Shown here one piece after another: positions 1-37,013 of a stretch of DNA of 37,013 nt. Source of the DNA: a virus; IMG/VR virus record IMGVR_UViG_3300049893_000417, positions 1-37,013 of that record. One strand, 5' to 3'. The position numbers and the translations under genes were made by a program. The first letter of the stretch is position 1. Each line of letters starts with the position of its first letter. The notes below the pieces were generated by a model, which was given only the letters and a program-made list of their open reading frames with translations, searched no databases and was not told the DNA's origin.

Positions 1-134
1 GTACTCCATTCCACTTCCACTTCCACTTCCACTTCCACTTCCGGTAGGTAGTGCTACGGTAGGACTACGGTAGTCGTACGGTAGTTTGCATAAGTCCTTG
101 ATTTTGCTAGAAGTTTTTTTATTTATCACTTGGT
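1..134. repeat. Terminal direct repeat, left copy (circle closure)
   Basis: These bases are repeated at 36868-37013. The only difference I see is the number of CTTCCA hexamers (four here, six there, each followed by CTTCCG). This is what a circular contig with an uncollapsed overlap looks like. It could also reflect a circularly permuted, terminally redundant phage molecule. Confidence 0.9.
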
Positions 135-417
135 GTTTAAGAAAATTAACAATTAGCCCGTAAGTCTTTCCGTCATCGCCAATGAATAGCCTCAAATAAC
201 CTATATCTGAAAGCTCACGTAGCATTACGGTAGTACTACCGGAAAGCTCCCGTAGTGGGAAAACATCAGCCTCAACAAGCTTAGGGTTTGCATTAAAATA
301 CCCATAATCATCACAATGATTCAATAAACCAATAGCCAAAAGGCATGTTTCGGCCGGCAATTTTGCCAATGCTTCATTGCGCCAAAATTCAGGCTTTATT
401 GTTCTAATTCTAGCCAT
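1..417 (-). CDS. Replication initiator (lambda O-like), N-terminal part, continues across the circle junction
   Basis: Start ATG at 417 with GGGGAG upstream, overlapping the stop of the small ORF before it. The 139 codons begin MARIRTIKPEFW, the usual opening of phage winged-helix replication initiators. They run through a conserved LKHQV segment (about residues 95-100) into a Gly-Ser repeat and stay open to base 1. The frame continues at 36867 and ends at 36490, giving about 264 residues with the shorter repeat. By family, it should bind origin iterons and recruit the helicase loader encoded just downstream (35739-36497). The iterons lie inside this gene, as in lambda O. Function is inferred from sequence resemblance, not from a search. 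Confidence 0.85.
   Translation of the reverse strand, partial: MARIRTIKPEFWRNEALAKLPAETCLLAIGLLNHCDDYGYFNANPKLVEADVFPLRELSGSTTVMLRELSDIGYLRLFIGDDGKTYGLIVNFLKHQVINKKTSSKIKDLCKLPYDYRSPTVALPTGSGSGSGSGSGMEY
14..43. repeat. Hexanucleotide tandem repeat encoding a Gly-Ser linker (left copy)
   Basis: Four CTTCCA units plus a final CTTCCG. On the coding (minus) strand each unit reads GGAAGT, that is Gly-Ser. The repeat forms a flexible linker between the winged-helix half of the initiator and its C-terminal half. The same tract at the right end has two more units, so the tract is either variable in the population or collapsed in assembly. Confidence 0.85.
43..256. other. Putative replication origin inside the initiator gene
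   Basis: Four 11-bp units start at 43, 54, 65 and 76. The last three share TACGGTAG (CTACGGTAG at 54 and 65, GTACGGTAG at 76), and the first is a degenerate GGTAGGTAG. Each full unit is a CTAC-n-GTAG dyad, and the spacing is one helical turn. A very AT-rich stretch follows at about 100-160. A second cluster at 218-256 contains the palindrome TACGGTAGTACTACCG (226-241) and two CGTAG copies. Iterons plus an AT-rich segment within the initiator gene match the lambda ori layout. Origin function is inference. Confidence 0.6.
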
Positions 418-607
418 TATCCAACTCCCCTAAACAGTTTTTTAGGGTTAAATATAATTTTTCTGATTGTTTTCTGGATAAAACAACTATTTGTTTATTA
501 AAATCACAATAATTATCTTGTTCGATAGTTAAGCCATCGTTTTTATTTTTGTAAAAAAATGTTTCATATTCATTTTTAATAGGAAAGTATAAAAAATTAT
601 TTTTCAT
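410..607 (-). CDS. Small hypothetical early protein (65 aa)
   Basis: Start ATG at 607, preceded by AAAGGG at a good distance. An upstream TTG at 691 would lengthen it to 93 residues but lacks a ribosome-binding site. The protein begins MKNNFLYFPIKNEYETFFY and is rich in Asn, Lys, Tyr and Phe, with no motif I recognise. Its stop TAG overlaps the initiator ATG at 417, so the two are probably translationally coupled. Composition is more AT-rich than the replication genes around it. It could be a small regulator of replication, but nothing in the sequence shows this. Confidence 0.55.
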   Translation of the reverse strand: MKNNFLYFPIKNEYETFFYKNKNDGLTIEQDNYCDFNKQIVVLSRKQSEKLYLTLKNCLGELDNG

Positions 608-719
608 ATAAACCCTTTGAATGACGTCCGAACAATGTGGTGTGCCGGATAGTCGAAGCGTAGCTTCTAGAAGGCTTTGTGCAGACGTCAATCAAAAGAC
701 TCATATCTATCCTATTCAT
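597..719 (-). CDS. Possible 40-aa upstream ORF
   Basis: ATG at 719 follows GGTGG. The ORF (MNRIDMSLLIDVCTKP...) ends in TAA at 597-599 and overlaps the next start (607) by 11 bases. It lies just downstream of a weak promoter-like element and upstream of the initiator operon. It could be a leader peptide or simply chance. It contains no recognisable domain. Confidence 0.25.
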   Translation of the reverse strand: MNRIDMSLLIDVCTKPSRSYASTIRHTTLFGRHSKGLYEK

Positions 720-740
720 GGCCACCACGACCGAATACAA

Positions 741-769
741 AGTATAAACAAATTTAGACTTTTTTGAAA
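741..769 (-). promoter_or_regulatory. Weak sigma70-like promoter for the initiator segment
   Basis: On the minus strand a good -10 (TATACT, 746-741) follows a poor -35 (TTCAAA or TTTCAA) at 16-17 bp. It would restart transcription toward 607-410 and the initiator gene downstream of the terminator at 983. Nothing else of note is seen between 770 and 849. Confidence 0.35.
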
Positions 770-849
770 TGCTTTTTTAAGCGTTCAACATAATTTTGAA
801 TTTTACTTTTTTCCTCATGCGTTTGGACTAAAAGAAAACCCAAGACAAT

Positions 850-982
850 CTACTTTCGATGCTCCACACTATCCGGTAGGCTTCCGGCTTGAAGCAACCT
901 TCCGTGGCTAAGTTGGCGGTCAGATAAGGGACAGTCCGAAAGAGACTGGCATAACTGCCAACTATACACCTCTACAGCACCC
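850..982 (-). other. Non-coding stretch with nested hairpin
   Basis: No convincing gene. On the minus strand AGTTGGC (963-957) pairs with GCCAACT (917-911). Inside it CAGTC (948-944) pairs with GACTG (936-932), giving a nested stem. A further segment GGAAGCC...CGGATAG at about 894-870 resembles the early leader at 2386-2400. It lies directly downstream of the terminator at 983, so it would be transcribed only on read-through. Possible structured RNA or leader; function unknown. Confidence 0.3.
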
Positions 983-1022
983 AAAAAAAACGGCTGGGTG
1001 TGCCAACACGCCAGCCGTTTAC
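983..1022 (-). terminator. Strong rho-independent terminator
   Basis: On the minus strand AACGGCTGG and CCAGCCGTT form a perfect stem around a short loop, followed by an eight-T run (990-983). It stops leftward transcription from the local promoter at 1055-1084, and perhaps from the regulator operon (2167-1173), before the replication genes. Replication genes downstream therefore need their own promoter or antitermination. Confidence 0.85.
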
Positions 1023-1048
1023 AAAAATACAAACTTGAATGCTCATGA
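983..1048 (-). ncRNA. Putative small RNA (about 65 nt) with its own promoter and terminator
   Basis: A promoter at 1055-1084 should start transcription near 1048, and the terminator ends at 983. Only about 65 nt lie between them, with no ORF that fits and a strong 3' hairpin plus U-tail, the standard architecture of an sRNA. The ORF crossing this unit (from 1056) would read through the terminator and has no ribosome-binding site. The RNA could regulate the early genes or act as an attenuated leader. Expression is not shown by sequence alone. Confidence 0.5.
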
Positions 1049-1056
1049 ATGCTCAT
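1037..1056. repeat. Tandem decamer over the sRNA promoter start site
   Basis: GAATGCTCAT occurs twice back to back (1037-1046, 1047-1056). It covers the predicted transcription start and the edge of the -10 box. Its position is that of an operator, so a regulator binding here would block the promoter. Confidence 0.5.
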
Positions 1057-1084
1057 GATACCAGTGTTTTTACTCGAAAGTCAA
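1055..1084 (-). promoter_or_regulatory. Sigma70-like promoter of the short non-coding transcript
   Basis: On the minus strand the -35 is TTGACT (1084-1079) and the -10 is TATCAT (1060-1055), with an 18-bp spacer. No gene follows before the terminator at 983-1022. The -35 matches the two early promoters of this phage (TTGACT). Confidence 0.6.
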
Positions 1085-1172
1085 GCATTTAAAACAATTA
1101 CCTTTTGACTTCCGGAAAACTCAACAAGCCAAGCCAGACAAACTTCTCATCAAAACCTTGCTATTCAAGAAT

Positions 1173-1493
1173 TCACGCAGCCCTCCACAATCTCCCGCCT
1201 GACGCTCCCCTACCTCGTCTTCGGATTAAATCCGCGCGAATGCACACAATTTCATTGTGCCGAGATAACCAAGAAAAGACGCTTCCCCAAGCGCGGTCAT
1301 CATGGGGCTGGAAGCCTTCTTTCCTGGCTTCAAGCACAATAGTTTCATTGGGCGTTGGGCCGTGTTGCTTTAAATAGTTGAGGACAAACCTTTGCGCTCC
1401 ATAAACATCAAAACCTTTCTTTTCGGCCTTAGTGGTGACGTTTATCATCCCCATCTTTCCTAAAGAACGAAGTATTTCGTCTGAACAGTCCAT
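1173..1493 (-). CDS. Hypothetical winged-helix-like early protein (106 aa)
   Basis: ATG at 1493 has an excellent AGAAGGAG site. Residues 30-80 (QRFVLNYLKQHGPTP..TIVLEARKEGF..DDRAWGSVF) read like a winged-helix domain: a helix, a two-helix unit, then WLSRHNEI as the wing. The tail is basic (LIRRRGRGASGG). It is the last gene of the leftward regulator operon before the sRNA unit and terminator. It is probably DNA-binding, perhaps controlling early transcription or replication. No family name can be given with confidence. Confidence 0.6.
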   Translation of the reverse strand: MDCSDEILRSLGKMGMINVTTKAEKKGFDVYGAQRFVLNYLKQHGPTPNETIVLEARKEGFQPHDDRAWGSVFSWLSRHNEIVCIRADLIRRRGRGASGGRLWRAA

Positions 1494-1511
1494 AACGCAC
1501 TCCTTCTAGGG

Positions 1512-1820
1512 TTAGCTAATATCTACAATGCGCGGTGTTTCCGAATCTCCCCAGCCCCACACTTGAATGCTGATATTGGCCTTGCGTACTGCTGGGAGGT
1601 TTTCGTGGTCTTCAATTTTTTTAATACGATCCGAGACGTGGCTTAGACTTGTGGCCTGTACGCCTAAGATTTCATCCCCGCGTATAGCGAGAACATCTAA
1701 AAAGCCGAATAAATCTCTTTTGATATGTGTGCCATGTATTTGTTGCTCAACCTTCTGTGCAAGGTAACCCGCAGCTTGTAGGGCGCGGATTGTTCGGGTT
1801 TCGGGGAGTAACTTCCTCAA
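1512..1820 (-). CDS. PD-(D/E)XK-like (VRR-NUC-like) small protein
   Basis: TTG start at 1820 overlaps the stop of the regulator gene (TTGA), a coupling arrangement. The 102-residue protein has the pattern KRDLFGFLDVLAI...ILGVQAT. Asp36 and Asp42 lie before a strand with Gln55, followed by a basic helix (RIKKIEDHENL) and a C-terminal strand with VWGWG. This resembles small PD-(D/E)XK resolvase-like phage proteins in which the Lys is replaced by Gln. Nuclease activity is inferred and uncertain because the canonical E-x-K is not intact. It could process recombination intermediates or only bind DNA. Confidence 0.55.
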   Translation of the reverse strand: MRKLLPETRTIRALQAAGYLAQKVEQQIHGTHIKRDLFGFLDVLAIRGDEILGVQATSLSHVSDRIKKIEDHENLPAVRKANISIQVWGWGDSETPRIVDIS

Positions 1821-2167
1821 GAATTTTCTCGAATCATGTAAATGCAGTCTTTGCCTTGTTTTAATTGCACACTATAGTCAAAGTGTGATTGAAAAACGTC
1901 AGGAATTTTTGTAGCCATAAAGCGCGAGCACTCATATTTTTTGGCGCATTCTTTTGCCATTGGCATACATCGGCAAATGTCGTACGGGAGTACCATTTTT
2001 TTCGATTCTTGGAAGTATTGCGGGAATTCTAGCTTAATGGCGGCAGGAATACCCCTTCTTTTCCAGTTGCAGACTCTCCTTGCTCCACCAGGATTTTTTA
2101 AGTTAAGCAACTTGGCAACTTTTGTAATGCCGCCAAGTTTTTCAATTACTAGCGCGTCGTTTTTCAT
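1817..2167 (-). CDS. Cro/YdaS-like transcriptional regulator
   Basis: A 116-residue protein. Its N-terminal part (EKLGGITKVAKLLNLKNPGG..VCNWKRRGIPAA) is the YdaS/Cro-type helix-turn-helix. The C-terminal half has five Cys (residues about 65-80, CRCMPMAKECAKKYEC) and no peptidase motif, so it is not a full LexA-type CI repressor. The gene is divergent from the rightward early operon. The predicted transcription start falls at or next to the ATG, and there is no ribosome-binding site, so the mRNA is probably leaderless, as lambda cI is from PRM. It is the obvious candidate to bind the paired operators at 2175 and 2300. Confidence 0.75.
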   Translation of the reverse strand: MKNDALVIEKLGGITKVAKLLNLKNPGGARRVCNWKRRGIPAAIKLEFPQYFQESKKMVLPYDICRCMPMAKECAKKYECSRFMATKIPDVFQSHFDYSVQLKQGKDCIYMIRENS

Positions 2168-2173
2168 TTTTTA

Positions 2174-2202
2174 ATTAAACCTTGCGTGTAAGAAAAAGTC
2201 AA
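2174..2202 (-). promoter_or_regulatory. Leftward early promoter
   Basis: On the minus strand TTGACT (2202-2197), a 17-bp spacer and TTTAAT (2179-2174). The start site is expected at about 2167, which is the ATG of the regulator. The operator-like 17-mer at 2175-2191 overlaps the -10 and spacer. Confidence 0.75.
2175..2191. promoter_or_regulatory. Operator-like site, left
   Basis: TTAAACCTTGCGTGTAA matches the reverse complement of the right site (2300-2316) at 13 of 17 positions. It occupies the same place relative to the leftward promoter as the right site does to the rightward one. Probable binding site of the divergent regulator. Confidence 0.55.
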
Positions 2203-2288
2203 GTCAATTTTGAAAAATCCCTCTTTTTTTTGTGGCGCAAAAATTACTAACTTGTGGGCATTTTTTTGGATTTTTTTTCAAAAACCTG

Positions 2289-2317
2289 TTGACTTTCTTT
2301 TACACTTAGTGTTTAAT
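2289..2317 (+). promoter_or_regulatory. Rightward early promoter
   Basis: TTGACT (2289-2294), 17-bp spacer, TTTAAT (2312-2317). It has the same hexamers and spacing as the leftward promoter. The start is expected near 2324, leaving an untranslated leader of about 225 nt before the first good start codon at 2550. Confidence 0.8.
2300..2316. promoter_or_regulatory. Operator-like site, right
   Basis: TTACACTTAGTGTTTAA contains the dyad ACACT-T-AGTGT and overlaps the spacer and -10 of the rightward promoter. A 14-base portion (CACTTAGTGTTTAA) recurs with one mismatch at 127-140 within the initiator gene. Confidence 0.55.
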
Positions 2318-2323
2318 TCACCC

Positions 2324-2549
2324 ATCGCAACAAAACACCGAAGCGAAGCGCGGAAGACAACGGGGGAAGCCCTGATAAGCGCAAGGAAGCCGGATAACTG
2401 GAGTAAGCCCTAGTAAGTCGCAAGCGCATAGGGGACTGCAAAGGCGGCAAACGTCAGCGTAACCAAGAAAGTCTTCCCAGTGGACACAGTGGGCCACGGC
2501 GCAACTCGAAGTGAAAGCTAACGATGAACAGACGCATAGAGGTGACGAC
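2324..2549 (+). ncRNA. Long structured-looking early leader with about 20-nt quasi-repeats
   Basis: No gene fits this 226-nt segment, and it is clearly more GC-rich than the promoter region before it. Three consecutive related units lie at 2366-2385, 2386-2404 and 2405-2424, each built as AAGCC, then TAA after four or five bases, then a purine-rich end. Further possible stems include CCCAGTGG/CAGTGGG near 2477-2492. It could be an antitermination or regulatory leader of the rightward early operon. This is inference from position and repeats only. Confidence 0.4.
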
Positions 2550-2936
2550 ATGGTGATGAATGAATTCGGGCAGTGGGAAAACGAGTTTGAAAAGGATGAA
2601 GTCGAAGCTAAAGCCTTGGAAAGGCTGGCGGAAGAAGAGAGTCTTTTTGAGGATGCGCTTTATAACGCTTTTGACCGTGATTCAACAAGACAAGAGAAAG
2701 AAAGAATCACAGTTCACGGGTTATATCTACCAGAAGCCAGGCACGGCATTTTTATGGGGAAGTTCAAACACAACACCGAATTCATGCTTCAAGAGTTTAT
2801 GCGCGTCGTACTCAAATACAACCCAGAAATCTTAGAAATAGTCGAAGAGTCGATGAAAAAATACCGTGAATATGACAGAGACGCGCATTTAATCGCAGAT
2901 GAAGAAGAAAGACGCGGACTTTACGCCTACGCATAA
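2550..2936 (+). CDS. Hypothetical acidic early protein (128 aa)
   Basis: First gene of the rightward operon. ATG at 2550 follows AGAGGTGA; ATG at 2556 is also possible. A GTG at 2511 would add 13 residues but lacks a site. The protein is strongly acidic and helical (FEKDEVEAKALERLAEEESLFEDAL), with a second helical half (TEFMLQEFMRVVLKYNPEILEIVEESM). No known domain is recognised. As the promoter-proximal early gene it could be a host-takeover or anti-defence protein, but no motif supports a specific role. Confidence 0.7.
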   Translation: MVMNEFGQWENEFEKDEVEAKALERLAEEESLFEDALYNAFDRDSTRQEKERITVHGLYLPEARHGIFMGKFKHNTEFMLQEFMRVVLKYNPEILEIVEESMKKYREYDRDAHLIADEEERRGLYAYA

Positions 2937-2950
2937 AGAAAGGGGCACGT

Positions 2951-3175
2951 ATGAATCCATTAGACGACGTAGAAAGCTGCAATGAACAGAACGCCTACAT
3001 TGCCGCCATTGCTCACCTACAAGAAGAAAACGAAAGAGTAAAAGAAGAAAACAAAAGAGTAAAACAAGAAAATGCGCATCTTCACAAGTATTTGATGAGA
3101 GCAGGTGCTCAATTTGATGATATGCATCAATTGCTTATTGACACAAGAAAACTCTTGTACAGAGGGCAATCATGA
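2951..3175 (+). CDS. Coiled-coil small protein (74 aa)
   Basis: ATG at 2951 has AAAGGGG upstream. Residues about 20-45 form a heptad coiled coil with a nearly repeated EENERVKEENKRVKQEN segment. The rest is helical and ends in RKLLYRGQS. The stop overlaps the next start (ATGA at 3172-3175), so translation is coupled to the membrane protein that follows. It resembles small scaffold- or adaptor-like phage proteins only in having a coiled coil. Function unknown. Confidence 0.65.
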   Translation: MNPLDDVESCNEQNAYIAAIAHLQEENERVKEENKRVKQENAHLHKYLMRAGAQFDDMHQLLIDTRKLLYRGQS

Positions 3176-3333
3176 AAAATTCTGACCGAATCGTAGGCAT
3201 AGCCCTTGTTCTTTCTGCTGGATTTATAGCCGGTTTGCTATCAGGCGAGAAAAAGACAGAGCGTGAATATGTGTCCTTCTCGAATTGTAGTAGGCCCCAC
3301 CTGGTGGCGTTAACTCAAAACTACGGTGAATGA
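3172..3333 (+). CDS. Single-span membrane protein (53 aa)
   Basis: Starts at ATG 3172 inside the previous stop, with GAGGG upstream. After a short polar head (MKNSDR) comes one hydrophobic helix (IVGIALVLSAGFIAGLL, residues 7-23), then a charged domain with one Cys. It looks like an inner-membrane anchor with a cytoplasmic or periplasmic tail. It is part of a run of tiny genes, several of them hydrophobic. Possible roles include superinfection exclusion, but no homology is recognised. Confidence 0.6.
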   Translation: MKNSDRIVGIALVLSAGFIAGLLSGEKKTEREYVSFSNCSRPHLVALTQNYGE

Positions 3334-3334
3334 C

Positions 3335-3523
3335 ATGAGTCCTCTACGCTATAGACATATTTTCAGAACATTAAGCAAGCACCACAGACGGCAATGGTGG
3401 TGTCAAAGAAAGTACCTGGGAGAGCCTCTTCAATCCTGCGCGAAAAGCAAGCTAAGCAGCGCATTGAGTAACGGATTGGCCGAGGCAATGATGAAAACAC
3501 AAAGAGAAATGCGTTATGGATAG
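3335..3523 (+). CDS. Basic small protein (62 aa)
   Basis: ATG at 3335 starts one base after the previous stop. A GTG at 3326 is in frame and would add three residues. The protein is strongly basic with an aromatic core (RTLSKHHRRQWWCQRKYLGE), then a helical C-terminus. High Arg, Lys and Trp suggest nucleic-acid or membrane binding. The stop overlaps the next micro-ORF. No family recognised. Confidence 0.5.
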   Translation: MSPLRYRHIFRTLSKHHRRQWWCQRKYLGEPLQSCAKSKLSSALSNGLAEAMMKTQREMRYG

Positions 3524-3599
3524 TGAGTTTTTGGTGATGATTTTAGCCATTATTTTTGCAATGTTTATTGTGATGATTATATCCATGATGATTATGTAA
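3516..3599 (+). CDS. Hydrophobic microprotein (27 aa)
   Basis: ATG at 3516 overlaps the end of the preceding gene and the ORF ends in TAA at 3597. Apart from MDSE the whole peptide is a single hydrophobic helix rich in Ile, Met and Phe. It would insert into the inner membrane. Size and composition resemble membrane microproteins that modulate a partner. The assignment rests on its fit into the packed operon. Confidence 0.4.
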   Translation: MDSEFLVMILAIIFAMFIVMIISMMIM

Positions 3600-3612
3600 A
3601 AAGGTGAATGTG

Positions 3613-3717
3613 ATGAACAAAGAAGACGACGGTATTGAAGACTTAGGTAGAGTGCTATGGATGGTGTGTATTGCTTTACTCTTATCTTTAGCTTTTATGT
3701 ATGTGGTAGGAAGATAA
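3613..3717 (+). CDS. Membrane microprotein (34 aa)
   Basis: ATG at 3613 follows AAAGGTG. The peptide has an acidic head (MNKEDDGIEDLGRV) and one membrane helix (LWMVCIALLLSLAFMYVV), ending GR. It lies one base before the next start at 3719, the tight spacing expected of real genes here. With 3172 and 3516 it makes three short membrane proteins in 550 bp. Confidence 0.5.
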   Translation: MNKEDDGIEDLGRVLWMVCIALLLSLAFMYVVGR

Positions 3718-3718
3718 C

Positions 3719-3901
3719 ATGGACGGGCAATATCACAACGAAGAATTAAAAAGACAACAAATAGAGGAAGCCCTCGAAAGAATAATAGAAGGTAAAGCAG
3801 AAAACAGCGATATTGCGTTAATTTACTTTGAATGCGGATTACCGGCTCCAGTTAAGACCGGCATTAAAAAGGAGAAAGAAAATGGGTTTTATAGCGGCTA
3901 A
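3719..3901 (+). CDS. Hypothetical helical protein (60 aa)
   Basis: ATG at 3719, and the end overlaps the SSB-like gene by 20 bases. The sequence (NEELKRQQIEEALERIIEGKAENSDIALIYFECGL) is an amphipathic helical pair. Its last 20 codons carry the ribosome-binding site (AAGGAG) of the next gene. No recognised domain. It could be an early accessory factor. Confidence 0.6.
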   Translation: MDGQYHNEELKRQQIEEALERIIEGKAENSDIALIYFECGLPAPVKTGIKKEKENGFYSG

Positions 3902-4502
3902 TTCCGGCGGTGGTGATTTTAAGCGTGTCCCTGTGGGCGTTTATATTGGGCGTTGCTATTCTCTTATTGACCTTGGGACACAAAAGACCGAGGGGCAATA
4001 CGGGGTTAAATTCCAGCACAAAATACGCATCAGCTGGGAATTGTTCGGGGAGGATGAGCAAGGCAATCCTTTGACAATCAATGTTGATGGCGTAGAAATG
4101 CCGATGACTATTAGCAAGTCTTACACCGTAAGCCTGCACGAAAAGGCGGGGTTAAGAAAAGATTTGGCCTCATGGCGCGGAAAAGATTTTACAGAAGAGG
4201 AGGCGGCGGGCTTTGATGTCTCAAGGCTAATAGGGGCTTACTGCATGCTTAATATCACCTCTTCGGAATCCAACGGAAAAACTTACAGCAACATTTCAAG
4301 CATTACGCCATTACCTGCGGCACTCAAGAATAACAAGCCGTCGCCCGTGCATTCAAACGTCATTTTTAACTTAGACGACCCAGACTTCGAGGTATTCGGA
4401 AGATTTTATGAAAAATTACAGGCTACTATAAAAAATAGTCCAGAATGGGCCGAATTACAAAGAAATCACGGACAACACAATACAGAGGATATTCCTTTCT
4501 AA
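3882..4502 (+). CDS. ssb: Phage single-stranded DNA-binding-like protein
   Basis: ATG at 3882 with AAGGAG; an in-frame upstream ATG (3828) lies inside the previous gene and is not preferred. The 206-residue protein starts with a beta-rich domain (FKRVPVGVYIGRCYSLIDLG, then KIRISWELF and TISKSYTVSLHEKAGLRKDL), compatible with an OB fold. It ends in EDIPF, the acidic tip used by bacterial SSBs to recruit partners. Its place beside gp157 and ninB fits a role in coating ssDNA during replication and recombination. It is not a close relative of E. coli SSB. Confidence 0.75.
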   Translation: MGFIAANSGGGDFKRVPVGVYIGRCYSLIDLGTQKTEGQYGVKFQHKIRISWELFGEDEQGNPLTINVDGVEMPMTISKSYTVSLHEKAGLRKDLASWRGKDFTEEEAAGFDVSRLIGAYCMLNITSSESNGKTYSNISSITPLPAALKNNKPSPVHSNVIFNLDDPDFEVFGRFYEKLQATIKNSPEWAELQRNHGQHNTEDIPF

Positions 4503-4504
4503 TC

Positions 4505-5002
4505 ATGGCTAATTTATACGAGCTAAGCGAAGAATTACGCCAAGAATTAGATAGCGCGTTTGACCCAGAAACCGGCGAAATGTTGCCGGTTTTTGAGGAC
4601 AAAAGGGCTTTATGGGGAAGTAAAGCCCGAGACCTTGCTGCCTATATTCTCAACGTTGAATCAGACGCTGACCAAGCTAAAGCCGCGATTGAGCGCATAC
4701 GTCACAACATGCTAGAGCCTGCCCAGAAGAAAGCGGCCGCGCTTAAAGATTACCTGGCTAGAAATATGGCGACATGCGGCATGACAGAAATCAAAGCGAA
4801 TGACGGCAGTTTTGTCGTGAAACTGTACCCAAACCGTGATGAGGCGGTGGAATTAGACGAAGGCGCGACATTCCCTCCTGAGCTATGTAACGACCCTAAG
4901 CCTCCATTACCTAGCAAGTCGAAAATCAAGGCCGCCATTTTGTCAGGGCAAGACGTACAAGGGGCGAAGATTGTACTGCGCGATAGATTGGTTATAAAGT
5001 GA
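4505..5002 (+). CDS. Siphovirus Gp157-like protein
   Basis: ATG at 4505, three bases after the SSB-like stop. The 165-residue protein has the Gp157-family layout. The N-terminus is LYELSEELRQEL with an acidic DPETGE segment. A long central helix follows (residues about 40-105, DLAAYILNVESDADQAKAAIERIR...KKAAALKDYL). A C-terminal beta part carries the family-typical FVVKLYPNR and PSKSKIKAAI. The family commonly sits next to SSB and recombination genes, and its precise function is not settled. Confidence 0.8.
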   Translation: MANLYELSEELRQELDSAFDPETGEMLPVFEDKRALWGSKARDLAAYILNVESDADQAKAAIERIRHNMLEPAQKKAAALKDYLARNMATCGMTEIKANDGSFVVKLYPNRDEAVELDEGATFPPELCNDPKPPLPSKSKIKAAILSGQDVQGAKIVLRDRLVIK

Positions 5003-5370
5003 CCTACAGGCTCGTTACATCCGACGACCGCGCCCGCGCCATAGAAGCCATAAAAGCTGCGCCGGTTGGCTGGGTAGCACGTATTAGCCCGCCTACTCGT
5101 AATCTTAAGCAGAATGCTTTGCTTCATGCTGAATTACAAGAAATTGCCAGAACTCGAACATGGTGCGGGTTTGAGTTAGATGTTGAAGACTGGAAGCGTT
5201 TAATGGTGGCCGCTTGGATGAGGGCCAAAGGAGAAAGCCCTGTGTTTATACCTGCTATAGACGGGCATGGAATGGATGTTATTTATAAACGGACAAGTAA
5301 GCTCACAAAGGAAGAAATGAGCGATTTAATCGAATATGTCATTGCTTGGAAACATTTAAAGGAGACATGA
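4999..5370 (+). CDS. ninB: NinB-like recombination protein
   Basis: GTG start at 4999 overlaps the Gp157 stop. The 123-residue protein matches the NinB pattern: N-terminal AIEAIKAAPVGWVARI, then the signature RNLKQNALLHAELQEIA, W-GFELDVEDWKRLMVAAW, and a C-terminal helix (TKEEMSDLIEYVIAW). NinB (Orf) of lambda is an ssDNA-binding recombination mediator that can replace RecFOR. Clustering with the SSB-like gene supports that role. It is slightly shorter than the lambda protein. Confidence 0.85.
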   Translation: MTYRLVTSDDRARAIEAIKAAPVGWVARISPPTRNLKQNALLHAELQEIARTRTWCGFELDVEDWKRLMVAAWMRAKGESPVFIPAIDGHGMDVIYKRTSKLTKEEMSDLIEYVIAWKHLKET

Positions 5371-5555
5371 TGCAGCCATCATTAGTAGTGCCCTTTCGGG
5401 CGGCTGAGAAAGGAGAAACGAAAAGTGCTGAACATAGGCAGATGTGGGTTTGCTATTGCGGATGCTTCAGCTTCCGCATGTTCGATAGCGGGGATATTCA
5501 ATGCGCGAAATGTGGTGTATGGCTTACTGAGGCGCAAATTCATTGGAACCGCTAA
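5370..5555 (+). CDS. Zinc-ribbon small protein (61 aa)
   Basis: ATG at 5370 is five bases after AAGGAG and overlaps the ninB stop. The ATG at 5367 is too close to the site. The protein has CYCGC...IQCAKCGVWL, two Cys pairs about 19 residues apart, as in a zinc ribbon. Short zinc ribbons next to ninB are frequent in phages. It probably binds nucleic acid or a protein partner; substrate unknown. Confidence 0.65.
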   Translation: MQPSLVVPFRAAEKGETKSAEHRQMWVCYCGCFSFRMFDSGDIQCAKCGVWLTEAQIHWNR

Positions 5556-5632
5556 CGGTGGAAATAATGGCGCGGCGGAGCCGTCGCCCATTGATTGACC
5601 TGTTATATGACTTTTACATGACGGAGAGAAAT

Positions 5633-5890
5633 ATGAGTATTTACCTAGGCAACTTAAGCATCGAAGAAATTGAGCGCCGTTCAGGTGTTGAATTTCCGAA
5701 GGAATTGAAAGATTACATGTCTGACAAGAAGCAAGAATCGGCATCAAATATCGCAGAAGGGAAGTGGCACTGTTTTGATATTCCATTCGTGCTTGCCTGT
5801 GGCGGGAGAAGTATGGCTGAACACATTTATAAATATCTAGGGCCTATGTCGAAAGATTTTAAAGAACCGCTGCAAATTGCGCTTGGGTAG
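5633..5890 (+). CDS. Conserved-looking phage protein (85 aa)
   Basis: ATG at 5633 with GGAG. An in-frame ATG at 5564 (MARRSRR..) with GGTGGA would give 108 residues and cannot be excluded. The sequence (MSIYLGNLSIEEIERRSG, then EGKWHCFDIPFVLACGG) looks like a widespread phage early protein of unknown function. It is the last rightward early gene. Its stop lies two bases before the attC core of the inverted cassette, so the cassette is joined tail-to-tail to this operon. Confidence 0.65.
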   Translation: MSIYLGNLSIEEIERRSGVEFPKELKDYMSDKKQESASNIAEGKWHCFDIPFVLACGGRSMAEHIYKYLGPMSKDFKEPLQIALG

Positions 5891-5892
5891 GT

Positions 5893-5950
5893 ATATAACG
5901 TTTGAATTCACCGGCTGCTGTAAGCAGTCCGGTGGAATGATTGGTTAGCA
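5893..5950 (-). other. Integron attC recombination site
   Basis: On the minus strand it reads TGCTAAC (R'', 5950-5944), CAATCATTC, then the hairpin CACCGG-A-CTGCT-TAC-AGCAG-CCGGTG, then AATTCAAAC and GTTATAT (R', 5899-5893). Order, arms and spacing line up closely with the aadA-type attC, including the ATTC and AATTCAA arms. R' departs from strict GTTRRRY at one position. It follows the cassette stop codon by only a few bases, as in real gene cassettes. Confidence 0.85.
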
Positions 5951-6377
5951 ATGTTAGCTTAACCATATAAATGCAAGCCACAACATTAAGGACAAAGACA
6001 ATGAAAAATAGAATGCCAACTCGGATTTTTTATAAAGCCAATGTAATGCGTAGGCGTCTGGCACGCTGGCTGCGGATTCATTGTTTCCCAGTAATGTATA
6101 TTTTTCTCTATCACAAACAAGATAAAGAGCCCCTTGAGCCAGCTTTGATTCGCCGTGTACAGCGACTGCACCGAATAGGATACCAATTACATTCATTGAT
6201 AGAGCAGCCTTTAGAGCAAGTAATTGATGGCCAAGAAATGGTTTCCCAAAGGCGACGCCTGCCGTCAGTGAAAATGCTCCAACAGCTATAAGCATAAGCC
6301 AGCGCAAATATGAGTAATTTGCGTCATTTCTTAATTGAGAATATTTGCTTAAATTTGATTGCGTCATAAATTGCTAA
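5899..6377 (-). mobile_element. Integron gene cassette carrying a membrane-protein gene
   Basis: On the minus strand the cassette runs from TTAGCA (just inside the core GTTAGCA at 6378-6372) through one ORF to the G of the attC R' box (5899). The ORF starts five bases after the core and ends just before R'', the compact plan of gene cassettes. No integron integrase or attI is in the window. The cassette must have arrived by recombination at a secondary site or from an already cassette-bearing ancestor. Confidence 0.8.
5954..6367 (-). CDS. Cassette-encoded membrane protein (137 aa)
   Basis: ATG at 6367, five bases after the cassette core, with no clear ribosome-binding site, as is common in cassettes. 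Three membrane segments are visible: residues about 23-43 (WLMLIAVGAFSLTAGVAF), 54-72 (KAALSMNVIGILFGAVAV) and 118-136 (YFSLSLSLMLWLAFIWL). A polar stretch of some 45 residues lies between the second and third. Cassette arrays often encode small membrane proteins of unknown function, some of them anti-phage. In a phage it could act in superinfection exclusion. No family identified. Confidence 0.75.
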   Translation of the reverse strand: MTQSNLSKYSQLRNDANYSYLRWLMLIAVGAFSLTAGVAFGKPFLGHQLLALKAALSMNVIGILFGAVAVHGESKLAQGALYLVCDREKYTLLGNNESAASVPDAYALHWLYKKSELAFYFSLSLSLMLWLAFIWLS

Positions 6378-6425
6378 CGTGCAGTAGGCACCGATAACGG
6401 TGCCTATTCCTGCTGGGTAATGGCC
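6372..6425 (-). other. attC-like site with degenerate R'' box
   Basis: On the minus strand the core GTTAGCA (6378-6372) is preceded by a strong hairpin: GCAG-GAA-TAGGCACCG-TTAT-CGGTGCCTA-CTGC (6413-6381). The asymmetric GAA is like the extrahelical bases of attC sites. A proper R'' box (expected GCTAAC-like) is not recognisable near 6415-6425. The site is therefore a partial or hybrid attC, sitting at the broken end of hicB. Confidence 0.6.
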
Positions 6426-6428
6426 TTC

Positions 6429-6650
6429 TCACAACTGTCCTCTTAGAGGCTTTTGTGGTTCTCTTCCGAGAGTTGCACAGGTATCGATGTAATCATCCAC
6501 CGCAGCCTCGAATTCCGTCTGCAATTCAGCAGGAGACATGGCCTCATAGGTAATCAAGTCGTCGATGAATAGTATCTTCCCACGGCAAACTCGCCGAGCC
6601 ATATCGAGCTCAGCGGTACCTTCGTAGTCTTTGTACTTGAGAATGCCCAT
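6429..6650 (-). pseudogene. hicB: HicB-family antitoxin, truncated
   Basis: ATG at 6650 with GAGGA upstream. The 73-residue product has a clear HicB N-terminal domain: LKYKDYEGTAELD, RGKILFIDDLITYEA, LQTEFEAAVDDYIDTC, and GREPQKPLRGQ, where family members continue into an RHH or HTH DNA-binding tail. Here it stops right after RGQL. The next bases in another frame (V-R..., then TTACCCAGCAGG) resemble the expected continuation, suggesting a frameshift or deletion joined to the attC hairpin. No hicA toxin is seen upstream. It may still act as a partial antitoxin; autoregulation is probably lost. Confidence 0.7.
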
Positions 6651-6675
6651 GCTGTCCTCATCCAAACCACAAACG

Positions 6676-6704
6676 GCGATCTTAGCCCACGTCTAAACCG
6701 CCTT
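6676..6704. other. Hairpin between hicB and the next gene
   Basis: On the minus strand GGCG and TTTAG pair with CTAAG and CGCC around a seven-base loop (about 6704-6676). It could be a cassette boundary remnant, because it contains GTTTAGAC, or a weak terminator. No strict GTTRRRY core is present, so the upstream end of the hicB unit is undefined. Confidence 0.3.
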
Positions 6705-7076
6705 CTAACTCTTCTCATTGTGGCCAATTGCGGCGTACATGTCCAGACCGATGCGCCGCCAATCCTCGGCTAGAGCCGTCCTGCTATCCGTTGGTTGCAC
6801 GCATAGAGGTTCTATTGTCGGTAATGGCGGTAGGGATTCAAGGCGATAAATGGCCAGAGGTGCGGCCATGCCCTTAAGCATTCCTCGCCAAAAAGCGTCT
6901 CTAGCACTGTGTTTGAAATCAAGCAACATGTCCGTAAGTGTACCTAAAGGGGGGTTGTTTATAGCAACCAAAATGTTCGTGCGTGTAAGTAATCCGCCAG
7001 CTTGTACACCTTGCCTTGTGGCTTGGCCGCCGTCACTTCTTTCACGCTCAATACCATGAGTTCCGCCTGATGCCAT
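6705..7076 (-). CDS. Hypothetical phage/mobile-element protein (about 123 aa)
   Basis: The frame is open from 7115. ATG at 7076 is the best start I can offer, but no ribosome-binding site is visible and the true start may be further in. The C-terminal 70 residues look like a real folded unit, ending in LAEDWRRIGLDMYAAIGHNEKS. A helix precedes (ARDAFWRGMLKGMAAPLAIY) and then a Pro-rich LPPLPTIEPL. The N-terminal part (MASGGTHGIERERSDGG) is low-complexity. It lies beside a tRNA-like attachment sequence. Function unknown. Confidence 0.5.
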   Translation of the reverse strand: MASGGTHGIERERSDGGQATRQGVQAGGLLTRTNILVAINNPPLGTLTDMLLDFKHSARDAFWRGMLKGMAAPLAIYRLESLPPLPTIEPLCVQPTDSRTALAEDWRRIGLDMYAAIGHNEKS

Positions 7077-7089
7077 TTTTAGTACCATG

Positions 7090-7288
7090 ATTCTAGCGCG
7101 CATACAGACGAACACAGATAAGTACAGACGAAGCAGTTTTTAGTGTTTACACCAGGAGAAAGCATGAAAAGCGTATGAATGCGAATACATGCGAAAACAG
7201 CCGAACAAGATAGTGGTGCCGGTGAAAGGATTCACAACCCCATAAAAATCAAGTACTTAGCCAAACCGATACCATAAAACGATACCCT
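7090..7288. other. Non-coding attachment-like region
   Basis: About 200 bp without a gene. It holds direct repeats of TACAGACGAA (about 7104 and 7121), several GCGAATAC/GCGAAAAC/GCCGAAC variants at 7171-7205, the tRNA-end-like core at 7214-7233, and CGATACC twice (7267-7286). Such clustered short repeats around a tRNA-derived core are typical of phage attP arm sites. No integrase gene is present. Confidence 0.4.
7214..7233 (-). other. tRNA 3'-end-like core (possible attP or attachment scar)
   Basis: On the minus strand GAATCCTTTCACCGGCACCA reads as the end of a T loop, a T-stem strand (CCTTT), an acceptor strand (CACCGGC), a discriminator A and CCA. The 5' portions of a tRNA are absent, so it is not a tRNA gene. 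Tyrosine-recombinase phages often carry such tRNA 3' ends as attP cores. The acceptor would pair with GCCGGTG, compatible with a tRNA-Leu. Confidence 0.5.
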
Positions 7289-7732
7289 TTAGCCTTTCAA
7301 AAGTTGAGCCTCTGCTGCCCTTCGGAGCACTAAGCCAGGCAGTTTTTTTCCACCGCCCCAGACCCACTTAGACAGCTCTTGAGCCGCGCCCTCCCAGTCT
7401 TGGGCGTTGACTTTCCGCCGCAGTGTACTGGCCTTGTAGCGTGTCGTCCCTAGGTTGTAGCAAAAATCGGTTATGGCAGACAGTCGGCCTTCGTGGGTGG
7501 CCAAGACGGGGGAAAGGATAAGGGTTTGGCGCATGAATTGGGCGGCCTCAAACGCCAACATCTCCATGGCCGTTGTGGTGGAAATAGGGCTGTCACTTAA
7601 GGTCACCCCCCTACCGTCAGGGTAGCGGGTGCATCCATAGCCGATGGTCGGAATACCTGCTGGGCAGAGGTAGGGCTTAAGCCGTAAGCCTTCAAAGCGT
7701 TGAATCAGCCTGAATAACTCTTGAGGCATCAT
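7289..7732 (-). CDS. Endolysin, T4-type lysozyme (GH24)
   Basis: ATG at 7732 (or 7729) overlaps the stop of the upstream holin-like gene. The 147-residue protein has Glu14 in RFEGLRLKPY, Cys23 where T4 lysozyme has Asp, and Thr29 in GIPTIGYG. The spacing is E-8-C-5-T, the known E-D/C-T triad variant. The C-terminal part (FCYNLG..., STLRRKVN, WEGAAQELSKWVWGGGK, LPGLVLRRAAE) is the usual family core. It cleaves the glycan strands of peptidoglycan at the end of infection. No signal peptide, so it depends on a holin. Confidence 0.9.
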   Translation of the reverse strand: MMPQELFRLIQRFEGLRLKPYLCPAGIPTIGYGCTRYPDGRGVTLSDSPISTTTAMEMLAFEAAQFMRQTLILSPVLATHEGRLSAITDFCYNLGTTRYKASTLRRKVNAQDWEGAAQELSKWVWGGGKKLPGLVLRRAAEAQLLKG

Positions 7733-8211
7733 CGGCCAAACAGTTTGCGTAAGCTCCTGTCCACCAGCCAAAAGGAGGCAATGGAGGCGGCCAAGGCTTT
7801 TTCCTCTGTGCCGAAGGTCCCTTTCAAAGCGTCGAGTGGGTTGACACCGCTTTGTACGGCCAGAATAAACCCCGCAACGACCACGGCAGGCCAAAGCACA
7901 ATCAGCCACTGGAACGCGAGAATAGGGCGCACCAAAGCATTCAAAGCGTCCACCCATTGAATGCCGGTAGCCGTGGCTTGGGCTTGGGTGGCTTCGATAA
8001 TGGCTTGAATTTCAGAAGAGCCTATCGAGGCTTCGGCTTGGGCGTTGATTTGCGCAAGGGCTTGGTTGCCTTTGAGTTTGTCCGCTTCCAGTTGTTTGTC
8101 GAACATGGCCAACTCATGCGCCCGCTCGTTTTTCCGGTCAAGCCATTTCAAGGCTTCGGGGATAAGGCGGAAAACACCGCCGAAAAGGGTGCCCATCAGG
8201 GTTTCAATCAT
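7729..8211 (-). CDS. Holin-like membrane protein of the 3TM type (160 aa)
   Basis: ATG at 8211 with GGAGGCAAC. The N-terminus (MIETLMGTLFGGVFRLIPEALKWLDRKNERAHELAM) and a long helix with Gln- and Ala-rich heptads precede the membrane segments. The segments are PILAFQWLIVLWPAVVVAGFILAV (about 107-130) and a weaker C-terminal helix. The layout resembles 3TM holin families found beside lysozymes in gene transfer agents and phages. It overlaps the lysozyme start, supporting a lysis role. Holin activity is inferred. Confidence 0.65.
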   Translation of the reverse strand: MIETLMGTLFGGVFRLIPEALKWLDRKNERAHELAMFDKQLEADKLKGNQALAQINAQAEASIGSSEIQAIIEATQAQATATGIQWVDALNALVRPILAFQWLIVLWPAVVVAGFILAVQSGVNPLDALKGTFGTEEKALAASIASFWLVDRSLRKLFGR

Positions 8212-8404
8212 GTTGCCTCCTTGCGAAAAACAGCCGTAGCACACTCAGCCACACCAGCCGCATGACGAACAACATGCCGCCCATTTTGAGGGCTTGCGCA
8301 TGGGTCACGCTTCCACCGGCTAATCCGCTGGTGAAGGGCAGGGTAACAATGCCCGCCGCCCATATCCCAAGACTGCCGATGAGAGGCTCGATGAGTTTTC
8401 TCAA
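8204..8404 (-). CDS. Small membrane protein of the lysis cluster (66 aa)
   Basis: A TTG start at 8404 lies eight bases after GGAG and overlaps the upstream stop (TTGA). The ATG at 8443 has no site and would overlap far more. Two membrane helices are visible: IGSLGIWAAGIVTLPFTSGLAGG and GGMLFVMRLVWLSVLRLFF, with a basic end (ARRQHD). Size and topology suit a small holin or antiholin. Confidence 0.55.
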   Translation of the reverse strand: MRKLIEPLIGSLGIWAAGIVTLPFTSGLAGGSVTHAQALKMGGMLFVMRLVWLSVLRLFFARRQHD

Positions 8405-8832
8405 AAGCGGTACTCCGTCGATAGCGTCCACGTTTCCGTGCATCGAAAACAGTTCTTTTTAATGTAGGACAGCTTGGTGGTGGTGCGCCCCGCCTGAACG
8501 CCGAGTGAGGGCACTAAAAAGCCATGCACACCTTCGCGTGATTCGTTCTTGTAGAGGCCCGCCGACACAGAAGCCACAAAAGGCCCGCTCACCGCCCAGC
8601 CTTTGGAATAGCCCGCGTAGTAGGTCAGGGTGTCGTAAGCGTTGCGATACGCGCCCAGCATCGGCCCGTGGTCACGTCCCCACGCCAGCCCTAGCCCAGG
8701 AGTGACGTTGTGAAGCTGGTCATTCTTTCCAGGGTAGTAGGCGGCCAGGTGAACAATCATCCGCGTTGGGAATACGTCTTGGGCGTGGGCACTGCCCAGC
8801 AGGACTAGGCCTAACACGAACGCGCGCATCAT
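8401..8832 (-). CDS. Exported, probably outer-membrane beta-barrel protein (143 aa)
   Basis: ATG at 8832 (or the next codon). The signal peptide is clear (RAFVLGLVLLGSAHAQ, cleavage probably after AHA). The mature part alternates polar and aromatic residues (LTYYAGYSKGWAVSGPFVASVSAGLY) and ends STEYRF with a terminal Phe. Both are hallmarks of outer-membrane barrels inserted by BamA. Two Cys near the end (KNCFRCTE) may form a disulfide. Phage-encoded barrel proteins are known to alter host surface properties. Here it sits within the lysis operon. Family unknown. Confidence 0.6.
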   Translation of the reverse strand: MMRAFVLGLVLLGSAHAQDVFPTRMIVHLAAYYPGKNDQLHNVTPGLGLAWGRDHGPMLGAYRNAYDTLTYYAGYSKGWAVSGPFVASVSAGLYKNESREGVHGFLVPSLGVQAGRTTTKLSYIKKNCFRCTETWTLSTEYRF

Positions 8833-9224
8833 GCGGCCTCCTTAGTGGGGCGAACCACGCGGGGCTTAAACTCCACCGTTGCCACGTCGTCCATGTTGTT
8901 CTGGTTGTAAATGCGCTGCGCGAGGCCCGTCTTCCAAAACAAGCCGAAGACCGTTTGCACGAAGGCCCCCGCCCCCACCAAAAAGATGTACACCCAGATG
9001 AGGATGGACGACTCGGCCCCTGAATGCGGATGGAATAAGCCGTCAAACTTGGCCCATAAGTACAAGGGCGTCATGAGGCTCACAAAGCTGCCTATGCCTA
9101 GAATGCGCAACGCCGTCAACGCAAGAATGTTGGTGTGCTTGTTGGTGGTGACTAGGCGGGTGTAGGTGGTGTAAAACAGCCATGCCGAAAACACCGTATG
9201 AAAGAAGCATTGCCAGGCGGTCAT
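8829..9224 (-). CDS. Multi-pass membrane protein of the lysis cluster (131 aa)
   Basis: ATG at 9224 with GGAGGCAAG. Membrane helices are visible at about residues 3-22 (AWQCFFHTVFSAWLFYTTY), 31-55 (ILALTALRILGIGSFVSLMTPLYLW) and 73-95 (ILIWVYIFLVGAGAFVQTVFGLF). A soluble tail ends RPTKEAA. It overlaps its neighbours on both sides by four bases. It could be a holin partner or another inner-membrane factor. Confidence 0.55.
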   Translation of the reverse strand: MTAWQCFFHTVFSAWLFYTTYTRLVTTNKHTNILALTALRILGIGSFVSLMTPLYLWAKFDGLFHPHSGAESSILIWVYIFLVGAGAFVQTVFGLFWKTGLAQRIYNQNNMDDVATVEFKPRVVRPTKEAA

Positions 9225-9517
9225 GTCTTGCCTCCAAAGCGTTGGGCCAGCGCGTTTTTTAAAGCGGCGAGTAGGTGGATATGATGCTCGGACGTGGCCG
9301 CGATGATGAAAGAGGCCGTGCCAATGTCCCAGGGGTAGAGGAGGCCGAGGTACTTGTGCATTAAATGCCCCCCGAAAACGGACAGCCCGCCCACGGCGCA
9401 CGTAATGCGCGCCAACAATTTAAGCGCGTTTTTGTGGGTTTGGGTATCCGCCCCTGCCAGGCACCATAGGGCACCGCCAAACGCTGACCCCACAATAACC
9501 AAGTAATCTTCACTCAC
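9221..9517 (-). CDS. Small membrane protein, possible holin (98 aa)
   Basis: ATG at 9517, eight bases inside the end of the upstream NlpC/P60-like gene. Hydrophobic stretches lie at residues about 5-20 (YLVIVGSAFGGALWCLAG), 37-60 (ITCAVGGLSVFGGHLMHKYLGLLY) and 66-75 (TASFIIAAT), with a His-rich loop (EHHIHLL). The topology is holin-like, but several other candidates lie next to it. Confidence 0.5.
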   Translation of the reverse strand: MSEDYLVIVGSAFGGALWCLAGADTQTHKNALKLLARITCAVGGLSVFGGHLMHKYLGLLYPWDIGTASFIIAATSEHHIHLLAALKNALAQRFGGKT

Positions 9518-9998
9518 CGCCCCCGCCCTTGTGTTGTAACGCTGATTGAATGGCTTTCATTTGGTAATGGAAGGAGGCGGGGCGCAGACGATGCGGGTCG
9601 TGAATGTCAAACACCAAGGCCATGACGTGCCCGACGAATTCATTGCAAAATTCCTTGCGCTTGTCCTGTCGAATGCCGATCAACCCCGCGCCTAATAAGC
9701 CCAGGTAGTCGTACTTGACCCCGCGAGACACTTTTTCAGTGCATAAGTCCATCATGTCGCGGTACTGTTCTTTTGTGACTTCAAACGGGATTAAGTCCCA
9801 GTTTCCGGAATGAATGTCAATGGCCTTAAAACGCGCCCCGCCGTCCATGATGGAACTGGAGGCGCACAACCATAAGCCGCCAGGCTGCGGGAGTAAGGCT
9901 ATTTCAGTGTGGGAGTAGGGCGTGTTGTCGAGCCAGCGCAGAACGGCGTTGAACAGCTTGCCCTTGCCTGTGTAGGTGGCAATGTAAACCGTGGTCAT
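9510..9998 (-). CDS. NlpC/P60-superfamily (permuted YiiX-like) cysteine peptidase
   Basis: ATG at 9998. The N-terminus MTTVYIATYTGKGKLFNAVLRW leads to TPYSHTEIALL with His30. The nucleophile Cys118 lies in KEFCNEFVGH. His before Cys is the circularly permuted order of the YiiX/LRAT-like NlpC/P60 group. Similar proteins near phage tail-fibre genes are often mis-annotated as enoyl-CoA hydratase. It may cut a peptide or acyl bond in the envelope during lysis or entry. It is not obviously secreted. Confidence 0.7.
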   Translation of the reverse strand: MTTVYIATYTGKGKLFNAVLRWLDNTPYSHTEIALLPQPGGLWLCASSSIMDGGARFKAIDIHSGNWDLIPFEVTKEQYRDMMDLCTEKVSRGVKYDYLGLLGAGLIGIRQDKRKEFCNEFVGHVMALVFDIHDPHRLRPASFHYQMKAIQSALQHKGGGGE

Positions 9999-10570
9999 GG
10001 CGTGTAGATCTCCGGCCAGCCTTGAGAATAGTCGTAGCTTTCGGGGTCTTCTGCGGCTTCCATGGCCGTTTTATGGGCGTTGGCGGCATTAAAATGCGCG
10101 GCATCTTGCGCCGCTGCCGCTGCGAAAATCTGCCCCGCCAGCGTGGGGGTCATAGTGACGAAGCCGTTGTCGTAGGTCTTCCACTGCAAGCCCTCTGGAA
10201 TGTTGGCCCCCATCAGCAGCAAGCCAATTTGCTGAGTGCGGCTGAAGGTGTCGCTTTGATACCAATGGTCACCCACCTGATAGCCGCCCAGCTGCACGCG
10301 CTTGTCCCTTTCGGCTTTGATGGCGTCCCATACTTGCGCTTGGCGTTGTGGGAGGGGCGTTTCCGGTACGGGCACAATGCCCGCCTCGACTTCGGCAATG
10401 AGCGTTTCATACGGCCCGATGTCACCGCCGTACTGCGCAACGTCGTCACGCAACATTGACATCTGAACATCCGCGTACGCTTGGCATCGAATCAGCCCGC
10501 CGTCTTCACCTGTCCATGTGGCTTCAATCGCGTTAGCGTTGGTGTACTTGATCAGCTTAAGGGAAGTCAC
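9995..10570 (-). CDS. Tail-fibre-associated protein with DUF4376
   Basis: GTG start at 10570 with GGAG, overlapping the fibre gene stop (GTGA). The 191-residue protein carries an N-terminal region (LKLIKYTNANAIEATW). A DUF4376-type domain starts at about 90 (VWDAIKAERDKRVQLGGYQVGDHWYQSD, then TQQIGLLLMG and GFVTMTPTLAGQIF). DUF4376 proteins sit next to tail fibres and may assist their assembly or decorate them. The genomic position fits. Confidence 0.75.
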   Translation of the reverse strand: MTSLKLIKYTNANAIEATWTGEDGGLIRCQAYADVQMSMLRDDVAQYGGDIGPYETLIAEVEAGIVPVPETPLPQRQAQVWDAIKAERDKRVQLGGYQVGDHWYQSDTFSRTQQIGLLLMGANIPEGLQWKTYDNGFVTMTPTLAGQIFAAAAAQDAAHFNAANAHKTAMEAAEDPESYDYSQGWPEIYTP

Positions 10571-11538
10571 GAAGTGGCTCCTTTGATGACGGCAAAGTTG
10601 ATGACGATGGCCTCGGAAAGAGATCCTCCTGATGGGTTTGTGACATTGACAGTGCAAAAGCCGGTGCTTACTGTTCTTGTGCCAATGATGTATCGCGTAG
10701 AGCCCCCGTTGGTTTGATTAAAAACAATACAGTCAGAAGCGGATATAAACGAGTTTGAAAAAGTGAATTCGACTATTGCACCCGCTGCCAAAGCTGCGTT
10801 ATGCATCGTGATCTGCCCCGTCAGCTTGTTCAGCGTGACGGCTGTACTTTTGCTGGTGGCCTGAGTCACCGTGCCGCCTGTGCCTGTGCTGTAGCCTACT
10901 GTGCCAACCGATGCGGTACCAAACGCCCCCCATTGCGTCCCAGACGCCGCAAAGAACGTCATGCCATTGCCGCGTTCTATGGAAATAGGGGCCGTATGAG
11001 TATCTAAACTGGCCCCAGCCCCTATCGCTACCGTACCGGCTGCGCCTGTCGCATAGGCGGTAAAGGCCGCGCCTTCAGGCAAGCCTAAAGAGGCGGGTGT
11101 GGGCAAGGTCAGGGTAAAGGCCCCACTGAACCACACCGTTTTACCAATATCATTGACGGTCAGGTTACGGCTTGCAGCAACGGTAGAAAGCCCGCTAAAG
11201 CTGCCAAGTGCGCGCTTCACAAAGGCTGTATTCGCAATAGAAGTGTCATTGTCAAACTGCGCCGCCGTAGGTGCCTTTGGGTCACCTGTAAGCGTTGGGT
11301 CATTTAATATATAAGAGGCCAACACACTTGCGATCACACTCTTGTCTGAAGTCCCCTGCCTAGTTAAAAATAAGTCCCCACCCGTTACACTGGCGGCTGA
11401 ACTTAAATCCGAAAGTGTGACTTTTGTCGCGCCTAATTTAGAGGTAATTGTGGATTCGTTGCCAGCTAATGATAAAATCGCCGCTTGCTGGTCAAGCAAC
11501 TGACGGACAAGTGCTTCTTCAGTTGATGTAAGTGCCAT
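10567..11538 (-). CDS. Tail fibre protein (323 aa)
   Basis: The fibre-typical segment GDPKAPTAAQFDNDTSIANT, followed by AFVKRAL, lies at about residues 84-111. The protein then becomes a Gly/Thr/Ser/Ala-rich beta region and a C-terminal beta domain (ITMHNAALAAGAIVEFTFSN and NAVI-like ending). The N-terminus is a short helix (STEEALVRQLLDQQAAIL), probably the attachment part. It should bind the host surface as the distal fibre. Base composition is visibly GC-richer than the baseplate genes upstream, suggesting module exchange. Confidence 0.8.
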   Translation of the reverse strand: MALTSTEEALVRQLLDQQAAILSLAGNESTITSKLGATKVTLSDLSSAASVTGGDLFLTRQGTSDKSVIASVLASYILNDPTLTGDPKAPTAAQFDNDTSIANTAFVKRALGSFSGLSTVAASRNLTVNDIGKTVWFSGAFTLTLPTPASLGLPEGAAFTAYATGAAGTVAIGAGASLDTHTAPISIERGNGMTFFAASGTQWGAFGTASVGTVGYSTGTGGTVTQATSKSTAVTLNKLTGQITMHNAALAAGAIVEFTFSNSFISASDCIVFNQTNGGSTRYIIGTRTVSTGFCTVNVTNPSGGSLSEAIVINFAVIKGATS

Positions 11539-11540
11539 AT

Positions 11541-11987
11541 TTAAATATCTCCGAATTGGCGGGATGTTGCCATAACAACAACATTGGAACTTCCACCGCT
11601 TACAGGCTGATTACCGCCTACTGTTGGGGTGCCGAGTGTAAGTGTCGCGCTATTGATAACTTTAAGTGAATGCACGGTATCCATTGAGCCTTTGTATCCA
11701 ATGGCAACAATATATTTGTTTATATCGTCCCTGTCAAAAGCTTCTAATCTTATTACACTGTTTGGCACTGTAAATAATCCAACGCCAAAAGAATCACTGA
11801 CTCGGTCTCTATTGATGAGTCTAAATACTTTTTGAAAAAGCCAATTAAGCCATTGTGCAGGTAATGGTTGACCTCTCGCCCCCGCGGTTTCAGGTATGAA
11901 GCCGTTAAGCATAACCGCATCGGGGGGTTGTCCTACATTTTGCTGCCCGTCAGGATAACCTACGTATCCTTCTGCAAAATCAATCAT
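11541..11987 (-). CDS. Fibre-attachment or short tail-fibre protein (148 aa)
   Basis: Starts MIDFAEGYVGYPDGQQNVGQ. It contains PETAGARGQPLPAQWLNWLF, the motif seen at the N-terminus of many phage tail fibres where they bind the baseplate. The C-terminal part is beta-rich with Gly/Ser. It overlaps the DUF2612 baseplate gene by four bases and precedes the longer fibre, so it probably links fibre to baseplate. Exact role inferred. Confidence 0.65.
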   Translation of the reverse strand: MIDFAEGYVGYPDGQQNVGQPPDAVMLNGFIPETAGARGQPLPAQWLNWLFQKVFRLINRDRVSDSFGVGLFTVPNSVIRLEAFDRDDINKYIVAIGYKGSMDTVHSLKVINSATLTLGTPTVGGNQPVSGGSSNVVVMATSRQFGDI

Positions 11988-12718
11988 TGGAAAACTCCAG
12001 TTAGATTAAAATGCCCCAATGTGTGCAAACTGTTTGGATTATACATTGCCAATGTTGGGCCGCCTACGTCTAAATACCCAAGGCCTACGTCAAGCTCGGC
12101 TGGAACACACCCACCCAGCGTAGCCGAAAAAGTGCCAGTATTTGCAGCACCGTTGCTTAGTTGAATGTCACTGCCTTCTGCCGTTAAATAGTCATTGTCG
12201 CCATTAACAAATAACTCACCAGGCTGTGGCTCTTTAGAAAATCTAAACGGTTTTTGTGCAAAAGAAACAGCCACCGGTACGGTAGAAATTCCTGCTGGGG
12301 CTAAGTCCTGAATTGCGGATTGTATTCTATAATCGACAAACAACCCGTTTGTAAAAAGAATGGATGTTGCCGGATATGTTTCAAGATATTGAGAATCAGT
12401 CGGGTGTGTTAATAATTTAAGTCCTTGGATAAGATTTTGTGGCGTACCTTTTGAAGTATTTACAAAAACCCTAAATTTTATGGCTTCTCGATAAGTGTCG
12501 TCATCCCTTCCAAAACGTTGTTCACCTACAATATAACCACAACCGTCTAATTGTTGCCCATATGCGCTATCAATCCATCGATTATTCGTAATTGCGTCAG
12601 CGTCGTTTTCTAGTATTGTTAGCGGCGCAACAATCGCTGCCATTAATGCTTGCAATTTAGGGGAATTTTGGAATTGCCCTGTAAGTCGTTCTATTGCGAT
12701 TGATTCATAATCAATCAT
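11984..12718 (-). CDS. Baseplate protein, DUF2612 family (gp48-like)
   Basis: 244 residues. The N-terminal helical part (ALMAAIVAPLTILENDADAI..NRWIDSAYGQQLDGCGYIVGEQRFGRDDDTYR) is the DUF2612/Mu gp48-like signature, with the order D..LD..G..VGE.R. The C-terminal half is beta-rich and fibre-facing. It lies directly after gpJ, as in contractile phage baseplates, and probably joins the wedge to tail fibres. Confidence 0.8.
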   Translation of the reverse strand: MIDYESIAIERLTGQFQNSPKLQALMAAIVAPLTILENDADAITNNRWIDSAYGQQLDGCGYIVGEQRFGRDDDTYREAIKFRVFVNTSKGTPQNLIQGLKLLTHPTDSQYLETYPATSILFTNGLFVDYRIQSAIQDLAPAGISTVPVAVSFAQKPFRFSKEPQPGELFVNGDNDYLTAEGSDIQLSNGAANTGTFSATLGGCVPAELDVGLGYLDVGGPTLAMYNPNSLHTLGHFNLTGVFQ

Positions 12719-12721
12719 ATT

Positions 12722-14149
12722 TTAAACCCCAAGCACGGATATTCTGCTAATATCAAACAGCGAACGCTCTGAACGATTGACACTGATATTTGCAGTAGAA
12801 TATGACGGAGTATCTGTAATTAATACAGTAATTGCGGATTCTACAGTAATTGACCCTATACCACTTGTTGCACTATAAATAGGCCCGAAGAATCTTTGTG
12901 TAATAATATCCTCTCCTATATTTAATAACTCGCCATAAGCCAAAACAGCTTCTTTAATTGATTGTGCCACCTGACTTGTCAATACCTCTTCCGCATTTAG
13001 TGCATTGACACTAACACGAATCCATGCAAACTTTTCAGACGGCCTAGAAAATTTGCATAATTGAATATCCCCGTTTTCATCGAAAACTTGAATACTTGTA
13101 TTACCGTAAGTTTCAATTCCGGCTGGTTTTATTTCAAAAATTTTATCCGCAATGGATTGATTCGCACCTCCAGATACAACAACCTCAAATGAATGCGCCG
13201 GCATATTAAAAGAATCAACCTCATTAGTTCTATTTTCATAAATAGCAACATATTCAACAGAATCAACATCTGCTAGCAGTCTGGCACGAATCGCTTGTGT
13301 TGTTGCGGCACCCGTAACACGAACGCTTATTGCGTGTCTTTCTCTTAATTCCTCGTCTGTTTCAACAAAACGCCCAATAGAACCAGGCACAAGATTATTG
13401 ACTTCATCCCAGCCTACAATAGAACTGTCAATTTTCGTAAGGGCATTGGCAGGTAACGAATACGCCCCGAGTTTTAACGCGGTAAATACAACTGGCGTGC
13501 CTAGTTTTGTAATTGATAATTTACTATCTACTGTTAGTGTAAAATCGCTATATTGGTCTGCTGACCTAAGACGTAATACTCCTGCATTTGCTGTCGCTAA
13601 AAAATTATCCGTATCAAATAATGCAGCAAGTCCAGCAACTATTTCATTTGCCGTTGCAGAAGCGTCTGAGGTGTACACAACACTTACCCCGCCCGCTATG
13701 ATTTGATAGCTAGAAGTATTTAAAATATCGACCGGCTCTATAAATACATCACCAGAACTTGAGCGAGTGATAACTGTGTCTGTTGATACTGCATATTGTT
13801 GGTTATCAATCGAACGGGCAAGTGCTCCAGCTGGTATTAACGTGCTTTCTGTGCCGTAACACATGGCAGTTACAGTAGTTGGTGCAGCGGGGAGTCTTTC
13901 AAGTCCGACAAACGATACCGCGCCATCCAGGGACGTACCTTCTGCCGAGAATGGGTACATGCTGTCGTAAGTATTTTGCAATGCCTCGTATGCATCATCT
14001 AGCGCAGCGGAAAAAATACCAACGATTTGCCCAATGACTGAATCAGCATTAGTATTAATAGGCCCTAACGCATCAGTAAAACGGCTGTCATAGTCCGTCT
14101 TAATTTCATTCAAACGCGGGCGTTCAAAGCCTTGTTGTGTCAAACTCAT
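12722..14149 (-). CDS. Baseplate wedge protein, gpJ/gp47 family
   Basis: 475 residues, the usual size of baseplate J proteins in Mu-like and Pam3-like phages. The N-terminus (RPRLNEIKTDYDSRFTDALG, INTNADSVIGQIVGIFSAALDDAYEALQ) and the GTSLDGAVSFVGLERLPA segment are characteristic. So is the later ETDEELRERHAISVRVTGAAT with a following VEYVAIYEN. It forms the wedge scaffold together with the gpW-like protein encoded upstream, with a four-base overlap. Confidence 0.9.
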   Translation of the reverse strand: MSLTQQGFERPRLNEIKTDYDSRFTDALGPINTNADSVIGQIVGIFSAALDDAYEALQNTYDSMYPFSAEGTSLDGAVSFVGLERLPAAPTTVTAMCYGTESTLIPAGALARSIDNQQYAVSTDTVITRSSSGDVFIEPVDILNTSSYQIIAGGVSVVYTSDASATANEIVAGLAALFDTDNFLATANAGVLRLRSADQYSDFTLTVDSKLSITKLGTPVVFTALKLGAYSLPANALTKIDSSIVGWDEVNNLVPGSIGRFVETDEELRERHAISVRVTGAATTQAIRARLLADVDSVEYVAIYENRTNEVDSFNMPAHSFEVVVSGGANQSIADKIFEIKPAGIETYGNTSIQVFDENGDIQLCKFSRPSEKFAWIRVSVNALNAEEVLTSQVAQSIKEAVLAYGELLNIGEDIITQRFFGPIYSATSGIGSITVESAITVLITDTPSYSTANISVNRSERSLFDISRISVLGV

Positions 14150-14493
14150 GCAGTTACCTCAACCAATCCATACGGCGTTTCAACAGAAAAATCAACGGTT
14201 AATGTACGAGTCGCATTATTAAAAATATAATCAAAAGAGACAATTTTCCGCACGCCATCAACCTCAAGAATGCTTTTCCTAATAGACGCTATCGCACCTG
14301 ATAATGTCAATTGTTTGCCTAAAATTTGCTGAAGGTAAGGTGTCCCGAATTCAGTATCTAAAAACCACTCGCCAACCCACAATTTTAGCTTAATGAGCAA
14401 TTGTTGGCGCACTTGTTCCGCCTTATCGACCAACCTAAAATCAAGGGCACTGGTGTCAATATCGTGTGATGGAGTAAGTGCAATATCAAGCAT
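14146..14493 (-). CDS. Baseplate wedge protein, gpW/gp25-like
   Basis: ATG at 14493 overlaps the spike stop; the longer frame from 14553 lies inside the spike gene. The 115 residues include QQLLIKLKLWVGEWFLDTEFGTPYLQQILGK, which holds the gp25/gpW core with the W-G-E-W-F element, then VDGVRKIVSFDY and a beta end. In contractile phages this protein nucleates sheath assembly on the baseplate. Position between spike and gpJ matches. Confidence 0.85.
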   Translation of the reverse strand: MLDIALTPSHDIDTSALDFRLVDKAEQVRQQLLIKLKLWVGEWFLDTEFGTPYLQQILGKQLTLSGAIASIRKSILEVDGVRKIVSFDYIFNNATRTLTVDFSVETPYGLVEVTA

Positions 14494-15181
14494 TTGGAGC
14501 ACCAGTATTCCCAGCACCAGGTTGTACGCCACCGTGAGTGTGTGTTCCGTCAATACGTTTACCTAGGCTTGTGATGGTTCCGGATGTATGGTTAAGATTG
14601 CCCTGCATTGTTGTGCCATTGGCCCCGCCAAGGCCTGACATGCCGTTTTGGTATGTTAGTAATCCTTCAGTTGTCAAAGTGCCCGTGTTGCGTGTGCTTG
14701 GCGTGTTGATGGTTGTGCCTCCAGGGGCGTTAATATCTAACTCCCCAGATGCAGTGATGCGAATATAAGCAGGGCCGAAGAACATAGTCATGTCCTCGTT
14801 GTTACCACTATCACCTTGCCCAGCGTTGCCAATATCGCACATGACGGCATAAGCGTCTTGCAAGTCAAACATTCTTCTGTCGTCGCTATCATCAATGGCC
14901 TGCTGCGAGAAAACAAGTAGGCACTTGTCGCCAGGTTTAATAGGCCCTTTGACACCCGCCGCACCTCCAGAAAAAGAAGGCCAACATACGCGAACATTAG
15001 GAATAATAGGGTAATCTAATAAATCGCCGTCTGCAAAACGCTTTTTCCCTATTGGCAAAACTCGCGCAAGTCCGCCGGAATAAGCTATTATAACGCCAGG
15101 TATCGCCGTATTAACGTCAAGCAATTGAGCGCGGACAAGCCCTATTAGGGCCTCAACTGCACTATTTGACGCTTCAGACAT
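14486..15181 (-). CDS. Baseplate central spike, Gp138-like
   Basis: ATG at 15181 overlaps the hub stop by one base. The 231 residues begin with an OB-like N-terminal domain (PGVIIAYSGGLARVLPIGKKRF, YPIIPNVRVCWPSFSGGAAGV, PGDKCLLVFSQQAID), the Gp138 spike pattern. A Gly/Thr-rich needle follows and ends in a HTHGG segment that could bind a metal ion. It would form the membrane-piercing tip of the tail tube. Confidence 0.85.
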   Translation of the reverse strand: MSEASNSAVEALIGLVRAQLLDVNTAIPGVIIAYSGGLARVLPIGKKRFADGDLLDYPIIPNVRVCWPSFSGGAAGVKGPIKPGDKCLLVFSQQAIDDSDDRRMFDLQDAYAVMCDIGNAGQGDSGNNEDMTMFFGPAYIRITASGELDINAPGGTTINTPSTRNTGTLTTEGLLTYQNGMSGLGGANGTTMQGNLNHTSGTITSLGKRIDGTHTHGGVQPGAGNTGAPNA

Positions 15182-16104
15182 TATTTTATATACCTCAATG
15201 TTAATTCGCTTTTCCACTCGCTACCATGGGTGTCCCCGGTATGAGTTAATTCTTCCACCCTGAAAAACTCGCCATCGATGTCTTTTGATTTCACCTGTAC
15301 ATAACCTCCAGGCTCAATAAGTGGCTGAAGCAAACAGTCCACCTTATACCCTAAAACCTGAAGCAATTCTTGTGTATTTCCATCTTTGTCTTTCTCGGTT
15401 GTCTTACGAACTCCTGCCTGATTTTTTGTAATACCTTCCTTTGCTGCTGCCTTTTCTGTCATTGTTTTCGACTCTTGCATAGGCGAACCCAAAAGTCCGG
15501 TGTCTGGCGATAGAAAATAGGCTTTTTGTTTGAATATACCGCCTTTTTTAATAATTTGAATTTCCCTGTTTTGTATCGACCACTCTAGCCCGCTATATTC
15601 GCACGCTTTATCCATGGCGTCACGAACACGACCAACGAAGGCAAAACCTGATGAGTATTTTTTTATGGCGTAGTCTTCGGGAATTCCTCGAACTGGAAGG
15701 CCGAATGACTTACTTATGGATTCTATCACTTGTTGAGTGGTTATTCCCTTTTCAAAAGAAAATGTTGCCTTTGTATCCCTAAATTCCAAAAAACCGTCTT
15801 CGATTTCTAGCTCTGTTATCCAGTCAGGACCTTCTCTAGTCGTAATAGCCCGCGTCACGTTTCCGCTAAATATAGTCTTTGCGCCTATGTCTTCTTTATA
15901 CCCAGCCTTTAAAATTAACACGTTGCCAATAACACTAATGCTTGCTTTAGTTTCTGGCGAAGTATTCCATACTTTAACCGTGCATTTATTCGGCGATTTT
16001 GTCGCGCCTTTTTGAATTGAAAACTGAATACGCAAACCACTTAGCTCACGACCTTTACCGCCTTCCTTTCCTATAACTAGAGAACATGCCCTATCAAAAA
16101 GCAT
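15181..16104 (-). CDS. Baseplate hub protein (gp27/gpD-like)
   Basis: ATG at 16104, overlapping region with the plug gene stop; the frame from 16263 lies inside the plug gene. The 307 residues start FDRACSLVIGKEGGKG. They contain the hub pattern of beta strands (LRIQFSIQKGATKSPNKCTVKVWN), a central segment (TTQQVIESISKSFGLP) and VQVKSKDIDGEFFRVEELTHTGDTHG..W near the C-terminus, typical of hub proteins. It connects tail tube and spike. Confidence 0.8.
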   Translation of the reverse strand: MLFDRACSLVIGKEGGKGRELSGLRIQFSIQKGATKSPNKCTVKVWNTSPETKASISVIGNVLILKAGYKEDIGAKTIFSGNVTRAITTREGPDWITELEIEDGFLEFRDTKATFSFEKGITTQQVIESISKSFGLPVRGIPEDYAIKKYSSGFAFVGRVRDAMDKACEYSGLEWSIQNREIQIIKKGGIFKQKAYFLSPDTGLLGSPMQESKTMTEKAAAKEGITKNQAGVRKTTEKDKDGNTQELLQVLGYKVDCLLQPLIEPGGYVQVKSKDIDGEFFRVEELTHTGDTHGSEWKSELTLRYIK

Positions 16105-16105
16105 T

Positions 16106-16540
16106 TCATTGATCCCATAGAGTAGAACCACTATCCCATTGTGTGAGACCACTATCAAAAATAGTGCCAACAATTGCCGTAGATACCTGCTCCCGCACTG
16201 GTTGCGCGGCAATAACAATATCAGGCTCATAATAATACAGGCCAAAATTAACGGCCAAGTCACTATATTCTGGACGCGCCGCCATCCCTTTTTCCTGCAC
16301 TAAGTACAAGTCCCCAAATGGCAGTAGGGTACTCTTGAATCGCCCAATAAGCGGATAATTTTTTACCATCTTGATATTTGTCAAAATTGGGGTATCGTCG
16401 GCCGTAATGACAGAAAGCGAAAAATAACCGAATCTTTCATTCCACAGAATACGCAATATGTAAGTATTGCCGCCAAGCTCAACATTAACAAACTGATCCG
16501 TTGTTTCAGGTTGCAGCGGTATCTTTTGGATGAGTGCCAT
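16106..16540 (-). CDS. Baseplate plug protein (Pam3 gp18-like)
   Basis: 144 residues. The N-terminus (IPLQPETTDQFVNVELGGNTYILRILWNERFGYFSLSV) matches the small plug-type baseplate proteins described in the simple contractile phage Pam3. The fold is a beta sandwich. It is followed by a short Gly/Ser/Trp tail (LTQWDSGSTLWD). It is one base from the Dit-like gene. The identification is by pattern and order. Confidence 0.75.
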   Translation of the reverse strand: MALIQKIPLQPETTDQFVNVELGGNTYILRILWNERFGYFSLSVITADDTPILTNIKMVKNYPLIGRFKSTLLPFGDLYLVQEKGMAARPEYSDLAVNFGLYYYEPDIVIAAQPVREQVSTAIVGTIFDSGLTQWDSGSTLWDQ

Positions 16541-17145
16541 TATTGAGTGCCCCCGAAAATGGCTTTCGCAGACCCAAAAACAGTGCTCGACATTTTTTGT
16601 ACAGTAACCGGTTGCTGCTTCCCCGCGTCTTTTTTCTGCTCTGCCTTTTTTCCAAGAGAAGCACTCGCTTTCTTGTCTTTCTTTTGGCTTATCCCTTTAG
16701 GCACATCAACAATTTGAGTTTCCACCTTGCGGATATGGATAAATTCAGCATCAAATTCTATCGCCTCACCGACACCAGGACTTCTAGGAATTGACACATT
16801 TACCAAAATCATGTCGTTGTATATTTTATATTTTGTATAAATAACAACAGGCTCTTTTAGCTTGATTAAATCATACAAAAGTTCAAATACGTCTTGGCTC
16901 TTGCTTATTTTAGGCAGTGATAAGCTACTTATGATGGGGGAATCAGTGATAAACCCTTTTATTGTCACTTTGTCTGATTGCTCAATAACATGGTCAGTGA
17001 CGGGTGCTCCTACCTCGACTGGAAAGCTAGTGGCTTCTGCGGCCCATTCATGGGATTCTGAAAGATTGGCGTCGAGTTCTATGTTCCCGTACTGATTGCC
17101 GAATGCAGTTTTAACCCATTGCCCGCCAAAATATAAGCCTACCAT
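16540..17145 (-). CDS. Dit-like distal tail/baseplate protein (tube initiator)
   Basis: 201 residues. The first 130 (NLSESHEWAAEATSFPVEVGAPVTDHVIEQSDKVTIKGFITDSP) are the Dit-like pattern common to simple contractile tails. The following region (EAIEFDAEFIHIRKVET) completes the fold. The last 50 residues are Lys/Gln/Ser-rich and probably flexible. It lies between tape measure and plug, as expected for a tube initiator. Confidence 0.8.
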   Translation of the reverse strand: MVGLYFGGQWVKTAFGNQYGNIELDANLSESHEWAAEATSFPVEVGAPVTDHVIEQSDKVTIKGFITDSPIISSLSLPKISKSQDVFELLYDLIKLKEPVVIYTKYKIYNDMILVNVSIPRSPGVGEAIEFDAEFIHIRKVETQIVDVPKGISQKKDKKASASLGKKAEQKKDAGKQQPVTVQKMSSTVFGSAKAIFGGTQ

Positions 17146-17154
17146 TGGCTCACC

Positions 17155-18840
17155 TTATGGCGCGTAAACTGCAAAATCACGGGAAAGCCTATCGTCCGCC
17201 ATCTGACTAAAAGTAGCTTTTGCGGCATTTTTCAAAAAGGCAACTTGTTCCGCAGTTGTTCCAGCAGGCACGGTAACATCCACTTGAGTATTGTTGTTAA
17301 TGTTCGGTCGGCTTGCCCCCATAGACGATGGGGCCATTTGCCCAGGTGTCACGGCACTAAAAGCATTAACACCAGTTGCTCCAGGCTTTGCATTGACAAA
17401 ATTATTGGCCCCCTCAATTTTAAACGATTCCCCAAAAAGACCGGCAACCCATTTACCGAGTTCTGTGAACTTTTCATAAAACCAAGAAAAAAGACCCGCA
17501 AACCATTCCTTTACATTTTTCCAATTAGCAATGAGCAACACACCAGCTGCAATAAGTGCACCTATTGCAAGCACAATGAGTGTGATAGGGTTCAATCCAA
17601 GCACTAAGTTAAGCATTGCAGCAACAATAATTAATCCCCTTTTTACAGCAGTAACTGCAATTATCGCGGCTTCATAGGCTTTTAATGCGGCAGTGTATCC
17701 AATAACGGCAGTCTTCCACACTGTAATCATGGCGGCAACAAACGCGATAGAGGAAGCAACACCTAGCAGTGTGTATTTAACATCTTCCCATTTGCCGACC
17801 ATTCCACCAATAAGTGAATCGCCGCCCTGAATCCATACATACAAATCTTCTAAAGCTAATGCAACTAGGGCAATGATTGCTGCCGTCTTAAGAAACGGCA
17901 ATGCAGCAGTCCATGCAACGGTGCGAAACGCCATTAAGATACTAATGGCCTTTGCACCGAATGCAACACCAATGGCAATACCAACGAAGCGGATCATGTT
18001 ATACCAACCTCCGAAGGCCTTAACTAATTTATCAATGCCGTTTTCTATTTTTGTGAAAGAAGCAAGAATAAAGTCCGCTATCTTTGTGACAAATAAAGAT
18101 TCACGGTTCATTCTATCAATCATAATCTTGAATTTATTTGTAACTATTATAAATGCTTGACCAATAGTCAACGGCATTTTAAGCATCTGAGCTGATATTT
18201 CTGGTGCCATTCGCTGGAATGCAAAGGCAAGTTTTTTTGTCGTAAGTTGTCCTGATTTTGATAAATCAAAAAACTTATCCTTTGTTGTTCCTAGCTCCTT
18301 TGCTAGCTTATCCTTAAAATCTGAGGATAGAGTTTCCATAAAGGTTCTAAATTCGTCTCCGTCGAGTTTACCTTTTTGAAATGCTTGTGAAAGTTGTAAA
18401 GTAGCCGATTCAGCCTCCGAAGCCGTAGCCCCGCCGATAATCAATGTCTGACTGATTGCATCAGTAATTTTTAAAACATCCTCTTGGCTTGATATAAAAT
18501 CGCTGGTAGCTCCAGCTAGTCGAACGTATAACTGTCCGTATGCCGTTATTGATGTTCTTGCCAGTGTCGCTCTGTCTGCTATTAAATCCAAAGCATCACC
18601 AACATCACCGATAGTTTGCGGCAATAGCCCTATGCGAGCGCGTAGGCTCTGCATTTCATCACCGACGCTTATAATTGCCTTAAAAGTTGCAAAACTAGCG
18701 AGAGAAAGGGCGATATTTCTTAAAGCCGAGGCAGCGCGTTCCGCACCATCTTTTACTTTATCAATGCCTTTATTTGCGCTATCGAGTTTTGCTTTATCTA
18801 GCGAGAATCCAAGGCGTGTAATTAATTCTCGGACAATCAA
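17155..18840 (-). CDS. Tape measure protein
   Basis: TTG start at 18840 with AGAGGTGA, seven bases after the chaperone extension ends. The 561 residues begin with the tape-measure core (GFSLDKAKLDSANKGIDKVKDGAERAASALRNI, then AYGQLYVRLAGATSDFISSQEDVLKITDAISQTL). Several hydrophobic helices follow (residues about 295-340 and 365-450), likely used for membrane passage during ejection. At about 0.15 nm per residue the length would set a tail of roughly 80 nm. Confidence 0.9.
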   Translation of the reverse strand: MIVRELITRLGFSLDKAKLDSANKGIDKVKDGAERAASALRNIALSLASFATFKAIISVGDEMQSLRARIGLLPQTIGDVGDALDLIADRATLARTSITAYGQLYVRLAGATSDFISSQEDVLKITDAISQTLIIGGATASEAESATLQLSQAFQKGKLDGDEFRTFMETLSSDFKDKLAKELGTTKDKFFDLSKSGQLTTKKLAFAFQRMAPEISAQMLKMPLTIGQAFIIVTNKFKIMIDRMNRESLFVTKIADFILASFTKIENGIDKLVKAFGGWYNMIRFVGIAIGVAFGAKAISILMAFRTVAWTAALPFLKTAAIIALVALALEDLYVWIQGGDSLIGGMVGKWEDVKYTLLGVASSIAFVAAMITVWKTAVIGYTAALKAYEAAIIAVTAVKRGLIIVAAMLNLVLGLNPITLIVLAIGALIAAGVLLIANWKNVKEWFAGLFSWFYEKFTELGKWVAGLFGESFKIEGANNFVNAKPGATGVNAFSAVTPGQMAPSSMGASRPNINNNTQVDVTVPAGTTAEQVAFLKNAAKATFSQMADDRLSRDFAVYAP

Positions 18841-18844
18841 TTCG

Positions 18845-19027
18845 TCACCTCTGTGATTTTATTGCTTCATATTGTGCCGACTCGATGTCGGCCTGCATAT
18901 CAAGGAGTGCGTTTATCTTTTGCAAGTCATCTATTGTTGCTACGCCTTCTTTGACTTCCTTAAGTGTTACCTTCCCAGCCAAAATAGGCCGCCATATCCA
19001 CAACTCGGCGCAAAGGTCATCATCTAG
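18845..19027 (-). CDS. Tail assembly chaperone, frameshift extension (gpGT-like)
   Basis: Reading on from the short chaperone in the -1 frame gives 60 codons beginning LDDDLCAELWIWRPILAGK and ending AIKSQR at TGA 18845. This is just before the tape-measure start. It has no good start codon of its own, and the acidic/Trp-rich pattern is typical of the T half of tail chaperones. It is therefore best read as the extension of a fused G-T product made by programmed -1 frameshifting near 19027-19033. Confidence 0.75.
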   Translation of the reverse strand, partial: LDDDLCAELWIWRPILAGKVTLKEVKEGVATIDDLQKINALLDMQADIESAQYEAIKSQR

Positions 19028-19470
19028 TTTTCCAGGAGTTTTTCCTTCATCTTTCCTGCCTCGGTCAGAACGCCAAAGCGTCCGACCATAGAAGAGAAAA
19101 AAGGGGAGAATTGATACCTCGCCACTTCAAAAATAAGTTCATACATATCGAACAAGTTTTCAGTAGTAAAACATTGGTCTATGTCCGTGCTGCTTTTAAT
19201 GAATTTTTTCGATTCTACGCAATAAACGCGCGCTTCAGAAAATAATGGAAGCACGATGTTGTCCATGATGGACTCGTCCACGTTGGCGGCAATAACTCGC
19301 GCAGCGTCTTTGACATCGATGCTTCCAAAGTCACCGCCAGAACTCATGAGCGACCCGAAAATGGGCACCGCTATTTTTTGAATTCTCATAAGTAGTTTAT
19401 TTGCCGAGAACGCATTCATTCTCATGCAAGTAAATTCTCGCGTGCCTATAATAAATGTTTGTTGCTGCAC
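19024..19470 (-). CDS. Tail assembly chaperone, short form (gpG-like)
   Basis: 148 residues starting MQQQTFIIGTREFTCMRMN. Helical segments follow (ANKLLMRIQKIAVPIFGSLM and NLFDMYELIFEVARYQFSPFF). This is the pattern of chaperones located between tube and tape measure in DUF3383-sheath phages. It binds the tape measure before tail assembly. Its last codons (GAA AAC TAG) include the probable slippery stretch. Confidence 0.8.
   Translation of the reverse strand: MQQQTFIIGTREFTCMRMNAFSANKLLMRIQKIAVPIFGSLMSSGGDFGSIDVKDAARVIAANVDESIMDNIVLPLFSEARVYCVESKKFIKSSTDIDQCFTTENLFDMYELIFEVARYQFSPFFSSMVGRFGVLTEAGKMKEKLLEN
19027..19033 (-). promoter_or_regulatory. Probable -1 ribosomal frameshift site
   Basis: The heptamer G GAA AAC, immediately before the stop TAG, allows tandem -1 slippage to GGA AAA. 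It resembles the GGGAAAG of lambda G-T but is not a perfect X-XXY-YYZ. The conserved extension frame opens exactly here. Confidence 0.6.
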
Positions 19471-19496
19471 ACAATCCTCCTGTAATCATTAAGCCA

Positions 19497-19940
19497 TTAG
19501 ATACCATTCCCGCCGTGGAATATCTTTAAGTCTGCCGCGCTAAATATCCATACGCGTTCCGATACTTCCTTGCCAAAAGTTGCCTCTGGGATGCTTTTAA
19601 TCCAACATTGCGTCGCTGATGCAAGCGAACGGCCTGAACCATCCAGAACACCGATTGGCACAACGGCCAAACCGTCATTAGTCAGGTCATCGACGGCAAG
19701 CAAAGATGAAAGTAAATCATTGGCTTTGCTAGTTTGCAATAACTTGAATTCAAATTCACCCATCTTGTTTGCATTACGAGCACGGGCAACGCCGCCATCA
19801 GACCCAACGCGGGTTAAATACACATCCTCCGACCGGCGAGCGATGATATGATCGCCATCACTAAACCCAGAAAGAATAACACCGCCGACGGTGCAGACGA
19901 CTTGCGAGGGATCATATGACCCGGTTAAAGTGGCACTCAT
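19497..19940 (-). CDS. Tail tube protein, DUF3277 family
   Basis: 147 residues. The sequence SYDPSQVVCTVGGVILSGFSDGDHIIARRSEDVY, then the KMGEFEFKLLQTSKANDLLSSL segment, is the DUF3277 tube pattern. Strands continue to CWIKSIPEATFGKEVSERVW. It follows the sheath gene after an 11-base gap, the universal sheath-tube order. It forms the inner tube of the tail. Confidence 0.9.
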   Translation of the reverse strand: MSATLTGSYDPSQVVCTVGGVILSGFSDGDHIIARRSEDVYLTRVGSDGGVARARNANKMGEFEFKLLQTSKANDLLSSLLAVDDLTNDGLAVVPIGVLDGSGRSLASATQCWIKSIPEATFGKEVSERVWIFSAADLKIFHGGNGI

Positions 19941-19951
19941 TCATTTTCTCC

Positions 19952-21283
19952 TTAAAGTTCGTAGGCCAAAGCACCCGTGATTTCAGCAACATGAATAGCC
20001 CCAGCAAGTCGAGCGGTAAACCCTAGTGAAAGGATTCTTGATGCTTTGATATTTGGGGCCAATTCCGCAGCTCTCGGGTAAGTGATAATAAAACTGGGGA
20101 CAGTATTGCCGTTTGCGTCGAGTTCGTCAGGTGCAATACCGCCGACATTAACGCCTTCCTGTAAGGATTTTCGCAAGTTATTGACGCAAAGCTGTATTCC
20201 CGGGTCAGTATAGGGTACCTTGTCCCTGTTAATCATCATCTGAACCATGTTAGTCTGAATGGTATCCCGAAGCCAGTCACGAAAACGAATCACGTCAATT
20301 CTTTCTCCCGCGGATACATTCCCGGGGTTTGTGAGTGCAATTTGTGACTGGTAAAACTCGAATGTATTGCCACCCTTGTTGACAATAGTTTGCTTCTGTG
20401 TTGCTGACAACTTAGAGGGTGTAACGCTTGCTAAGCCCTTAAGTGCCCAAGTTTCGGCCCCAGGCTGAATAGTGAACACCCTAGCCGCCCAGGCTGCGTC
20501 GGGGTATTCTGTCGCTGCGTTGGTATGATATAAGGCCGCAGTCCGATAATAGCGTGTGTCTTTGAGCACACTGAGCAAATCCGTCGTTAATCCGGCATTG
20601 AGTACGTCGGCCTCGTCTGTCGCGGTAATGAAAAGGCGTTCATTCGCTTCAGTCCATTCCGCAGCTTTAAGCTGCGTTGCTTTTACGCGTTCAACCATCA
20701 CCAAGCCGTACCAATTTTGATCCTCGTCCGTGATAGCGTCTAAATCATCGGCTACCGCAGAAACCGCAGTAAGCGGGCTAATCGCACCCCATTGTAAATT
20801 AGTCAAAAGGCTAATAGAATCAATGTTCGCACCAATCCATGCTACTTCAAGCGTATCACCCGCTACTGTTGCCGTGATAATTTCATTCGTATCCGCAAGA
20901 ACAGCCGCTGCTAGGCCCGCGACAATTTCAGCCGCCGTAGGCGTTGCGTCCGCGGTATAGCTGTACGTATCTGAACCAACCTTGAATGAATAAGTCCCAA
21001 GTGCGATAATGTCGGACACTTCGATGACGCCTTTCAACACGGCGCGCCTGCCGACCTTGATAATTCTAGGGCGCGGTATTTGTCCAAACGCATCTGATAG
21101 CGCGGTAAGCACATTGGGCGGCAAATCGTCTTCCGATGCGGCATTGTAGCTAGTATAAACGCGTACACGTTCCGGAAAAGTCATCAGCGGGGCAACAATC
21201 ATAGGAATGCCGAAGTTGCCCCTCGCGACACCAGTCGTATTTAATGCAATCTGAACAGAAACAATATCATCAAGTGTTGCCAT
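19952..21283 (-). CDS. Tail sheath protein, DUF3383 family
   Basis: ATG at 21283 chosen over the upstream frame start (21307), with family-like MATLDDIVSVQIALNTTGVARGNFGIP at the N-terminus. The 443 residues include the PERVRVYTSYNAASEDDLPPNVLTALSDAFGQIPRPRIIKVGRR block. The C-terminal half carries NPGNVSAGERIDVIRFRDWL and LARLAGAIH-type end motifs. It forms the contractile outer cylinder of the tail, which makes this a myovirus. Confidence 0.92.
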   Translation of the reverse strand: MATLDDIVSVQIALNTTGVARGNFGIPMIVAPLMTFPERVRVYTSYNAASEDDLPPNVLTALSDAFGQIPRPRIIKVGRRAVLKGVIEVSDIIALGTYSFKVGSDTYSYTADATPTAAEIVAGLAAAVLADTNEIITATVAGDTLEVAWIGANIDSISLLTNLQWGAISPLTAVSAVADDLDAITDEDQNWYGLVMVERVKATQLKAAEWTEANERLFITATDEADVLNAGLTTDLLSVLKDTRYYRTAALYHTNAATEYPDAAWAARVFTIQPGAETWALKGLASVTPSKLSATQKQTIVNKGGNTFEFYQSQIALTNPGNVSAGERIDVIRFRDWLRDTIQTNMVQMMINRDKVPYTDPGIQLCVNNLRKSLQEGVNVGGIAPDELDANGNTVPSFIITYPRAAELAPNIKASRILSLGFTARLAGAIHVAEITGALAYEL

Positions 21284-21312
21284 ATCAAACCCCTTATATA
21301 AAATCAAGACTA

Positions 21313-21852
21313 CTATAGAACGACAATAATATCCTCGGCTAAATCGTTGTTGGGATTAGAGAATCCCTTTTCTTGGTTTGTGACATAAGAAGAGTCTACA
21401 TCTACAGTCTCAATAATTCCAACATTGTCAAGCAATTCAGTTCCAAATCTTATAAATAAATCAACAACGGCCCTACTTTCTATCCTAGAATTATCAAGAG
21501 TATAAGGCGCGTCAATAACATTGCCTATGTCATACAATGCGATTTTTTCTAATGAAAAAGCATCTATAACCGTGATTCTTGATAAATTGTTGGCCAAATC
21601 TAAGCAATACATGTAAGAATCTTCGCCGATACGCTGAAGTTGTACAGTCGCCTCTCTTACTCCAAAGACAAGTTGATTTCCATTTTCATCGACTCCTTGC
21701 CCGTAAGAATCTTTACCGATAGGCCTTATTGATGAAATTCGAATCGTCCAGTAAGGCAATGCCTCACGCGGAGAATTTTGGTTACTAAAAATCCATTTCT
21801 CAGGAGCAACCAATGGACTGATTATAGAAAACACCTTTTCGTTTAGGTTCAT
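21313..21852 (-). CDS. Tail terminator / neck protein (LIC_12616-like)
   Basis: 179 residues, directly upstream of the sheath. The pattern YWTIRISSIRPIGKDSYG, then a beta strand with VREATVQLQRIGEDSYMYCLDLANNL and a C-terminal ESRAVVDLFIRFG strand, fits neck terminator proteins of this phage group. It would cap the tail and join it to the connector. Overlaps the beta-helix gene by one base. Confidence 0.7.
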   Translation of the reverse strand: MNLNEKVFSIISPLVAPEKWIFSNQNSPREALPYWTIRISSIRPIGKDSYGQGVDENGNQLVFGVREATVQLQRIGEDSYMYCLDLANNLSRITVIDAFSLEKIALYDIGNVIDAPYTLDNSRIESRAVVDLFIRFGTELLDNVGIIETVDVDSSYVTNQEKGFSNPNNDLAEDIIVVL

Positions 21853-23177
21853 TATCTTGCTGATGCAGTCAGCATCCCATAAGCCACTGTCGGCGTTCCA
21901 GATTCAGACTGAACAAATAACTCGACATAATCATTTGGCAAAACTGAAACAGGATAATCATACCCTACAATACCACTGTTCTCGTTCGATGTTTTAATAA
22001 AAACTTCACAAATAGACTGCAAAATAGGCGTGCCATTTTTTGCAATACATATTCTAACCCATGCGTTGGCTGCTGTGTTCTTAACCACCGCAGAAAAAGA
22101 AAAAACAAGGGTTTTTTCATCAAAACCCGTATAGGTGAGCCTGTTTGAAGTTATAGTAAAATGGCTTGAGCCTGATACCGCCGTCGTCGTTCCAAGGGCT
22201 TTTACAAAGGCCGCGTTTGCACCAGTCGTCGCTGTTGCGTTTTGTGTACCTGAAGCGTTTTGGAATGTAAAAGACCCGCTGAAATAGGTATCACGCACGC
22301 CTATGCAGTCTGTGTTATAGATTTTATTGTCTTGAGGGTCAAGGCCTGTAATATAGGTTCCAGCCCCTTGAAACGCAACAGAATTCATCCTAAACCGGCC
22401 ATTGGGTATAGTAGCCGAGCTAGAAATGTTCAATGCCGTTTGACCAGACGCAACGCTTACGTTGATTCTGTCCATGAATACAGTATTTTGTACTATAAAA
22501 GTACTTGGAAAACTGAATACAGTACACGTTCCATTATTAGACGGTGCCGCAACAATATCTAAAAGTAACGTTTGAAAAGTACCGTCAAATATAATTCCGT
22601 TATTGTTCCCAAGTATATTGGCCTCATTAATTGAGGCTGCATAGTAATTTTTAATTATCCCGCAGTTCGCCGAACTAGAAAGCGTCACGTTTTCCATCAA
22701 AAGTAGAGGAAAACGCCCAGCACCTATATTATTCGGATAATTGCCGTTAATATCAAATATCTTAGAGTTTGGCCCTGTGGCCACAAGACTAAGGTTTGAC
22801 AAAATCAAATTATACCCGTTTGAATTACCAGAAAAAAGGTTTAGATTGTCTGTAACCAAGACAAGGCTTGACCCAGTTCCCTTTCCTCCATCAAAATAAA
22901 CAGACCCGCTAGAAGGCAATGTGAGGCCAAAAGTCAGAACTATGCTAGTTACCGCATCCAATACATAAAGTATATTGGGCTGTAATGTTACGTAACCAGA
23001 GGATGGAGTCCCAAAATCGGATGCCGTCCTAATGATTTTTCTGTACAGGAATTTTGCCTGCTCCATATCCGTCTGGAGCGTCTCTATTTCTGACTTTGCC
23101 GATGCGAAGTTAGCCCTTACTGCGGCAGTAGTCGCATTTCCAAACGGCGGTACACTTACGTTGATGCTACTTGTCAT
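21852..23177 (-). CDS. Beta-helix fibre-like protein inserted among connector genes (441 aa)
   Basis: The N-terminus (INVSVPPFGNATTAAVRANFASAKSEIETLQTDM) is the assembly-type region seen in phage fibre proteins. Residues about 75-290 are rung-like and Asn/Ser/Gly-rich, as in parallel beta-helix tailspikes. The C-terminal 130 residues (FVKALGTTTAVSGSSHFTIT, LVFSFSAVVKNTAANAWVRICIAKNG) form a jelly-roll-like head. No catalytic residues are identified. Location between head-tail joiner and tail terminator is unusual for a fibre. It may be a neck or collar fibre. Confidence 0.7.
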   Translation of the reverse strand: MTSSINVSVPPFGNATTAAVRANFASAKSEIETLQTDMEQAKFLYRKIIRTASDFGTPSSGYVTLQPNILYVLDAVTSIVLTFGLTLPSSGSVYFDGGKGTGSSLVLVTDNLNLFSGNSNGYNLILSNLSLVATGPNSKIFDINGNYPNNIGAGRFPLLLMENVTLSSSANCGIIKNYYAASINEANILGNNNGIIFDGTFQTLLLDIVAAPSNNGTCTVFSFPSTFIVQNTVFMDRINVSVASGQTALNISSSATIPNGRFRMNSVAFQGAGTYITGLDPQDNKIYNTDCIGVRDTYFSGSFTFQNASGTQNATATTGANAAFVKALGTTTAVSGSSHFTITSNRLTYTGFDEKTLVFSFSAVVKNTAANAWVRICIAKNGTPILQSICEVFIKTSNENSGIVGYDYPVSVLPNDYVELFVQSESGTPTVAYGMLTASAR

Positions 23178-23561
23178 TTACGGCCTCTCTATAACTCCTG
23201 ATAACCAATCGGCTATAGACGTGAATTTAAAAATCTTTGAGCCTATATATTTATAGTGGCTTATAATGCCTGATTGATTGACAAAAATACTTGTAATTTC
23301 GTATCCATAACCCTCATGCACGATAATATCAGGCTGCATTCCGGTGCCTTCCACCGTTACATTGAGTAGGTCTTTAGTGTAGATTTTAACAAAATCCGAT
23401 AATCTTCTGCCTTCTGGCATTGCATTCATATCTTGAGCATTGCCTAACGCTTGAATAGAGGCTAATGTCGTCGTCGTTGTTCTCGCGCCAGCAGTCCATT
23501 TACCATTAACGTATGTACCGGCTGCTTCACGTAGTACGGTTTTGCTTGTGCTAAAAAACAC
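23178..23561 (-). CDS. Head-tail connector or collar protein (127 aa)
   Basis: GTG start at 23561 with GGAAG upstream. The beta-rich sequence (YVNGKWTAGARTTTTTLASIQALGNAQDMNAMPEGRRLSDFVKIYT) resembles the neck/head-closure proteins that follow the HK97-gp10-like gene in DUF2184-capsid phages. Position supports head-tail joining. No specific family can be named from reading alone. Confidence 0.65.
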   Translation of the reverse strand: MFFSTSKTVLREAAGTYVNGKWTAGARTTTTTLASIQALGNAQDMNAMPEGRRLSDFVKIYTKDLLNVTVEGTGMQPDIIVHEGYGYEITSIFVNQSGIISHYKYIGSKIFKFTSIADWLSGVIERP

Positions 23562-23564
23562 CGT

Positions 23565-24026
23565 TTACTTCCCGCTTATTGGGCGAATATCGATCTGAAC
23601 AGCGTTAATAAGTGCCCCTGTATCAACTAGCGTTTTGGTTGACCCTTTTTTTGCTGCAACCGTTGAAGGTTTAAGTGCTGGCAAAAAATCCCTATTCTTT
23701 ATCGTATTTTGAATTTTTGACTTCACCCATTCTCCAACATAGGTAAGTGATTGAGTTGTTGTTTTGCGTCCTTCGACTATATTTTGGTATTGCTTGTCAA
23801 TCACTGTTTTGATAGCTTGCGAATTTTCGTCTATTGTCGTGCCCATAAACGGCCTTGCCGGTATTTTGCTCGTCCCAAATTCATTGGCTTGTGCATAAGC
23901 CGCGATACTTTCTCCGTCGTTTCGCGCGTCGCTTAAAATACCAACCACAACCTCTAATTTATTAGCCTTTTCTAGTTCGGCTAAAATGTTATTTAATCCA
24001 CGGTCTATATCCTTGACATTCCCCAT
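23565..24026 (-). CDS. HK97 gp10-like head-tail protein (153 aa)
   Basis: ATG at 24026 overlaps the upstream TAA; the longer frame start (24068) lies in the DUF4054 gene. Residues about 25-60 (EVVVGILSDARNDGESIAAYAQANEFG, KIPARPFMGTTI) and a C-terminal helical part (YVGEWVKSKIQNTIKNRDFLPALKPSTVAAKKGSTKTLVDTGAL) carry the R-P-F-G and D-T-G-L pattern of gp10-like minor structural proteins. Role in completing the neck. Confidence 0.8.
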   Translation of the reverse strand: MGNVKDIDRGLNNILAELEKANKLEVVVGILSDARNDGESIAAYAQANEFGTSKIPARPFMGTTIDENSQAIKTVIDKQYQNIVEGRKTTTQSLTYVGEWVKSKIQNTIKNRDFLPALKPSTVAAKKGSTKTLVDTGALINAVQIDIRPISGK

Positions 24027-24391
24027 TACGACGAACCTCCGCGAGTCATAATCGACGAGCCAAAACACGCCCGCGTAGCTTCTAAGAACTGTTGCCCGTA
24101 AATAGTCTGCATAAGATAACCTTGTGACGCGCCAGAATTTCCAGTACCAAAGTACTCAATTTCTAAATCGCCCTCTTTCTTACGTTTAACCTGTCCTGAT
24201 GATAGCGAGCCATTATTGCTGACAAAAATTAAATGAGCCGCGTATAACGCCTGCGCCATTGCGCCCTTCTCTTCACCTAAACATTCAACGTCGGTATAGT
24301 TGCCCGCAATTACAATCCATTGATTAACAGTAGCATCGTCAATACAAGAAAACTCTTTAGCAACAACACGAAAGTACTCAAGCGGCGTCAT
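24026..24391 (-). CDS. Head-tail adaptor, DUF4054 family
   Basis: 121 residues. The pattern is FRVVAKEFSCIDDATVNQWIVIAGNYTDVECLGEEKGAMAQALYAAHLI, then a Gly-rich stretch and YLMQTIYGQQFLEATRACFGSSIMTRGG. This is characteristic of DUF4054 adaptor proteins located after the capsid gene. It binds under the portal to extend the connector. Abuts the small gene upstream. Confidence 0.85.
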   Translation of the reverse strand: MTPLEYFRVVAKEFSCIDDATVNQWIVIAGNYTDVECLGEEKGAMAQALYAAHLIFVSNNGSLSSGQVKRKKEGDLEIEYFGTGNSGASQGYLMQTIYGQQFLEATRACFGSSIMTRGGSS

Positions 24392-24583
24392 TTATTTCGT
24401 TTTGTTATAAGCACGTTTTGTAGTTGGTTCTTCTGCATCTTTATTCATGGATTCTTTAACTTCAATCAATTCTGAAGTGTTAATAGAACCTGAAAAAATA
24501 TCAGGAATGTCCCGCTCCTCACCTGGAGCGATAAATACCTCCCCGACATGATGCAGCCTTTTAGATACGTTTTTTACTTTCAT
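24392..24583 (-). CDS. Small capsid-associated protein (63 aa)
   Basis: Starts MKVKNVSKRLHHVGEVFIAPGEERDIPD, a short beta unit like the small proteins that often follow major capsid genes. A Lys/Glu/Thr-rich tail ends at KRAYNKTK. It has no gap to the DUF4054 gene. Possibly a head fibre base or adaptor; role unknown. Confidence 0.65.
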   Translation of the reverse strand: MKVKNVSKRLHHVGEVFIAPGEERDIPDIFSGSINTSELIEVKESMNKDAEEPTTKRAYNKTK

Positions 24584-24599
24584 GACATTCCTTTATTTG

Positions 24600-24629
24600 A
24601 AATATGCGGGCGTTACCACCCGCATATTT
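24600..24629. terminator. Hairpin after the capsid gene
   Basis: AAATATGCGGG and CCCGCATATTT form a perfect 11-bp stem around an eight-base loop between capsid and the next late gene. On the plus strand it is followed by TTTTATT. On the leftward (late) strand the T-run is short. It probably attenuates transcription so that capsid mRNA exceeds downstream messages, or stabilises its 3' end. Confidence 0.6.
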
Positions 24630-24638
24630 TTATTCATG

Positions 24639-25604
24639 TTAAATCCCATCAGCAAATGCAAATGCTAGCGGGTATTCAATAATAACACCAGCAAAACGGC
24701 TTTCAACCGGCACCTCAAACTCAAGCCCTTTTTGTTGTGGCGCGTACTGCTTAATCATCATTGGGATTTCTAGTTGCCAGTTGTCCATGGAGTTCTCCAT
24801 GGCATACATACGATCGGCTCCAGCAACACCCGCATTATCAAGCTCAACCACTTGCTTGAATTCGACACCTGGATGATTTTTTTGCAGAAACTCAAGAATC
24901 GTGGTATCGCTAGCGGTACTATTTTGCACTGTTGCAATAAGCGCGTATTGTTCGACTGGCATCCATACCTGGCTTGGCCTATGAACACCCTTAGATTGAA
25001 CAATAACCTTGTTAATTAAGGCATTCACGTCGCGTACGATTTTATCCGCAGTTTTCGATGCAAAAGTTTTAGATGAACCAGTACCATCGGCAAGCAAAGT
25101 AACTTCTGGGACATTGGAATTATTCAACAACCCTGGAAGTCCATGGTCAGCATCACCAGAGAAAGCAAGTTGATTAATCTTTTCTTGATGCGCGCGAATT
25201 GCCGCCATTGCTTTTTTGCCGTTTAAATTAACACCAGCAAAAAGAGCAGAACGAATTTCTTGGACATTGTAACCGTAAGAATTGCCAATCGAACGAATAG
25301 GATTAGTAAATTCTTTCGCGGATACATCGGCGCGCGGCAAATCGTTTGCATAGTTAGCAATTACTTTTGCCATCCCTACAGTGTCGTACTGTCGATAAGT
25401 ATGAGTAATGGCCCCTTCCGGGATTGCTGTCGATACAGGCATTAAACTCAGCGCGCCTAAAGCCACTCGTTTTACGTCATAGGTGTTTGACTTAATATAA
25501 TCTAACTGTCGAGCAAAAAATGCGCTTTCGTTAGCATCAAAACGCCCACTGTTTTTGATAACAAGCAAATCTGCTTCGTCGTATTTCATATGTTGGCTAC
25601 TCAT
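24639..25604 (-). CDS. Major capsid protein, DUF2184 family
   Basis: 321 residues starting SSQHMKYDEADLLVIKNSGRFDANESAFFARQLDYIKS, the DUF2184 capsid start. It carries the core segments AKEFTNPIRSIGNSYGYNVQEIRSA and RAHQEKINQLAFSGDADHGLPGLLNN. It belongs to the HK97-fold group of the DUF1073-DUF2213-DUF2184 head module. Only the hairpin at 24600 separates it from the next gene. Confidence 0.9.
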   Translation of the reverse strand: MSSQHMKYDEADLLVIKNSGRFDANESAFFARQLDYIKSNTYDVKRVALGALSLMPVSTAIPEGAITHTYRQYDTVGMAKVIANYANDLPRADVSAKEFTNPIRSIGNSYGYNVQEIRSALFAGVNLNGKKAMAAIRAHQEKINQLAFSGDADHGLPGLLNNSNVPEVTLLADGTGSSKTFASKTADKIVRDVNALINKVIVQSKGVHRPSQVWMPVEQYALIATVQNSTASDTTILEFLQKNHPGVEFKQVVELDNAGVAGADRMYAMENSMDNWQLEIPMMIKQYAPQQKGLEFEVPVESRFAGVIIEYPLAFAFADGI

Positions 25605-26056
25605 TATTTAATCTCCACTAAGGCCAAACCCGCGCCAGTTGTACCCGTAACAAACTTGACATTTATTTGTGTGAACGCTTCAATTCCAGCCGCTACTGGC
25701 TCGTCCGTAACTTTACCAGTGGCCACAGTTAAGTTTGCCGTAGCACCTGCGACTACTGCGTCCGTTGTTTCAAGCCATACGCGCCCCTTTTTCAAAACGC
25801 TCACGGTCTCGTATTGTGCATATTGCACAAGTCCATTAGAGTCTTGTTGCCGCGCTTGGTCGTGCAAAGCAAACCCTACTGTGTTTGCGCCAGTCGTTGC
25901 CTTTAATACTTCGGCTTCCTTGTTTGTCCCAAGTCTTACAGGGTAAGACACGGGGATTGCCTCTTCTGCGGCAAAGCTGCTAACGTCACGCGAATTAAGT
26001 CCGTCTAGCATCCCTTTGAATGCCGCAGCCCCATATTGGCTAATTGTTGATTGCAT
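25604..26056 (-). CDS. Capsid cement/decoration protein (Gp24-like)
   Basis: 150 residues with an all-beta look, between protease/scaffold and capsid genes. The pattern is SFAAEEAIPVSYPVRLGTNKEAEVLKATTGANTVGFALHDQARQQ, then KKGRVWLETTDAVVAGATANLTVATGKVT. This matches structural cement proteins of this head module. It would sit at the capsid surface or threefold axes. Confidence 0.8.
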   Translation of the reverse strand: MQSTISQYGAAAFKGMLDGLNSRDVSSFAAEEAIPVSYPVRLGTNKEAEVLKATTGANTVGFALHDQARQQDSNGLVQYAQYETVSVLKKGRVWLETTDAVVAGATANLTVATGKVTDEPVAAGIEAFTQINVKFVTGTTGAGLALVEIK

Positions 26057-26592
26057 TATTTTTGCTCCTTATTACTTAGTTCTGCCATAAAAGTTTTATA
26101 TGAACCGGCCTCTTGTTTATTGACTTGGCCATCATGACGCTGTGCGCCAGCCTGACGTTGCAATGCCATGGTATCGTCATTTTTCATTGATACCGTAAGG
26201 TCGAATGCCGCATTGATATACTCCTCAGACTTTCCGGAAAGGTCAGCATCAGCACGCATCGACTTGATTACAAGCTCCTTGACTTCGCGGTCGGTCTTTC
26301 CTTCGCTATCAACCTTGAACGCTTCGGCAACCTTGTCAAGTTCGGCCCTAGCCTTAACCTCAGCTCGGGCGGCAACAAGAGCGTCTGCACGTACCTTATC
26401 CGCAGATTCCACTTGCGACTTAAGCGTGTCACGTTCGGCGGTTACTGTGTCGAGTTGCTTTTGTAGTTCATCTTTGCGTAATACAAGCTCGGCTTTGTCA
26501 TTACGAAGTTTGCCAATTTCAACAACAACCTCATGCTCGGCTTGATACTCTAGGCCGCTATCTAGCCGAATTCGGCCAAAATTATCAGACAT
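26056..26592 (-). CDS. Nested scaffold protein (internal in-frame start)
   Basis: An ATG at 26592 in the protease frame is preceded by GAGGAAGGAAATACC, a strong ribosome-binding site inside the coding region. The 178-residue product starts [17 protein letters not shown]. It is a long coiled coil ([42 protein letters not shown]) with a helical end, typical of capsid scaffolds. This copies the lambda C/Nu3 arrangement: protease-scaffold fusion plus free scaffold. Confidence 0.7.
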
Positions 26593-27141
26593 GGTATTTC
26601 CTTCCTCGGTTAATAAAACGGCGTCATGCCGGTCAAGATTGAGCCTAGCATTACCAGCACGGCCCCTTGGCACAATGGCCAAATGGTTCACCCTGATGTT
26701 TCTTTGAATGGCATCGTAATGTTCGCCATTCCAAACACCTGGTGTTTCTTCTAGGTCAACTTTATAACCTAGTGATAATTCTTTTTTCCCGCCATTTTTT
26801 GCCTTGTCTATCATTTCGCCATCGTGAATGATAATGCTAGCAACGACATTATCACCGTCTTGTCGTGCTGGACTTTGGATAAGCCCTACCGTCAATTTTT
26901 TAGCATTTTTTGACGTTACCATTTCCGAAGGATGGTCATCTGTAATCGGCTTTCCGGAAAATGAAGCCAATGAATCCGCATTGAATACTTCCTCCGGAAG
27001 GCGTAATTCCCTAGCAATAGAACCATCCGCGCGTTTATACGATTGTATCCCTACGCGTCCAAGAATAGGCGTGTCTATTAAATACCCCTCTTCTGTAAGA
27101 GTGGCTTTTATTTGTGTTCTATCAAAACGTGTGCATGTCAT
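26056..27141 (-). CDS. Head maturation protease with C-terminal scaffold, DUF2213 family
   Basis: 361 residues. The N-terminal 170 ([97 protein letters not shown]) are the DUF2213 pattern with the candidate catalytic His in VNHLAIV and Ser in ELSLGYK. The C-terminal part is the scaffold. No ribosome-binding site precedes the ATG at 27141. A predicted promoter at 27150-27178 would make an almost leaderless mRNA. Confidence 0.85.
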
Positions 27142-27149
27142 CGTTGGGC

Positions 27150-27178
27150 AGTGTATCTAAGTCATTAAAAAATTGCAA
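27150..27178 (-). promoter_or_regulatory. Possible internal promoter before the capsid genes
   Basis: On the minus strand TTGCAA (27178-27173), 17 bp, TACACT (27155-27150). It lies in the 73-bp gap before the protease-scaffold gene, among the largest gaps of the head region. It could boost capsid gene expression. The predicted start falls about two bases before the ATG. Confidence 0.35.
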
Positions 27179-27214
27179 CATAATATAATGCTATAAAATT
27201 TTAGCATAAACAAG

Positions 27215-28024
27215 CTATTCGTCAGGCCATATGGCTTCAGCATGGCATCGGCATCTAACAGGCTGCCCTGGGTGTTCTCCTCCCGCTCCCTCTTCCCATG
27301 TGTATTCTTTGCCGTCTCTTTCTACGTGGTCTGGTCGCACTCGGCTATCTCCGACGCTTTGCCAAATATACTTTTTAACACCAACACTTTGAAGTCTGTA
27401 TCTTGTTAAATCAGAGTTTAATTTTAGCGTTTGGTCTTGCGCTATTAATTTTGCGCGTGAGTCCGTGACAACGTACCTCTGCTTTATTTGTTTTTTTAAT
27501 CCGCTTACAGACTGCCCTCCCATTACACCACGTCTAATAATGCCCTCAAGCTCGGGGTGTAGTTTTGTCGGCAACGATTTTATAAGTGCGGTATTTTCTG
27601 CTATCCAACCTTCTGCAAGTGGCCCCAAGAATGGCTCACTCCTGAATACATTAGCTCCAAGAATAGCACTTGAAGGTGCTCCTGGCATAACTGGGGGCAG
27701 GGTATAGCCAGTGTTGGATTTAACCACAAGCCTAAATTGTCTTTCGTTGTGCTTGCTGATTGAATTGAACAATGGCGAAAGCCTAGGCAAAATTTTATCC
27801 AAAGTTACCAATGATAGCCTGACTAACTCGGCTATAATTGAATCTAACGTGTCCGCCCATGAATCTTTTTTTATTTCAACATTGTACTGCAATACAATAT
27901 CGTCAATTCTTGGAATTAATAATTTATTTACGTCAGTCTGTAAATTTTTTGAATAACCAAGCAATAACCTCTTGTATTCTCGCTCCTGGCTTAATGGGTC
28001 GTCAAGTATCTTCTTTTCCGCCAT
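27215..28024 (-). CDS. Head morphogenesis / minor head protein (SPP1 gp7, Mu gpF-like)
   Basis: ATG at 28024 is nine bases after GAGG; the ATG at 28033 is too close to it. The 269 residues are helical, then end with the family's C-terminal block. This includes KLIAQDQTLKLNSDLTRYRLQSVGVKKYIWQSVGDSRVRPDHVERDGKEYTW and HPGQPVRCRCHAEAIW, the W..-D.RVR..H and PG....CRC motifs. It overlaps the portal gene and enters the capsid through it. Confidence 0.9.
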   Translation of the reverse strand: MAEKKILDDPLSQEREYKRLLLGYSKNLQTDVNKLLIPRIDDIVLQYNVEIKKDSWADTLDSIIAELVRLSLVTLDKILPRLSPLFNSISKHNERQFRLVVKSNTGYTLPPVMPGAPSSAILGANVFRSEPFLGPLAEGWIAENTALIKSLPTKLHPELEGIIRRGVMGGQSVSGLKKQIKQRYVVTDSRAKLIAQDQTLKLNSDLTRYRLQSVGVKKYIWQSVGDSRVRPDHVERDGKEYTWEEGAGGEHPGQPVRCRCHAEAIWPDE

Positions 28025-29336
28025 TGCCGCCATCCTCTAGCGATTCGTTCTCTACTTCGTTCTCTACTTCGTCATCATCTTCTTCTTCAGAATCGTCAAT
28101 GTCGTCAATAAAATAGCCTTCCGCTGGCAACATTTTACGTATTTCTGTTGAATCAAGCGCGCCTATTGAATTAAGTATTTCAAACGTTTGCGCGCGTTTG
28201 TATCCTGTTTCAGTCATGTCTTTTTGTGATGGTACAAAAAGTGGTTTAAATTTAATGAGGTACTTATCAGTATATTGCCCGAGTGCGTGAAGTTGGATGG
28301 TAACCAGTTTATCAAGTTGTGGCAAAAGAATCGTATTTTGCTCCCTTGCAGTTTTTGCGTACCAGTTCTCCAAATCGCTTTTACCCGTGCTATTAAGCCC
28401 GCCTTGTTGTCGTCCAAATAGCAAAGATTCTGGCATCCCTGATACGGCACTCAAAGCAAGTCCCATACGGTCCATAATGTCAGACACCCCACTTAGTGAA
28501 GTGCTTTTGAGTTCATACGACTCATTGGAATCAATGACAATTGTGTTATTGATAGAACGTGTCATATCGACTAAATCAACACGCTTTCTTACTAAATTTT
28601 CACCGCCTGGGCTTCTTAATATATTCGTCAGTTCGGGTATCCCATGAACGGCTTGCTGCGCCCTTTCTAATAACTGATTAGCCCAATAATACGACAGCCC
28701 AAAAGATTTTAATTGATCAAAACATTGCTGCAATTTACTTGCGCCCCAGCCGTCATTATTTTCTCGTATGCGGTCTGGAATGGGTACACCATCAAACACA
28801 AGGCAACGCGTTTCATGAACATAGTAAGGCGCGCCTTCAACTGGCGACACCTGATAAATTTTTGTGCTCCCAAACCTAAAATCTTTCGGGTCGTCATATT
28901 TTACATACCGTGTAACTTGCCATCTATCATAAACCCTCAACTGCTCGACAGATTTTATCGTTCCGACGTTGAGAGGGTCTTCTAGCAGTCCGCCGTCATC
29001 TATTAGCATCACAATCAAAGAACCGCCGTGTAGTGCACACCATCGCAAGGCATCGCATATTTTCTCTTGTGCCGATATGTTTTCAAGTGCCGAAAGGACA
29101 ACACTCTCATCTTCGACACCCTCTAAGCAATAGCCGGCCCTCACCATTTCTTCAGAAGAAACATCAATGATTTTACGAGCGAACCCGTCGCTTTGATAAA
29201 GATTGTCAAGGTCTTGGTAATTTAGCAAATAAGGCGTTGCTATCTTTGTATGGCTGCCCCTATCGTTCTTTGTGCCAAGATTAAGGAAAACATTCTCGTA
29301 AGCACCGTCTGTAATGAAAGCCGTCGATTGACTCAT
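28002..29336 (-). CDS. Portal protein, DUF1073 family
   Basis: 444 residues with the DUF1073/phage portal pattern: YLLNYQDLDNLYQSDGFARKIIDVSSEEMVRAGY, ALRWCALHGGSLIVMLIDDGG, and RMGLALSAVSGMPESLLFGRQQGGLNSTGKSDLENWY. The C-terminus is unusually acidic (SEEEDDDEVENEVENES). It forms the DNA channel. Relatives are sometimes labelled Acb1-like anti-CBASS because of a shared family name; the features here are those of a portal. Confidence 0.9.
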   Translation of the reverse strand: MSQSTAFITDGAYENVFLNLGTKNDRGSHTKIATPYLLNYQDLDNLYQSDGFARKIIDVSSEEMVRAGYCLEGVEDESVVLSALENISAQEKICDALRWCALHGGSLIVMLIDDGGLLEDPLNVGTIKSVEQLRVYDRWQVTRYVKYDDPKDFRFGSTKIYQVSPVEGAPYYVHETRCLVFDGVPIPDRIRENNDGWGASKLQQCFDQLKSFGLSYYWANQLLERAQQAVHGIPELTNILRSPGGENLVRKRVDLVDMTRSINNTIVIDSNESYELKSTSLSGVSDIMDRMGLALSAVSGMPESLLFGRQQGGLNSTGKSDLENWYAKTAREQNTILLPQLDKLVTIQLHALGQYTDKYLIKFKPLFVPSQKDMTETGYKRAQTFEILNSIGALDSTEIRKMLPAEGYFIDDIDDSEEEDDDEVENEVENESLEDGGNGGKEDT

Positions 29337-29632
29337 AATTCATCTATCTTTACGCATATCGAATCATCCCAAACAACACCGCTAGGGTATTCTGTAGAAT
29401 ACACTATAAGACTCATGGCATATGTACCTTTTTGCAAAGCCGAATCACCAAACTTTAACCTAACGCTATTCGCGTCAAAATCAAACAATTCTGGATTAGT
29501 TGAAGAATTTATAGAACCGCCTGAATATATGAACTCCAAGCTAGTTAAGGCGGCCATAGGCACGACAACGCCATCATTCTTTAGCGTCAGAATAACCTCA
29601 TTGCCATATCCTTTGTAAAAGTGCGCATCCAT
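29333..29632 (-). CDS. Hypothetical structural protein, Ig-like (99 aa)
   Basis: Overlaps the portal start by four bases. The sequence (EVILTLKNDGVVVPMAALTSLEFIYSGGSINS, then LQKGTYAMSLIVYSTEYPSGVVWD) is a short all-beta unit like small Ig-like or BppU-N-terminal modules in phage structural genes. Lying between the terminase and portal, it may decorate the capsid or neck. Function unknown. Confidence 0.6.
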   Translation of the reverse strand: MDAHFYKGYGNEVILTLKNDGVVVPMAALTSLEFIYSGGSINSSTNPELFDFDANSVRLKFGDSALQKGTYAMSLIVYSTEYPSGVVWDDSICVKIDEL

Positions 29633-29639
29633 TCGCGTC

Positions 29640-30047
29640 TTATTGCCTAATGTCTACGCTTCTATTTTCTTTTGAAAATAAAAGACTGTATGTGTTATTT
29701 GAAAACATGGTAGATGGGTTTATGATTTTACCTATTAAATATATTGATTCTATTTCGTTATTCTGTAAACAATTCTCAAACAACAAAAAATGGTCTTGCG
29801 ATACTCCAGCTTGTTGTGTTGCGCTATTTAGTTCAACATCATCAAATAATAAAATGTTATTTTGTGATACCGCCAACGAATTGCTTATTACATCGAGTGA
29901 ACAATTATCGACGACTAAAACAACATCGGGTAAAGTCAATACTTCGCCGGAAATAATAACACCGGCCTGGATAGTATCCCAAAACTCGGCTCCTCCACGC
30001 GCTAATCTACCACGCGGAAAGTCTATTAGCGGTGCTAGTACGCTCAT
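29640..30047 (-). CDS. Hypothetical protein with three 22-residue repeats (135 aa)
   Basis: Begins MSVLAPLIDFPRGRLARGG. Residues 39-60, 61-82 and 83-104 form three consecutive 22-residue units. Units 2 and 3 share SQxxxLLF(D/E), then an acidic or Asn-rich turn, and unit 1 (LPDVVLVVDN) is more degenerate. The regularity suggests a small beta-solenoid. It lies in the block of structural unknowns between TerL and portal. No family recognised. Confidence 0.6.
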   Translation of the reverse strand: MSVLAPLIDFPRGRLARGGAEFWDTIQAGVIISGEVLTLPDVVLVVDNCSLDVISNSLAVSQNNILLFDDVELNSATQQAGVSQDHFLLFENCLQNNEIESIYLIGKIINPSTMFSNNTYSLLFSKENRSVDIRQ

Positions 30048-30048
30048 A

Positions 30049-30882
30049 TTATCCGCGAATTATTTTGCCCTGGCCTTTAATCGTACCCGAGTTTGCCGCA
30101 GTGCTCATCAACAAACCAAATAAGCAGGCATCGTTAGGGACTATAGGCAAGCCAAGCTGCGCCCAATCAAATGTATCTATACGGTTGGCGTTTGATGCAC
30201 TCATCGCGGCGATTTGTCTTGTGGCAGTGACTCCGAACGATCCCGCCGTGCCGGTAGAAGCGGAAAGCGTGACGCTATTGACTCCGCGAATAAATCTACC
30301 ATTTACCGCAGACACCAATTGCCTACACTGACTAGCTGCAATAGCCGTACCTCCGATTGCAATCGTGGCAAGGTTTCCTGTGCTTCCATCATCATAGGTC
30401 ACGTTAACCAGCGCGTTTGAGGCCGTCGCACCAGTAGCAACATACCACTCAAGCAACCAAAGAACGTCAGAGTAATTAGCAGCACCAAGTCTTGCAGACG
30501 GCACGGCAGAGCCTGAGTTGATTGTATTCAGGTCAATTCCAACAGTCTGAGCCGTCAATAATGTACCGTTCAGCCCGCCCATATGCGCGATTCTATCGTG
30601 TATCTCTAAGTTTGTGTTTGCAACACTTGTCAGAATTGTGTGGTAAGCAAGATAATTAGTTGTCGGCAATGTTTGATTGTCGAATTGAATTGAACCAGTC
30701 AATGCTTTTGTACAATATGCAGCAGCTCCTGGAACGGCTCCTGCCGCTGGCGTCCCACTAGATAGCCACAGTGAACCATATTGACCAACTACTTGAGTCG
30801 TTATCGCGGCTTTGTCCCAAAGTATGCGGTTGTTGTTATTCGCTAAACCGTCAATAATCTTGTCTCTCGTTGTAATGGTCAT
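30049..30882 (-). CDS. Hypothetical structural protein (277 aa)
   Basis: Starts MTITTRDKIIDGLANNNNRILWDKAA. It is Ala/Thr/Asn/Gly-rich and beta-like throughout, with a Trp/Tyr-rich middle (YSDVLWLLEWYVATGATASNALVNVTY). Such proteins near terminase genes are often head decorations or fibres. It starts one base into the stop of the small gene upstream (ATGA). Role unknown. Confidence 0.65.
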   Translation of the reverse strand: MTITTRDKIIDGLANNNNRILWDKAAITTQVVGQYGSLWLSSGTPAAGAVPGAAAYCTKALTGSIQFDNQTLPTTNYLAYHTILTSVANTNLEIHDRIAHMGGLNGTLLTAQTVGIDLNTINSGSAVPSARLGAANYSDVLWLLEWYVATGATASNALVNVTYDDGSTGNLATIAIGGTAIAASQCRQLVSAVNGRFIRGVNSVTLSASTGTAGSFGVTATRQIAAMSASNANRIDTFDWAQLGLPIVPNDACLFGLLMSTAANSGTIKGQGKIIRG

Positions 30883-31040
30883 ACATTCTCCAGATAGTAA
30901 GCATCAAACCCGCCACAATTGCCCAAAATATAAACTGTCGTATCATCTGGATTATTGACAATACCCGTCACTGAATAAATACTTGAAAACTCCTGTTTGA
31001 ATGGCGGCCTAACCATTACCGATTGTCCTATTGAGTACAT
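30879..31040 (-). CDS. Small hypothetical protein (53 aa)
   Basis: ATG at 31040, stop TGA at 30879 overlapping the next start. The sequence (MYSIGQSVMVRPPFKQEFSS, then IVNNPDDTTVYILGNCGGFDAYY) looks like a small beta barrel and fills an otherwise empty gap exactly. The four-base overlap and spacing are those of a real gene. Confidence 0.65.
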   Translation of the reverse strand: MYSIGQSVMVRPPFKQEFSSIYSVTGIVNNPDDTTVYILGNCGGFDAYYLENV

Positions 31041-31049
31041 AGATTAACC

Positions 31050-31427
31050 TCACACTGGCTGGTTGGCAGTATAAATAACACTTGGAAAACTGACGGGGTT
31101 ACCAATGTAAATAGTCTGTCCGGTCGTTTCCGAAGTTGCCCATAAAACCTTAGAATTAACTGTGTCTAAAAAAACAACATGCGAAGCCGTACCAGTTGCA
31201 TTCGCGGATGCGTCCTGCTTTGCCGAAGCGGTCAAAGTCCTGGAATTGCCACTTGACCCCAAAGTAAAATCAGTAGGTGCCATTGCCGCATCTGCAATTA
31301 TGTTAGCGTTGACTATGGAGTAAGAATCGCCGAAAGTGTAGGCACTAACAAGTGCCAATTTGTTACAATTGGTCTTGATATAATTTAACCCAGCATCCAA
31401 AACATCCGAATTTACAAACTTGGCCAT
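31050..31427 (-). CDS. Hypothetical structural protein (125 aa)
   Basis: ATG at 31427 with GAGGACG. The sequence (NSDVLDAGLNYIKTNCNKLALVSA, TLGSSGNSRTLTASAKQDASANATGTASHVVFLDT) is a compact beta-rich protein of a kind often found beside fibre or head genes. The gap upstream (31428-31483) is AT-rich and contains promoter-like TTGCAA and TATAAA elements at a poor spacing. Function unknown. Confidence 0.65.
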   Translation of the reverse strand: MAKFVNSDVLDAGLNYIKTNCNKLALVSAYTFGDSYSIVNANIIADAAMAPTDFTLGSSGNSRTLTASAKQDASANATGTASHVVFLDTVNSKVLWATSETTGQTIYIGNPVSFPSVIYTANQPV

Positions 31428-31483
31428 ACGTCCTCACATTTTATATTAATACTTTATTTTATCATTGCAACGTAAAATCATAG

Positions 31484-32920
31484 TTATGTCAAGGCCAATA
31501 AGTCGAATTTACTACCTACAACTAAATCGTTAATAGCGTCTATCATTGGGTCGATCTGGTCATCGTGAGCGTGGCTATCATCGCCAGTGAAAGATTCGCA
31601 CTCACTGAGAAAATCAACAATATAGGCTGCATTTTCTGGAATGCATACGTGCCCGGACTCAATATAACCCAAAACGTCAAGCAACCGTGTGTATTTGTCT
31701 TTGACGCGCTGGATTGCTTCGATAGGTATTAAGTGATTTCTTCTAATGTCCTGGATTAAACCTGTACCGCTGGCCTTATCCTCCACCTTCAAACCTCGCA
31801 ACACTCCTAATTGTTCGTTATCGTCTTTATGTTTTAGCCAAAACTGCAAGCAGCGCGCCTTTAATTCTGGGGCCTCCCATTTTCCGCGCAGTTGGTCTAA
31901 AAGATACGCTTTCCCGTCTTCACCCTTACCCCAGCACTGAAAAACACTATAATCATTCTGCTCTTTAGTTTTTTGTGCGGTGTCAGCGTAAATATAACGG
32001 TAATTGATTTTTGGCGATTGAGTGTACGTCCTGAACCATTCCGTCTTAATGATACGCCCTCCGCGTGGGTTTGGTCTTTGTTGTAGCTGCCCAGCAACCG
32101 CATGAGTCCCAAGAGATAGTTCAAGTTGGGCAACGGCTTCTTCTGAAAATCTTTCAGGAAACATTAATTCTCCGTCTGTTTTTCTTGGGTCTGTCCGCCC
32201 AGACGCAAACTTTGAACGCCCTGCCTCATACCTCATCGGGATGAGCAAGTGACTATATCCTAATTCAATGGCAACGTCTGCCACATCGCCAATCGCGAGC
32301 CTTTGCATGATAATAATAATGGCCGAATCGTCGTTATTGACACGGCTAGGTAATGCTTCGCGGAATGTCACAACATCACCCGCAAGTTTTACCCGACTAT
32401 TAGCATCGTCAACACTATGAGGGTCATCGATTATTACCCTATCGCCCCTGCTTCCAGTCATGCCAGAAAAAGCCATGGCCTCCCTGAATCCGGTCTGCTC
32501 GTTCTCGAATTTAGTTTTGGCGTTTTGGTCACCCGTCAACTTGATAGGCCATAACTTTTGGTACCACTCGGATTGTATCAATCGCCTGCATTTTGTGCTA
32601 TCCCTCACGGCCAAGTCTTGCTTGTGCGCCGTGCCTAAATAACGCAAGCTAGGCATGTTTCTTGGCCCCCACTCCCAAGCAGGGAAAAGAACTGAAGTCA
32701 AAATACTTTTCATAGAACCTGGCGGGACATTGATAAGCAACCGCTTGATGCTCCCATCAGATACGGATTCAAGATGCTCGCATATAGCATCAAGTGCCCA
32801 TCCCCACCTTAAAGTCGTGGCAGGCTCTATGACGTGCCATGCCCTTTTGGCAAAGTTAGCGAAAGACTTTTCGCAGTACGCCATTTCTATATCTAGCCAA
32901 TCACTCGCGCTCAGATGCAT
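31484..32920 (-). CDS. terL: Terminase large subunit
   Basis: 478 residues. Walker A is NVPPGSMKS (residues 64-72) and Walker B is RVIIDD (161-166). The coupling motif region contains SAIIIIMQRL. The nuclease domain begins with YIYADTAQ (Asp313) and ends with the acidic DDSHAHDDQIDPMIDA. It cuts concatemers and pumps DNA into the capsid with TerS and the portal. It overlaps terS by 20 bases. Packaging type (headful or cos) cannot be read from the sequence alone. Confidence 0.95.
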   Translation of the reverse strand: MHLSASDWLDIEMAYCEKSFANFAKRAWHVIEPATTLRWGWALDAICEHLESVSDGSIKRLLINVPPGSMKSILTSVLFPAWEWGPRNMPSLRYLGTAHKQDLAVRDSTKCRRLIQSEWYQKLWPIKLTGDQNAKTKFENEQTGFREAMAFSGMTGSRGDRVIIDDPHSVDDANSRVKLAGDVVTFREALPSRVNNDDSAIIIIMQRLAIGDVADVAIELGYSHLLIPMRYEAGRSKFASGRTDPRKTDGELMFPERFSEEAVAQLELSLGTHAVAGQLQQRPNPRGGRIIKTEWFRTYTQSPKINYRYIYADTAQKTKEQNDYSVFQCWGKGEDGKAYLLDQLRGKWEAPELKARCLQFWLKHKDDNEQLGVLRGLKVEDKASGTGLIQDIRRNHLIPIEAIQRVKDKYTRLLDVLGYIESGHVCIPENAAYIVDFLSECESFTGDDSHAHDDQIDPMIDAINDLVVGSKFDLLALT

Positions 32921-33353
32921 CTTTTAAGGCAAGCAACTCAGCGAGTGCCGCAGACGATAGTTTTGAAAAATCCATGCCTTGCGAACGCAGACTGCCGTCA
33001 CTATTACTCAGGTCTAGCTTCTGTGGGGCGTTGTAACCGTGCATCACATTAAGCTCTTTAATGGCCCCTGTCATGCCTGAACTGTTTTCCCTTTGCTCGG
33101 CAATCTTGTACGCTTTTGCAAGTGCCTTAACGCTCATTTCGCGCGTCCAAAGTGATTTTGCGCTTATCTGCTCCTTGAGCTCAGCGACCCTTTGCGAAAT
33201 GTTAGTATCTGCCATCAATTTAGAAGCGTTTACATTGATGCTCTCATTCTTTGTATCAGGGCTTACATTATAGGCTGTCCGGTAAGCGTCGGATTGTGTC
33301 ATGCCCTTAGCTACGCATTGAGCGAAGTTTTCTTGTTTTGGTGTTAGGCTCAT
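32901..33353 (-). CDS. terS: Terminase small subunit
   Basis: ATG at 33353 overlaps the methyltransferase stop (ATGA); the upstream frame to 33473 lies inside that gene. The 150 residues start MSLTPKQENFAQCVAKGMTQSDAYRTAYN, the Terminase_2 helix-turn-helix. A helical middle (ASKLMADTNISQRVAELKEQI) and a C-terminal oligomer region follow. It recognises the packaging site. Confidence 0.9.
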   Translation of the reverse strand: MSLTPKQENFAQCVAKGMTQSDAYRTAYNVSPDTKNESINVNASKLMADTNISQRVAELKEQISAKSLWTREMSVKALAKAYKIAEQRENSSGMTGAIKELNVMHGYNAPQKLDLSNSDGSLRSQGMDFSKLSSAALAELLALKDASERE

Positions 33354-34846
33354 ATTGCAGCCTCGACAAAAGTTTTGCCAGTTTCTTCGTGTATTGCTTG
33401 AAGTCCTGTGTAGTCTTGCCAGCGTTTGATGATTACATCGACGTATTGGGGCTGAAGCTCCATTGTATAGCAAGTACGCTGTGTTTTGTGTGCGCCCATT
33501 AGAGTGCTGCCACTTCCGCCGAATGGTTCAAAGCATAGCCCGTGCCGTGGAAGGCTTGACATCATTACTCGCTCCATCATTGCAACAGGCTTTGGTGTTG
33601 CGTGTCCGTGTCTTTCTTCTCCTGTTACCCGTGGGAATTCCCAAACGTCAGTCATGTTATCGTGGGTGTTGTCGAAGTATGCGCGGGTTTTATAAAAATC
33701 TTTTTTTAATTCTTCGTAATCTTTTTTGAAGGCTTCGCCTTTTGCGAATAATTGCAGCTTTTTATAAGCCTCCTCCGTTGGAAGCGTCCATTGCGACTTT
33801 GTGAAATAGTGTTTCCCCATATGGTTGCCTAATGCTTCTTTCCAATTCTTGGAGCCACCGCACTTTTCCATTTCTTCGGCTAGGTACTTTCGTATTGGCT
33901 CAAAGCCATCCCAATAATTGTCCGCGTTGTTGTTGAATCCTTGCTCGCCAAGCATAAAGAAAATACAGTGCTCTGTTACTGTTGGAAAAGAACGCTTATT
34001 TTCTGCCCCGACTCCTTGCACGCTTTTTTTATCCCAAACAAGCTGATTGCGAAGCGTCAATCTTTCGCTATCTTTTAGCCCGCCTTTGTACCATAACCGC
34101 CATAAATCCTTAGAATTCCCCCAAATGTACGCGCTTGCATTGTCTAACGTATAAGGTCTTATTGCTTTCCACCAAGCCATCTGGAAGCCGTCAAGCTTGT
34201 CGTCGTAAAGGTTGTCATTAGCCACACCATCGCTTTCTTTACCCATCCCGTAAGGTGGGTCTGCGTGGATTAACTGGGCTTTTTTGCCGTGCATTAACTT
34301 TTTAATATGCTCTGGGTTTGTTGAATCGCCACACATCACCCTATGTTCACCAAGAATCCACACATCGCCTAGCTGGGTGCTGTGCTTCTCTTGTGCCTCT
34401 GGGACTTCATCATCAGCCGTCAAGCCTTCTGTTGGCTCATCCAAAGAATCGGCCTCTTCCCTTACTTCTTTCACTTCATCTTCTGTGAAGCCTGTCAGGT
34501 CAATATCAAAGTCAAGTTCTTTCAGCTCATCCAGTTCGAGCGCGAGAAGCTCCATGTCCCAATCGGCAAGCTCTGCCATTTTGTTAACGCTTATTCTGAA
34601 TGCTTTTATTTGTGCGTCCGTGAGGTCATCAGCGAGAATAACGGGGGCCTCGCTTAGGCCTATTTTTTTTGCGGCCTTTAATCGAAGGTGCCCGTCCACA
34701 ACAAGCCCGTCAGACTTGGCCACAATAGGCACACGAAAACCGAATTCTTTAATCGCAGCGGCAATGCTATCAACAGCATGGTCATTTTTACGCGGATTTC
34801 TTGCGTATTCTATAAACTTATCAATAGGCCATGTTTCAAAAATCAT
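33350..34846 (-). CDS. ParB-domain / DNA adenine methyltransferase fusion
   Basis: ATG at 34846 with GGAAT at a suitable distance; the TTG at 34858 is less likely. The 498 residues start with a ParB/Srx-like domain (NPRKNDHAVDSIAAAIKEFGF, then VVDGHLRLKAA at 49-59) and an acidic linker. The methyltransferase follows, with DPPY at 196-199 and the SAM motif FEPFGGSGST near the C-terminus. The order IV-TRD-I is the beta class. It probably methylates phage DNA for anti-restriction. It is the first gene of the late operon. Confidence 0.9.
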   Translation of the reverse strand: MIFETWPIDKFIEYARNPRKNDHAVDSIAAAIKEFGFRVPIVAKSDGLVVDGHLRLKAAKKIGLSEAPVILADDLTDAQIKAFRISVNKMAELADWDMELLALELDELKELDFDIDLTGFTEDEVKEVREEADSLDEPTEGLTADDEVPEAQEKHSTQLGDVWILGEHRVMCGDSTNPEHIKKLMHGKKAQLIHADPPYGMGKESDGVANDNLYDDKLDGFQMAWWKAIRPYTLDNASAYIWGNSKDLWRLWYKGGLKDSERLTLRNQLVWDKKSVQGVGAENKRSFPTVTEHCIFFMLGEQGFNNNADNYWDGFEPIRKYLAEEMEKCGGSKNWKEALGNHMGKHYFTKSQWTLPTEEAYKKLQLFAKGEAFKKDYEELKKDFYKTRAYFDNTHDNMTDVWEFPRVTGEERHGHATPKPVAMMERVMMSSLPRHGLCFEPFGGSGSTLMGAHKTQRTCYTMELQPQYVDVIIKRWQDYTGLQAIHEETGKTFVEAAI

Positions 34847-34871
34847 TCTATATTCCAAAATTCAATAAGAC

Positions 34872-34900
34872 ATTATACTACAAAAAAACAAACAACTCAA
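34872..34900 (-). promoter_or_regulatory. Strong sigma70-like promoter for the late operon
   Basis: On the minus strand TTGAGT (34900-34895), exactly 17 bp, TATAAT (34877-34872). The start is expected about 34865, 19 bases before the methyltransferase ATG. The segment is AT-rich and follows the end of the replication/early left genes. It drives the methyltransferase and probably all structural genes. Confidence 0.8.
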
Positions 34901-34940
34901 TTTTTCCGATTGTTCAATCTATTTACAAAGTCATAAATTT

Positions 34941-35165
34941 TCAATGCACTCCTCCGTAGATAGGTAAGCATTTCATATGCGTGTCATCGCCTTCTTCTTG
35001 TACGGCATCAACAATCATAGGGTAATCGTTTGTCATTCCTATTTCTGACCCATCTATCATGCCTCTTGAATCTTCTATAATAAAGCGAAAATAACAAAAA
35101 TTCTTCTCGTTTGATTCTCCGAGTAATTCTATTAACTTTTTAACAATCCTGTCGTGAGCGTTCAT
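34941..35165 (-). CDS. Hypothetical small protein (74 aa)
   Basis: ATG at 35165 with GGAG eight to twelve bases upstream. The sequence (HDRIVKKLIELLGESNEKNFCYFRFIIEDSRGMIDGSEIG, then DYPMIVDAVQEEGDD) is a small alpha/beta protein with no recognised motif. Last gene of the replication group before the late promoter. Function unknown. Confidence 0.6.
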   Translation of the reverse strand: MNAHDRIVKKLIELLGESNEKNFCYFRFIIEDSRGMIDGSEIGMTNDYPMIVDAVQEEGDDTHMKCLPIYGGVH

Positions 35166-35476
35166 CCTTCAATCTCCAGTAATGGGTTCCAGTCATCAGA
35201 AAAACTAAAGGGTGTGCGCCCGTATTTATAATAAATGAGTTTTTCTTCTGGGCTTAAAAGATTGATAATTCCTTTTGTTTTCTTCGGTGAACTTTCTTTT
35301 TTCGTACTCAACGTAGGCAATGAGGCTTTCTTTGACTCTTTCCGCAATGGGTCTACCAAGCCTTCGTTCAATGGAGCGTAAGTAGTCCGCGACGTTTTCT
35401 TTTTTCCCGTGCTGTAAATCTTGCACGGCGGAAAGAAAGGATTCACGACAACGGATAATGTCTCTTTGTGTTTCAT
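35162..35476 (-). CDS. Overlapping ORF, possibly only its C-terminal part is used
   Basis: ATG at 35476 has an excellent GGAGGAAGAAG upstream, and the frame stays open for 104 codons. It overlaps the 35226-35492 gene in another frame for about 250 bases. Its first 70 residues are Lys/Ser/Thr-rich, as a shadow frame would be. The last 35 (LLSPEEKLIYYKYGRTPFSF...) look like real protein and fill the gap down to 35162, but no standard start precedes just that part. Either true overlapping genes or a missed start. Confidence 0.4.
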   Translation of the reverse strand: MKHKETLSVVVNPFFPPCKIYSTGKKKTSRTTYAPLNEGLVDPLRKESKKASLPTLSTKKESSPKKTKGIINLLSPEEKLIYYKYGRTPFSFSDDWNPLLEIEG

Positions 35477-35492
35477 CTTCTTCCTCCTTCAT
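35226..35492 (-). CDS. Hypothetical helical protein (88 aa)
   Basis: ATG at 35492 overlaps the Ref-like stop (ATGA), a coupling arrangement. The sequence (DETQRDIIRCRESFLSAVQDLQHGKKENVADYLRSIERRLGRPIAERVKESLIAYVEYEK) resembles small phage proteins with the RRLGRPIA..-type helical repeat found beside replication genes. The C-terminus is basic. Function unknown, possibly nucleic-acid binding. Confidence 0.65.
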   Translation of the reverse strand: MKEEEDETQRDIIRCRESFLSAVQDLQHGKKENVADYLRSIERRLGRPIAERVKESLIAYVEYEKRKFTEENKRNYQSFKPRRKTHLL

Positions 35493-35746
35493 GCCAGTAG
35501 TCTTTGAAGGGTGGTATTGAGCGCGTCTAGCTCGTCCATCTTGCGGATTTTCCAAGCCGCTTTCTGCCCATGCCAGCCTAGGGTGCCGTTCTGATGGCAG
35601 TCAGGGCATAACGCCACACACACGTATTGCTTGTGCTGTTTGATATGGTGGGCCTGGCTTGGAGGAGGCGCGTCACAAACGCTGCAAGGCAGGCTCTTGA
35701 CCTTAGCAAGGTGCGCACGTTCTCGGCTGTTAAGGCGGTTAAGCAT
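35489..35746 (-). CDS. Ref-like HNH nuclease (85 aa)
   Basis: The sequence has the P1 Ref core. It includes PCSVCDAPPPSQAHHIKQHK with Cys21, Cys24 and His33/34, then CVALCPDCHQ with Cys47, Cys50 and His51, and GWHGQKAAWKIRKMDELDAL. This is the zinc-containing HNH fold that cuts DNA in RecA-coated structures. It overlaps the helicase-loader-like gene by eight bases. It probably aids recombination-dependent replication. It lacks the long N-terminal tail of P1 Ref. Confidence 0.85.
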   Translation of the reverse strand: MLNRLNSRERAHLAKVKSLPCSVCDAPPPSQAHHIKQHKQYVCVALCPDCHQNGTLGWHGQKAAWKIRKMDELDALNTTLQRLLA

Positions 35747-36497
35747 CTTGGTTGTTATCTAACAAGTTGAATTCGTTTATTCGCTCTAAGACATTCTTTT
35801 TCCGTTCGGCTAATTTTTTGCGCTCTTCTTCCCCGCGTTCGTACCAGTTATCGGGGCTTTTCTTGTTTAAGAGTTCATGCAGCAACTGGCGAACATCGGG
35901 CGGCATTTTTCTTTCGGCCTGGTACTCAAGCTGTGGGGACGATGATTGAGCCTCTAAGCGCATATGGGCGGGTATTTCTTGAATTCGCCCAGCTTTCTGG
36001 GCTTTTTCAAGGGCTACCGCACGTTTGTTCACATCAAAGCCAAGTGATACCGCCCATTTGGCCTCAACGCCGGTCTCCCTGGATTTCATGACTAACCGGT
36101 CATAGGCCGCCTTGAAGGCCATTCGTGCGCCCACTTCGTCGCCCATGTCGATGATGGGTTTGCATATACCCCATGCCTCGGCCATTTCATCCGTCCACAC
36201 CACAGAGTCGAATTCATCCAACGCTTTGATGGAGATCGCCCAAGCTTCGTCACTGGTAGGCCGAGTGTCCATCCGCCCCTCGATTTGGGCGATAAGGTCA
36301 GCTGGCATTGGGAAAAACCGCCCACGCTGCGAATCACGCAAATGCGCTTCTAAAGCCTCGCGCACAACGTCGATTGAGTACCTCTGCATGACACGAAAAA
36401 ACATGGCCACCTGCGCGCCCTGTGGGGCAGGTTTTCCCATCAGCTGGGCGGTGCTGTTGAGCAATGCCTCGAAGTCGTCAAAATCGGTCTTAAACAT
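35739..36497 (-). CDS. Helicase-loader-like replication protein (252 aa)
   Basis: Follows the initiator with an eight-base overlap, the O-P arrangement. The sequence starts FKTDFDDFEALLNSTAQLMGKP. Helical segments follow (VREALEAHLRDSQRGRFFPMPADLIAQIEGRMDTRPTSDEAWAISIKALDEFDSVVWTDEMAEAW) and a conserved-looking DMGDEVGARMAFKAAYDRLV. The C-terminal tail is basic and helical (ERGEEERKKLAERKKNVLERIN). No Walker motif, so a P-like loader rather than a DnaC-type AAA+ ATPase. Role inferred from position. Confidence 0.7.
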   Translation of the reverse strand: MFKTDFDDFEALLNSTAQLMGKPAPQGAQVAMFFRVMQRYSIDVVREALEAHLRDSQRGRFFPMPADLIAQIEGRMDTRPTSDEAWAISIKALDEFDSVVWTDEMAEAWGICKPIIDMGDEVGARMAFKAAYDRLVMKSRETGVEAKWAVSLGFDVNKRAVALEKAQKAGRIQEIPAHMRLEAQSSSPQLEYQAERKMPPDVRQLLHELLNKKSPDNWYERGEEERKKLAERKKNVLERINEFNLLDNNQDA

Positions 36498-37013
36498 CTA
36501 TCACTTCGCCTTCTTCCTCTAGGAAACCAAGCAACCTTTTTGCTTCGCGATTGCGCTCTTTTGCGTCGGCAACAAACGGAGGATGTTTTCCACGGTCTTG
36601 GCGTAACCATTCGGCCTTGAGTCCTTGCGAGCCGCGAAGGCACCATTCGCGAAGGAAGTTTTCAAAGGTGTACCCAGCTAAAACAGCCTCCCTACGTGCA
36701 GCAGCGATAACCGTCTCGTTAACCGGTGCGGATTTCTGTTTTCGCAAGGTGAGCCAATCCAGCCAAACCTGTTCGGCAACGTCTTCGGGTTGTGGGATTT
36801 TTGGTTTTGTAGGCTTTGCTGGTGCTTTTTCGGTAACTGGGGGCGTAGCGACGCTTTGCGGCGCGACGTACTCCATTCCACTTCCACTTCCACTTCCACT
36901 TCCACTTCCACTTCCACTTCCGGTAGGTAGTGCTACGGTAGGACTACGGTAGTCGTACGGTAGTTTGCATAAGTCCTTGATTTTGCTAGAAGTTTTTTTA
37001 TTTATCACTTGGT
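36490..37013 (-). CDS. Replication initiator, C-terminal part (with right-end repeat copy)
   Basis: The frame is open to 37013 and is the same gene as 1-417. In the right copy the Gly-Ser tract has six GGAAGT units plus the flanking Gly-Ser. Downstream come a Pro-rich hinge (VTEKAPAKPTKPKIPQPEDV), a helical C-terminal domain (AEQVWLDWLTLRKQKSAPVN) and VAYTFENFLREWCLRGSQGLKAEW-like end. The C-terminal domain should contact the loader encoded at 35739-36497. Confidence 0.85.
   Translation of the reverse strand, partial: QVINKKTSSKIKDLCKLPYDYRSPTVALPTGSGSGSGSGSGSGSGMEYVAPQSVATPPVTEKAPAKPTKPKIPQPEDVAEQVWLDWLTLRKQKSAPVNETVIAAARREAVLAGYTFENFLREWCLRGSQGLKAEWLRQDRGKHPPFVADAKERNREAKRLLGFLEEEGEVIDV
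36868..37013. repeat. Terminal direct repeat, right copy
   Basis: Same sequence as 1-134 except for two additional CTTCCA units (36881-36922 here). Removing one copy gives a circle of 36,867 bp with the short repeat or 36,879 bp with the long one. Confidence 0.9.

Follow-up and report, generated by a model that had tools for sequence, protein, structure and literature searches.

Integron cassettes usually carry a single gene that has no promoter, is flanked by short non-coding ends and is read in the direction of the attC site, and the start of a circularised cassette (G|TTRRRY) must complement its own R''. Away from integrons, cassettes are reportedly inserted at secondary sites (attG) of bacterial genomes and plasmids, in work said to be that of Loot et al. 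from 2024. Off-target insertion by IntI1 at GTT secondary sites, together with inversion, is documented (PMC10127599), and a further report is related to insertion at attG sites (PMC12901181). For phages, a survey of 10,705 genomes, virulent phages included, revealed complete integrons and 17 CALINs, five of six tested attC sites from virulent phages recombined with attI1, and homologous or illegitimate recombination was proposed as the route by which the CALINs had entered (Qi et al., 2023; PMC9892861). A preliminary description of the locus presented here had regarded a cassette in a tailed phage as an unusual finding; the 17 CALINs of this survey show that it has precedents.

The window, by which we mean the whole stretch of 37,013 bases that was analysed, is a metagenomic tailed-phage contig from IMG/VR (IMGVR_UViG_3300049893_000417). 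Genes for head morphogenesis and tail fibres are encoded on the minus strand, as are those for terminase, portal, major capsid, tape measure, baseplate wedge and endolysin, which make up the late side of the cassettes; the plus-strand genes for NinB and Gp157 stand on the early side. A block of higher GC (6500-11500; 0.50-0.60 versus about 0.43), which covers the lysis and tail-fibre genes and starts just past the cassettes, suggests mosaicism, and at 33350-34858 (minus strand) a ParB-like domain is fused to a DNA methyltransferase. An Rfam search of the window returned zero matches. The features of the locus are the following.

5385..5555, plus strand: last rightward gene before the cassettes, a small zinc-ribbon-like protein (sequence and translation)
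5550..5608, minus strand: attC2, with R'' ATATAAC (5608-5602), a hairpin and R' GTTAGCG (5556-5550); closed-circle fold of -29.3 kcal/mol
5556..5898, minus strand: cassette 2, 343 bp, TTATATACC... to ...TTCCACCG
5633..5890, plus strand: 85-aa gene of cassette 2, in reverse orientation to attC2
5893..5952, minus strand: attC1, with R'' ATTGCTAAC (5952-5944), L' GAATTC and R' GTTATAT (5899-5893)
5899..6377, minus strand: cassette 1, 479 bp, TTAGCAA... to ...CAAACG (boundary search and closed-circle fold)
5954..6367, minus strand: P0001, the ORF of cassette 1, 137 aa, a predicted all-helical hydrophobic membrane protein
6385..6406, no strand assigned: perfect 9-bp hairpin just outside cassette 1, TAGGCACCG ATAA CGGTGCCTA
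6429..6665, minus strand: HicB-antitoxin-like gene on the late-side flank (phrog_9151, E 7e-24)

To score attC sites we used a covariance model trained on 12 attC sites of class 1 integron resistance cassettes from plasmids, motif-rule mining of chromosomal integron loci for training sites having proved noisy. The two top matches in the window were attC1 (minus, 5949-5893; 41.8 bits, E 1.3e-8) and attC2 (minus, 5605-5553), the latter with a modest score (22.8 bits, E 9.5e-4), and all remaining matches in the window were at or below 10.7 bits. At E<=10 these two sites were the sole matches in 1.15 Mb comprising the window and 82 loci of related phages; the whole records of the relatives, which were searched later, contained further attC matches in two of them. 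Chromosomal integron attC sites scored by the identical model mostly fall at about 16-56 bits. Both sites in the window possess the R''/R' and L''/L' inverted repeats of integron-cassette attC sites, with extrahelical bases on the bottom strand (model and folds). In attC1 these are an extrahelical C in L'' and a second extrahelical A (G and T on the bottom strand), whose placement and spacing match the attC sites of aadA and catB8 when the folds are read by comparison.

The start of cassette 1, GTTAGCAAT (6378-6370), pairs with its own R'' at all nine bases, whereas only 4 bases pair between that R'' and the adjoining R' GTTATAT, and among 41 GTT sites within 3 kb upstream no other one pairs with it at more than 5. 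Likewise, the start of cassette 2, GTTATAT (5899), pairs 7/7 with its own R'', compared with only 4 bases for the present neighbour GTTAGCG and no more than 5 for any other of 40 GTT sites within 3 kb upstream; 7-base complements to this R'' are present at several GTT sites of the window, none of them in those 3 kb. As closed circles, both cassettes fold into full attC hairpins, with predicted circle junctions of CAAACG|TTAGCAA (cassette 1) and CCACCG|TTATATACC (cassette 2). Since each of the two attC sites has an R'' that matches the start of its own cassette, the locus contains two cassettes, which together form an array of 822 bp (6377-5556, minus strand); cassette 1 is limited by the G|TT crossover points 6378|6377 and 5899|5898. 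Each cassette has one ORF, in sense orientation in cassette 1 only, so that agreement with the usual cassette plan is partial for cassette 2.

It is highly improbable that an ordinary hairpin or terminator resembles attC here by chance. A generic scan for GTT/AAC complementarity with any hairpin does yield other matches in phage DNA, and was dropped as too permissive; the covariance E-values, the occurrence of two sites on one strand of one window, the aadA-like placement of extrahelical bases and the closed-circle complementarity largely refute such a coincidence. The preliminary description had reported a complete cassette with a core GTTAGCA (minus, 6378-6372), a canonical attC of aadA type (minus, 5950-5893) and a 137-aa ORF. 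All of these elements are present, the ORF at 6367-5954, and both the class 1-trained model and the extrahelical bases agree with what was said of the attC, although four bases rather than five separate the core from the ATG. The cassette is genuine, with limits that fit insertion by an integron integrase, but it is one of two, the second (5898-5556) having been missed.

The two attC sites are about 340 bp apart on the same strand, and no tyrosine recombinase (PF00589) was matched anywhere in the 37,013-base record, which may be a fragment; this supports the earlier claim that an integron integrase is lacking. With at least two nearby attC sites and no integron integrase, the array is a CALIN as scored by our own model rather than by IntegronFinder; it is not a complete integron, as there is neither a PF00589 match in the record nor, by inspection, an attI at the array start. 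Its outer junctions (CACG|TTAGCAA and CACCG|TTAGCGG) each fall at a G|TT core outside an integron, the mark of a secondary (attG) site. On the early side, the TAA stop codon of the zinc-ribbon-like gene (5553-5555) sits inside the core site (TAAC, which is GTTA on the minus strand), and on the late side the hairpin is a probable bidirectional terminator at a convergent gene junction. The HicB-like gene beyond it is without most of the C-terminal domain, its matches covering positions 2-74 of 119 in phrog_9151 and 1-19 of 51 in Pfam HicB.

Taking out the 822 bp puts the zinc-ribbon-like gene a few bases from the 9-bp hairpin. The insertion thus occupies the point at which the rightward and leftward genes run into each other, and no flanking gene is broken by it. 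The reconstructed target is TACTGCACGTTAGCGGTTCC, and the predicted empty-site junction is GCTAACGTGCAG, which reads ...GCACG|TTAGCGG.... The exact 17-mer of this empty site is absent from the viral contigs, and searches with the flanks found no relatives sharing the flanking genes or the exact empty site. Because no exact empty-site relative was found, we infer the IntI insertion event on phage DNA from the boundaries and not from a before/after pair.

The preliminary description had named, as an observation that would speak against it, the same segment being fixed in phage relatives without having anything to do with a cassette; instead, the segment is absent from 32 related records, save for weak matches to the cassette 2 gene, and at the junction that corresponds one relative holds another cassette. 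In this relative (L186; 28.9 kb contig, major capsid 83% identical), a cassette of 382 bp (minus, 1299-918) carries an attC of 36.3 bits, with a complementarity of 9 to its own start versus 4 to the present neighbour, and the last gene of the rightward set, which encodes an HNH endonuclease, again has its TAA stop within the core. The cassette gene (1023-1259, plus strand) is Tad2-like, of the anti-Thoeris family (PF11195, E 8.9e-24), a predicted anti-defence gene that is reversed relative to its attC. As L186 repeats the pattern of the window with another cassette, in its attC score, its complementarity and the stop codon in the core, we counted it in favour of IntI insertion. Its contig stops some 900 bases past the cassette, and near that end an ORF (290-604, plus strand) looks to the eye like a C-terminal portion of a TnpB protein of IS200/IS605 type. 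Three further relatives (L187, L189 and L192) have the late-end gene and the convergent junction in common with L186 and gave zero attC matches. A more distant one (L207, capsid 44%) has attC-like sites, three above 22 bits and two weaker in 9 kb, which are all on one strand (2999-8825), with the genes between them, including a DnaB-like helicase, mostly opposite. In the small sample formed by the window and its relatives, cassette genes seem often to be reversed. A match of 15.6 bits in another relative (L196) was not counted.

The two-cassette block could instead stem from a chromosomal integron of a host, part of which was captured by homologous or illegitimate recombination, without IntI acting on phage DNA. 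Capture has been proposed in print for phage CALINs, with mention of terminators at their edges that bear GTTRRRY (PMC9892861), and two adjoining cassettes in the same orientation do resemble an array fragment. We nevertheless consider it unlikely, as both outer ends coincide to the base with G|TT, neither attI nor intI nor a partial cassette follows outside them, the flanking gene retains its stop codon, and L186 has an equal arrangement with another cassette. The boundaries fit direct site-specific insertion better than either form of recombination, and the array is probably a two-cassette CALIN whose cassettes were inserted by a host IntI at a secondary GTT core.

P0001 of cassette 1 reads in sense relative to attC1 and has no obvious ribosome-binding site; its single-sequence structure model (three helices, pLDDT 66) was too weak for a fold search. 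No credible relatives of P0001 were found at the DNA or protein level among reference phages, plasmids, viral contigs and GTDB contigs, or in 50 integron-bearing and 369 gammaproteobacterial genomes. The first nine bases of its ORF (ATGACGCAA, minus strand, 6359-6367) recur 40 bases downstream, out of frame (6319-6327). A host search via the capsid protein found nothing; the closest relative of attC1 among the collected sites belongs to a Methylobacter MAG, which is at most a hint that the host is a methanotroph.

The cassette 2 gene, in turn, points the same way as the rightward operon, with a good ribosome-binding site of its own, and attC2 overlaps the upstream boundary of the ORF at 5543-5890. 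Relatives of this gene were found in two other viral contigs only (60% and 52% identical), neither of which has an attC by the covariance model, and it is absent from reference phages, plasmids and the 369 gammaproteobacterial genomes. Its relatives, found here only in other phage contigs, its direction and its ribosome-binding site favour an origin of cassette 2 in place, through attachment of an attC beside a resident phage gene, with cassette 1 alone coming from outside, and the Tad2-like gene of L186 is reversed as well. Against this, cassette 2 begins with seven bases that all pair with the R'' of attC2, as the starts of ready-made cassettes do with no extra step, and we saw no mechanism for an in-place origin, which we hold to be quite improbable.

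Under insertion by a host IntI, the phage DNA would have been present in a host with an active integron, whose IntI would recombine the folded bottom strand of a cassette attC with a double-stranded GTT core. The target core would be a secondary site of attG type rather than an attI; it overlaps the stop codon with which the last rightward gene ends and adjoins the terminator, where insertion would be cost-free, and the second cassette would enter at the identical crossover point. No integrase of its own would be necessary for the phage, and another integron-bearing host could re-excise the cassettes. The gene of cassette 1 runs in the direction of the leftward late genes and that of cassette 2 in the direction of the rightward early genes; since these directions match the two blocks, each could be expressed by read-through. 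It is possible, if rather doubtful, that this phage lineage repeatedly gains cassettes via host IntI where early and late genes converge, at cores overlapping the last early stop codon, with a cargo mostly of phage-type genes oriented for phage operons, the Tad2-like gene included, and that the integron is thereby a platform on which phages exchange accessory genes.

The cassettes in the window and its relatives suggest that phages are able to acquire and carry cassettes, as has been reported since 2023. The base-resolved evidence is consistent with site-specific cassette insertion into a phage, a question left open in the phage-CALIN report; it also ties cassettes of this sort to genes of phage type and to a gene with a predicted anti-defence role. 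If insertion by a host IntI is true, phages can ferry cassettes from one integron to another, and integrons can be of use to phages and bacteria alike.

Compared with known systems, attC1 is like the short class 1-type attC sites of aadA1 and catB8 in its length of about 60 bp, its L''/L' layout and its two extrahelical bases, and differs in the R box (GTTAGCAA/TTGCTAAC), the nearest chromosomal attC found being that of the Methylobacter MAG. Insertion at attG sites shares the G|TT core, the lack of attI and the precise cassette ends, whereas the target here is a phage genome. A further likeness is to the published phage CALINs (PMC9892861), which also combine attC sites and small genes with no integrase in a tailed-phage genome, and which show divergent attC directions in one phage and cargo of a counter-defence type (methyltransferases). 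In contrast to these, the outer junctions are here resolved to G|TT at a stop codon and a terminator, one cassette carries a phage-only gene in reversed orientation, and a related phage has, at its counterpart of this junction, another cassette, which carries a Tad2-like gene. The array in the window thus joins an already published kind, the phage CALINs described in 2023, with unusually clear boundaries.
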